NCBI GenBank assembly: GCA_030431525.1
Contig: JAUIJC010000042.1
Coordinates: 1 to 34,853 of the forward strand
Direction: 5' to 3'
Source of the DNA: Bacteroidia bacterium
GTDB lineage: Bacteria; Bacteroidota; Bacteroidia; Cytophagales; JAAEPT01
Length of the DNA stretch: 34,853 nucleotides
This document shows, in pieces, positions 1-34,853 of the stretch. Position numbers and translations under genes: made by a program. Under the pieces are notes generated by a model. The model was not told the DNA's origin, searched no databases, and saw only the letters and a program-made list of their open reading frames with translations. How positions within the stretch are numbered: the stretch's first letter is position 1; each line of letters starts with the position of its first letter.

Positions 1-54
1 AACAGAGGAAATCAAGACAGATAAATCTTTAGTTTAGGTTAGCCAAGAGATATA

Positions 55-100
55 AAAAAGAAGAGGCTGTCTCAGGGTAGATTTGAGACAGCCTCTTTTT
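55..100. terminator. Bidirectional intrinsic terminator
   Basis: A 13-bp perfect stem (AAGAGGCTGTCTC at 61-73 pairing with 85-97) is followed by a T run on the + strand and preceded by an A run that becomes a T run on the - strand. It can end the leftward hydrolase gene whose stop is at 198 and anything arriving from the left edge. The stem core GGCTGTCTC is reused in the terminators at 17911 and 18672. Confidence 0.8.
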
Positions 101-103
101 CAC

Positions 104-197
104 AGCAAAGGACTTCAGTCCTTTGGAGGAGATTGGATTGGAGTACAAATAGCCCTGTAAGGGCGAAATATGTCAACGATGGGTGATAACCCATCGG
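104..197. repeat. Compound palindromic repeat, copy 1
   Basis: Three small palindromes lie in fixed order: AAAGGACT-tc-AGTCCTTT (107-124), GCCCT-gta-AGGGC (152-164) and CGATGGGT-gata-ACCCATCG (177-196). The same order recurs at 13199 and 13801, and the first two modules recur at 31807. This copy has only one GCCCT hairpin where the others have a long two-armed one. It ends directly against the TAG stop codon of the hydrolase gene. I infer a non-autonomous palindromic element; no transposase is present in the window. Confidence 0.85.
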
Positions 198-959
198 CTA
201 CACCTCCACCTTCAACCCATCATAAGCCAACTCCACATGCGCTGGCAACTCCTTGGAAACATCCACATACTTGCCCAAACGGTGGCCCGCATGGGTGAGG
301 AAAGCACGCTCTGGACGTAGCTTCTCAATCATTTCCAAGGCCTGCTCCAAGTTGAAATGCGAGATATGCTGGTCGCGTTGAAGGGCATCCAACACCAAGA
401 CTTTTGAGCCTTTGATTTTCTCCTGCTCCTCTTCTGGAATGTGGCTACAATCAGTGATATAGGTGAAATCATCCACACGGAAACCGTAGACGGGTAGCTT
501 GTAATGCAAGACCTCAATGGGGAGAAACTTGATGCCATTGATATGGAAATGCGTACCGTCCAGTTCGTGGAGGGTGATTTCGGGAATGCCCGGATATTTA
601 TGCTCGGCAAAAACGTAGGCGTATTCCTGCTTCAATTGATCCAACACCCGACGACGGCCATAAACGGGCATATCCTGCTGTTGGGCAAAATTGAAGGAAC
701 GCACATCATCCAAGCCGGCCGTGTGGTCTTTGTGCTCATGGGTGAAAAGCACAGCATCCAAACGGGTAATCCGCTCGCGGAGCATTTGCTGGCGGAAATC
801 CGGCCCCGTGTCAATGACAATGCTGGTATCGTTGTGTTGGATATGGATGGAGGTGCGCAACCGTTTGTCACGGAAGTCCACCGATCGGCAGACATCACAT
901 GTACAGGTGATTACGGGAACCCCTTGGGAAGTCCCTGTCCCGAGGAAAGTAACTTGCAT
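198..959 (-). CDS. MBL-fold metallo-hydrolase, PhnP-like
   Basis: A 253-residue metallo-beta-lactamase-fold hydrolase. The metal-binding signature THEHKDH lies at residues 73-79 (His74, His76, Asp78, His79), with further likely ligands at Asp50 and in the late LTHAGH segment. A cysteine cluster, CTCDVC at residues 19-24, follows the LGTGTSQGVP start, which is the layout of PhnP-type cyclic phosphate phosphodiesterases, where such cysteines form a second structural zinc site. By family it should be a cytoplasmic phosphodiesterase, but no phn genes are nearby, so the substrate is open and a general nucleotide or cyclic phosphate hydrolase is equally possible. The gene is transcribed leftward and stops against repeat copy 1 and a terminator. 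It appears to be a single-gene unit. Confidence 0.9.
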   Translation of the reverse strand: MQVTFLGTGTSQGVPVITCTCDVCRSVDFRDKRLRTSIHIQHNDTSIVIDTGPDFRQQMLRERITRLDAVLFTHEHKDHTAGLDDVRSFNFAQQQDMPVYGRRRVLDQLKQEYAYVFAEHKYPGIPEITLHELDGTHFHINGIKFLPIEVLHYKLPVYGFRVDDFTYITDCSHIPEEEQEKIKGSKVLVLDALQRDQHISHFNLEQALEMIEKLRPERAFLTHAGHRLGKYVDVSKELPAHVELAYDGLKVEV

Positions 960-988
960 GTATATAGTTTAGAAAAGGATATTCTGAT

Positions 989-1065
989 GGACACAGGTAT
1001 CAAGACACAAGTATCATGACTCTAAGCATAGCAATCTTGATACTTGTGTCCTGATACCTGTGTCC
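989..1065. repeat. Long inverted repeat built from GTATCA/GACACA units
   Basis: Arms 989-1016 and 1038-1065 are inverted copies differing by about one mismatch and one indel, separated by 21 bp. Each arm is itself a tandem of two similar units (GACACAGGTATCA then GACACAAGTATCA). There is no T run next to the outer edge, so it does not look like a standard terminator. The intergenic stretch 960-1204 holds this element, the terminator at 1093 and no gene. Confidence 0.75.
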
Positions 1066-1092
1066 CATCGAAGCCACTGAACAGCCTTCCAT

Positions 1093-1127
1093 AAAAAAAG
1101 ACATCAATGGCGAACCACTAATGTCTT
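1093..1127 (-). terminator. Likely terminator of the response regulator gene
   Basis: AAGACAT (1098-1104) pairs with ATGTCTT (1121-1127). Reading leftward, the stem is followed by a T run (the A run at 1093-1099). It lies about 80 bp past the stop of the response regulator gene. The stem is short and the loop about 16 nt, so strength is uncertain. Confidence 0.5.
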
Positions 1128-1204
1128 AAATCTTATCAAAAGAAAAACAATAAACTGAACCAGTCGCCTTGTTCAGATCATTATTCCCTCTTCCGCTTTT
1201 TGGT

Positions 1205-1573
1205 TTATGCCGTGAGGCGCTGAACCTCTTCCACCAGTTTGTGGAAATCAATCGGTTTTGGAAGATAACCGTTAAACCCTTTGGCCTTGAACTCCTCGTC
1301 GCTCATGTTCAAAGCGTTGCCAGTGATGGCCACCACGGGTACTTGTGCTTTTTCCGACTCCAAGGCGCGGATGGATTGAATGCAGTCCAAACCATTCATT
1401 TTTGGCATTTGGATGTCCATCAAAATCAAATCAATGGCCTCAGCCTCCAATTTGCTCAATACAGACTTGCCGTCTTTGACCCCAATCACTTCAAATTTCC
1501 CCGATTGATTCAATACACGACTCACCAAATTCAAAAGTGCCGAGCTGTCCTCGGCCACCAATATCTTTTTCAT
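1205..1573 (-). CDS. Single-domain response regulator (CheY-like)
   Basis: A 122-residue receiver domain with no output domain. All receiver landmarks are visible: the acidic pair Glu8/Asp9, the phospho-acceptor Asp53 in LILMDIQMP, Thr84 in AITGNA and Lys106 in YLPKP. The LMDIQMPKMNGLDCIQ stretch resembles receivers of hybrid kinases more than classical CheY, and the receiver of the large hybrid kinase at 4116-7388 carries a very similar LMDIQMPEMDGI segment. By family it accepts phosphate from a histidine kinase or HPt domain and signals through protein contacts. It is transcribed alone, leftward, with a candidate promoter near 1669. Partner assignment to the nearby kinase is inference only. 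Confidence 0.93.
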   Translation of the reverse strand: MKKILVAEDSSALLNLVSRVLNQSGKFEVIGVKDGKSVLSKLEAEAIDLILMDIQMPKMNGLDCIQSIRALESEKAQVPVVAITGNALNMSDEEFKAKGFNGYLPKPIDFHKLVEEVQRLTA

Positions 1574-1668
1574 AGCTGTTTCTGGTAAAAAACTTTTGGC
1601 TCCCGACAGGCAAGCAATTTATATGCCGAGCCCGACGAAGAGTGTCCCCCCTGTCCCATTTTTCATTG

Positions 1669-1676
1669 CAAAATTA
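1669..1676 (-). promoter_or_regulatory. Candidate -7 element for response regulator
   Basis: On the - strand this reads TAATTTTG, matching the Bacteroidota TAnnTTTG -7 word, about 95 bp before the response regulator start. I see no clear TTTG -33 element at the expected distance, so this is tentative. Confidence 0.35.
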
Positions 1677-1764
1677 CAATCAATGGTCGTGATGGAGAAG
1701 CCACCTGCCTTAACTTTTTATGAAATAGGGATTTCCTTTTCCTTACTGAGATTACTTCGGCTGT

Positions 1765-1878
1765 CACCTGCCAACAGCCGGAGGCTTTGGCAGTGTGATT
1801 TTCTCCGCAGAGATGGCTTTCATACCACACTGCCAAAGCTTTTAGCTGTTGGCAGGTGGTATGAAAGCCATCTCTGCG
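1765..1878. repeat. Complex nested inverted repeat with alternative folds
   Basis: Two 34-nt units face each other at 1806-1839 and 1845-1878, separated by 5 nt. They share GTATGAAAGCCATCTCTGCG exactly and differ slightly in their GCTxTTGGCAG part. A further arm pair to the left (1765-1778 and 1784-1797) repeats the GCT-TTGGCAG part in both orientations. As a result 1765-1778 can pair with 1845-1858, 1784-1797 with 1826-1839, and 1806-1827 with 1857-1878. These pairings cross, giving either a pseudoknot or two exclusive folds. The stretch 1574-1898 holds this element and no gene I can support. Confidence 0.8.
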
Positions 1879-1898
1879 CGCCTACACATTACAAACAG

Positions 1899-2633
1899 CT
1901 AAAAATTAAAACTCCCCCCAACCTGCGCATAATGAATAAAGGAGAAGTTGTAGATTTCATCATTATCAGCGCCTCCCTCCAAAAAACGATAGGCTACCCG
2001 AACGCTCCATTCCTTTCGCCAGTAGTAATCCAAGGCAAACTGATAATCAAAGGCCCTTCCTTGGCTGGCAGTCAGGCCATCACCCTCGGCCAAAAAGCTC
2101 ACTTTTTCGGAGGCATGCCAACGGACATAAAGGTTAATCAATGGAACAAAGCCAACATTGGAGAATCGAGCCCGTTTTCCAATGGTTTCCTGTTCGACAA
2201 GCACAAAGGCATCACGAATTTTTCCCGTCAATCCAGCGCCAATTCGCCAGCGGTCATTGGCCACGAAATCATAGCGATAAGTCAATCGGTAGGAGTTAAA
2301 ACGGTATTCCAAATTGGTCGCCAGAATGGGGTCGAACACCTGTCCATCAAAGCTGATAGGTGTATCAAATGAACCTTCGTACTTCAATTTTAGGGGAGCT
2401 ATTAAGGCAAATACATTGTGTCGGTTCTTGAAACGATAGCCTCCTCGCAGTCGAATATCAAAGCGTGGTTCCGTCCCCAATTCATCGAGGACATTAAAGC
2501 GCGTGCCTGATGTGCCTGACACCTGAATCACATTGCGCCCCGTAAAGGCCAAGCCAAACTCCCAGTCGGCCAACACCTGCCCCATCACTGCCGAGCCCAT
2601 CAAATAGAAACATATCGCTAATAAATACTTCAT
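1899..2633 (-). CDS. Outer-membrane beta-barrel family protein
   Basis: A 244-residue protein with an N-terminal signal peptide (MKYLLAICFYLMGSAVMGQ, cleavage probably after the Gly-Gln region). The remainder alternates polar and hydrophobic residues in many short strands such as YRFNSYRLTYRYDF, and ends in Phe (SFNF), as outer-membrane barrels inserted by the BAM machinery usually do. The length suggests about 10 to 12 strands, similar to DUF2490-type or small porin-like barrels, but I do not recognise the exact family. Substrate and role are unknown. It is transcribed leftward from the region shared with the rightward gene at 2776; its 3' side runs straight into the complex inverted repeat. 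Confidence 0.8.
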   Translation of the reverse strand: MKYLLAICFYLMGSAVMGQVLADWEFGLAFTGRNVIQVSGTSGTRFNVLDELGTEPRFDIRLRGGYRFKNRHNVFALIAPLKLKYEGSFDTPISFDGQVFDPILATNLEYRFNSYRLTYRYDFVANDRWRIGAGLTGKIRDAFVLVEQETIGKRARFSNVGFVPLINLYVRWHASEKVSFLAEGDGLTASQGRAFDYQFALDYYWRKEWSVRVAYRFLEGGADNDEIYNFSFIHYAQVGGSFNF

Positions 2634-2775
2634 CGGTCAATGTTTGTTTGCCCTGCCCAAACCACAGCCAAACCCGAAAAAACACTATTTCATTGGAGCA
2701 GAGCGTTCAAATAACAGGGAATAAGCTGTCTTTAGCCTTCCTAAAACTTTATACGGAACCAAGCCAAAAACAACT

Positions 2776-3225
2776 ATGGATAGCTCACAACGGCCAATCA
2801 ACATTGGCCCAAAACCAGAGGTGCCTTTACAGGCAACGCCACTTTGGTTGGTGAACAGGAAAGATGATTTGGTGGCCTACTGCGGTTTCACACTGCCGTT
2901 TATCGACCATGACGGGACATTCACCGAAAAAGGAGAACCCATTTGGCCCGACAACCAACGGACGCTGATTTTCACCTTTAAGGATGAATTGGAGCACCGA
3001 ACAACCACCATTGAGGAGGAACAGCCTGCAAGAGAAGCCGGTGTTTCGTTCTCATTTAGGGAAGTCCAAGATTCGGATTGGTTGCAAGAACACAGTGAAA
3101 AAGGACTGGTGCATTATCGCCTGAGGTTAGAAAACCTTGTGCTGGAAGTTCTTGCTGAAGGATACAACCTTGAAACGGTCAGGGGACCATTGTTAGAAAC
3201 CTTTGATGCCCGAAATGTTGCCTAA
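2776..3225 (+). CDS. Hypothetical protein
   Basis: A 149-residue protein I cannot assign. It has no signal peptide or membrane segment and is rich in Glu, Asp and charged residues (for example KDELEHRTTTIEEEQPA at its centre), consistent with a soluble cytoplasmic protein. The middle contains a plausible beta-rich segment (LVAYCGFTLPFIDHDGTF) and the end a helix (VHYRLRLENLVLEVLAEGYNLETVRG). It sits between a leftward outer-membrane gene and a leftward pair of small genes, so it is probably monocistronic, and it ends three bases before a hairpin terminator. Start choice is the first ATG giving a continuous charged N-terminus. Confidence 0.65.
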   Translation: MDSSQRPINIGPKPEVPLQATPLWLVNRKDDLVAYCGFTLPFIDHDGTFTEKGEPIWPDNQRTLIFTFKDELEHRTTTIEEEQPAREAGVSFSFREVQDSDWLQEHSEKGLVHYRLRLENLVLEVLAEGYNLETVRGPLLETFDARNVA

Positions 3226-3227
3226 AA

Positions 3228-3257
3228 AAATAGGCCAGTGCCCCCAAGCACTGGCCT
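3228..3257. terminator. Convergent-gene terminator
   Basis: GGCCAGTG and CACTGGCC form an 8-bp stem with a short loop. An A run at its left gives a T run for leftward transcripts. It lies between the convergent genes ending at 3225 (+) and 3292 (-) and fits best as terminator of the leftward SRPBCC/Lacal_2735 pair. Confidence 0.7.
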
Positions 3258-3291
3258 TACCCCACTCACTCATCAAACAACCACCTTATAT

Positions 3292-3453
3292 TTACATTCC
3301 TTCAATCTGCTTAGCAAGTTCATCGGCTTGGGCGTAAAGCTCATCCGACTTCCTGCGGTCAATATGAGAGGTTTTGTAAGCTTCCTTCAAAAGCTTTTCA
3401 TAACGTTCCTGCAATTTTTCCTTCTCGGTTTTCTTCTTGAACCATCCAAACAT
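3292..3453 (-). CDS. Lacal_2735 family small protein
   Basis: A 53-residue protein beginning MFGWFKKKTEKEKLQERYEK and ending LAKQIEGM, with a stop TAA at 3292-3294. The MFG-aromatic-FKKK start, the KEKLQ-YEKLLKEAY helix and the S-x-x-DR(R)KSDE-YAQADEL segment match the small Lacal_2735 family, which I recall as widespread in Bacteroidota and of unknown function. It is almost entirely helical and highly charged, with an amphipathic N-terminus that might touch membrane. It starts 11 bp after the stop of the SRPBCC gene, so the two are probably cotranscribed, and a terminator follows at 3257-3228. Confidence 0.85.
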   Translation of the reverse strand: MFGWFKKKTEKEKLQERYEKLLKEAYKTSHIDRRKSDELYAQADELAKQIEGM

Positions 3454-3464
3454 AACAACAAGCG

Positions 3465-3992
3465 TTAAGCGTTAAACATCTCTTTCAAGGTTTGGACCCG
3501 ATACCCGAAAATGTTCCTCAAATTCTTTTCAACGAGCTTGGCGCCAAAAAGATTACCGACGGGCCCAAGTGGCAATTTGTATGAAACCCTATCCTCCATA
3601 ATGACGGCGCTGGGTCCGGCAGGTTGAAAATGGTGCTCATGATGCCACAAGGCATAGGGACCAAAACGCTGTTCGTCCACAAAGAATCGCTTCTCCTGAA
3701 CGTGCGTGATTTCAGTCACCCAATTGAGTTTCACATAAGGAAATGGCGCCACTTTGTAGCTGATAATTTGGCCAGCAAACATGGCTTTAGGTTGGCCAGA
3801 GGTAATTTCAAAGCCCATGTAGTCGGGCGTAATCTTGGCCAGATTCATGGGCGATGAGAAAAAATCCCAAGCCTCATCCAATGAAATCGGAAGCGTTTGC
3901 ACCACCTGCAAGGTGTGAATGCCTGAATGCGCCTTAAAGACCAAACTGTTTTCTTGGGTTGCGTCCATCATCTTCAATGTTTTTGGAGACAA
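3465..3992 (-). CDS. SRPBCC family protein (START-like ligand binding)
   Basis: A 175-residue protein with the START/SRPBCC hydrophobic-pocket fold. The N-terminal strand TLQVVQTLPISLDEAWDFFSSPMNLAKITPDYMGFEI is the typical opening, where a substrate-pocket helix carries the aromatic residues. The central YALWHHEHHFQPAG and C-terminal VGNLFGAKLVEKNLRNIFGYRVQTLKEMF helix complete the fold. Family members of this sort bind small hydrophobic ligands or act as cyclases; the ligand here cannot be predicted. Starts at the methionines encoded at 3971 or 3968 are also possible. It leads a two-gene leftward unit with the Lacal_2735 protein. Confidence 0.85.
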   Translation of the reverse strand: MSPKTLKMMDATQENSLVFKAHSGIHTLQVVQTLPISLDEAWDFFSSPMNLAKITPDYMGFEITSGQPKAMFAGQIISYKVAPFPYVKLNWVTEITHVQEKRFFVDEQRFGPYALWHHEHHFQPAGPSAVIMEDRVSYKLPLGPVGNLFGAKLVEKNLRNIFGYRVQTLKEMFNA

Positions 3993-4115
3993 GTCCCCAT
4001 TGATAAACGAAGAAAGCGAGAAACCACTATTCCTTTTGTCCCTCTCTTACCCTAAGTAACAGCTTTTTTTGAATTTTTGTTTAACCTATACCAAACTTTG
4101 TTAAACAATATTGAT

Positions 4116-7100
4116 TCAAGCCTCTCCCTGAAAAGCAGTTTGAACGGCCTCCACCTGCTTCCGCAAGCAAGAAATCGCCAAATCCCAAGGCTGTTCCTTT
4201 CCTTTCTTCAGCGCAGTTTCAAGCTCCTTGGTTTTCTCATGCAAACGCGTGGCCCCCATGGTTCCCGTCAACCCTTTCAAAGTGTGCAGGATTCCCTGTA
4301 GCTCGTCCCAGTTTTGAGTTTGTACTGCTTGTTGGGCATTCTCAAGAAGTGATGTGACTTCCTCAAAAAACTCGTCGTAGGTTTCAACAAGAAACTCCTC
4401 ACCACCCAATCCACGGAGGGTTTCAACCACCTTTTTGTCCAACACCTTTTTTCGGCCGTGCAGGACTTGGCTGATTTTCGTGACCAAGCGGTCGGCGGTA
4501 ATCGGCTTAGCGATATAGTCGTCCATACCTGCCTCCAGCATCCTTTGCTTCTCGGATTCCATGGCATAGGCTGTCATCGCCACAATCGGTGGCGCCTCCA
4601 ACGACTGCATGGCGTGAATCTCCTGAGAGGCCGTAATACCGTCCATCTCCGGCATTTGGATGTCCATCAAAATCAGGTCAAAAGGCCCCTCATTACGGAC
4701 TTTCTCCACGGCCTCCAAACCATTGACCACGGTGGTGATTTTGGCGCCAGCCTTTTGCAAAATCATACCCGCCACCTTGCGATTCACCGCATTATCATCC
4801 ACCAACAAAATGGAAGGCTTCAAATCGCAAAGCGTCGATGGAAGCGTGGCCTCCTCTTCTTCCTTTTGCAAGACTTCCTGCTCAGGATTGACCACACTGG
4901 CTTTGATGGTAAACCAAAAGTTACTGCCCTTTCCAAGGTTCGATTCCACACCGATTTCCCCGCCCATCATCTCACAAAGCTGTTTGGAAATGGAAAGGCC
5001 CAAGCCCGTTCCGCCATGCGTTTTGGAGAAGGAATTATCGAGCTGGTTGAAGTTTTGGAAGAGTTGAGGAACGTCATTCTCCTCGATGCCAATGCCTGTA
5101 TCAATCACCTCAAAACGCAGGAATCGGTAGTCCGAATTCAACTGCGGAATGTGGTGCCCAATTGTGTCGATTTTGATGCGAATGCCCCCAAGGTTGGTAA
5201 ACTTGATGGCGTTGGACACCAAGTTGGAAAGCACCTGAAGCAAACGGGTTTCGTCGGCCACCAAATACTCCGGAATTTCCTCCGACACATCGGCTTCCAA
5301 GTAAAGCCCTTTTTCCTCGGCTTGCTGGCGGAACAAGGCCAACAACTTGTCCACCAACTCGCGAATCTGAATCGTGGATGGACGAATATCCATTTTGCCA
5401 GCCTCCAACTTGGAGAGGTCCAAAATGTCATTCAGGATGGTAAGAAGGGTTTCGGACGACCGTTTCACCGTCATCACCAAATCCCTTTGGTTCTCATCCA
5501 ACTGCGAATCCAACAAGAGGTCCACCACCCCAATCACACCGTTCATCGGCGTGCGAATCTCGTGGCTCATATTCGCCAAGAAGGTTTCCTTGGCTTTCAG
5601 CGAGCGCTCCGCCAATTCCTTGGCGCGTTGCATCTCCTCAGTAGATTGTTTGAGCAGGGTAATGTCACGCACAACACCATCAAAAGCGACAGGGCGTTTG
5701 CGCTCATCAAAAATCAAACGGATGTTCACCAAGGTGGAAATCTGCTTTCCGTCTTTGGTGAGGATAACCGCCTCGTAGTTGCGGACCCGCCCCTCGCTGA
5801 GCAGGCGACGCATCAAGCCCATCTGATGCTTGATGGGGATAAAGAAGTCGGCAAAGCGATGGCCCATTACTTCCTCCGGCTGATAACCCAAAAGTTCCAT
5901 AATGGACGGGCTGACCAGCTTGACAATACCCTCCGTGTTGACACGGAAATAGATGTCTTGGAAGGAATCGTAAATATCTCGGAACTGGCGCTCGCTTCGC
6001 TTCAAGGCCAATTCGGACTGCTTCTTTTCGGTGATGTCATGCGAAATGCCGGACACCTCTTCGATGCGTCCGTCGGGCAAGAAAATCGGGTTCAGGAAAG
6101 TTTCCCACCAAATGATGTGCCCATCTGGCATAGTTAGGCGGGTCTCGAAATGCTGTTCCTCGCCGGCAAATGCCTGCTGATAATGGTTGTCCACCTTGTT
6201 GTGGTAAACCCTATCCGACAACAACTGACGGCCCTTTTTCCCATCGGGGTCCACCTGCGGAGAATTCCCAAAGGCTTCCTCAATGGCCTCCGCATAGTTT
6301 TGGTTGAAGGAGGTCAATCCAAGATTCGAGTTCACCGCCCAAATCAGATGCGAACTACTCTCGATAATGGCATTGAGTCGTGCCCTTTGCTCATGGATTT
6401 GGTCCTCATAGCGACGTCGTTCAATCACCAAGGCAATCTGACCCGAGATAAAGTCCAGCAGGTCCAAATCCTTACGGGTGTACTTGTCGCGGGCACTATG
6501 GCTTTTCACGGCAATTACCCCGATGCATCGGCGGTCCAACATCAGTGGCACCCCCAACCAAATCTCTGGAATGGCGCCACTCAACTCAACTTCGCCCGAA
6601 CGAATCAACGCCTCAATATTCTCGGAATAAAGGAAAACTGGTCGCTTGATGGTCAACACATATTCCGTCAGGCCACGGCCAAAGGCACGGCTGTAGGATT
6701 CTACCCGACCACCAAAGATTTCATCGGAATAATAAGGGAACTCCAAAAAGTCCTTTTCCTCATCGTGGAGCGCCACATGGAAGTTGGTCGCCCGAATCTG
6801 CTCCCGCAATAGGTCGTGGATATTTTCCAACAAGCCCTCCAAATCCTCACTCTCGTTGGAGAGGTTGGCAATGCGGTAATAAAGCTGTCGCGCCCTCTCG
6901 GCACGCACCCTCTCGGTATTGTCAAAAAAGATTCCTGTGAATGCCACGGGAACGTCTCCCTCGTAATCGCAGTTTACACTACCAGTTACGGGAATGTCAC
7001 GGCCCTTCTTGGTGCGGAAAACAGTGTCAAACTTCACGGACTCCCCTCCTCGCAAGACTTGGTCGAGGTGTTGGGACGTGAGCTCCCAGTAATCTGGATG

Positions 7101-7388
7101 CACAATATCCTGAAGACTGATGCCTTCAATAGCCTCCTCGGAATAGCGCAAAACCTTTTGCCACGCTTGGTTAGCGTACAGCAAACGGCCATCCAACGAA
7201 CACACCTGAATCATGTCGTTGGCCTTGTCGAAGAAGTTGTGCAGGTTGCGGTTATGCTCCTCAAAGGCACGCACGTTCGACATAGAGCGAATCGGGAATT
7301 CCGTACCTTTGTGGGTAGTCTCCAAACGGCTTTCCAACTGTTCTACGCGCTCCTTCAGCGATGCAAGCTCACGGGCAAAGTTTTCCAT
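4116..7388 (-). CDS. Hybrid sensor histidine kinase, PAS-GAF-PAS-PAS-HisKA-HATPase-REC-HPt
   Basis: A cytoplasmic hybrid kinase of about 1090 residues with no transmembrane segment. In order: short coiled coil (about 3-26), PAS (46-165), GAF (170-325), PAS/PAC (335-460), PAS/PAC (465-585), HisKA with SHEIRTP and phospho-acceptor His609, HATPase with N box Asn726, DTGIGIEE (Asp763) and GGTGLGLSISK, receiver with phospho-acceptor Asp909 in LMDIQMP, Thr939 and Lys961, and an HPt domain with His1035 in HTLKG. All phosphorelay residues are intact, so it can run a complete His-Asp-His relay whose final acceptor would be a separate receiver. The stand-alone regulator at 1205-1573 is the nearest candidate. 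The signal sensed is unknown. I start at the ATG at 7388, directly before the coiled coil; an in-frame ATG at 7436 would add 16 residues but abuts a palindromic repeat. Confidence 0.95.
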   Translation of the reverse strand: MENFARELASLKERVEQLESRLETTHKGTEFPIRSMSNVRAFEEHNRNLHNFFDKANDMIQVCSLDGRLLYANQAWQKVLRYSEEAIEGISLQDIVHPDYWELTSQHLDQVLRGGESVKFDTVFRTKKGRDIPVTGSVNCDYEGDVPVAFTGIFFDNTERVRAERARQLYYRIANLSNESEDLEGLLENIHDLLREQIRATNFHVALHDEEKDFLEFPYYSDEIFGGRVESYSRAFGRGLTEYVLTIKRPVFLYSENIEALIRSGEVELSGAIPEIWLGVPLMLDRRCIGVIAVKSHSARDKYTRKDLDLLDFISGQIALVIERRRYEDQIHEQRARLNAIIESSSHLIWAVNSNLGLTSFNQNYAEAIEEAFGNSPQVDPDGKKGRQLLSDRVYHNKVDNHYQQAFAGEEQHFETRLTMPDGHIIWWETFLNPIFLPDGRIEEVSGISHDITEKKQSELALKRSERQFRDIYDSFQDIYFRVNTEGIVKLVSPSIMELLGYQPEEVMGHRFADFFIPIKHQMGLMRRLLSEGRVRNYEAVILTKDGKQISTLVNIRLIFDERKRPVAFDGVVRDITLLKQSTEEMQRAKELAERSLKAKETFLANMSHEIRTPMNGVIGVVDLLLDSQLDENQRDLVMTVKRSSETLLTILNDILDLSKLEAGKMDIRPSTIQIRELVDKLLALFRQQAEEKGLYLEADVSEEIPEYLVADETRLLQVLSNLVSNAIKFTNLGGIRIKIDTIGHHIPQLNSDYRFLRFEVIDTGIGIEENDVPQLFQNFNQLDNSFSKTHGGTGLGLSISKQLCEMMGGEIGVESNLGKGSNFWFTIKASVVNPEQEVLQKEEEEATLPSTLCDLKPSILLVDDNAVNRKVAGMILQKAGAKITTVVNGLEAVEKVRNEGPFDLILMDIQMPEMDGITASQEIHAMQSLEAPPIVAMTAYAMESEKQRMLEAGMDDYIAKPITADRLVTKISQVLHGRKKVLDKKVVETLRGLGGEEFLVETYDEFFEEVTSLLENAQQAVQTQNWDELQGILHTLKGLTGTMGATRLHEKTKELETALKKGKEQPWDLAISCLRKQVEAVQTAFQGEA

Positions 7389-7442
7389 GGGGTAAAAGTA
7401 AGGAGAAATGCGCAGAGGGAGATTATGTTTCAACATTCGAAA

Positions 7443-7475
7443 GCGTCGTCCGCCAGCTGGCGGACGACGCTACGG
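7443..7475 (-). repeat. 28-bp perfect palindrome with CCGTAGCG prefix
   Basis: Positions 7443-7470 are perfectly self-complementary (GCGTCGTCCGCCAG and its inverse). Read on the - strand the element begins CCGTAGCG, the same prefix as the palindrome at 34649 and close to CCATAGCG at 7503 and 8506. It lies in the region between the hybrid kinase and the HEAT-repeat gene. Confidence 0.8.
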
Positions 7476-7502
7476 AAACAGCATACGCCAAGCACGCATC
7501 GT

Positions 7503-7536
7503 CCATAGCGGTAGGTTTCATACCTACCGATGAAAT
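7503..7536 (+). repeat. CCATAGCGG palindromic repeat, copy 1
   Basis: CGGTAGGT-ttcat-ACCTACCG (7509-7529) is flanked by CCATAG on the left and ATGAAATA on the right. The whole unit recurs at 8506-8540 with a single change, so the HEAT-repeat gene lies between two direct copies. Confidence 0.85.
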
Positions 7537-7591
7537 AATAGAGACGATAATTTCCATTTGTTAAGGCTAAAGAGCATTTCATATTCCCCCA

Positions 7592-8425
7592 ATGAGCAGA
7601 GAAAATTGGTCATCCCAGAAAATCTTAGACCGCTTGGCGACCAATAAATCCATGGCCACCTATTGGGATAATATCCGTGAATTGAGGAAACGTCCCAATC
7701 AGGAAACCTTCAACCTTTGTCTCGATTTTTGGAATTCGGGGGAAAGCAAAAAGCAGATGATTGCGATTGATGTTTTGGCTCAGTTGGGAATCACATCAGT
7801 ACGTGGTCCAAAGGTTAAGAAATACCTAAAGATTTTCTTTGATACTTTAGACTGCTACTCTGATTTAAAGGTTCTTGATTCTACCCTATATGCAATTGGT
7901 CATAACAATGAATTTCTCAAAGAAAGGGATATTGAAAGACTGAATAAATTCACCCAACATCCAAACTCTGACATTCGAAAATCACTGACCTTTTGCTTGT
8001 GTGGGGTTGATTACCCATTGGCCATTAAAATTCTTATTGAATTATCAAGAGACAGGTTTAGTGATATTCGAAGTTGGGCAACATTTGGAATCGGAACACA
8101 AATAGAAACGGACACTCCCGAAATCCGCCAAGCACTCTGGGACCGAGTTACGGATAAACACGAGGAAACGAGATTTGAGGCCATCAAAGGACTAAGCGTT
8201 CGAAAAGACGAACAAGTGCTTGAAATAATTAGGAGAGAAATCGAGAAAGGGGATTTTGGCTCATTCCTGCTTGAATCCATTATTGATTGGAACTTACCCG
8301 AATTTATTCCTCCTCTTAAAGCCATTTATGAAGTAGAAAAAACAAACGAGTCTACTTCTCCCACTTGGATTAAGGATTTAAAACACTGCATTGAGTTCCT
8401 CGAAAATCCTGAAAACAAAGAATGA
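7592..8425 (+). CDS. HEAT-repeat domain protein
   Basis: A 277-residue all-helical protein. Repeated units of about 30 residues with the HEAT pattern are visible, for example HPNSDIRKSLTFCLCGV, RFSDIRSWATFGIGTQ and KHEETRFEAIKGLS, each with an Asp/Glu-x-Arg turn followed by a hydrophobic helix. HEAT solenoids of this kind are protein-interaction scaffolds; some bind DNA (AlkD type) but I see no residues that decide this. The gene looks clearly richer in A+T than the kinase and glycosyltransferase beside it, and it is bracketed by direct copies of a palindromic repeat, both compatible with acquisition. No operon partner is evident. Function unknown. Confidence 0.8.
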   Translation: MSRENWSSQKILDRLATNKSMATYWDNIRELRKRPNQETFNLCLDFWNSGESKKQMIAIDVLAQLGITSVRGPKVKKYLKIFFDTLDCYSDLKVLDSTLYAIGHNNEFLKERDIERLNKFTQHPNSDIRKSLTFCLCGVDYPLAIKILIELSRDRFSDIRSWATFGIGTQIETDTPEIRQALWDRVTDKHEETRFEAIKGLSVRKDEQVLEIIRREIEKGDFGSFLLESIIDWNLPEFIPPLKAIYEVEKTNESTSPTWIKDLKHCIEFLENPENKE

Positions 8426-8432
8426 ATTTCCT

Positions 8433-8490
8433 GTAGGGGCAATGTGTCTGCCCAAAAGAGTGACGGGCGGACACATAGGTCCGCCTCTAC
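8433..8490. repeat. Inverted pair of GTAG-prefixed palindromes
   Basis: GTAGGGGCAATGTGTCTGCCC-like sequence on the + strand (8433-8452) faces a - strand copy beginning GTAGAGGCGGACC (8490 leftward); the right half is itself a palindrome (GGCGGAC ... GTCCGCC). The pair directly follows the HEAT-repeat gene. There is no T run, so it is probably a repeat rather than a terminator. Confidence 0.7.
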
Positions 8491-8505
8491 CACCCAAAAA
8501 ATCTT

Positions 8506-8540
8506 CCATAGCGGTAAGTTTCATACCTACCGATGAAATA
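8506..8540 (+). repeat. CCATAGCGG palindromic repeat, copy 2
   Basis: CGGTAAGT-ttcat-ACCTACCG (8512-8532) with the same flanks as the copy at 7503. It runs to within 10 bp of the glycosyltransferase start, and its ATGAAATA flank creates a false upstream start codon at 8533. Confidence 0.85.
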
Positions 8541-8550
8541 TTCCCAACCA

Positions 8551-9663
8551 ATGAAAATCACCTTCACCGTCACCAACGACCTCACCTACGACCAACGGAT
8601 GGACCGCATCTGCGAGAGCCTCCACGATGCGGGCTTCGAGGTAGAACTGATTGGGAGGAAGCGTGATTTCTCCATTCCAATCCAACGGAGGTACAAGACC
8701 ACACGACTGAATTGCTGGTTTACCAAGGGCAAATTCTTCTACTTGGAATTCAATCTTCGTCTACTTTTCCACCTGCTTTTCAAAAAGACGGATGTGTTCT
8801 GCGCCATTGATTTGGACACGCTTGTCCCAAACTACCTGATTTCTAAACTTCGGAGGAAACCCTTGGTCTATGACGCCCATGAGTATTTCACTGAGGTGCC
8901 GGAGGTGGTCAACCGTCCAGCCATCAAAAAAATGTGGACTGGAGTGGAACGCTGGATTGTCCCAAAATTGAAATACGCTTACACGGTTGGACAGTCCATC
9001 GCAGACCTTTTTGAAAAGGAATATGGGGTGCGGTTTGAGGTGATTCGGAATTTTACACGGCTGGAAAATGGGTATCAAGTACCAAGTACCAAGTACCAAG
9101 ACCGTGCTTTAGCGGATGAAAAGTATATCGTCTATGCTGGTGCGGTGAACGTTGGCCGTGGTTTGGAGGAAATCATTGAGCTCATGCCTGAAATCGACTG
9201 CAAGCTGAAAGTGTGTGGCGACGGAGATATTTTGGAGGCGTTGAAAACTGAGGTAAAGGCCAAAGGCTTGGAGGAAAAGATTGAGTTTACAGGCTACCTC
9301 ACGCCTGACAAACTGCGCAAGGAAATCGAGGGAGCCTATATGGGCTATTTGGTGCTTCGCAACCAAGGTTTGAGCTACTACTATTCCTTGGCCAACAAAT
9401 TTTGTGATTACATCCATGCGGAAATCCCACAAGTCACCATCGACTTCCCTGAATACCGCATGTTGAACAAGGGGCATCAGGTATCTGAACTGGTGCCTTT
9501 AGAAAAAGAAGAAATCAAAAAGGCCATCAACCGCCTGCTCTCCGATGAAACCCTCTACAATGAACGGGTACAGCAAACCATCTTGGCCAAACAGGAATTG
9601 AATTGGCAACATGAGGCGAAGCGGTTGGTGGAGTTTTATGAGAAAGTAGAGAGTACCAAGTAG
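8551..9663 (+). CDS. GT-B fold glycosyltransferase (GT4-like)
   Basis: A 370-residue glycosyltransferase of GT-B type. The N-terminal Rossmann domain begins MKITFTVTNDLTYDQRMDRI and contains VYDAHEYFTEV, typical of GT4-like enzymes, followed by the interdomain stretch YTVGQSIADLFEKEYGV and VIRNF. The C-terminal nucleotide-sugar domain begins YIVYAGAVNVGRGLEEIIELM and includes LKVCGDGDILEAL. It probably transfers a sugar from a nucleotide donor in surface polysaccharide or glycolipid synthesis; donor and acceptor are unknown. I start at ATG 8551 because the ATG at 8533 lies in a repeat. Between the two domains a heptanucleotide tandem repeat encodes an extra GYQVPSTKYQ segment, and another copy of its unit provides the sequence up to the stop codon. 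No other polysaccharide genes are nearby. Confidence 0.9.
   Translation: MKITFTVTNDLTYDQRMDRICESLHDAGFEVELIGRKRDFSIPIQRRYKTTRLNCWFTKGKFFYLEFNLRLLFHLLFKKTDVFCAIDLDTLVPNYLISKLRRKPLVYDAHEYFTEVPEVVNRPAIKKMWTGVERWIVPKLKYAYTVGQSIADLFEKEYGVRFEVIRNFTRLENGYQVPSTKYQDRALADEKYIVYAGAVNVGRGLEEIIELMPEIDCKLKVCGDGDILEALKTEVKAKGLEEKIEFTGYLTPDKLRKEIEGAYMGYLVLRNQGLSYYYSLANKFCDYIHAEIPQVTIDFPEYRMLNKGHQVSELVPLEKEEIKKAINRLLSDETLYNERVQQTILAKQELNWQHEAKRLVEFYEKVESTK
9072..9099 (+). repeat. Heptanucleotide tandem repeat inside glycosyltransferase gene
   Basis: Four adjacent 7-nt units: GTATCAA, GTACCAA, GTACCAA, GTACCAA. Seven is not a multiple of three, so gain or loss of one unit shifts the frame. The same GTACCAAG unit appears at 9653-9660 immediately before the TAG stop. 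Confidence 0.9.
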
Positions 9664-9687
9664 AGGGTACTTCATACCCCCTTTCTA

Positions 9688-9720
9688 TTTGCACATATCC
9701 CCTTCTATTACGTATTTTCG
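9688..9720 (+). promoter_or_regulatory. Candidate promoter of the ATP-grasp operon
   Basis: TTTG at 9688-9691 and TATTTTCG at 9713-9720, spacer 21, resembles the Bacteroidota -33/-7 pair with one mismatch in the -7 word. It lies 49 bp before the ATG at 9769. A weak GGGTA-cttca-TACCC hairpin (9665-9679) just upstream could separate it from the glycosyltransferase gene. Confidence 0.4.
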
Positions 9721-9768
9721 ACCACGAATTTTTAGATAAGGCTTTTTTCACTTTTTACGCAGGCATGT

Positions 9769-11232
9769 ATGAATGTTGAGGACTCACCCCTGTTCTCCCA
9801 TTATTCCTCAGTTGCTTCGTTGTTTGATGAATATCTCGACCCCTCAGCAGAGGTGCGCGACCATTATATCATGCTCTCAGAGCACTTTGCTAACCTAACC
9901 ACAGAAGACCTTAACCGGTTGAATGAGGAAGCGAAGATTGTGTTCTTCAATGAGGGCGTCACCTTTGCGGTCTATTCAGATAAGAACGTTGGCACGGAGA
10001 AAATTTTCCCTTTTGATTTGATGCCCCGCATCATTTCTCGAAAGGAATGGGATGTTATTGAAAAAGGCGCACTACAACGCACCAGAGCCATCAATCTTTT
10101 TCTGAAGGATATTTACAACGAGCGAAATATACTCAAGGATGGCGTGGTACCCCATGAGTTGGTGTTTTCCTCCAAGAACCTCACCCGACACATGGACGGC
10201 ATTGTTCCTCCAGGTGAGGTTTACACCCACATTTCTGGGATTGATTTGATTCGCCACAGCGATGGTGATTACTACGTTTTAGAGGACAATGTCCGTTGTC
10301 CGTCTGGTGCCAGCTATGTCTTGGCCAACCGAAACACGTTGAAAAAGGTATTGCCCAAATTGTTTGACCAATGTCAGGTACAACTCGTCAACGACTACCC
10401 TGAGCAATTGTTGACCATGCTCCAGACCGTCGCCCCTGAGAATGTGGACGACCCAAACTGCGTGGTTTTGACGCCAGGCATTTACAACTCAGCCTATTTC
10501 GAGCATTCCTTCTTGGCCCAGCACATGGGTGTTGATTTGGTGGAAGGTCGGGACCTGTTTGTGGAGAACGACTTTGTGTACATGAAAACCATCCACGGCC
10601 CCAAAAAGGTGGATGTGATCTACCGACGCATCGACGACGACTTCCTTGACCCGATGGTTTTTCGCCCTGATTCGATACTGGGGACTCCAGGACTTATCAA
10701 CGCCTACAAAGCGGGAAATGTCACCTTGGTGAATGCGCCAGGCACAGGCGTGGCCGACGACAAGGCGATTTACACCTACATGCCGGAGATCATTCGCTAC
10801 TACTTGAATGAGGAACCTATCCTCAAGAATGTCACCACCTACCGATGTGAAAAGGACGATGACTTTGAATATGTGTTGGCGAACATTGATAAGCTGGTGA
10901 TAAAACCGGTGGACGAATCTGGGGGCTATGGCATCCAAATCGGAAACACACTTAGTCCAGCGGAAATTGAGGAGGTGAAAAAAATGATTTCGGAAGACCG
11001 CCGTAAATACATCGCTCAGCCCATCATGTCACTTTCTGTCCATCCCACCTTTATTGAGGAAACGGGGAACTTGGAACCACGCCACATCGACCTCAGAATT
11101 TTCACTCTTTTGGGTAGAGATTTTGAACATGTGGTTCCTGGCGGTTTAACACGAGTAGCGCTTCGAAGAGGAAACTTGGTGGTCAACTCCTCCCAAGGCG
11201 GAGGCTCCAAAGACTCTTGGGTGCTTGCCTAA
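9769..11232 (+). CDS. Circularly permuted type 2 ATP-grasp protein
   Basis: A 487-residue protein of the circularly permuted ATP-grasp family (formerly DUF404/DUF407). Recognisable family stretches are GALQRTRAINLFLKDIYNE, VYTHISGIDLIRHSDGDYYVLEDNVRCPSGASY, DFVYMKTIHGPKKVDVIYRRIDDDFLDP, and VIKPVDESGGYGI, which supplies the nucleotide-binding Lys and Gly-rich loop. ATP-grasp enzymes join a carboxylate to an amine through an acylphosphate. Comparative genomics in the literature has linked this family with alpha-E and transglutaminase-like proteins as a predicted peptide-synthesis or peptide-tagging unit; all three are here in order. The substrate is not known. It is first of a three-gene rightward set, with 54 bp to the next gene. 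Confidence 0.93.
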   Translation: MNVEDSPLFSHYSSVASLFDEYLDPSAEVRDHYIMLSEHFANLTTEDLNRLNEEAKIVFFNEGVTFAVYSDKNVGTEKIFPFDLMPRIISRKEWDVIEKGALQRTRAINLFLKDIYNERNILKDGVVPHELVFSSKNLTRHMDGIVPPGEVYTHISGIDLIRHSDGDYYVLEDNVRCPSGASYVLANRNTLKKVLPKLFDQCQVQLVNDYPEQLLTMLQTVAPENVDDPNCVVLTPGIYNSAYFEHSFLAQHMGVDLVEGRDLFVENDFVYMKTIHGPKKVDVIYRRIDDDFLDPMVFRPDSILGTPGLINAYKAGNVTLVNAPGTGVADDKAIYTYMPEIIRYYLNEEPILKNVTTYRCEKDDDFEYVLANIDKLVIKPVDESGGYGIQIGNTLSPAEIEEVKKMISEDRRKYIAQPIMSLSVHPTFIEETGNLEPRHIDLRIFTLLGRDFEHVVPGGLTRVALRRGNLVVNSSQGGGSKDSWVLA

Positions 11233-11236
11233 AAAT

Positions 11237-11279
11237 TATGGTCCATCAACGATGAACCATGAACCACCAACCATGAACT
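11237..11279 (+). repeat. ATGAACCA-type imperfect tandem repeat
   Basis: The 54-bp gap between the ATP-grasp and alpha-E genes is filled by variants of one unit: GATGAACCATGAACC and CCAACCATGAAC. It looks like a degenerate short tandem repeat inserted in an operon spacer. No function can be assigned. Confidence 0.55.
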
Positions 11280-11286
11280 TTTAATC

Positions 11287-12219
11287 ATGCTCTCACGAAT
11301 AGCCAACAACCTTTTTTGGGCAGGCAGATATATCGAACGCGCCGAACATACGGCTCGCTACCTCCAAGTCAACTACTTTTCGGCCTTGGACGCACCCATT
11401 TCCGTTCAACGGAACTTTGTATTGGATTCTATCCTACGGATGAATGGTTATAACCAAATCACCCCGCTGGAGGAAGGTCAAGTGCTTTTGACGGTGGCCT
11501 TATCCGATGAAAACCCAAACTCCATCATTCAAACCATTCGGAACGCACGTCAAAACACCAGAGGTTCCCGCGATATCTTAAGCAGTGAACTCTGGGAAGC
11601 CATCAACAAGACCTACCACTTTGTGACCAACTACAATGTGGAGCAGTTCAAGCACACACACTTGTTTGATTTCACCCAATCACTCACGGAGTTGGTGTCT
11701 TCCATCAAGGGAAAAATCGACAGCACTTTGCTTCACAATGAGGCTTGGGCAATGATAAAGCTTGGGCTTTACATCGAACGCGCCTATCAAATTCTGAATG
11801 CCATCCTGACCAAGCTGGATGATATCGAGCACCTTCGGGATACAGGTGATGCCCCTTCCATGGTATCTTACCAACTGGCTACTCTGCTTCGGGGATTAGA
11901 AGCCTTTGACATGAGCCGTCAACATTACAAACGGGCATTGACGGGGACTGATGCCTTGGAATTCCTGCTGTTCAATGAACAGTTTCCACGGTCCGTACTG
12001 GCTTGTCTTTCCAAAATCGAAAACCAACTCAGCTTGCTCAATGAGGGTAGTTCTGCCAAGCAAGACTCTTCCGAGTTCTTGGCTGGAAAGTTCTATTGCG
12101 AATTGAAATACATGACTATTGACGAAGTGGAAGCCAACCTACGCGGATACCTCCAACAAGCCCGAGACCACATCTTTGTCCTTTGCGAAAAAGTGGATGA
12201 GGAATATTTCACGCACTAA
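11287..12219 (+). CDS. Alpha-E domain-containing protein
   Basis: A 310-residue all-helical alpha-E protein (DUF403). The opening MLSRIANNLFWAGRYIERAE is the family signature, and conserved Arg/Glu/His positions recur in the helices YIERAYQILNAIL and SRQHYKRALTGTDALEFLLFN. The family nearly always sits beside circularly permuted ATP-grasp and transglutaminase-like genes, as here, and has been proposed to assist ATP-grasp-dependent peptide synthesis; its biochemical role is not established. It is full length for the family. The next gene starts 83 bp downstream, so the three probably share one transcript. Confidence 0.95.
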   Translation: MLSRIANNLFWAGRYIERAEHTARYLQVNYFSALDAPISVQRNFVLDSILRMNGYNQITPLEEGQVLLTVALSDENPNSIIQTIRNARQNTRGSRDILSSELWEAINKTYHFVTNYNVEQFKHTHLFDFTQSLTELVSSIKGKIDSTLLHNEAWAMIKLGLYIERAYQILNAILTKLDDIEHLRDTGDAPSMVSYQLATLLRGLEAFDMSRQHYKRALTGTDALEFLLFNEQFPRSVLACLSKIENQLSLLNEGSSAKQDSSEFLAGKFYCELKYMTIDEVEANLRGYLQQARDHIFVLCEKVDEEYFTH

Positions 12220-12302
12220 ATAAAACCAGCCCAATTCTTTCCCGTTCCCTGTACAAAACTGGTTTCTACAGCGTTAAACCATTGCGTCAGTTTAATTTTC
12301 CT

Positions 12303-13172
12303 ATGTCCGAATACCACGTCAGCTATCATGCCGTCAACAGCTACGAACACCAAGTAACTGGGGCGTTCTTTCGGTTCATTATTGTGCCGGCTGACAACGA
12401 GTTTCAGAAACTCATCAAAATGAAATTGCGGAGCAATGTGCCTGTAACTTGGTGGATTAGCGAACGTGTCAAGGACGGCAAGGAACTCTATGTACGGGCT
12501 AATAAGCCTTTTACCGAGTTTATCCTCGACTTGGAAACCCGAATCATCATCAACCAAGTCAATCCTTTCAACCGCCCTATTTTACCGCGAGAGATTCAGT
12601 GGAAAACATTGGAAACAACGGAATGGAAGGTGGAAAATGCTTATTTCTTGCAGGCTGGACATCCCAAAGACCGCTCGTATATTCCACCAGAATGGATGGA
12701 TAAATTTCCTGCGCCTAACACCCAACAAGGGATGTTGGACCATTTGATCACATTGCGGGAATTCCTGTTCTCAAAAATTAAATTCTGCCCAGAGAGCACC
12801 GATGTGCACACCAAGGCCATCGAAACCTACCAACTCAAGGCAGGTGTGTGCCAAGATTTTGCTCACCTCTATAGCGCCATCGCACGTCGACAAGGCATCC
12901 CAACACGCTACGTTTGTGGTTACCTCTGCCAAGGAAAAAACTACAAGGGCGCGGGCCAGCTCCATGCTTGGGTGGAATGTCATGTCCCTGGCTCGGGCTG
13001 GATCGGCATCGACCCTTCTAATAACTTAATGGCGGATAATCACCACATCAAAATTGCCCACGGTGTAGATTATGGTGACTGCGCTCCCATTAAAGGTGTT
13101 ATCCTTAATGGCGGTGATCATACCTCAGAGCATACTGTTTTTGTGCATCAGGCGCAGAGTGCTCAGCAGTGA
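12303..13172 (+). CDS. Transglutaminase-like cysteine protease family protein
   Basis: A 289-residue protein with an N-terminal bacterial transglutaminase-like beta domain and a C-terminal transglutaminase core. The catalytic triad is visible: Cys183 in KAGVCQDFAH, His221 in QLHAWVECH and Asp237 in GIDPSNN. Such proteins are usually peptidases or amide-transfer enzymes. Placed after ATP-grasp and alpha-E genes it is predicted to process, transfer or cleave the peptide product. I start at ATG 12303; a TTG seven codons upstream is less likely. There is no signal peptide, so the reaction should be cytoplasmic. Repeat copy 2 begins 27 bp past its stop. Confidence 0.93.
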   Translation: MSEYHVSYHAVNSYEHQVTGAFFRFIIVPADNEFQKLIKMKLRSNVPVTWWISERVKDGKELYVRANKPFTEFILDLETRIIINQVNPFNRPILPREIQWKTLETTEWKVENAYFLQAGHPKDRSYIPPEWMDKFPAPNTQQGMLDHLITLREFLFSKIKFCPESTDVHTKAIETYQLKAGVCQDFAHLYSAIARRQGIPTRYVCGYLCQGKNYKGAGQLHAWVECHVPGSGWIGIDPSNNLMADNHHIKIAHGVDYGDCAPIKGVILNGGDHTSEHTVFVHQAQSAQQ

Positions 13173-13198
13173 TTTTCTGATAAACAATGCTTTTTATA

Positions 13199-13303
13199 GC
13201 AAAGGACTAAAGTCCTGTGCTGAGAAGAATCGCCCTTACAGGGCTATCAAGTAGTAGCCCTGAAAGGGCGATTCTCCATAACGATGGGTAAAACCCATTG
13301 ACC
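13199..13303. repeat. Compound palindromic repeat, copy 2
   Basis: Modules in order: AGGACT-aa-AGTCCT (13203-13216); a 21-bp arm pair 13226-13246 and 13255-13275 with one mismatch, containing CGCCCTTACAGGGC; and ATGGGT-aaa-ACCCAT (13284-13298). It is in the same orientation as the copy 602 bp downstream at 13801. Confidence 0.9.
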
Positions 13304-13345
13304 AAATCATTATGGGACATAATCTGCCAGAAATAATTTAGAGAT

Positions 13346-13753
13346 ATGGAATTATCAATTGAAAAACCCAAAACCTATAAAGGGTTAAGCTATGTCCTTA
13401 AATCCAGTCTTTTAAAAAACGCCCTCGAAGAGACTGGACTTGAACTGAATGTCCATTTGGTTTTTTGGACACCACAAGAACTTGGTCCCATTCTATCTGC
13501 AGAGTATTGGCTTCCAAATAATAATGTCCCTTATGACCGATTCTATATCCGTGCAGGAGTAGTCAAATCGGAAGACAGAAAAGTCGCTCAAACCTTAATG
13601 GAAGACGTCATTATTCCTGATCTGGTTCGCAGAATCCAAACAATAAAATCCCTTCCTGAGGATTCCTCAAAACTGAAAAGTGGATGGTTCTTCGACGCCA
13701 ATTTTGTTGATGGGGTTTTAAAAATTAATGGGAAGGAATACGCCACTGGATGA
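13346..13753 (+). CDS. Hypothetical protein between two repeat copies
   Basis: A 135-residue protein that I do not recognise. It is soluble in appearance with mixed alpha/beta content: an N-terminal helix-forming part (LSYVLKSSLLKNALEETGLEL), a strand-rich centre (NVHLVFWTPQELGPILSAEYWLP, then YDRFYIRAGVV) and a C-terminal KSGWFFDANFVDGVLKINGKEYATG. No motif suggests catalysis. The gene is more A+T-rich than its neighbours, stands alone, and lies between two same-orientation copies of the compound palindromic repeat, about 45 bp on each side. This context suggests recent arrival or mobility, but that is inference. Confidence that it is coding rests on length and amino-acid composition. Confidence 0.6.
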   Translation: MELSIEKPKTYKGLSYVLKSSLLKNALEETGLELNVHLVFWTPQELGPILSAEYWLPNNNVPYDRFYIRAGVVKSEDRKVAQTLMEDVIIPDLVRRIQTIKSLPEDSSKLKSGWFFDANFVDGVLKINGKEYATG

Positions 13754-13800
13754 TTATTTAGAAACCTAATAACAAAGGAGGGGAATGTATTTTTACTGAG

Positions 13801-13904
13801 ACAAAGGACTAAAGTCCTTTGCTGAGGAGAAACGCCCTTACAGGGCTACCACGTTACAGCCCTGAAAGGGCGATTCTCCATAACGATGGGTAAAACCCAT
13901 CGAC
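13801..13904. repeat. Compound palindromic repeat, copy 3
   Basis: The cleanest copy: AAAGGACT-aa-AGTCCTTT (13803-13820), the GCCCTTACAGGGC arm pair with GCCCTGAAAGGGC (13827-13878), and CGATGGGT-aaa-ACCCATCG (13884-13902). Like copy 1 it ends a few bases from the TAG stop of a leftward gene (here the GH13 gene at 13908). Confidence 0.9.
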
Positions 13905-13907
13905 CAC

Positions 13908-15659
13908 CTAAAAATACTGCCCCGACCAAGGCTCCAACTGAATCGTCCGTGAAATATGCGACCATTTGGACTCCGGCCATAATGAAAAAGGGAAATCCCA
14001 GGGACCTTTATAATCCGAGAGATTCACTACAATAAGCAGTTGCTCCTCTGAGGTTCCCCTGAGCCAGCACATGACACGCTTATCGTCTGAAAAATCTGAG
14101 TACAAGAAGTAATTATCATTGACGCACAAGGCATTTGAGGTGGTTCGGAGATGAACTAATTGACTGACATACTGAAACAATGAATGTCGCCATTCATCTT
14201 CCAAACGCTCAAAATTCAGGGCATCGAGTTGCTTGGTGCGATAGTCATTTTGGGAAAAGTCGTGGCGATCAGCGAACTCCTCCCCTGCGAAAATCATCGG
14301 AATCCCAACACAGGTGAGCAACAGGAAAAAGGCCAACTGAATGCGCTCTTTCAAATGGCTGACGCGATACAATCTTAAAAAGTCATAGAGTCGTTCATTG
14401 CCTTCCCCTTCCACATCATGGGAAGTGATGTAAATAACCGCTTGAGCCAAATCCGAAAAACCAGCGCCCAAACGCCGGCAATCAATTATTTTTTTCACCT
14501 CCTCCTCCAAATCATGTAGGGCCACCTGCTCTGTCAAAATCCTTCGGAGGATATGCTTGAAAGGCTCATTCCAAAGCCCATCCAAGCGCTTCTCTTTCAA
14601 CCAAAAGTCGGGTACTCCCAAATCCTCACCGACCACCAAAAACTCATGGAGATCCCCACCAAGCTCCTGCCAATATCTCCGTGTTTCATCTTTGACCAAA
14701 TGAACAAACTGCGGTGAATCAATATTATTAATGCTGTCCAGTCGCAAGCCACTGATGCCATAATCATGCATCCAATGCTTTAAATAATTCAGGAGGTAAT
14801 CCTTGGTACCAAAACCTTTGGAGAAAGTGAAATTCCACAAGTCGCCACCAAAACCCTGTCGGCGTCTTTGCAAGGGATGCCTTACGCCCCAGTGGACAAA
14901 AAATCGGGCGTAGTTGATGTATCGAAGTGAGTTGTGCAGGGCAAAAGCCATCACGGCATCATGGAAAATCCGCAGACCATTTTCATGGCAGGCATGGGCA
15001 AGCATCCTAAACTTGTCTGCACCGCCCAAATCCGCATCAGGTGCAAAATAGTGGGCGGTTCCATAGCCCCATCGGAATTTTTGAGGACTGTGCGCCACAG
15101 GCAATAACTCCAGTGCATTCACCCCCAACTGCGTTAGGTAGGGCATCAAATGACGAATATCATCAAAAGTACCCACTCCAAGCTCCTCCTCATTCTTGGC
15201 CCAACGGGTGGGTAATTCATAAATCACCAAGCGATTATTCGGAACCCTTGCTGAATGCCGAAGAGCGTTTGAATTTCGCTGTTGAATGGAAAAGCCCTTC
15301 CCTATCGTGATTTCCGTGCCCAAAAATCCCTTTTTCACAGCGGGAAAGGGCAAGCGATCAGCCGTCACTTCCGAATTTACTTTGCCCGCGAAAGGGTCGG
15401 TCACATAAACCCATTCCCTGCGTGGCCCCTCAGGAGCATTGTTCCATACCCCAAACCAATAACAGTAGGTTTTACCCACCTCCAACCCCAAGCGTGCGTC
15501 ATCCAAAGCGATGCCCCAAAAATCTCTTGAAAGCTGTTTTAGCGGAACTTGGACAAGGGTTTCCCATCGGTCTTCCTTTAGACTGAAGCGCCCAATGGCC
15601 AAGCGAGGCACTGGCCTTATATATCGAGGGCTTGGAAGAATCAGATAGGACGGTTGCAC
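13908..15659 (-). CDS. GH13 family alpha-glucan enzyme, branching-enzyme-like
   Basis: A 583-residue alpha-amylase-superfamily protein. Residues about 15-95 resemble an N-terminal CBM48-like beta domain, followed by a TIM barrel. Catalytic residues are in place: nucleophile Asp308 in GLRLDSINN, acid/base Glu345 in VVGEDLG and transition-state stabiliser Asp415 in ITSHDVEGEG; GIPMIFAGEEF follows. The usual region I DVVxNH is changed to DAVMAF (Asp234 kept, the Asn-His pair lost), so substrate handling at the -1 subsite is probably altered. A branching, debranching or trehalose-forming role cannot be separated from sequence. The start is GTG at 15659, with no ATG between it and the upstream stop. 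The gene diverges from the ROK kinase. Confidence 0.88.
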   Translation of the reverse strand: MQPSYLILPSPRYIRPVPRLAIGRFSLKEDRWETLVQVPLKQLSRDFWGIALDDARLGLEVGKTYCYWFGVWNNAPEGPRREWVYVTDPFAGKVNSEVTADRLPFPAVKKGFLGTEITIGKGFSIQQRNSNALRHSARVPNNRLVIYELPTRWAKNEEELGVGTFDDIRHLMPYLTQLGVNALELLPVAHSPQKFRWGYGTAHYFAPDADLGGADKFRMLAHACHENGLRIFHDAVMAFALHNSLRYINYARFFVHWGVRHPLQRRRQGFGGDLWNFTFSKGFGTKDYLLNYLKHWMHDYGISGLRLDSINNIDSPQFVHLVKDETRRYWQELGGDLHEFLVVGEDLGVPDFWLKEKRLDGLWNEPFKHILRRILTEQVALHDLEEEVKKIIDCRRLGAGFSDLAQAVIYITSHDVEGEGNERLYDFLRLYRVSHLKERIQLAFFLLLTCVGIPMIFAGEEFADRHDFSQNDYRTKQLDALNFERLEDEWRHSLFQYVSQLVHLRTTSNALCVNDNYFLYSDFSDDKRVMCWLRGTSEEQLLIVVNLSDYKGPWDFPFSLWPESKWSHISRTIQLEPWSGQYF

Positions 15660-15797
15660 GGCTCTTGGCTTTTTACACCTTCTCTTCTAACTTGTACGGA
15701 AGAAAAGCTTTTGTATCATTTTTAGAACAAATTTCATTCGAGCTGGAACAATTGAAAGCTCTTGAGGACGATTTGTTCTCTCTTCAAAAACACTTCA

Positions 15798-16733
15798 ATG
15801 AACAACTTCATAGGAATTGACGTCGGCGGAACAGGCATCAAAGTCGCTTTGGTGGACGAGCAGGGCCAGCTTCACAGAAAAGCCTCTTATAGCATCGACG
15901 ATTTACGCCTGAAAGGTGATTTCCAACATGCCTTTATTGACTGCTTGGTGAATGCCGTCAACACCTTCCCAGAGACGAAAGATGTCGGTTTGGTGTTGCC
16001 AGGCACATTAAGCAAGGACCGTCAATCCACCAAGGAATTGGCTAATATTCCTGAGTTGGACAACTTCCCATTGGTGGAAAAACTTCAGGAAAAACTTCCA
16101 AGCCACCACTTCTCCATTGAGAATGACGCCAACGCCGCAGCCTTGGGAGAATATTATTACACTCCTGGTGAACTTCCAGACGACTTCCTGTTCTTCACCC
16201 TCGGAACGGGTATTGGAAGCGCGGCCGTTCTTGACCGCAAACTATTTGTGGGTGGCAACGGCAATGGCATGGAAGCGGGTCACATCGTTTCCAGCGATGG
16301 AAGAACCACTGAGGACAACATTGGTAAAAACGGGATTTTGGCTTTGGCTAAGGACCTGCTTAAAAGGGACCGCAACAACACCTCCCCGTTACACAAGGTT
16401 AAAAATCTAAGTCCAAAAGACCTTAAGGAAGCCGCCGACAACGGAGATGAACTGGCGCTGGAGGTCTTTGACGAGGTGGGCAAATTCCTTGGCGAATGCA
16501 TCGTTTCCACGGTTCGCATCTTGGATGTAACCCATATCCTGATTGGAGGGGGCATCAGCCCAGCCTTTCCACACATTGAGGCATCGATGCACAAAACCAT
16601 CAAAAACTTCCTGACGCCTTACTACCTTGAGACCATGACCATTGAGCTTGCGGGCTTGGGGAATGACGCTGGGATTTTGGGTGCTGCGGCCTTGGCGCGC
16701 CACGCTGCCCAGACAAATGAACAGGTGGTTTAA
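15798..16733 (+). CDS. ROK family sugar kinase (glucokinase-like)
   Basis: A 311-residue ROK kinase. The phosphate-binding loop IGIDVGGTGIKVALVDE is at the N-terminus, a second loop FFTLGTGIGSAAVLD is central, and EAGHI supplies the sugar-binding Glu and His. The Cys-rich zinc motif found in many ROK kinases is absent, as in polyphosphate/ATP glucokinases, so it may phosphorylate glucose with ATP or polyphosphate; this is not decided here. I start at ATG 15798, next to the phosphate loop. It lies divergently from the GH13 enzyme and upstream of gap, so glucose released from glucan could be fed into glycolysis, though gap has its own promoter. Confidence 0.9.
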   Translation: MNNFIGIDVGGTGIKVALVDEQGQLHRKASYSIDDLRLKGDFQHAFIDCLVNAVNTFPETKDVGLVLPGTLSKDRQSTKELANIPELDNFPLVEKLQEKLPSHHFSIENDANAAALGEYYYTPGELPDDFLFFTLGTGIGSAAVLDRKLFVGGNGNGMEAGHIVSSDGRTTEDNIGKNGILALAKDLLKRDRNNTSPLHKVKNLSPKDLKEAADNGDELALEVFDEVGKFLGECIVSTVRILDVTHILIGGGISPAFPHIEASMHKTIKNFLTPYYLETMTIELAGLGNDAGILGAAALARHAAQTNEQVV

Positions 16734-16805
16734 AAGAATATGGAGTATTGGGCTGTAAACATCGCTTTCACCCATTAATCCATAAAGAATCCACCCCGCT
16801 CAAAC

Positions 16806-16836
16806 TTGGTACTTTGTGCCAAAGAAATTAGTTTTG
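16806..16836 (+). promoter_or_regulatory. Likely gap promoter
   Basis: TTG at 16806-16808 (within CTTG) and TAGTTTTG at 16829-16836, spacer 20, fit the Bacteroidota -33/-7 pattern with a perfect -7 word. The start codon follows 47 bp later after an A-rich leader (AAAAAGAGAAAAA) instead of a Shine-Dalgarno sequence. Confidence 0.6.
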
Positions 16837-16844
16837 CCACTTGA

Positions 16845-17882
<1,038 letters not shown>

Positions 17883-17910
17883 TCACTCGCCCGTTAGGGC
17901 TTGACATAAG

Positions 17911-17945
17911 AAAGGCTGTCTCCATTGCAGAGACAGTCTTTTTTT
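17911..17945 (+). terminator. gap intrinsic terminator
   Basis: AAGGCTGTCTC pairs with GAGACAGTCTT around a CATTGCA loop, followed by seven T. It starts 28 bp after the gap stop. The element at 18672-18709 is nearly the same sequence, loop included. Confidence 0.9.
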
Positions 17946-17970
17946 ATGTTTTTGAGCATATTCAAAAGCA

Positions 17971-18432
17971 TCAAAGCCTTGGCTTTGATAGACTTCTATC
18001 ATAAAGAATAATACTACCAGCAACAGCAACATTTAGACTTTTCACAGAATTAAACTTTACTAATAAATGCGCTTTTTCAATGGCTACTTTAGTAAGTCCA
18101 TGATCCTCCGCACCCAACAAATAAACACATCGCTTCGGATGGTGAAAGGCTTCCAAATCCTGTGCTTCCTCTGTCATTTCGACTCCTACAATCCGAGCCC
18201 CTTTAGGCAAATGGTCATAAAAATCATCAAAATCCTTGTAGTGAAAATATGGTATGCTTTTAACAGCCTTATGGGTGTCACAAGATTGACTTTCATATCG
18301 ATGACCAATAGTAAAAATAAAGCTTGCTCCCATATTCTGAGCAGTTCGCCATAAGGTCCCTAAATTTTCTGGTGTTTTGCCATTTTGGATTCCTATCCCA
18401 AAATACTCCGTTGTAAAATTATCAGTACTCAT
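17971..18432 (-). CDS. TrmH (SpoU) family RNA methyltransferase
   Basis: A 153-residue SPOUT methyltransferase made of the catalytic domain only. The three TrmH motifs are present: TPENLGTLWRTAQNMGA with the catalytic Arg, LLGAEDHGL for AdoMet binding, and SLNVAVAGSIILYDR in the knotted C-terminus. It should 2'-O-methylate a ribose in tRNA or rRNA using AdoMet. It lacks the N-terminal substrate-binding domain of RlmB, so TrmL-like or TrmH-like tRNA targets are more likely, but the site is not predictable. It is leftward and apparently monocistronic. A second family member is at 23491. Confidence 0.92.
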   Translation of the reverse strand: MSTDNFTTEYFGIGIQNGKTPENLGTLWRTAQNMGASFIFTIGHRYESQSCDTHKAVKSIPYFHYKDFDDFYDHLPKGARIVGVEMTEEAQDLEAFHHPKRCVYLLGAEDHGLTKVAIEKAHLLVKFNSVKSLNVAVAGSIILYDRSLSKPRL

Positions 18433-18671
18433 AGTTCATAAAAATAACCAATTTAAATCGCATAACGACAGTATGCTTTATACACATACCATAATGACAA
18501 TTCACTGATTTGGTACATTGAAGTAACTGAAGCATGGGAATCCAGACAGTTCTTATTTGATCTCCCTTCAAACACTTATTTTATTAGTCTTCAAGTGAAC
18601 AATAAGGTGTTGGAAACAAAGAGAATTGTCAAGCAGTAAGCTCTAAACCTCCAAACTCTCTCTTGCTAGAG

Positions 18672-18709
18672 AAAAAAGGCTATCTCCAATGCAGAGACAG
18701 CCTTTTTTT
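18672..18709. terminator. Terminator, near-duplicate of gap terminator
   Basis: AAAAGGCTATCTC pairs with GAGACAGCCTTTT around a CAATGCA loop, with A and T runs on both sides, so it works in either direction. It lies in the 413-bp gap 18433-18845 between the methyltransferase and murF; murF reads leftward toward it. The rest of that gap holds the degenerate inverted repeat at 18742 and no gene I can see. Confidence 0.8.
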
Positions 18710-18741
18710 GATTTTATATTTTTAAAAACCACCCGCCATTG

Positions 18742-18827
18742 ACCATGATTTCTGGGATTTTTAGGATGACTAGGATTGCAGATAATGGCTGAATCCTATC
18801 CATCAATTAATCCTCAAAAATCAAGGT
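18742..18827. repeat. Degenerate 36-nt inverted repeat
   Basis: The arm 18742-18777 (ACCATGATTTCTGGGATTTT then AGGATGACTAGGATT) and the inverse of 18792-18827 agree at most positions, around a 14-bp centre. The GATT/GGATT-rich arms are of a type I associate with Bacteroidota intergenic repeats. It directly follows the murF stop. Confidence 0.6.
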
Positions 18828-18845
18828 ACTGACAAGAAATTACCC

Positions 18846-20126
18846 TCAGTCAAACAACTTCTCCAAGCTCATCCCCCGCGATCCCTTCACCAATACAAAT
18901 CCATCCTCCACAGGGGTCAACTTTAAGTAATTTTCCAACTCCTCAGTAGTTTGGAAATAGGCCAGATTACAGCCTCCCTCCTTTGCGTTAAAGAACTCCT
19001 TGCCGACAAAAATGGCACGCTCAAAGGCACAGGCCTTCACTTGGTCGATCAATTCCTTGTGGGCCTCCTCACTTTCCTTACCAAGCTCAAACATATCTCC
19101 TAGAATGACTGTTTTCGGACCTCCCTGCATCTCGGCAAAGGTTTCCACGGCCACCTTCATGGAAGAAGGGTTGGCGTTATAGGCATCCAAAATGATGGTC
19201 GCCTTGCCTTTTTTCAGAATCTGCGAACGGTTGTTAGCAGGGACATATTCCTCTATGGCCTTGAGAGCATCAGCCTCTGGCACCTCAAAATATTTACCGG
19301 CACAAAGCGCCGCCGCGATGTTCTCGAAGTTATAGCTACCAATCAAATGGGTATGCACGGTGGTTCCGTTCTCACCAAGAAAAGTGACAAATGGCGAACC
19401 TGAGATCAAAGTTGGTTTGCAAAACGCTCCCTCGGAAAGGTAATACACCACTCGCTCTCCAAATCGAATCGCCATACGGCTGAGATGCTCATTGGTGCCA
19501 TTGATAAACGGCGTGCCACCATTCTCCAACAAATGCAGATATAGCTCACTCTTGGTTCTTGCCACGCCCTCAAAACTCCCAAAGCCTTCCAAATGCGCCC
19601 GACCAATATTAGTGATGATACCGTAGTCAGGTTCGGCAATTGCGCATAACTCAGCAATATCACCTGGTTTATTAGCTCCCATTTCCACTACGGCAAACTC
19701 CGTGTCTTTCCCTATGGAAAGAAGCGTCAAGGGTACACCAATATGGTTATTCAAGTTTCCTTCGGTGGCCTTGACCACAAACTTTTTGGCCAAGACCTCC
19801 CGCAACAATTCCTTGGTTGTGGTTTTTCCATTGCTACCTGTAATGCCCAACACAGGGAATTCAAAGGTGTGACGATGGTGATTGGCCAAAGCTTGCAAGG
19901 CTTTTAGTACATCCTCCACCAACAGAAAACGCTCGTCTTTTACCACCTCTGGATCATCCACTACCGCATATCGAGCACCCTTCTCCAGCGCGTCCTTGGC
20001 AAACTGGTTGCCGTCAAAATTGCCGCCCTTAAGGGCAAAAAAGATGGAATCAGTGGTCACCTTGCGGGTATCTGTGCATACCACAGGGAATTGCTGGTAG
20101 TAGGAATAAAGTTCGGCAATGGTCAT
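18846..20126 (-). CDS. murF: UDP-N-acetylmuramoyl-tripeptide--D-alanyl-D-alanine ligase
   Basis: A 426-residue Mur ligase. MurF adds D-Ala-D-Ala to UDP-MurNAc-tripeptide in the cytoplasm, the last soluble step of the peptidoglycan precursor. The N-terminal domain carries CTDTRKVTTDSIFFALKGGNFDGNQFA in the MurF style, the ATP loop GITGSNGKTTTKE lies near residues 94-106, and the central domain has VVEMGANKPGDIAELCAIAEPDYGIITNIGRAHLEGFGS, with the conserved Glu and His. NNRSQIL, then DAYNANPSSM, in the C-terminal domain, is diagnostic of MurF. It is not in a dcw cluster here and stands alone, which is common in this phylum. Confidence 0.96.
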   Translation of the reverse strand: MTIAELYSYYQQFPVVCTDTRKVTTDSIFFALKGGNFDGNQFAKDALEKGARYAVVDDPEVVKDERFLLVEDVLKALQALANHHRHTFEFPVLGITGSNGKTTTKELLREVLAKKFVVKATEGNLNNHIGVPLTLLSIGKDTEFAVVEMGANKPGDIAELCAIAEPDYGIITNIGRAHLEGFGSFEGVARTKSELYLHLLENGGTPFINGTNEHLSRMAIRFGERVVYYLSEGAFCKPTLISGSPFVTFLGENGTTVHTHLIGSYNFENIAAALCAGKYFEVPEADALKAIEEYVPANNRSQILKKGKATIILDAYNANPSSMKVAVETFAEMQGGPKTVILGDMFELGKESEEAHKELIDQVKACAFERAIFVGKEFFNAKEGGCNLAYFQTTEELENYLKLTPVEDGFVLVKGSRGMSLEKLFD

Positions 20127-20226
20127 AACGAGGAAAATTGGCGTGAAAACTTGCTAAAGAAACGTCGAAAGAAACAAAAAAAAGACATTCGTTCGTTTCT
20201 TAAAAAAGTTTAAACCCAAAATCGCT

Positions 20227-21129
20227 GTGATTGTAACCAGAATTATTGGCTGGAAGGAAACATTTAAGCTCGTTTGGAAGGACATTGTGTATTCGGGCTT
20301 AGTGGCTTTTGTGGTCTGGGCGGTCATCCGCTACTACGACGTCCATGAATGGGCCATCGATTTTGCCCCTATCGGCATCTTGGGTTCTGCCCTTGCCATT
20401 TTCTTGGCCTTCCGAAACAACTCGGCTTACGACCGCTGGTGGGAGGCACGAAAAATCTGGGGAACATTGGTGAACTGGAGCCGTACCTACGCCCGCCTAC
20501 TCATTTCTATCCCAAGCGAAGATTACGAAGACCGACAGCTGATCCGACAAATCGTAAATCGTCATGTAGCTTTTGTCCATGCCCTGCGTTTTCACTTGCG
20601 TCATCAGGATAGTTGGCAACGACTAAAACCCCACCTGACTGAAGAGGAGTATGAAGAATTAATTCATAAAAAGAACAAGCCTAACCACTTGTTGTATCTC
20701 TCAGCGCAGCAAATTCAGGAAAACAAACACATCCGAGCCGTCCGAAAATTCCAGTTGGATCAGGCGCTATCCGAATTTTCCAACCACCAAGGCGCCTGTG
20801 AACGGATTAAGAACACGCCCATGCCTCGCCAGTACGAAGCCATGACCAAGTTCTTCACACGCATATTCACCTTGATTCTTCCTCTTGGTTTGTTTGGACT
20901 CTTTGAATATGGCCAATATTGGATGACCATTCCATTGACAGTAATCATTGCTGGCGCCTTTATCACTATCGAAAAAACAGGTGCCGCCATCGAGGATCCC
21001 TTTGAGAATACCACCCATGATATTCCTTTGACCTCGCTTTGCAACACCATTGAGCGTGATCTTAAGGAGCAATTGGGTGATAACAAACTGCCTCCAAAAA
21101 TGCAGGTGGTACATGGGTTCCTTTATTAG
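20227..21129 (+). CDS. Bestrophin family ion channel protein
   Basis: A 300-residue membrane protein of the bestrophin/YneE family. Two hydrophobic segments near the N-terminus (IVYSGLVAFVVWAVI and FAPIGILGSALAIFLAFR) are followed by the signature FRNNSAYDRWWEARKIWG; a second hydrophobic hairpin lies around residues 215-245 (FTLILPLGLFGLFEYGQYWMTIPLTVIIAGAF), followed by IEDPFEN. Bacterial homologues form pentameric channels, reported as cation-selective in the studied case. The start is GTG at 20227 because no suitable ATG precedes the first membrane segment. The gene diverges from murF and is followed by a large palindrome. Ion and role here are unknown. Confidence 0.92.
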   Translation: MIVTRIIGWKETFKLVWKDIVYSGLVAFVVWAVIRYYDVHEWAIDFAPIGILGSALAIFLAFRNNSAYDRWWEARKIWGTLVNWSRTYARLLISIPSEDYEDRQLIRQIVNRHVAFVHALRFHLRHQDSWQRLKPHLTEEEYEELIHKKNKPNHLLYLSAQQIQENKHIRAVRKFQLDQALSEFSNHQGACERIKNTPMPRQYEAMTKFFTRIFTLILPLGLFGLFEYGQYWMTIPLTVIIAGAFITIEKTGAAIEDPFENTTHDIPLTSLCNTIERDLKEQLGDNKLPPKMQVVHGFLY

Positions 21130-21177
21130 AAGGAAAAGGTTTTATCACATTAAGCGTATCAAGCTATTTTTGTGGTC

Positions 21178-21227
21178 AACCCCACCTCTGTCCTCCCCTT
21201 GGATAAGGGGAGGACAGAGGTGGGGTT
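21178..21227. repeat. 23-bp perfect inverted repeat
   Basis: Perfect 23-nt arms at 21178-21200 and 21205-21227 around a GGAT loop; the arm begins AACCCCACCTCTGTCC. No T run follows, so it is not a typical terminator. I recall similar CCTCCCCTT palindromes from other bacterial genomes, but cannot verify this here. Confidence 0.85.
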
Positions 21228-21263
21228 GAATTTTAAGTACTTAGAGAAACTCTATTACTCCCC

Positions 21264-21635
21264 ATGAATTCCTTCATCCAATTCACCCTCACCGAAAAGC
21301 CTGAGCTTTCCTTCCAACAACCTGATGTATCGGGCATCAAACAGGAATTCCCTCAGTTGACCACCTTTGATTTGGATAACCACTCAGAGGAAATGATTGT
21401 GGGCTACGCCCAAAAACTCATGGACGAATCAAAAAAGGTCGTTTTTTATATCAAGGCCTCAGAGGTTTCGAGCCAAGGCGGACTTATGAAACTCTTGAGC
21501 CGATTGGTAAGGAAGAAAAAGAGTGCGCTTTTAATCCTTGAAGGGAAAAATGCTTTGGCCGAAAAAATGGGAAAGGCCGTGCAATTCCACCAAGGAAATC
21601 CTGAAAAGCAATTACTGACAGACTTTCTGGGGTAA
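21264..21635 (+). CDS. Hypothetical protein
   Basis: A 123-residue soluble protein I cannot name. It shows an alternating strand-helix pattern: EMIVGYAQKLMDESKKVVFYIKASEV, then LMKLLSRLVRKKKSALLILEGKN, which resembles a small Rossmann-like alpha/beta fold. There are no Cys residues or obvious catalytic motif. The positively charged RLVRKKKS patch might bind nucleic acid or lipid, but that is speculation. It converges with the nitrilase gene, with four bases between the stop codons, and follows the large palindrome. Confidence 0.65.
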   Translation: MNSFIQFTLTEKPELSFQQPDVSGIKQEFPQLTTFDLDNHSEEMIVGYAQKLMDESKKVVFYIKASEVSSQGGLMKLLSRLVRKKKSALLILEGKNALAEKMGKAVQFHQGNPEKQLLTDFLG

Positions 21636-21639
21636 AGGA

Positions 21640-22416
21640 CTATTCCAAACGGAATTGGTCGGCATCCAAATAAGCAGGAAACTTGGCTCTGAATTCAGTC
21701 AGTTGCTCCATGTTAATTTCTGTCGTGATAAGCTCCTCCCTACTTTTCCCCTCATAAATAAGCTCCCCTTTTGGACCGATTACCTGAGAGTCGCCAGCAT
21801 AAGCAATTCCTTGTCCATCCTCGCCAATGCGGTTCACGCCTACCACGTAACTCAAATTTTCAATAGCACGTGCCTTCAGCAAAGTATTCCAAGCATCCCT
21901 ACGGGCAGCAGGCCAATTGGCCACACAAATCAATAGGTCGTAGGCCAAGCCTTCCTGCTTCGCTGTATTCCTCAACCACACGGGGAATCGCAAATCATAG
22001 CAAACCACTGGGCATATCTTCCAACCCTTCCATTCCTTAATCAAACGATTTGCACCCGCCGAATAGGTCTTGTCCTCCTCAGCCATTCGAAACAAATGCC
22101 GTTTGTCATAAAAATCAAATTGGCCATTGGGCTCTACCCAATACAGACGATTAAAATATTTCCCGTCTTCCCTAACAATAAAACTTCCAATCAAAACCGC
22201 ATCAAGTCCTTTCGCTTGCGCTTTCATCCACGCCAAGGTCTCACCCTGTTCTTCCTCAAAGAGATCCTCTGCCCGCATGCTAAAGCCCGTAGTAAACATT
22301 TCAGGCAACACCACTAAATCCGATGCCTCTGCTTGAGCCAGCTTGACTTGCAGCTGTTGACGGTTCTCTTGGGAGTTTTCCCAGCTAAGTGAGGTCTGAA
22401 CAGTCGTAATTCGCAT
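21640..22416 (-). CDS. Nitrilase superfamily omega-amidase, YafV-like
   Basis: A 258-residue carbon-nitrogen hydrolase. The catalytic triad is visible: Glu39 in VVLPEMFTTGFSM, Lys105 in FYDKRHLF and Cys139 in PVVCYDLRFPVWLRN. The MFTTGFSM and CYDLRFP contexts match the YafV/Nit2 branch, which hydrolyses alpha-ketoglutaramate or related omega-amides to the keto acid and ammonia and thereby repairs or salvages transamination by-products. It is cytoplasmic and full length. It has a candidate promoter at 22445-22475 and no operon partner, and it converges with the orphan gene at 21264-21635. Confidence 0.94.
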   Translation of the reverse strand: MRITTVQTSLSWENSQENRQQLQVKLAQAEASDLVVLPEMFTTGFSMRAEDLFEEEQGETLAWMKAQAKGLDAVLIGSFIVREDGKYFNRLYWVEPNGQFDFYDKRHLFRMAEEDKTYSAGANRLIKEWKGWKICPVVCYDLRFPVWLRNTAKQEGLAYDLLICVANWPAARRDAWNTLLKARAIENLSYVVGVNRIGEDGQGIAYAGDSQVIGPKGELIYEGKSREELITTEINMEQLTEFRAKFPAYLDADQFRLE

Positions 22417-22444
22417 ACAAATGGATTGGTTTGAAGGAGTAGTA

Positions 22445-22475
22445 CAAACTTAGAGGAAACGACAAGCTTGGCGAA
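22445..22475 (-). promoter_or_regulatory. Candidate promoter of the omega-amidase gene
   Basis: On the - strand TAAGTTTG (22452-22445) fits the -7 consensus exactly and TTCG (22475-22472) lies 19 bp upstream, one mismatch from TTTG. The start codon is about 29 bp downstream. Confidence 0.5.
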
Positions 22476-22579
22476 GATTTTTATAGAAAGAACTGTCGAT
22501 ACTGAAGCACTTGGGCATCCTCTACTTTTCTATTCCATCTTGAATGAATTGGTCTATATTTGAGCAAAAGCCCTCAATT

Positions 22580-23443
22580 ATGTCCTCAAAATCTGCCATA
22601 CGGACCGCCCTGTTCAGCATTATTGGAAGTGCGGTGCTTGCGGTGATTAAGGGACTTACTGGCATTTTGGGAAATTCCTATGCCTTGATAGCGGATGCTA
22701 TTGAATCCACCACAGACATTTTTTCCTCAATTTTGGTATTGATAGGGCTTAAATACTCTTCTCGTCCAGCGGACGAAAACCACCCTTATGGCCACGGCAA
22801 GGCCGAAGCATTAGTCACTTTTATGATCGTCGCTTTCTTGGTAGGCTCGGCAGGCATTATCGTTTACCAAAGCATCGAAAACCTTCAGACCCCGCACGAA
22901 CTCCCAAAACCCTTTACACTATATGTGTTGGGTGGCATCATCCTTTTCAAGGAGTTTTCCTACCAATATGTCCGAAGAAAGGGTAAAGAAGCCAACAGCA
23001 CCTCTTTGCAGGCCGATGCCGTTCACCATCGCGCTGATGCTATCACCAGCTTGGCGGCATTCATTGGAATTTCCATCGCCCTGATTGGCGGAAAAGGCTA
23101 TGAAGTTGCCGACGATTGGGCAGCTCTTCTTGCCGCTGCGGTCATCCTTTTCAATGCCTACAACATCTTCCGTCCTGCCTTGGCCGAAATCATGGATGAA
23201 CACCTCTATGATGAGGAGGTCACCAAGATTCGGGAAATCGCTAAAACAGTGAAGGGCGTACGCAACACCGAAAAATGCCTGATAAGGAAGGCCGGCATGA
23301 AATATTTGGTGGATTTACACGCCCGCGTTGATGGGAACATCACCGTTTATGAGGGCCATGACATCTCCCATAGGCTCAAGGACTGTCTTATGAAACAAAT
23401 GCCCGAGCTGGCCGACGTACTGGTGCATATTGAACCTGAATAA
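22580..23443 (+). CDS. Cation diffusion facilitator (CDF) transporter
   Basis: A 287-residue CDF antiporter exporting divalent metals such as Zn, Fe or Co in exchange for protons. Six membrane segments are predicted; metal-site motifs are in TM2 (ALIADAIESTTDIFSS, with Asp residues four and more apart) and TM5 (ADAVHHRADAITS, the HxxxD arrangement). The HPYGHGKAE loop is a family marker, and the cytoplasmic C-terminal domain (VRNTEKCLIRKAGMKYLVDLHARVDGNITVYEGHDIS) has the usual metallochaperone-like fold. I choose ATG 22580; an ATG at 22544 would add 12 residues. Genes at 23491 and 24030 follow closely in the same direction. Confidence 0.93.
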   Translation: MSSKSAIRTALFSIIGSAVLAVIKGLTGILGNSYALIADAIESTTDIFSSILVLIGLKYSSRPADENHPYGHGKAEALVTFMIVAFLVGSAGIIVYQSIENLQTPHELPKPFTLYVLGGIILFKEFSYQYVRRKGKEANSTSLQADAVHHRADAITSLAAFIGISIALIGGKGYEVADDWAALLAAAVILFNAYNIFRPALAEIMDEHLYDEEVTKIREIAKTVKGVRNTEKCLIRKAGMKYLVDLHARVDGNITVYEGHDISHRLKDCLMKQMPELADVLVHIEPE

Positions 23444-23490
23444 GGTATTTTTGCTGCCCCAAAGATATTCTCACTACTACCTCCCTATTA

Positions 23491-24000
23491 ATGCCCCGCC
23501 AACTCACCCACGAAGAGGTCATCATCAACCAACGTCAATTTCCTGTCCGCGTTCTTTGTGACAACATCACCACCCCAGCCAATGTGGGCATGATTTTCAG
23601 AATTTGTGAGGGCCTTGGTGTAGAGAAAATCCACTTGGGAGGAGAAACCACTCGCCCTCCTCACAAAAGACTCCAAAAGGCCTCCCGATCCACAGAAAAC
23701 TACATCGCCTACGAAAGCAACCCAGACCTGCTTTCCTGCATCAATTCCCTAAAGGAAGAAGGTTATACCATCATTGCCGTTGAGCTGACGGACAACAGTC
23801 AGGATGTGCGTAAGTTTAGTTTCAAAAGTGAAGAAAAAGTCGCCTTGGTTGTTGGGGCCGAGGCCGAGGGCGTTTCACAAGAAGTGTTGGATTTGACCGA
23901 CCATTGTGTGGAGATTCCGCTCTTCGGAAAAAACTCCTCGCTTAATGTAGCTACCGCACTCAGCATTGCACTGTATGAAGCAGTAAGGCAGTTTGACTAA
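23491..24000 (+). CDS. TrmH (SpoU) family RNA methyltransferase
   Basis: A 169-residue SPOUT methyltransferase with all three motifs: TPANVGMIFRICEGLGV with the catalytic Arg, VVGAEAEGVS, and PLFGKNSSLNVATALSIALYE in the AdoMet-binding knot. Expected reaction: 2'-O-methylation of tRNA or rRNA ribose. A basic stretch TRPPHKRLQKASRSTENYI probably contacts RNA. It differs clearly from the family member at 17971-18432, so they are not recent duplicates. It begins 47 bp after the CDF gene and is followed 29 bp later by the TPR gene, suggesting one transcript. Confidence 0.92.
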   Translation: MPRQLTHEEVIINQRQFPVRVLCDNITTPANVGMIFRICEGLGVEKIHLGGETTRPPHKRLQKASRSTENYIAYESNPDLLSCINSLKEEGYTIIAVELTDNSQDVRKFSFKSEEKVALVVGAEAEGVSQEVLDLTDHCVEIPLFGKNSSLNVATALSIALYEAVRQFD

Positions 24001-24029
24001 ACTTCCACTTTGGACTTTATCCCCCTATC

Positions 24030-24551
24030 ATGTATTCACCAATTATTAGAGTTCTTCTTGGAATCTTATGCATAGTCATGAGCGCCATCCTTTACCTTGG
24101 TGGGAAAACATGGGAATTCATGATTCCGATACTGGGCATAATCATGCTCATCTGGGGACATTTTAAACATGGAACTGTGTATTTGGCCTTCCGACATCTC
24201 AAGAAGAAAAATTTCCAAAAAGCAGAGCAACTCCTTTCCAAGATTAAGAATCCCGAACTCTTAGATAAAAGCCAAAAGGGGTATTTCTATATGTCCATGG
24301 GATTCATTGAACTCCACAAACAGAATTTAGACGAAGGGAATCAGAACCTTACTAAAGCGCTGGAAATCGGACTTAGAACTGAAAACGACCAAGCCCTTGT
24401 CAACCTACAATTGGCTGGTATCTCCTATCAAAAGGGGAATTTTCAAAAGGCAACGCATTTTCTTGAACAGGCCAAATCCTGTCAACACAAGCCATTAATT
24501 GCTCAAGAAATTCAACGCTTAGAAACCGATTTAAGAAATCACGACTCATAA
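24030..24551 (+). CDS. Membrane-anchored TPR protein
   Basis: A 173-residue protein. Two hydrophobic segments at the N-terminus (IIRVLLGILCIVMSAILYLG and FMIPILGIIMLIWGHF) form a hairpin anchor, followed by roughly three tetratricopeptide-type helical pairs, for example YLAFRHLKKKNFQKAEQLLSKI, KGYFYMSMGFIELHKQNLDEGNQNLTKALEIG and ALVNLQLAGISYQKGNFQKATHFLEQAKS. TPRs mediate protein contacts; the partner is unknown. It is last in a probable unit with the CDF and methyltransferase genes and ends at a strong terminator. Confidence 0.8.
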   Translation: MYSPIIRVLLGILCIVMSAILYLGGKTWEFMIPILGIIMLIWGHFKHGTVYLAFRHLKKKNFQKAEQLLSKIKNPELLDKSQKGYFYMSMGFIELHKQNLDEGNQNLTKALEIGLRTENDQALVNLQLAGISYQKGNFQKATHFLEQAKSCQHKPLIAQEIQRLETDLRNHDS

Positions 24552-24573
24552 GAAACTATGAGTTCAAAAAAAT

Positions 24574-24605
24574 AAAAAGGCCAGCTCTTCAAAGCTGGCC
24601 TTTTT
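24574..24605. terminator. Bidirectional terminator
   Basis: AAAAAGGCCAGCT (24574-24586) pairs with AGCTGGCCTTTTT (24593-24605) around a 6-nt loop. It serves both the TPR gene and the convergent small membrane gene at 24613. Confidence 0.92.
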
Positions 24606-24612
24606 GCAATGC

Positions 24613-24801
24613 TCAAGCGGCATTGGCCCAATTATTAAATCTGATCAGCATCAGGCAAAGGACGCCTAAGCCAAGGGGGAAATAGAAGAATTCTACCAAT
24701 TCAGCAAGTTGGATAGAACGAGAGCCTACTTCATACATCAGCAGAGAAGCAGACAAGGCTACACCAGCCACGATTTTTAGTATAGAGTTGCTCATAAGCA
24801 T
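24613..24801 (-). CDS. Small two-helix membrane protein
   Basis: A 62-residue protein with two predicted membrane helices, ILKIVAGVALSASLLMY and FFYFPLGLGVLCLMLIRF, joined by a polar loop and ending NNWANAA. I start at the ATG at 24801; ATG 24795 is equally likely, and starts further upstream (to 24909) add a sequence that looks non-coding. No family is recognised. It is leftward, alone, and ends eight bases from a bidirectional terminator, which supports a real transcript. Confidence 0.6.
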   Translation of the reverse strand: MLMSNSILKIVAGVALSASLLMYEVGSRSIQLAELVEFFYFPLGLGVLCLMLIRFNNWANAA

Positions 24802-25012
24802 CGGGGTTTTAAGGTGGCTAAAAAACTCTCTTTGAAGGAAATACATCAAAAATCTCACCAATAACGACAGCGTGTACCTTCCTTGAGTCAATACAAAAAA
24901 TAGCCGCAACCTTGCCCCTTGTTTTAATTACAAAATGATGGCAAAAATCACCCCAAGCAGGATGTGACTTTTCCTGAAAAAAGTTATACTTTTAAAATAA
25001 AGTAATATTACT

Positions 25013-25492
25013 ATGGATTATCATTTATCAAAAATAGGAAGCGAGCTTGCCCAAATTTTAGACACAGAAGATTATGGCTGGCTTTCGGAAAATGAATTTG
25101 TGCTTTTTGAAAGGGTCAAAGACTATATCATCTGTATTTATAAGGATTTCCCCATCGTCAACCTTCCCACTGCCAAGCGAATTGCAGCTGCCAGAAAAGA
25201 GGCCATGGCCAAAATGGGGCAAGAAAAGGTCTTCATTTTTGTGGATATGACCACTGTGAAAAAATCGACTCCCGAAGCGCGAGATTTCTACGACCTTCCA
25301 GAAGAAACAGCGGGAATCCACTCAGTGGCCCTTTATACTGAATCACTTTTGGCTTTTGTGGTAGGTTCATTCTATTTCAAAATGTCCAAGTTCAAAGGCT
25401 TATCCCAGCAGGTCTTTATGAATAAGAAAAAGGCCTTGGATTGGCTGGAAAAAAGTAAGCTGAAACAAGACGCGCTAAGAATCGCTTCCTAA
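25013..25492 (+). CDS. STAS/SpoIIAA-like domain protein
   Basis: A 159-residue protein resembling the SpoIIAA/STAS-like fold seen in Cytophagales genomes (DUF7793-like). Beta-alpha units are visible: FERVKDYIICIYKDFPIVNLPTAKRIAAARKEAMAKMG, KVFIFVDMTTVKKSTPEARDFYDL, then SVALYTESLLAFVVGSFYFKMS. The TAxx-FIFVDMTTVKKSTPEAR arrangement recalls the anti-sigma antagonist phosphorylation loop, but I cannot identify a phosphorylatable Ser with confidence. Function unknown; a regulatory or lipid-contact role is possible. It converges with the TerD cluster, with a terminator between. Confidence 0.7.
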   Translation: MDYHLSKIGSELAQILDTEDYGWLSENEFVLFERVKDYIICIYKDFPIVNLPTAKRIAAARKEAMAKMGQEKVFIFVDMTTVKKSTPEARDFYDLPEETAGIHSVALYTESLLAFVVGSFYFKMSKFKGLSQQVFMNKKKALDWLEKSKLKQDALRIAS

Positions 25493-25520
25493 AGCAGCCT
25501 GTCATTTCTCTATAAATGAA

Positions 25521-25554
25521 AAACCCCCAATGCTGTCTCGAACATCGGGGGTTT
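25521..25554. terminator. Bidirectional terminator between STAS gene and ter cluster
   Basis: AAACCCCC pairs with GGGGGTTT and the stem extends through AATG/CATC with one mismatch; T-rich sequence follows on both sides. It ends the rightward STAS-like gene and the leftward ter cluster. Confidence 0.8.
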
Positions 25555-25573
25555 AAATTTTCCTTAAGACAAC

Positions 25574-26185
25574 TTAAAAGTTTGTCTTGATATAGTCAAT
25601 GGTTTCCTTGATATCATTTGCTGGAACGGGATCACCGATGGCCTCGAACTTCCAATCGCCGTTTTCACGGATAAGGCGTCCCATAATCATGGAAATAAAG
25701 CCTTTGTATGAAGCGTCAGCGGAAAGGTTAAAGTTCGCCAACACATCCTCCACACGGTTTGGTGTGCCCTCAAAGATGCGAATCTTTGAATAAGGGATAT
25801 TGGCAAAATCCACCTTGTTGTAAGAGTTCAAATAGAAGTAAACCTCATCAACTTGAGCAGGCATCTTGTCAAGATTGACGCGAATTACTTCGTTATCAAG
25901 TCCGTCATCACCACCCTCATCTCCTGTTAGGTCGTCACCGCTGTGGATAACTGCACCTGTCTTGGAGCGAAGTTTATTGTAATAAACAGTTTCCAAGGCG
26001 TTTTTGGAGCCGTCAAAAAGGGTGACACTACCGTCGAGGTCCACAGACTTGTTTTGGCCCATGAAAAGGGCTGAAATTCCTGAACGCTTGATGGCTCCCC
26101 AGTTGAGTCCCACACAAACGCTCGACAACTTCTTACCAGCTTTCTCCAACTTAATGGAGCTACCTTTTTTAAGATTAATTGCCAT
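25574..26185 (-). CDS. TerD family protein, TerZ-like (fifth of cluster)
   Basis: A 203-residue TerD-domain protein of the longer TerZ-like subtype. Calcium-binding acidic stretches are at residues 49-53 (DLDGS) and 81-99 (HSGDDLTGDEGGDDGLDNE). The N-terminus MAINLKKGSSIKLEKAGKKL is the family start. TerD proteins bind calcium and are linked to tellurite, phage and envelope stress resistance; the mechanism is unresolved. It is the last gene of the leftward cluster, starting 5 bp after the stop of the preceding terD gene, so the two are surely cotranscribed. Its closest relative here is the protein at 27429-28067. Confidence 0.93.
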   Translation of the reverse strand: MAINLKKGSSIKLEKAGKKLSSVCVGLNWGAIKRSGISALFMGQNKSVDLDGSVTLFDGSKNALETVYYNKLRSKTGAVIHSGDDLTGDEGGDDGLDNEVIRVNLDKMPAQVDEVYFYLNSYNKVDFANIPYSKIRIFEGTPNRVEDVLANFNLSADASYKGFISMIMGRLIRENGDWKFEAIGDPVPANDIKETIDYIKTNF

Positions 26186-26190
26186 ACCGA

Positions 26191-26751
26191 TTAACCATAA
26201 ACGTTTACGTAGCCCTCCAAACCTTTGGTAGAACCGATTCCCAAAGCTTCAAATTCCCATTCGCCGTTATTGCGCTTGAACTTGCCGAACTCCATATCCG
26301 TGCTCAATGGTGCGTCAGCGTCCAAGTCATAGCGAAGGATTTCGCGCTGGTTTTCTACGTCCACCACGCGGATGTAAGCGTCCTCCAACAAACCGAAATT
26401 GTGATTGCGACCTGCTGCATCATGGATAGAAGCCACAACGAGTACTTCCTGTACGGCGTTGTCTAAAGATTCCATGTTGAAGAGGACCATTTCATCGTCA
26501 CCTTCTCCAGCACCAGAACGGTTGTCGCCAGTGTGCTCTACAGAGCCGTCTGGTGACTTGAGGTTGTTATAAAAAATGAAGTGGCTGTCGCTAACAAGCT
26601 TGCCGTTTTGGTTGAGCAAAAACACGGAAGCGTCCAAGTCAAGCTGGTTGCCTTCCTTAAACTCCCAACCCAAACCAATCATTACTTTTTTCAAGCCTGG
26701 CTCCTTTTTGGTGAGGTTGAAGCGTCCTCCTTTTTGAAGATTGATAGCCAT
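26191..26751 (-). CDS. terD: TerD family protein (fourth of cluster)
   Basis: A 186-residue TerD protein of the short subtype. It opens MAINLQKGGRFNLTKKEPGL and has calcium-site segments DLDAS (38-42) and EHTGDNRSGAGEGDDE (72-87), then the GHNFG-like RNHNFGLLEDAYIRVVDV. All predicted ligands are kept. It is highly similar to the proteins at 26803 and 28156, evidence of tandem duplication. The 51-bp gap upstream carries a palindromic repeat (26768-26793) that splits the operon spacing. Confidence 0.94.
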   Translation of the reverse strand: MAINLQKGGRFNLTKKEPGLKKVMIGLGWEFKEGNQLDLDASVFLLNQNGKLVSDSHFIFYNNLKSPDGSVEHTGDNRSGAGEGDDEMVLFNMESLDNAVQEVLVVASIHDAAGRNHNFGLLEDAYIRVVDVENQREILRYDLDADAPLSTDMEFGKFKRNNGEWEFEALGIGSTKGLEGYVNVYG

Positions 26752-26767
26752 AATTTTTTTGATTTAT

Positions 26768-26793
26768 GAGACAGGGCAATGCCCTGTCTCTAC
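26768..26793 (-). repeat. GTAG-prefixed palindrome in ter operon spacer
   Basis: GAGACAGGGC-aat-GCCCTGTCTC is a perfect 10-bp-arm palindrome. On the - strand it begins GTAGAGAC, matching the prefix style of the palindromes at 8433, 8490 and 34649. It lies between two terD genes; no T run follows on the transcribed strand, so it would be a hairpin in the polycistronic message. Confidence 0.85.
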
Positions 26794-26802
26794 ATGCCGT
26801 GA

Positions 26803-27363
26803 TCAGGCGTAAACATTCACATAGCCCTGAAGCCCTTTGGAGGTTCCGACCCCAACAGCTTCAAAAATCCATTCGCCATCCACCTTTTTAAAGCGACCAA
26901 ACTCAGCCTCGGTGCTCAATGGATTTTCTTGGTCAAGATTGAAGCGAAGGATTTCCCTTTGGTTATCCACATTGACCACGCGGATAAAGGCCTCGCTGAG
27001 CAATCCAAAATTGTGACCCAACACATCCGCATCATGGATGGAAACAAGGATTACAATTTCTTCAACTTCTTGGTTAATGGTTTCAAGGTTGAATAGAATC
27101 ATCTCGTCATCACCTTCCCCCACCCCTGTGCGGTTATCGCCCGTGTGTTCCACAGCACCGTCTGGTGACTTTAGGTTGTTGTAGAAAACGAAGTATTCAT
27201 CGGCGATGAGCTTGCCGTTTTTACCCAGCAAAAAGGCTGATGCGTCCAAGTCGATGGAAGCCCCTTGTTTGAACTCCCAGCCCAAACCAATCATCACCTT
27301 TTTCAATCCAGGCTCCTTTTTGGTCAAGTTGAGCCTTCCCCCTTTTGAAAGATTAATTGCCAT
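26803..27363 (-). CDS. terD: TerD family protein (third of cluster)
   Basis: A 186-residue TerD protein. Start MAINLSKGGRLNLTKKEPGL; acidic calcium sites DLDAS (38-42) and EHTGDNRTGVGEGDDE (72-87); VSIHDADVLGHNFGLLSEAFIRVVNV in the second half. It belongs to the short subtype with the proteins at 26191 and 28156. It is separated by 65 bp from the TerZ-like gene upstream. Expected to be a soluble or membrane-peripheral calcium-binding stress protein; no specific activity can be assigned. Confidence 0.94.
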   Translation of the reverse strand: MAINLSKGGRLNLTKKEPGLKKVMIGLGWEFKQGASIDLDASAFLLGKNGKLIADEYFVFYNNLKSPDGAVEHTGDNRTGVGEGDDEMILFNLETINQEVEEIVILVSIHDADVLGHNFGLLSEAFIRVVNVDNQREILRFNLDQENPLSTEAEFGRFKKVDGEWIFEAVGVGTSKGLQGYVNVYA

Positions 27364-27428
27364 TGTTGTTATGATTAAAAAAAACAGGCGTCAATCAATG
27401 AAGCCATTAGCTTGGCCTCTGCACCTGC

Positions 27429-28067
27429 TTAAAAATAATTCTTGATGTATTGAATAGTTTCCTTGATGTCCTTGGCTGGAACAGGCTTACCAATCGCCTC
27501 AAACTTCCACCCACCATCAGCGCGATAAAGGCGACCCATCACCATGGACACGAAACCTTTGTAATCGGGATCAGACGAGAGGTTCATTGTTGCCAACACG
27601 TCATCCACCCGCTTCGGGGTTCCCTCATACACCCTGATGTGCGAATATGGCACATCCGCAAAATCCACTTGGTTATAGGAGTTCAAGTAAAAGAACACCT
27701 CTTTCACTTCGGAATCAATGCGGTCAGTGTTCACGCGGATAATCTCGTTGTCGAGGCCATCATCGCCGTACTCATCACCCACCAAGTCATCACCGCTGTG
27801 GATGATAGCGCCAGAGGTGCTTCGCAACTTATTGTAGTAGACTGTTTCCAAATGACGCTTTCCCTCGCCAAAGAGGCTCACAGAGGCGTCCAAATCCACA
27901 GCCTTATTCCTCCCAAAGATCAATGCGGTAATCCCAGTGCGCGAAATAGCGCCCCAGTTTACCCCAATGCAGACATTGGAGAGATTTTTACCGTCCTTTT
28001 CTAATTTGATGGAGTTTCCCTTTTTCAGGTCAATTCCTCCTCCACTTTTCGATATCGATATCGCCAT
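27429..28067 (-). CDS. TerD family protein, TerZ-like (second of cluster)
   Basis: A 212-residue TerZ-like protein. Compared with its paralogue at 25574 it has an insertion at the N-terminus (MAISISKSGGGIDLKKGNSI). Calcium-site segments are DLDAS (58-62) and HSGDDLVGDEYGDDGLDNE, followed by VFFYLNSYNQVDFADVPYSHIRVYEGTP, which matches the paralogue closely. The alternation short-TerZ-short-short-TerZ in the cluster suggests that a block was duplicated. It is separated by 88 bp from the first terD gene. Confidence 0.93.
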   Translation of the reverse strand: MAISISKSGGGIDLKKGNSIKLEKDGKNLSNVCIGVNWGAISRTGITALIFGRNKAVDLDASVSLFGEGKRHLETVYYNKLRSTSGAIIHSGDDLVGDEYGDDGLDNEIIRVNTDRIDSEVKEVFFYLNSYNQVDFADVPYSHIRVYEGTPKRVDDVLATMNLSSDPDYKGFVSMVMGRLYRADGGWKFEAIGKPVPAKDIKETIQYIKNYF

Positions 28068-28155
28068 AAAAGTACTGTGGTTTAAAAATCACATTGACAT
28101 ATACCCTAAAGGCCAAACATGAAATGGTAAGCCTTGAAACTGAGCATTAGCTCAA

Positions 28156-28716
28156 TTAGGCATAAACGTCAATAAAGCCTTGAAGCCCTTTGTTGCCACC
28201 AACACCGATTGCCTCAAACACCCATTCGCCATCTTCCTTGCGGAGCTTACCAAATTCCATTTCGGTGTTCAATGGGTTCTCGGCATCAAGGTCATAGCGC
28301 AAGATTTCACGCTGAGTCTCCACATCAACAATGCGGATATAGGCATCATCAAGCAAACCAAAATTATGGTTTCTGGACTGTGCATCATGGATACTGGCCA
28401 CAACCACTACCTCATCGATGCTTGGGTTGACTGTCTCCATGTTGAAGAGAATCATCTCGTCATCGCCCTCACCAATGCCTGTGCGGTTATCCCCAGTGTG
28501 CTCCACAGAGCCATCTGGCGAACGAAGGTTGTTGTAAAACACAAAGTACTCGTCGGCAACCAATTTCTTATTGCTTCCCAACAAAAATGCGGAAGCGTCC
28601 AAATCGAGGTGGTTCCCCTCCTTAAATTCCCAACCAAGGCCAATCATTACCTTTTTCAGCCCTGGCTCCTTTTTCGTAAGGTTAAATTTTCCTCCTTTTG
28701 ATAGATTGATACTCAT
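28156..28716 (-). CDS. terD: TerD family protein (first of cluster)
   Basis: A 186-residue TerD protein, start chosen at the ATG at 28716 because it gives the family opening MSINLSKGGKFNLTKKEPGL and exactly the length of the two short paralogues; an in-frame ATG at 28773 adds 19 unlike residues. Calcium-site segments DLDAS and EHTGDNRTGIGEGDDE are intact. It follows the PspA-like gene after 100 bp, which is long enough for an internal promoter although I see no good one. It is probably cotranscribed with the rest. Confidence 0.94.
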   Translation of the reverse strand: MSINLSKGGKFNLTKKEPGLKKVMIGLGWEFKEGNHLDLDASAFLLGSNKKLVADEYFVFYNNLRSPDGSVEHTGDNRTGIGEGDDEMILFNMETVNPSIDEVVVVASIHDAQSRNHNFGLLDDAYIRIVDVETQREILRYDLDAENPLNTEMEFGKLRKEDGEWVFEAIGVGGNKGLQGFIDVYA

Positions 28717-28816
28717 ATACTTAAATGATCGTGTACTCAAAAAACTTCTATTCAAGTCCCTACAAGGTATCATATTGTCCTAAAAACTCATAATACCCTA
28801 ACGAATTCAGGACAAC

Positions 28817-29872
28817 TTAATCCTTGCCAAAAAACTGGTCAAGCTTATTCTTCTTATCGTCGTTATCCTCCTTTTTTTTATCGAAAAAGCCTTTAATGCG
28901 CTTTTCATTCTCTTTTTTCAACGCCTCCTCCTCTGGAGTACTTTTAGGCTTTTCCTCCTCCTTGGGAGATGACTGGTTTCCAAAGAATTTAGATAACTTA
29001 TCCTGACTCGGAGCTTGTGGTGCACTGGATTGGTCAGCAAAGAAATCCTGAAGCTTGTCCTTTTCCAGCGCAGGTGTTCCTTTTTGCTCTTGTAATTGAG
29101 CCAACAATTCCGCTTTGCGCTTGTTCTGCTCCACATTCGCCTGCGGAGCATTCGTGGACTTCATGCCTTTGAAAATGGCGTCCATCTTCTTAGCCTGCGC
29201 CGCTTCATTGGCCTTTCGCACTTCTTCCTTCTCTCGCTCGATGGCTTGGTTCAGCTTTTCGATGGGATCCTCCTCCACTGGACTCTCAAAAGAAGAAACT
29301 GGCCCCAAGTCATTTCCACTGATTTGCGCCAAGGCCTCTGCCCGAGCCTCAGAATCCGCCACTTGGTCCTCATACTCAGAAAACTCTGAAGAATTCTCCA
29401 AGTCCATAAAGGCTTGTGCCACATCCGCCTTACTGGAAGCATTTTCCAATTTGGCCTTCAGCAAAACCTTCTTGGCTTGAGCCTCCTCCAAACGGACACG
29501 CATCATGGCCACTTGCTCCTGCATTTGACGCAGGGAAGCCTTTACCTTTCGGTGAACTTCCTGATAGTTGGCCACTTGGCGATCCATGATCTCCTTTTCC
29601 TCCAACACGTCGGCCGCCTCATCCCTCCGATTCATGTTGGCCAGCTTTTTGGCTCTACTAAAGAGCTTGTCAGAACTATCCTTGAGACCCGTAATTTTGT
29701 GACGAAGGTCTGATTCTGTCTTCTTAGACTCCTGCAGAGAACTCTCGCCAGCCAAAATGGAGCGTTCAATTTCCTGAATCGCCAAATCCAGTGCTTGGTC
29801 TGCCGATCCTTCTCCTGAGCTCTCCTCACGGTCGAGCCTCTCAAACAACCACTTATTGAGTTTTGATAACAT
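28817..29872 (-). CDS. PspA/IM30-like coiled-coil protein with repeated FF-motif tail
   Basis: A 351-residue protein. Residues about 1-185 resemble the PspA/IM30 family: an amphipathic N-terminus (MLSKLNKWLFERLD) followed by long heptad-rich helices (for example MDRQVANYQEVHRKVKASLR, then MQEQVAMMRVRLEEAQAKKV). PspA proteins form ESCRT-III-like polymers on damaged membranes. Residues 186-351 are an added low-complexity charged tail that repeats a short motif four times: KLQDFF (273-278), KLSKFF (292-297), RIKGFF (325-330) and KLDQFF (343-348). The N-terminal helix KLNKWLF is loosely similar. It is the first gene of the leftward cluster with five TerD proteins, which suggests a joint membrane stress role; the tail motifs may bind TerD proteins or membrane, which is inference. 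Confidence 0.85.
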   Translation of the reverse strand: MLSKLNKWLFERLDREESSGEGSADQALDLAIQEIERSILAGESSLQESKKTESDLRHKITGLKDSSDKLFSRAKKLANMNRRDEAADVLEEKEIMDRQVANYQEVHRKVKASLRQMQEQVAMMRVRLEEAQAKKVLLKAKLENASSKADVAQAFMDLENSSEFSEYEDQVADSEARAEALAQISGNDLGPVSSFESPVEEDPIEKLNQAIEREKEEVRKANEAAQAKKMDAIFKGMKSTNAPQANVEQNKRKAELLAQLQEQKGTPALEKDKLQDFFADQSSAPQAPSQDKLSKFFGNQSSPKEEEKPKSTPEEEALKKENEKRIKGFFDKKKEDNDDKKNKLDQFFGKD

Positions 29873-30121
29873 CTTCTAAAATCCAGCCTATGGAAAAAAT
29901 ACTCCTTACATCGAAAGATGCCAAGTAGCTGGCCTATTCCGTAGCGTATTAGCCGAATTTAAGGGCTTATCGAGCAAAACACAACTCCAAGCCATGCAAC
30001 CCAAAACGGCTTTTACAAGTTTACTGAAGAGACAGCTCCTGTTTTTCAATCCTTTTATTTAAGCGGATACTCCAACACTACTTGCATCCCCATTTTCTGA
30101 TATCCGATATATCCTTTTAAT

Positions 30122-31783
30122 ATGAAACAGCAACGCAATAGCCGAACCGAAATCTTTTTACCATTGCTCATCGTGATGGCCCTTTGTGGTGGCATATTAA
30201 TCGGGCTATCGCTGGGGAATTTTCAGGCGCCTGTCACTATTGTACAAAAGTCTTCCAACACCTTTGAACAGGTCTTGAATCTATTACATGAGGATTACGT
30301 GGACTCGGTTGACACCCAAAAACTGACTGAAAAGGCCATCAAAAGCGCCTTGGAAGAGCTTGACCCACACACCAACTTCATCCCAGCCCAAGACCAAGAG
30401 ATGGCTCATGCCCACTTGGAAGGTGATTTCGAAGGCGTAGGGATTGAATTCAACGTTATCCACGATACTCTTTATGTCATCTCTCCCATTGAAGGCGGCC
30501 CTTCCAAAAAGGCTGGCGTGATGGCGGGCGATAAAATCGTTGAGGTGGACGGAAAAAATATTGCAGGGCCATCACTGGATATGCGTAATATTTTTCACCT
30601 GCTGCGTGGCCCAAAAGGTTCCAAAGTAAAGGTTGGTGTTGCCCGACAAGGCATTGCCGAAGTCATCCACTTTGATATTGTCCGCGATCGCATTCCATCA
30701 CATTCTGTGGAATCAGCTATCATGCTGGATGACGTAACTGGTTACATCAAGGTCACCCGCTTTGCTTCCAATACTTATGAGGAGTTCTATCAAGCCCTCC
30801 ACAACTTAAATGAAAAAGGAATGGAGCAACTTGTTCTTGACCTGAGGGACAATGGCGGAGGTTATATGAATGTGGCCATCAACATGGTGGACGAGCTGCT
30901 GGAGCGTGGAAAGATGATCGTTTACACCGACGGAAAATCCGACAAGTACGATGAAAAGCACCATGCTTTTCGGCATGGCATTTTCGAAGACAAGCCTCTG
31001 ATTATCCTGATCAATGAACATAGCGCCTCAGCCTCGGAGATTCTTTCTGGTGCCTTGCAGGACAATGACAGGGCCCTGCTTGTTGGCCGTCGCTCTTTCG
31101 GAAAGGGATTGGTACAGATTCCCATCCAACTCAAGGACGGATCAGAAGTGCGCATGACCATTTCTCGCTACTACACGCCAAGTGGGCGCTCCATCCAAAA
31201 GCCGTTCAACGGCGACCGAGAAGAATACAAGAAAGATTATGCCCTAAGACTGAAAAATGGGGAACTGTTCTTTGAAGACAGCATTCAAGTGAATGATTCG
31301 CTGCTTTACAAAACAGCGTTGGGACGGCCTGTTTATGGAGGCGGAGGTATCATCCCAGACGTTTTTGTGGCCAAGGACACCTCCTTCCACAGCGGCTTCC
31401 TACAAGAACTTCTTAAGGAAAAAATGCTCCAGCGCTATGCCATTGAATTTGCAAACAATAACAGAAAACGATTGGAGAACCTTACCCTGAAAGAATACGC
31501 TGCCTTTTTCGAGCTCCCATCAAAGAGCTTTGACAGCTTTGTAAGCAAAGCCGAACAGGAAGGCATCCAAGGTTCTTCGGAAGAGGTTTTGACATCGGCC
31601 AACTACATCAAAACTGAACTCAAGGCATTGATTGCACGACAAATCTGGGGACAGGATGGTTACACGCATGTCAACAACCAGCAGGACCAAATGGTCTTGA
31701 AAGCACTAAACCTCTTCAATGAGAAAAATGAACCCATTTTGACAATGGAGCGAGAAAAGAAAAAGGAAATGGCTGCTCAGTAA
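30122..31783 (+). CDS. S41 family C-terminal processing peptidase
   Basis: A 553-residue protease with a single N-terminal membrane/signal segment (IFLPLLIVMALCGGILIGLSLG), so it acts in the periplasm. The PDZ domain spans about residues 95-185 (GVGIEFNVIHDTLYVISPIEGGP, then AGDKIVEVDG), followed by the S41 core with LVLDLRDNGGGY. The catalytic dyad is Ser303 in EHSASASEIL and Lys328 in RSFGKGLVQ, 25 residues apart as in CtpA and Prc. Such proteases clip C-termini of periplasmic proteins and peptidoglycan enzymes. The C-terminal ~150 residues are an extension. It diverges from the PspA-like gene across a 249-bp region (29873-30121) in which I see no clear promoter or gene, and it is followed by repeat copy 4. 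Confidence 0.95.
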   Translation: MKQQRNSRTEIFLPLLIVMALCGGILIGLSLGNFQAPVTIVQKSSNTFEQVLNLLHEDYVDSVDTQKLTEKAIKSALEELDPHTNFIPAQDQEMAHAHLEGDFEGVGIEFNVIHDTLYVISPIEGGPSKKAGVMAGDKIVEVDGKNIAGPSLDMRNIFHLLRGPKGSKVKVGVARQGIAEVIHFDIVRDRIPSHSVESAIMLDDVTGYIKVTRFASNTYEEFYQALHNLNEKGMEQLVLDLRDNGGGYMNVAINMVDELLERGKMIVYTDGKSDKYDEKHHAFRHGIFEDKPLIILINEHSASASEILSGALQDNDRALLVGRRSFGKGLVQIPIQLKDGSEVRMTISRYYTPSGRSIQKPFNGDREEYKKDYALRLKNGELFFEDSIQVNDSLLYKTALGRPVYGGGGIIPDVFVAKDTSFHSGFLQELLKEKMLQRYAIEFANNNRKRLENLTLKEYAAFFELPSKSFDSFVSKAEQEGIQGSSEEVLTSANYIKTELKALIARQIWGQDGYTHVNNQQDQMVLKALNLFNEKNEPILTMEREKKKEMAAQ

Positions 31784-31806
31784 ATTCTACTGAGATTGGA
31801 TGATGG

Positions 31807-31890
31807 GGTCATAGGACTAAAGTCCTATGCTAAATAGAACCGCCCTTACAGGGCTCTAACTTGATAGAGCTTTGTAAGGGCGGTTTTCTT
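31807..31890. repeat. Compound palindromic repeat, copy 4 (third module missing)
   Basis: ATAGGACT-aa-AGTCCTAT (31811-31828) is followed by the GCCCTTACAGGGC-type arm pair (31838-31857 with 31865-31885, AGAGCTTTGTAAGGGCGG). The GATGGGT hairpin of the other copies is absent. It lies 25 bp after the S41 protease stop. Confidence 0.85.
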
Positions 31891-31928
31891 TTCTTCATAC
31901 GATGATTTGTCCCATTAACCTGAGACAA

Positions 31929-31973
31929 ACAAAAAAGGCACGGAGTCTACCCTTTTATAGGTTCCGTGCCTTT
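31929..31973 (-). terminator. Terminator of the small-peptide transcript
   Basis: AAAGGCACGGA (31934-31944) pairs with TCCGTGCCTTT (31963-31973). The A run on the left gives a T run for leftward transcription. It lies about 80 bp after the 37-residue reading frame at 32055. The stretch 31784-32433 contains only repeat copy 4, this terminator, the small gene, the hairpin at 32211 and a promoter. Confidence 0.75.
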
Positions 31974-32054
31974 CCGTATTCCTCCCACCTTAGCAGTGAG
32001 GAACATTCATCAAAAAATGGTTTTAATCATGAAAAATCAATGAACGAATGTAGT

Positions 32055-32168
32055 TTACAACATTCCTCCCGATTCCATCATGATACAGAAGGCTAAGCCA
32101 ACAAGAGCAAAACCAATTTTGACGAAGCGCGTTGAAACTGTGATTTTTTGAATCGATTCCTTTTTCAT
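32055..32168 (-). CDS. Candidate 37-residue membrane peptide
   Basis: An ATG at 32168 opens a 37-codon frame ending TAA at 32055. The product starts MKKESIQKITVSTRFVKIG, continues as one hydrophobic helix (FALVGLAFCIMM) and ends ESGGML. A basic amphipathic N-terminus plus one short membrane helix is a common form of small regulatory or stress membrane peptide. No family recognised. Support for a real gene is contextual: a promoter-like pair at 32376-32406, a -7-like word at 32176-32183 and a terminator at 31973-31929, all on the same strand. It is too short for composition tests, so confidence is moderate. Confidence 0.5.
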   Translation of the reverse strand: MKKESIQKITVSTRFVKIGFALVGLAFCIMMESGGML

Positions 32169-32210
32169 CGGTCTTCAAAGTTAAAGTGAAACATAAAACA
32201 ACACATATAT

Positions 32211-32240
32211 GGTTTCCCTGACGGTCCCCATCGGGAAACC
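32211..32240 (-). repeat. Hairpin in leader of the small peptide gene
   Basis: GGTTTCCC and GGGAAACC are the outer arms; on the - strand GATGG and CCGTC extend the stem (one G-U pair, one bulge), with a GGA loop. It lies 43 bp before the start codon, so it could be a leader structure or simply another palindromic repeat. Confidence 0.55.
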
Positions 32241-32375
32241 TTGACTGAATGCCCTGCGAATTTGATGCCGAGCGTACAGGTATTTACGATGGAGCTGCCC
32301 CTAAAGGATTCATTTTTTCAAAAAGCGAGCAAAGCAATTGCCCAAAAAGTGACTTTCCTCCCAGAGGCTATTTTT

Positions 32376-32406
32376 CAAAGGTAACCAAAAAATCTAAAAC
32401 ATCAAT
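32376..32406 (-). promoter_or_regulatory. Candidate promoter upstream of small peptide leader
   Basis: On the - strand TACCTTTG (32383-32376) is a perfect -7 word and ATTG (32406-32403) is 19 bp upstream, one mismatch from the TTTG -33 element. It would give an RNA with a leader of about 200 nt, containing CCTC-tgg-GAGG and GGGCAA-TTGCTC hairpins, before the 37-codon frame. An alternative -7 word TAACTTTG is at 32183-32176. Confidence 0.5.
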
Positions 32407-32433
32407 AGAATTGTACAATTTTATCTCTGAGTA

Positions 32434-33009
32434 TCAGTCGAATTCATAAAATTCGTCAGGAGTAACGCAGCCATCAAGGCGAGCATCAAACTCATTGACA
32501 TCACTAATTTTTGGGATCGGTCCATGCAGGCTAACCCCTATTTTTTTCACGTCCTGACGGCATTTGGCAAAAAACCGATCATAGAAACCCTTTCCATAAC
32601 CAACGCGGTAACCCTGCTCATCGAAAGCCAACAATGGAGTGAAGACCAAATCAATCTCATGGTTATCCACCACCACTGGATTCTTGGGCTCAGGAATCCC
32701 CCATTGGCTCACCTCCAGCTCGGTTTCTCTTTCCAAGAGACAGGTCACCATCTCATTGGTCTGAAACTCGCTTTTGGGTACTACCAACTTGATTTCAGGA
32801 AAACGCAAGCGTAGGGCATCCACCAACAAGTACATATCCACTTCATTATGATGAGCTATGGGCAAAAACAAATGCACGCATTTTATCCCTTCAAAGCTGA
32901 CATTCTCCCACAGATTTCCCATCAGACGCTCAGTAAGCGCATCCAATTCCATTTGTGGCATTTCCCTGCGATGGGACAAGTAGCTTTTACGTAGTTCTTT
33001 CTTGGTCAT
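32434..33009 (-). CDS. 5-formyltetrahydrofolate cyclo-ligase
   Basis: A 191-residue enzyme that converts 5-formyl-THF to 5,10-methenyl-THF with ATP, returning folate to one-carbon metabolism. Family landmarks: the N-terminal KKELRKSYLSHRREM basic motif that binds ATP phosphates, FLPIAHHNEVDMYLLV, PLLAFDEQGYRVGYGKGFYDRFF (the diagnostic GYGKGFYDR), and the C-terminal region FDARLDGCVTPDEF. It is complete. It begins 24 bp after bshC in the same direction, so both are likely on one transcript, although their pathways are not directly linked. Confidence 0.95.
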   Translation of the reverse strand: MTKKELRKSYLSHRREMPQMELDALTERLMGNLWENVSFEGIKCVHLFLPIAHHNEVDMYLLVDALRLRFPEIKLVVPKSEFQTNEMVTCLLERETELEVSQWGIPEPKNPVVVDNHEIDLVFTPLLAFDEQGYRVGYGKGFYDRFFAKCRQDVKKIGVSLHGPIPKISDVNEFDARLDGCVTPDEFYEFD

Positions 33010-33033
33010 GGCAACACACTAATTCTTTGACAA

Positions 33034-34575
33034 TTATTTCAACACAACCATCTTGAAATCCAACGGATCAAACGCCTCAAAAAGGGTATCAATGAAGCCC
33101 TCGTCATTCAAATAAAAATTGAGGAAGTTATCCACTCGCTCCTGAAGCCCGCCATTTGGGAAGAGGCGACTCTTCAGATTTAGCAACTGCCCTACTTCTG
33201 TTTCCTGTTTCTTTTCCTCGGCCTTTTTCAATCGGCGCTCGATGTTTTTGAGCTGAGCAAAAGCCTTTTTCTGCTCACCTTTCAGGTAGCCCTCCATGGA
33301 GCCATCCACCAATTTCACTTTTTCCAGAATCGCTTCGAATACCTCTTCCAAGGCTTTATTTTCATCATCCAAGCCCAAGTCATACTCGGAGTGTTTATCA
33401 ACAAACTGCTTTTTCAACATTTCCTCATCCAAAAACAGGTCCTCAACGGAAAGCTCAAGCTTGTCCATTTTTTTTGCCTGAGGCTTTGGAATCACAAGGG
33501 CAAAATTCCGTGGAACCAAGGCAGGAAAATCGACCTTGAAGTGGTCAAAAACATCCTTGAGTTGTAACCAATAAACGATTTCGGCTGGCCCTCCAACGTA
33601 AGCCAGATTCGGGAGAATCTTCTGTTGATAGACAGGACGCAACACCACATTCGGGCTGAAAGCTTCTGGAGAGGCTTCCAGTTTGGTTAACAACTGCTCT
33701 TTGGAAAATGATGGTCCATTATTTAGCACACCAAAGGTTTCACCTTCTCGAACAATTCGTCCGCGCAGACCGTCTTCCATGTAAAAGAGGTTGATTGGAC
33801 GTGGATGAATCTGTGGTTTATAGCCCAGCTTTTCCAGCTTTGAAGAAGCATCAAGCACCAATTTCTCCGAAGAACCCGACATCATTTCCTCTTCCATAAT
33901 GGAAGCGAAATTCGCCTTCAATGCCCTATCATCAGCATCCAGAATCACCAAACCATGGTCTCCAAAAAGTGTATTGACAAAACATCGAGTAGCCTCCGCC
34001 AATGTTCTCCCTCTTAAATAGGCATCTTCAAAGAGCTTGATTTCTTCGGGTAAACGCTCAAAGATTTCCTCGAAATTCTCGGTAAAAAATCGGCCTACAG
34101 CCCCAGTCTGCAAGGTGTTCCACTCGTACTTTTTGTTGAACAATCGGAAATGATTGATCTCCTCGTAATCATGATCTTCGGAGGCCATCCAATACACAGG
34201 GACAATCTTTTTTCCTGTACTGGCCTCCAGTTCCTTGGCCAATTTGATGACCGTAACCAGCTTGTAAATGAAAAACAGGGGCCCGCCAAAGATGTTGAGC
34301 TGGTGCCCCGTAGTTACTGTAAAAGTGTTTTCAGAACGTAGTGCTTCAAGATTATCCTTGACCGCATCATACATGCCCACGCCCAAATACTGCTCTTCCA
34401 AGGTGTTCACCAAGGTTTCCCTATCCACCGAAGAATAGTTTTCCATTACTTTGGCCATGCCCTCCAAAGTCGGTCGCTCCCCATAAAAGGGACGCAAATC
34501 AGAGGCATTGTTCACATAATCGAGGAAGGCGGTGGAAAACGCATTGGTTTTCTCAAGAGGCAGTGACGCTTTCAT
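33034..34575 (-). CDS. bshC: Bacillithiol biosynthesis cysteine-adding enzyme
   Basis: A 513-residue BshC. It adds cysteine to glucosaminyl-malate in the final step of bacillithiol synthesis, giving the low-molecular-weight thiol used instead of glutathione. Recognised by FTVTTGHQLNIFGGPLFFIYK near residues 90-110, VPVYWMASEDHDYEEI, NVVLRPVYQQKILPNLAYVGGPAEIVYWLQL and the C-terminal coiled-coil with KKAFAQLKNIERRLKKAEEKK. Length fits the family. bshA and bshB are not in the window. It heads a two-gene leftward unit with the cyclo-ligase; the ATG at 34575 is preceded by a repeat-rich region. Confidence 0.95.
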   Translation of the reverse strand: MKASLPLEKTNAFSTAFLDYVNNASDLRPFYGERPTLEGMAKVMENYSSVDRETLVNTLEEQYLGVGMYDAVKDNLEALRSENTFTVTTGHQLNIFGGPLFFIYKLVTVIKLAKELEASTGKKIVPVYWMASEDHDYEEINHFRLFNKKYEWNTLQTGAVGRFFTENFEEIFERLPEEIKLFEDAYLRGRTLAEATRCFVNTLFGDHGLVILDADDRALKANFASIMEEEMMSGSSEKLVLDASSKLEKLGYKPQIHPRPINLFYMEDGLRGRIVREGETFGVLNNGPSFSKEQLLTKLEASPEAFSPNVVLRPVYQQKILPNLAYVGGPAEIVYWLQLKDVFDHFKVDFPALVPRNFALVIPKPQAKKMDKLELSVEDLFLDEEMLKKQFVDKHSEYDLGLDDENKALEEVFEAILEKVKLVDGSMEGYLKGEQKKAFAQLKNIERRLKKAEEKKQETEVGQLLNLKSRLFPNGGLQERVDNFLNFYLNDEGFIDTLFEAFDPLDFKMVVLK

Positions 34576-34648
34576 GGCGAGGTAGATTTCTATGAAAGTG
34601 AGGGATTTTAAGAGTAAGCAAAAGAAAAACTGGTTGTGTTCTGTGCTC

Positions 34649-34766
34649 CCGTAGCGACGCTTTGAAAGCGTCGAAACTAATTTGCCAAAGGCAAATTACA
34701 ATTACAGAGCCTCTTAAGATGATATCTCAAGCCGACTCCGTCGTCTTGGTTTCGACGCTTTCAAAG
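34649..34766. repeat. Palindrome cluster upstream of bshC
   Basis: CGACGCTTT-g-AAAGCGTCG (34655-34673, preceded by CCGTAG) is followed by AATTTGCC-aaa-GGCAAATT (34679-34697). The 18-bp segment 34660-34677 returns perfectly inverted at 34749-34766. The rest of 34576-34853 contains no gene I can see. Confidence 0.8.
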
Positions 34767-34853
34767 TAGTCCTGTTCAAAACTTCACTAAAGTTACTATG
34801 AACGTTTAGGCTCTAACTAATAATTAACTTGACCTTATGGTTTTTCATCTGAG

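Follow-up and report, generated by a model that had tools for sequence, protein, structure and literature searches.

PspA and Vipp1 (IM30) are members of the ESCRT-III superfamily that bind membranes via helix α0, according to the accessible part of PMC8281802, where the MIM motifs of ESCRT-III proteins are also described as associating with Vps4. Beyond the classical Psp operon, little is known about the effectors of PspA. The function and partners of TerD proteins represent a long-standing gap, and no working mechanism has been settled for the family; the accessible part of a jumbo-phage survey suggests that TerD may sense a ligand in Ter systems (PMC7824862). The main text of two surveys of PspA systems (PMC11237479 and PMC9239133), in its accessible part, mentions neither TerD nor any word beginning with tellur-. 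In the Jug gut phages, a 2025 preprint reports terD adjoining a pspA-like gene (PMC12363816). This is the same pair of neighbouring gene families as in the operon described below, and the accessible part of the preprint makes no mention of a tail. The initial annotation of this operon had taken a multivalent tail linking PspA and TerD to be undescribed, which holds within open-licence papers as far as their accessible text goes; the gene pair itself is already reported for the Jug phages.

The operon considered here encodes a PspA-like protein with a long tail of repeated FF motifs. It belongs to an FF-tailed PspA/IM30 subfamily that is conserved and was found here almost only in Cytophagales. 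This well-defined PspA variant tied to TerD is new, and its tail is probably a docking arm that joins two stress systems, the link between which is poorly understood.

The PspA-TerD operon of the window

The window, i.e., the whole stretch of 34,853 nucleotides that was analysed, originates from a 4.24 Mb draft genome. Its operon of one PspA gene and five TerD genes lies between genes for an S41 peptidase and a DUF7793 protein, and comprises the following features:

28817..29872, minus strand: PspA/IM30-family gene with multivalent FF tail, ORF of 351 amino acids
29039..29056, minus strand: tail motif 1, KLQDFF, residues 273-278
28982..28999, minus strand: tail motif 2, KLSKFF, residues 292-297
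28883..28900, minus strand: tail motif 3, RIKGFF, residues 325-330
28829..28846, minus strand: tail motif 4, KLDQFF, C-terminal, residues 343-348
28156..28716, minus strand: TerD 1, classic type (IGLGW), start MSINL set by homology, listed ORF start at 28773
27429..28067, minus strand: TerD 2, second type (GVNWGAI), by Pfam and signature
26803..27363, minus strand: TerD 3, classic type, by Pfam and signature
26191..26751, minus strand: TerD 4, classic type, by Pfam and signature
25574..26185, minus strand: TerD 5, second type (GLNWGAI), by Pfam and signature
25521..25554, minus strand: terminator-like hairpin of 14 pairs followed by a T-rich stretch, directly behind the fifth TerD gene, from a consensus scan only

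The initial annotation had placed a PspA-like gene at 28817-29872 with five TerD genes downstream. Its coordinates and family assignment stand, and the minus strand is added here, the plus strand carrying several stops across this interval in a reading-frame check. The next five minus-strand genes all encode TerD (PF02342), with E values of 1.6e-31 to 1.6e-67 and 109.6 to 227 bits for a gathering score of 25.3. Counted from the PspA gene, their types are classic, second, classic, classic and second. The consensus scan also places the end of a promoter-like site 24 bp upstream of the PspA gene, in a region with four such sites against 5.6 expected, i.e., no excess over chance, and with seven terminator-like sites against 4.8 expected. 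The DUF7793 protein gene lies at 25013-25492 on the plus strand, convergent with the TerD operon, and a gene assigned by Pfam to BshC (bacillithiol biosynthesis) is found at 33034-34575 on the minus strand, about 3 kb beyond the PspA gene.

The coil of the window protein relates it to PspA and Vipp1, since residues 26-185 match PF04012 (PspA_IM30) with an E value of 7.8e-10 and 39.2 bits, above the gathering score of 33.9. An AlphaFold2 model of the protein alone contains helices at residues 2-17, 23-79, 83-159, 164-186 and 203-238, and residues 23-159 form a long hairpin that matches E. coli PspA (4whe, Z 13.3, rank 1) and Vipp1 (7o3w, Z 12.6), with unrelated coiled coils within 1 Z. In contrast to classical PspA, the protein stays at 19.5 bits where the TIGR02977 equivalog cut-off is 242.95; it also has the long FF-motif tail and TerD neighbours, and no pspB, pspC or pspF was seen in the window operon. 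As a C-terminal segment reaching for partners, the tail may resemble the Vipp1 C-terminal tail or the MIM of ESCRT-III in its working, as far as the accessible descriptions go, but it differs from both in sequence and its motif is repeated up to ten times in relatives. The window operon contains no AAA ATPase gene.

All four motifs that the initial annotation had read in the tail were located, the last one at the C-terminus, where three residues remain after KLDQFF. When the last 113 amino acids were shuffled 200,000 times, four copies of [KR][LIVMF]xxFF were never reached, and two copies were reached 10 times. The four copies of this form with K or R first are confirmed, but across relatives K/R is only a tendency, and the core of the motif is [LIVMF]-x-x-F-F. 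The hydrophobic spacing is that of the PIP-box type motif QxxLxxFF, in which one aliphatic residue is followed by FF at +3 and +4. The flanks are different and bacteria are not known to have PCNA; the likeness is an analogy only.

On the TerD side, the operon resembles ter systems in that its three classic TerDs keep the GDN..G.G.DDE motif, but, unlike in ter operons, no TerB, TerC or vWA gene is present in the operon or its two neighbours. The classic TerDs of the window carry M88 and L90, while the solved TerDs 3ibz and 2kxt have Q or S at position 88 and K at position 90.

Association of the tail with TerD

The order search yielded 99 places, of which the window and 80 others were read, while 18 weak ones (E above 1e-15) stay outside the counts; with 20 loci from the phylum search, the set comprises 100 loci around PspA-like genes in addition to the window. 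Under the rule that a tail is [LIVMF]xxFF after residue 180 of the protein, 48 of the 101 proteins are tailed. TerD linkage was scored in loci reaching up to about 8 kb on either side of the PspA gene. The initial annotation had named orthologues in TerD context without FF motifs as the case that would speak against it; in fact, the tail is present in 34 of the 35 PspA genes with TerD in the locus, and the 35th (L138) has two in-frame stops and still encodes KMDDFF further on in the same frame. By comparison, TerD is found in the locus of none of 52 canonical PspAs. These are the 53 proteins scored tail-less minus L138 and L171, both tailed fragments that the length rule places among the tail-less in the count of 48 in 101, plus L170, a canonical PspA with a chance internal motif that counts as tailed among the 48 and as tail-less in the tree. 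A further 62 PspA ORFs, most of them from the top 80 loci among the matches listed, include six tailed ones (four in Cytophagales records, one Cytophagaceae and one Bacteroidetes) and 56 tail-less ones, at least two of which (L269 and L270) duplicate earlier entries.

Few genomes of the order (73 of 390) encode TerD, which is present in all 46 genomes counted with a tail versus 27 of the 344 others (Fisher 4e-41), and in all 30 tailed genera versus 12 of 99 others (Fisher 5.5e-20), both tests being uncorrected for ancestry. The 46 include G110, which belongs to the 18 weak places and proved tailed on reading (L426). Twelve of the 27 other TerD genomes are tailed as well, namely nine of genus g32 together with G128 (L171), G081 (L138) and G016, all of them outside the 46. 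No tail was seen in 15 of the 73 TerD genomes of the order (G001, G018, G031, G047, G053, G067, G074, G084, G092, G120, G133, G156, G191, G583 and G723), with the TerD loci read for seven of the 15. A codon-pattern search for further tails, with much noise (in many genomes, the counts were similar for its reversed-pattern control), pointed to the tail gene of G117 and to a second one in G162; no tail gene was present in the 20 loci around its matches in G001, G018, G047 and G133.

At 13 loci, no TerD lies in reach of the tailed gene, and TerD is encoded elsewhere in all 13 of these genomes, although L094 and L169 have a contig end within 2 kb downstream and may not be truly unlinked. Mapped on the PspA tree, the unlinked label requires 10 changes, of which at least six are forced and one is owed to the chance row L170. 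Inheritance of the operon alone is an unlikely account of the linkage, the tail gene having left TerD several times without TerD loss. Because unlinked tailed genomes keep TerD, and because genus g32 keeps the motif beside TerD (see below), shared ancestry is less of a worry in this association. It is the tail that tracks TerD, and not PspA as such. In most typed linked loci, the tail gene comes first and is followed by a classic TerD, several TerDs being untypable by signature; L239 is an exception, with a second-type TerD after the tail gene. Near TerD, C-terminal motif matches occur 17 times in 1103 ORFs. Eight are tail genes (seven of genus g32 and one a piece of the L111 PspA), and the remaining nine compare with 13 in 999 ORFs of loci scored without TerD, among which L115 does have TerD.

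Since TerD co-occurs with the tail in the genome even where the two genes are unlinked, it is the leading candidate for the partner of the tail. The initial annotation had made the same proposal, of which the co-occurrence is established and the binding is what we infer. The evolutionary half of the link between tail and TerD is strong, and it seems fairly likely that the multivalent tail docks TerD directly, which would link a PspA-like membrane scaffold to TerD.

The motifs could instead recruit a third protein encoded outside the operon, in a MIM/Vps4-like manner, or form a C-terminal tag for a chaperone or protease. One copy indeed lies at most seven residues from the end in 46 of the 48 tails, which is tag-like, and the MIM motifs described for ESCRT-III in the accessible part of PMC8281802 offer a parallel for a third partner. 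However, no neighbour common to the 13 unlinked loci was recognised by eye, except for the flanks shared by L106, L119 and L120, which belong to one genus, and an unlinked third partner would have to follow the distribution of TerD. Up to ten copies would also be unusual for a degradation tag, and recruitment of a third protein or tagging is considered distinctly unlikely.

Constraint on the motif and origin of the tail

The 48 tails contain 128 motifs, whereas 1000 shuffles give 4.9 ± 2.1 (at most 12), and 128 of their 134 FF dipeptides lie inside a motif. A chance or low-complexity origin of the motifs is ruled out by these shuffles and by those of the window tail. That the FF motif is a general PspA feature is likewise ruled out, the canonical PspAs examined having no tail. 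A tail holds 1 to 10 copies, with charged linkers of variable sequence between them; the ten copies encoded at 1273-2541 (minus strand) of L014 result partly from internal duplication, with KLEDFF and NIDSFF units repeated, and the same gene is found in L105. The tail consensus is K-x-K-x-[I/L]-D-D-F-F-[K/N], with a core that is usually I/L-D-D-F-F; K stands four residues before the hydrophobic position in 67 of the 128 motifs, and the two core positions preceding FF are D in 57 and 62 of them.

This composition bears on the possibility that the FF motifs are membrane anchors, i.e., lysine-flanked amphipathic helices that would insert F-F in the lipid and provide avidity for the PspA coat, with TerD co-occurring merely through the same stress response. 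The flanking lysines and the i, i+3, i+4 spacing suit an amphipathic helix, and PspA and Vipp1 do bind membranes via helix α0 (PMC8281802, accessible part), but the acidic core positions would be unfavourable on an anionic membrane. Furthermore, canonical PspAs of the same order lack the motif, which tracks TerD and is retained on a coil unmatched by any Pfam PspA model, so that membrane anchoring seems rather unlikely.

Comparisons within nine groups of close relatives give identity of the FF pair in 237 of 248 cases (96%), of the coil in 6045 of 7200 (84%) and of the linkers in 3404 of 5395 (63%). The FF pair is therefore kept while the linkers vary, which is the pattern that the initial annotation had proposed to look for in an alignment of orthologues.

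In the coil tree, 47 tailed PspAs fall on one side of a branch with support 99/99.9, and 52 others (51 tail-less proteins and the chance row L170) on the opposite side. A single origin of the tail is therefore likely. The window protein, with four [LIVMF]xxFF motifs of which one is C-terminal, lies on the tailed side of this supported branch and belongs to the FF-tailed subfamily; its row is a long branch, which makes its placement less sure. Several end branches of tailed coils measure 1 to 2.4, and the tailed coils evolved fast after the origin of the tail.

Identity between the window protein and the nearest PspA-like proteins of the order is about 25%. G016 is the only other genome of the window's family in the comparison, and its coil gene, beside a TerD pair, is interrupted by ten N; the open frame behind these ends with NIIDDFFKD just before the first TerD. 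The C-terminal motif is thus also present in this genome, which is of the same family and has the same gene context. In genus g32, the protein encoded beside TerD has a C-terminal FF motif plus one to four more, and its coil matched no Pfam PspA model in the five proteins tested out of five. The L239 protein of this genus still matches the custom coil profile, and the g32 protein is probably a far-diverged PspA. The g32 loci are L225, L228, L231, L234, L235, L238, L239, L241, L421 and L422, with proteins of about 230-270 amino acids, and G162 has two such tail-TerD operons, L239 and L421.

Genus g32 is also informative for the idea that the motifs bind the PspA-like coil itself, either to cross-link the polymer or for autoinhibition, with TerD linked genetically only. 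The tail is fused to the coil, and C-terminal segments of ESCRT-III proteins are known to fold back. Against this, the coil evolves fast and goes unmatched by Pfam PspA models in g32, yet the motif stays, and self-binding gives no reason for the strict co-occurrence with TerD; we regard it as very unlikely.

Over the whole phylum, the coil profile finds a match in 36 of 395 genomes, window included. Outside the order, the scan covered 36 other places, seven as long loci and 29 as short ones (13 of them also as long ones), and only G457 and G465, which belong to one genus, are tailed, both with TerD. TerD is present in 13 of 296 phylum genomes, and no tail protein was found in the 24 short phylum TerD loci L347-L370, which include that of the window itself (L369). 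Searches of plasmids, and of phages and IMG/VR (the latter in three scans), these two with limited sensitivity, found no tailed PspA; most of the searches used the fast-evolving coil and would miss distant relatives.

A putative docking patch on TerD

Direct docking of the tail on TerD could proceed as follows. The PspA coil would assemble at the stressed membrane, each FF motif forming a short helix with I/L and both F on one face, which would dock on the beta-sandwich of a classic TerD. The docking patch would perhaps lie around TerD positions 24, 88, 110, 132 and 136, near the GDNxTGxGxxDDE calcium motif. A polymer would thereby present many tails and concentrate TerD at the membrane, perhaps controlled by calcium. 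In the classic TerDs, the acidic GDNxTGxGxxDDE stretch is conserved and position 88 comes directly after its DDE, from which the idea of a calcium switch derives. A more specific proposal, in which K-x-[I/L]-D-D-F-F is a dedicated TerD-docking motif whose many copies gather a calcium-switchable TerD coat at the stressed envelope, is plausible but tentative, and we would put it at somewhat below even chances. If true, it would provide a defined receptor for TerD and a new kind of effector for PspA. Both partners can be named here from sequence evidence alone, as can a short motif and the residues that are candidates for the contact.

The candidate contact residues come from a comparison of 82 classic TerDs of tailed genomes (57 from tailed-gene loci and 25 from genomes in which the genes lie apart) with 21 TerDs from tail-less genomes or loci. 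K22 is present in all 82. All of them also have M, L, F, I or Y at position 24, M, I, V or L at position 88 and L or M at position 90; among the 21 others, these three positions are hydrophobic in 62%, 43% and 76%, respectively, the contrast at position 90 being weak. In the TerD tree (102 rows, midpoint root, the TerD-like row L345, gene 12, lying outside it), eight partner-less rows are nested among the TerDs of tailed genomes. H110 occurs in 79 of the 82 versus two of these eight, M88 in 68 versus one and R136 in 67 versus one, but E17, outside the proposed patch, drops equally strongly (65 of 82 versus none of eight). The contrast is thus exploratory, and relaxation or shared ancestry could explain part or all of it, relaxation being possible in view of the long branches of the partner-less TerDs. 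Three single TerDs, those of L222, L237 and L227, fall within the clade of tailed-genome TerDs and come from genomes in which no tail was seen; those of L222 and L237 both adjoin a gene of one type, with the protein start MxPLFDQKTFTRETYLYWYE.

A structural check of tail and TerD had been proposed with the initial annotation, and the one model built gave it no support. In this model, the tail of the relative L266 was joined to its in-frame TerD by stop read-through. The TerD is folded (3ibz, Z 19.3, rmsd 2.8 over 162 residues; 2kxt, Z 14.7) and a helix at residues 25-37 covers the motif, with a mean pLDDT of 62 in one of its two blocks and 49 in the other; for both F (35 and 36), the value is under 50, and no tail-TerD contacts are readable. 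In the model of the window PspA, the tail, here without TerD, is predicted with mixed confidence and helices over three of its four motifs. Because the window tail alone also forms helices, the modelled helix over the motif is intrinsic and hence no evidence of docking. Altogether, the predicted structures neither support nor exclude docking of the tail on TerD. Among known structures, the TerD model is matched best by 9a6r_B, from a crosslinking-based model named GLPD-SCP2 (the names of this complex were absent from PMC10090944 in one look-up), a TerD-like protein with a named partner.
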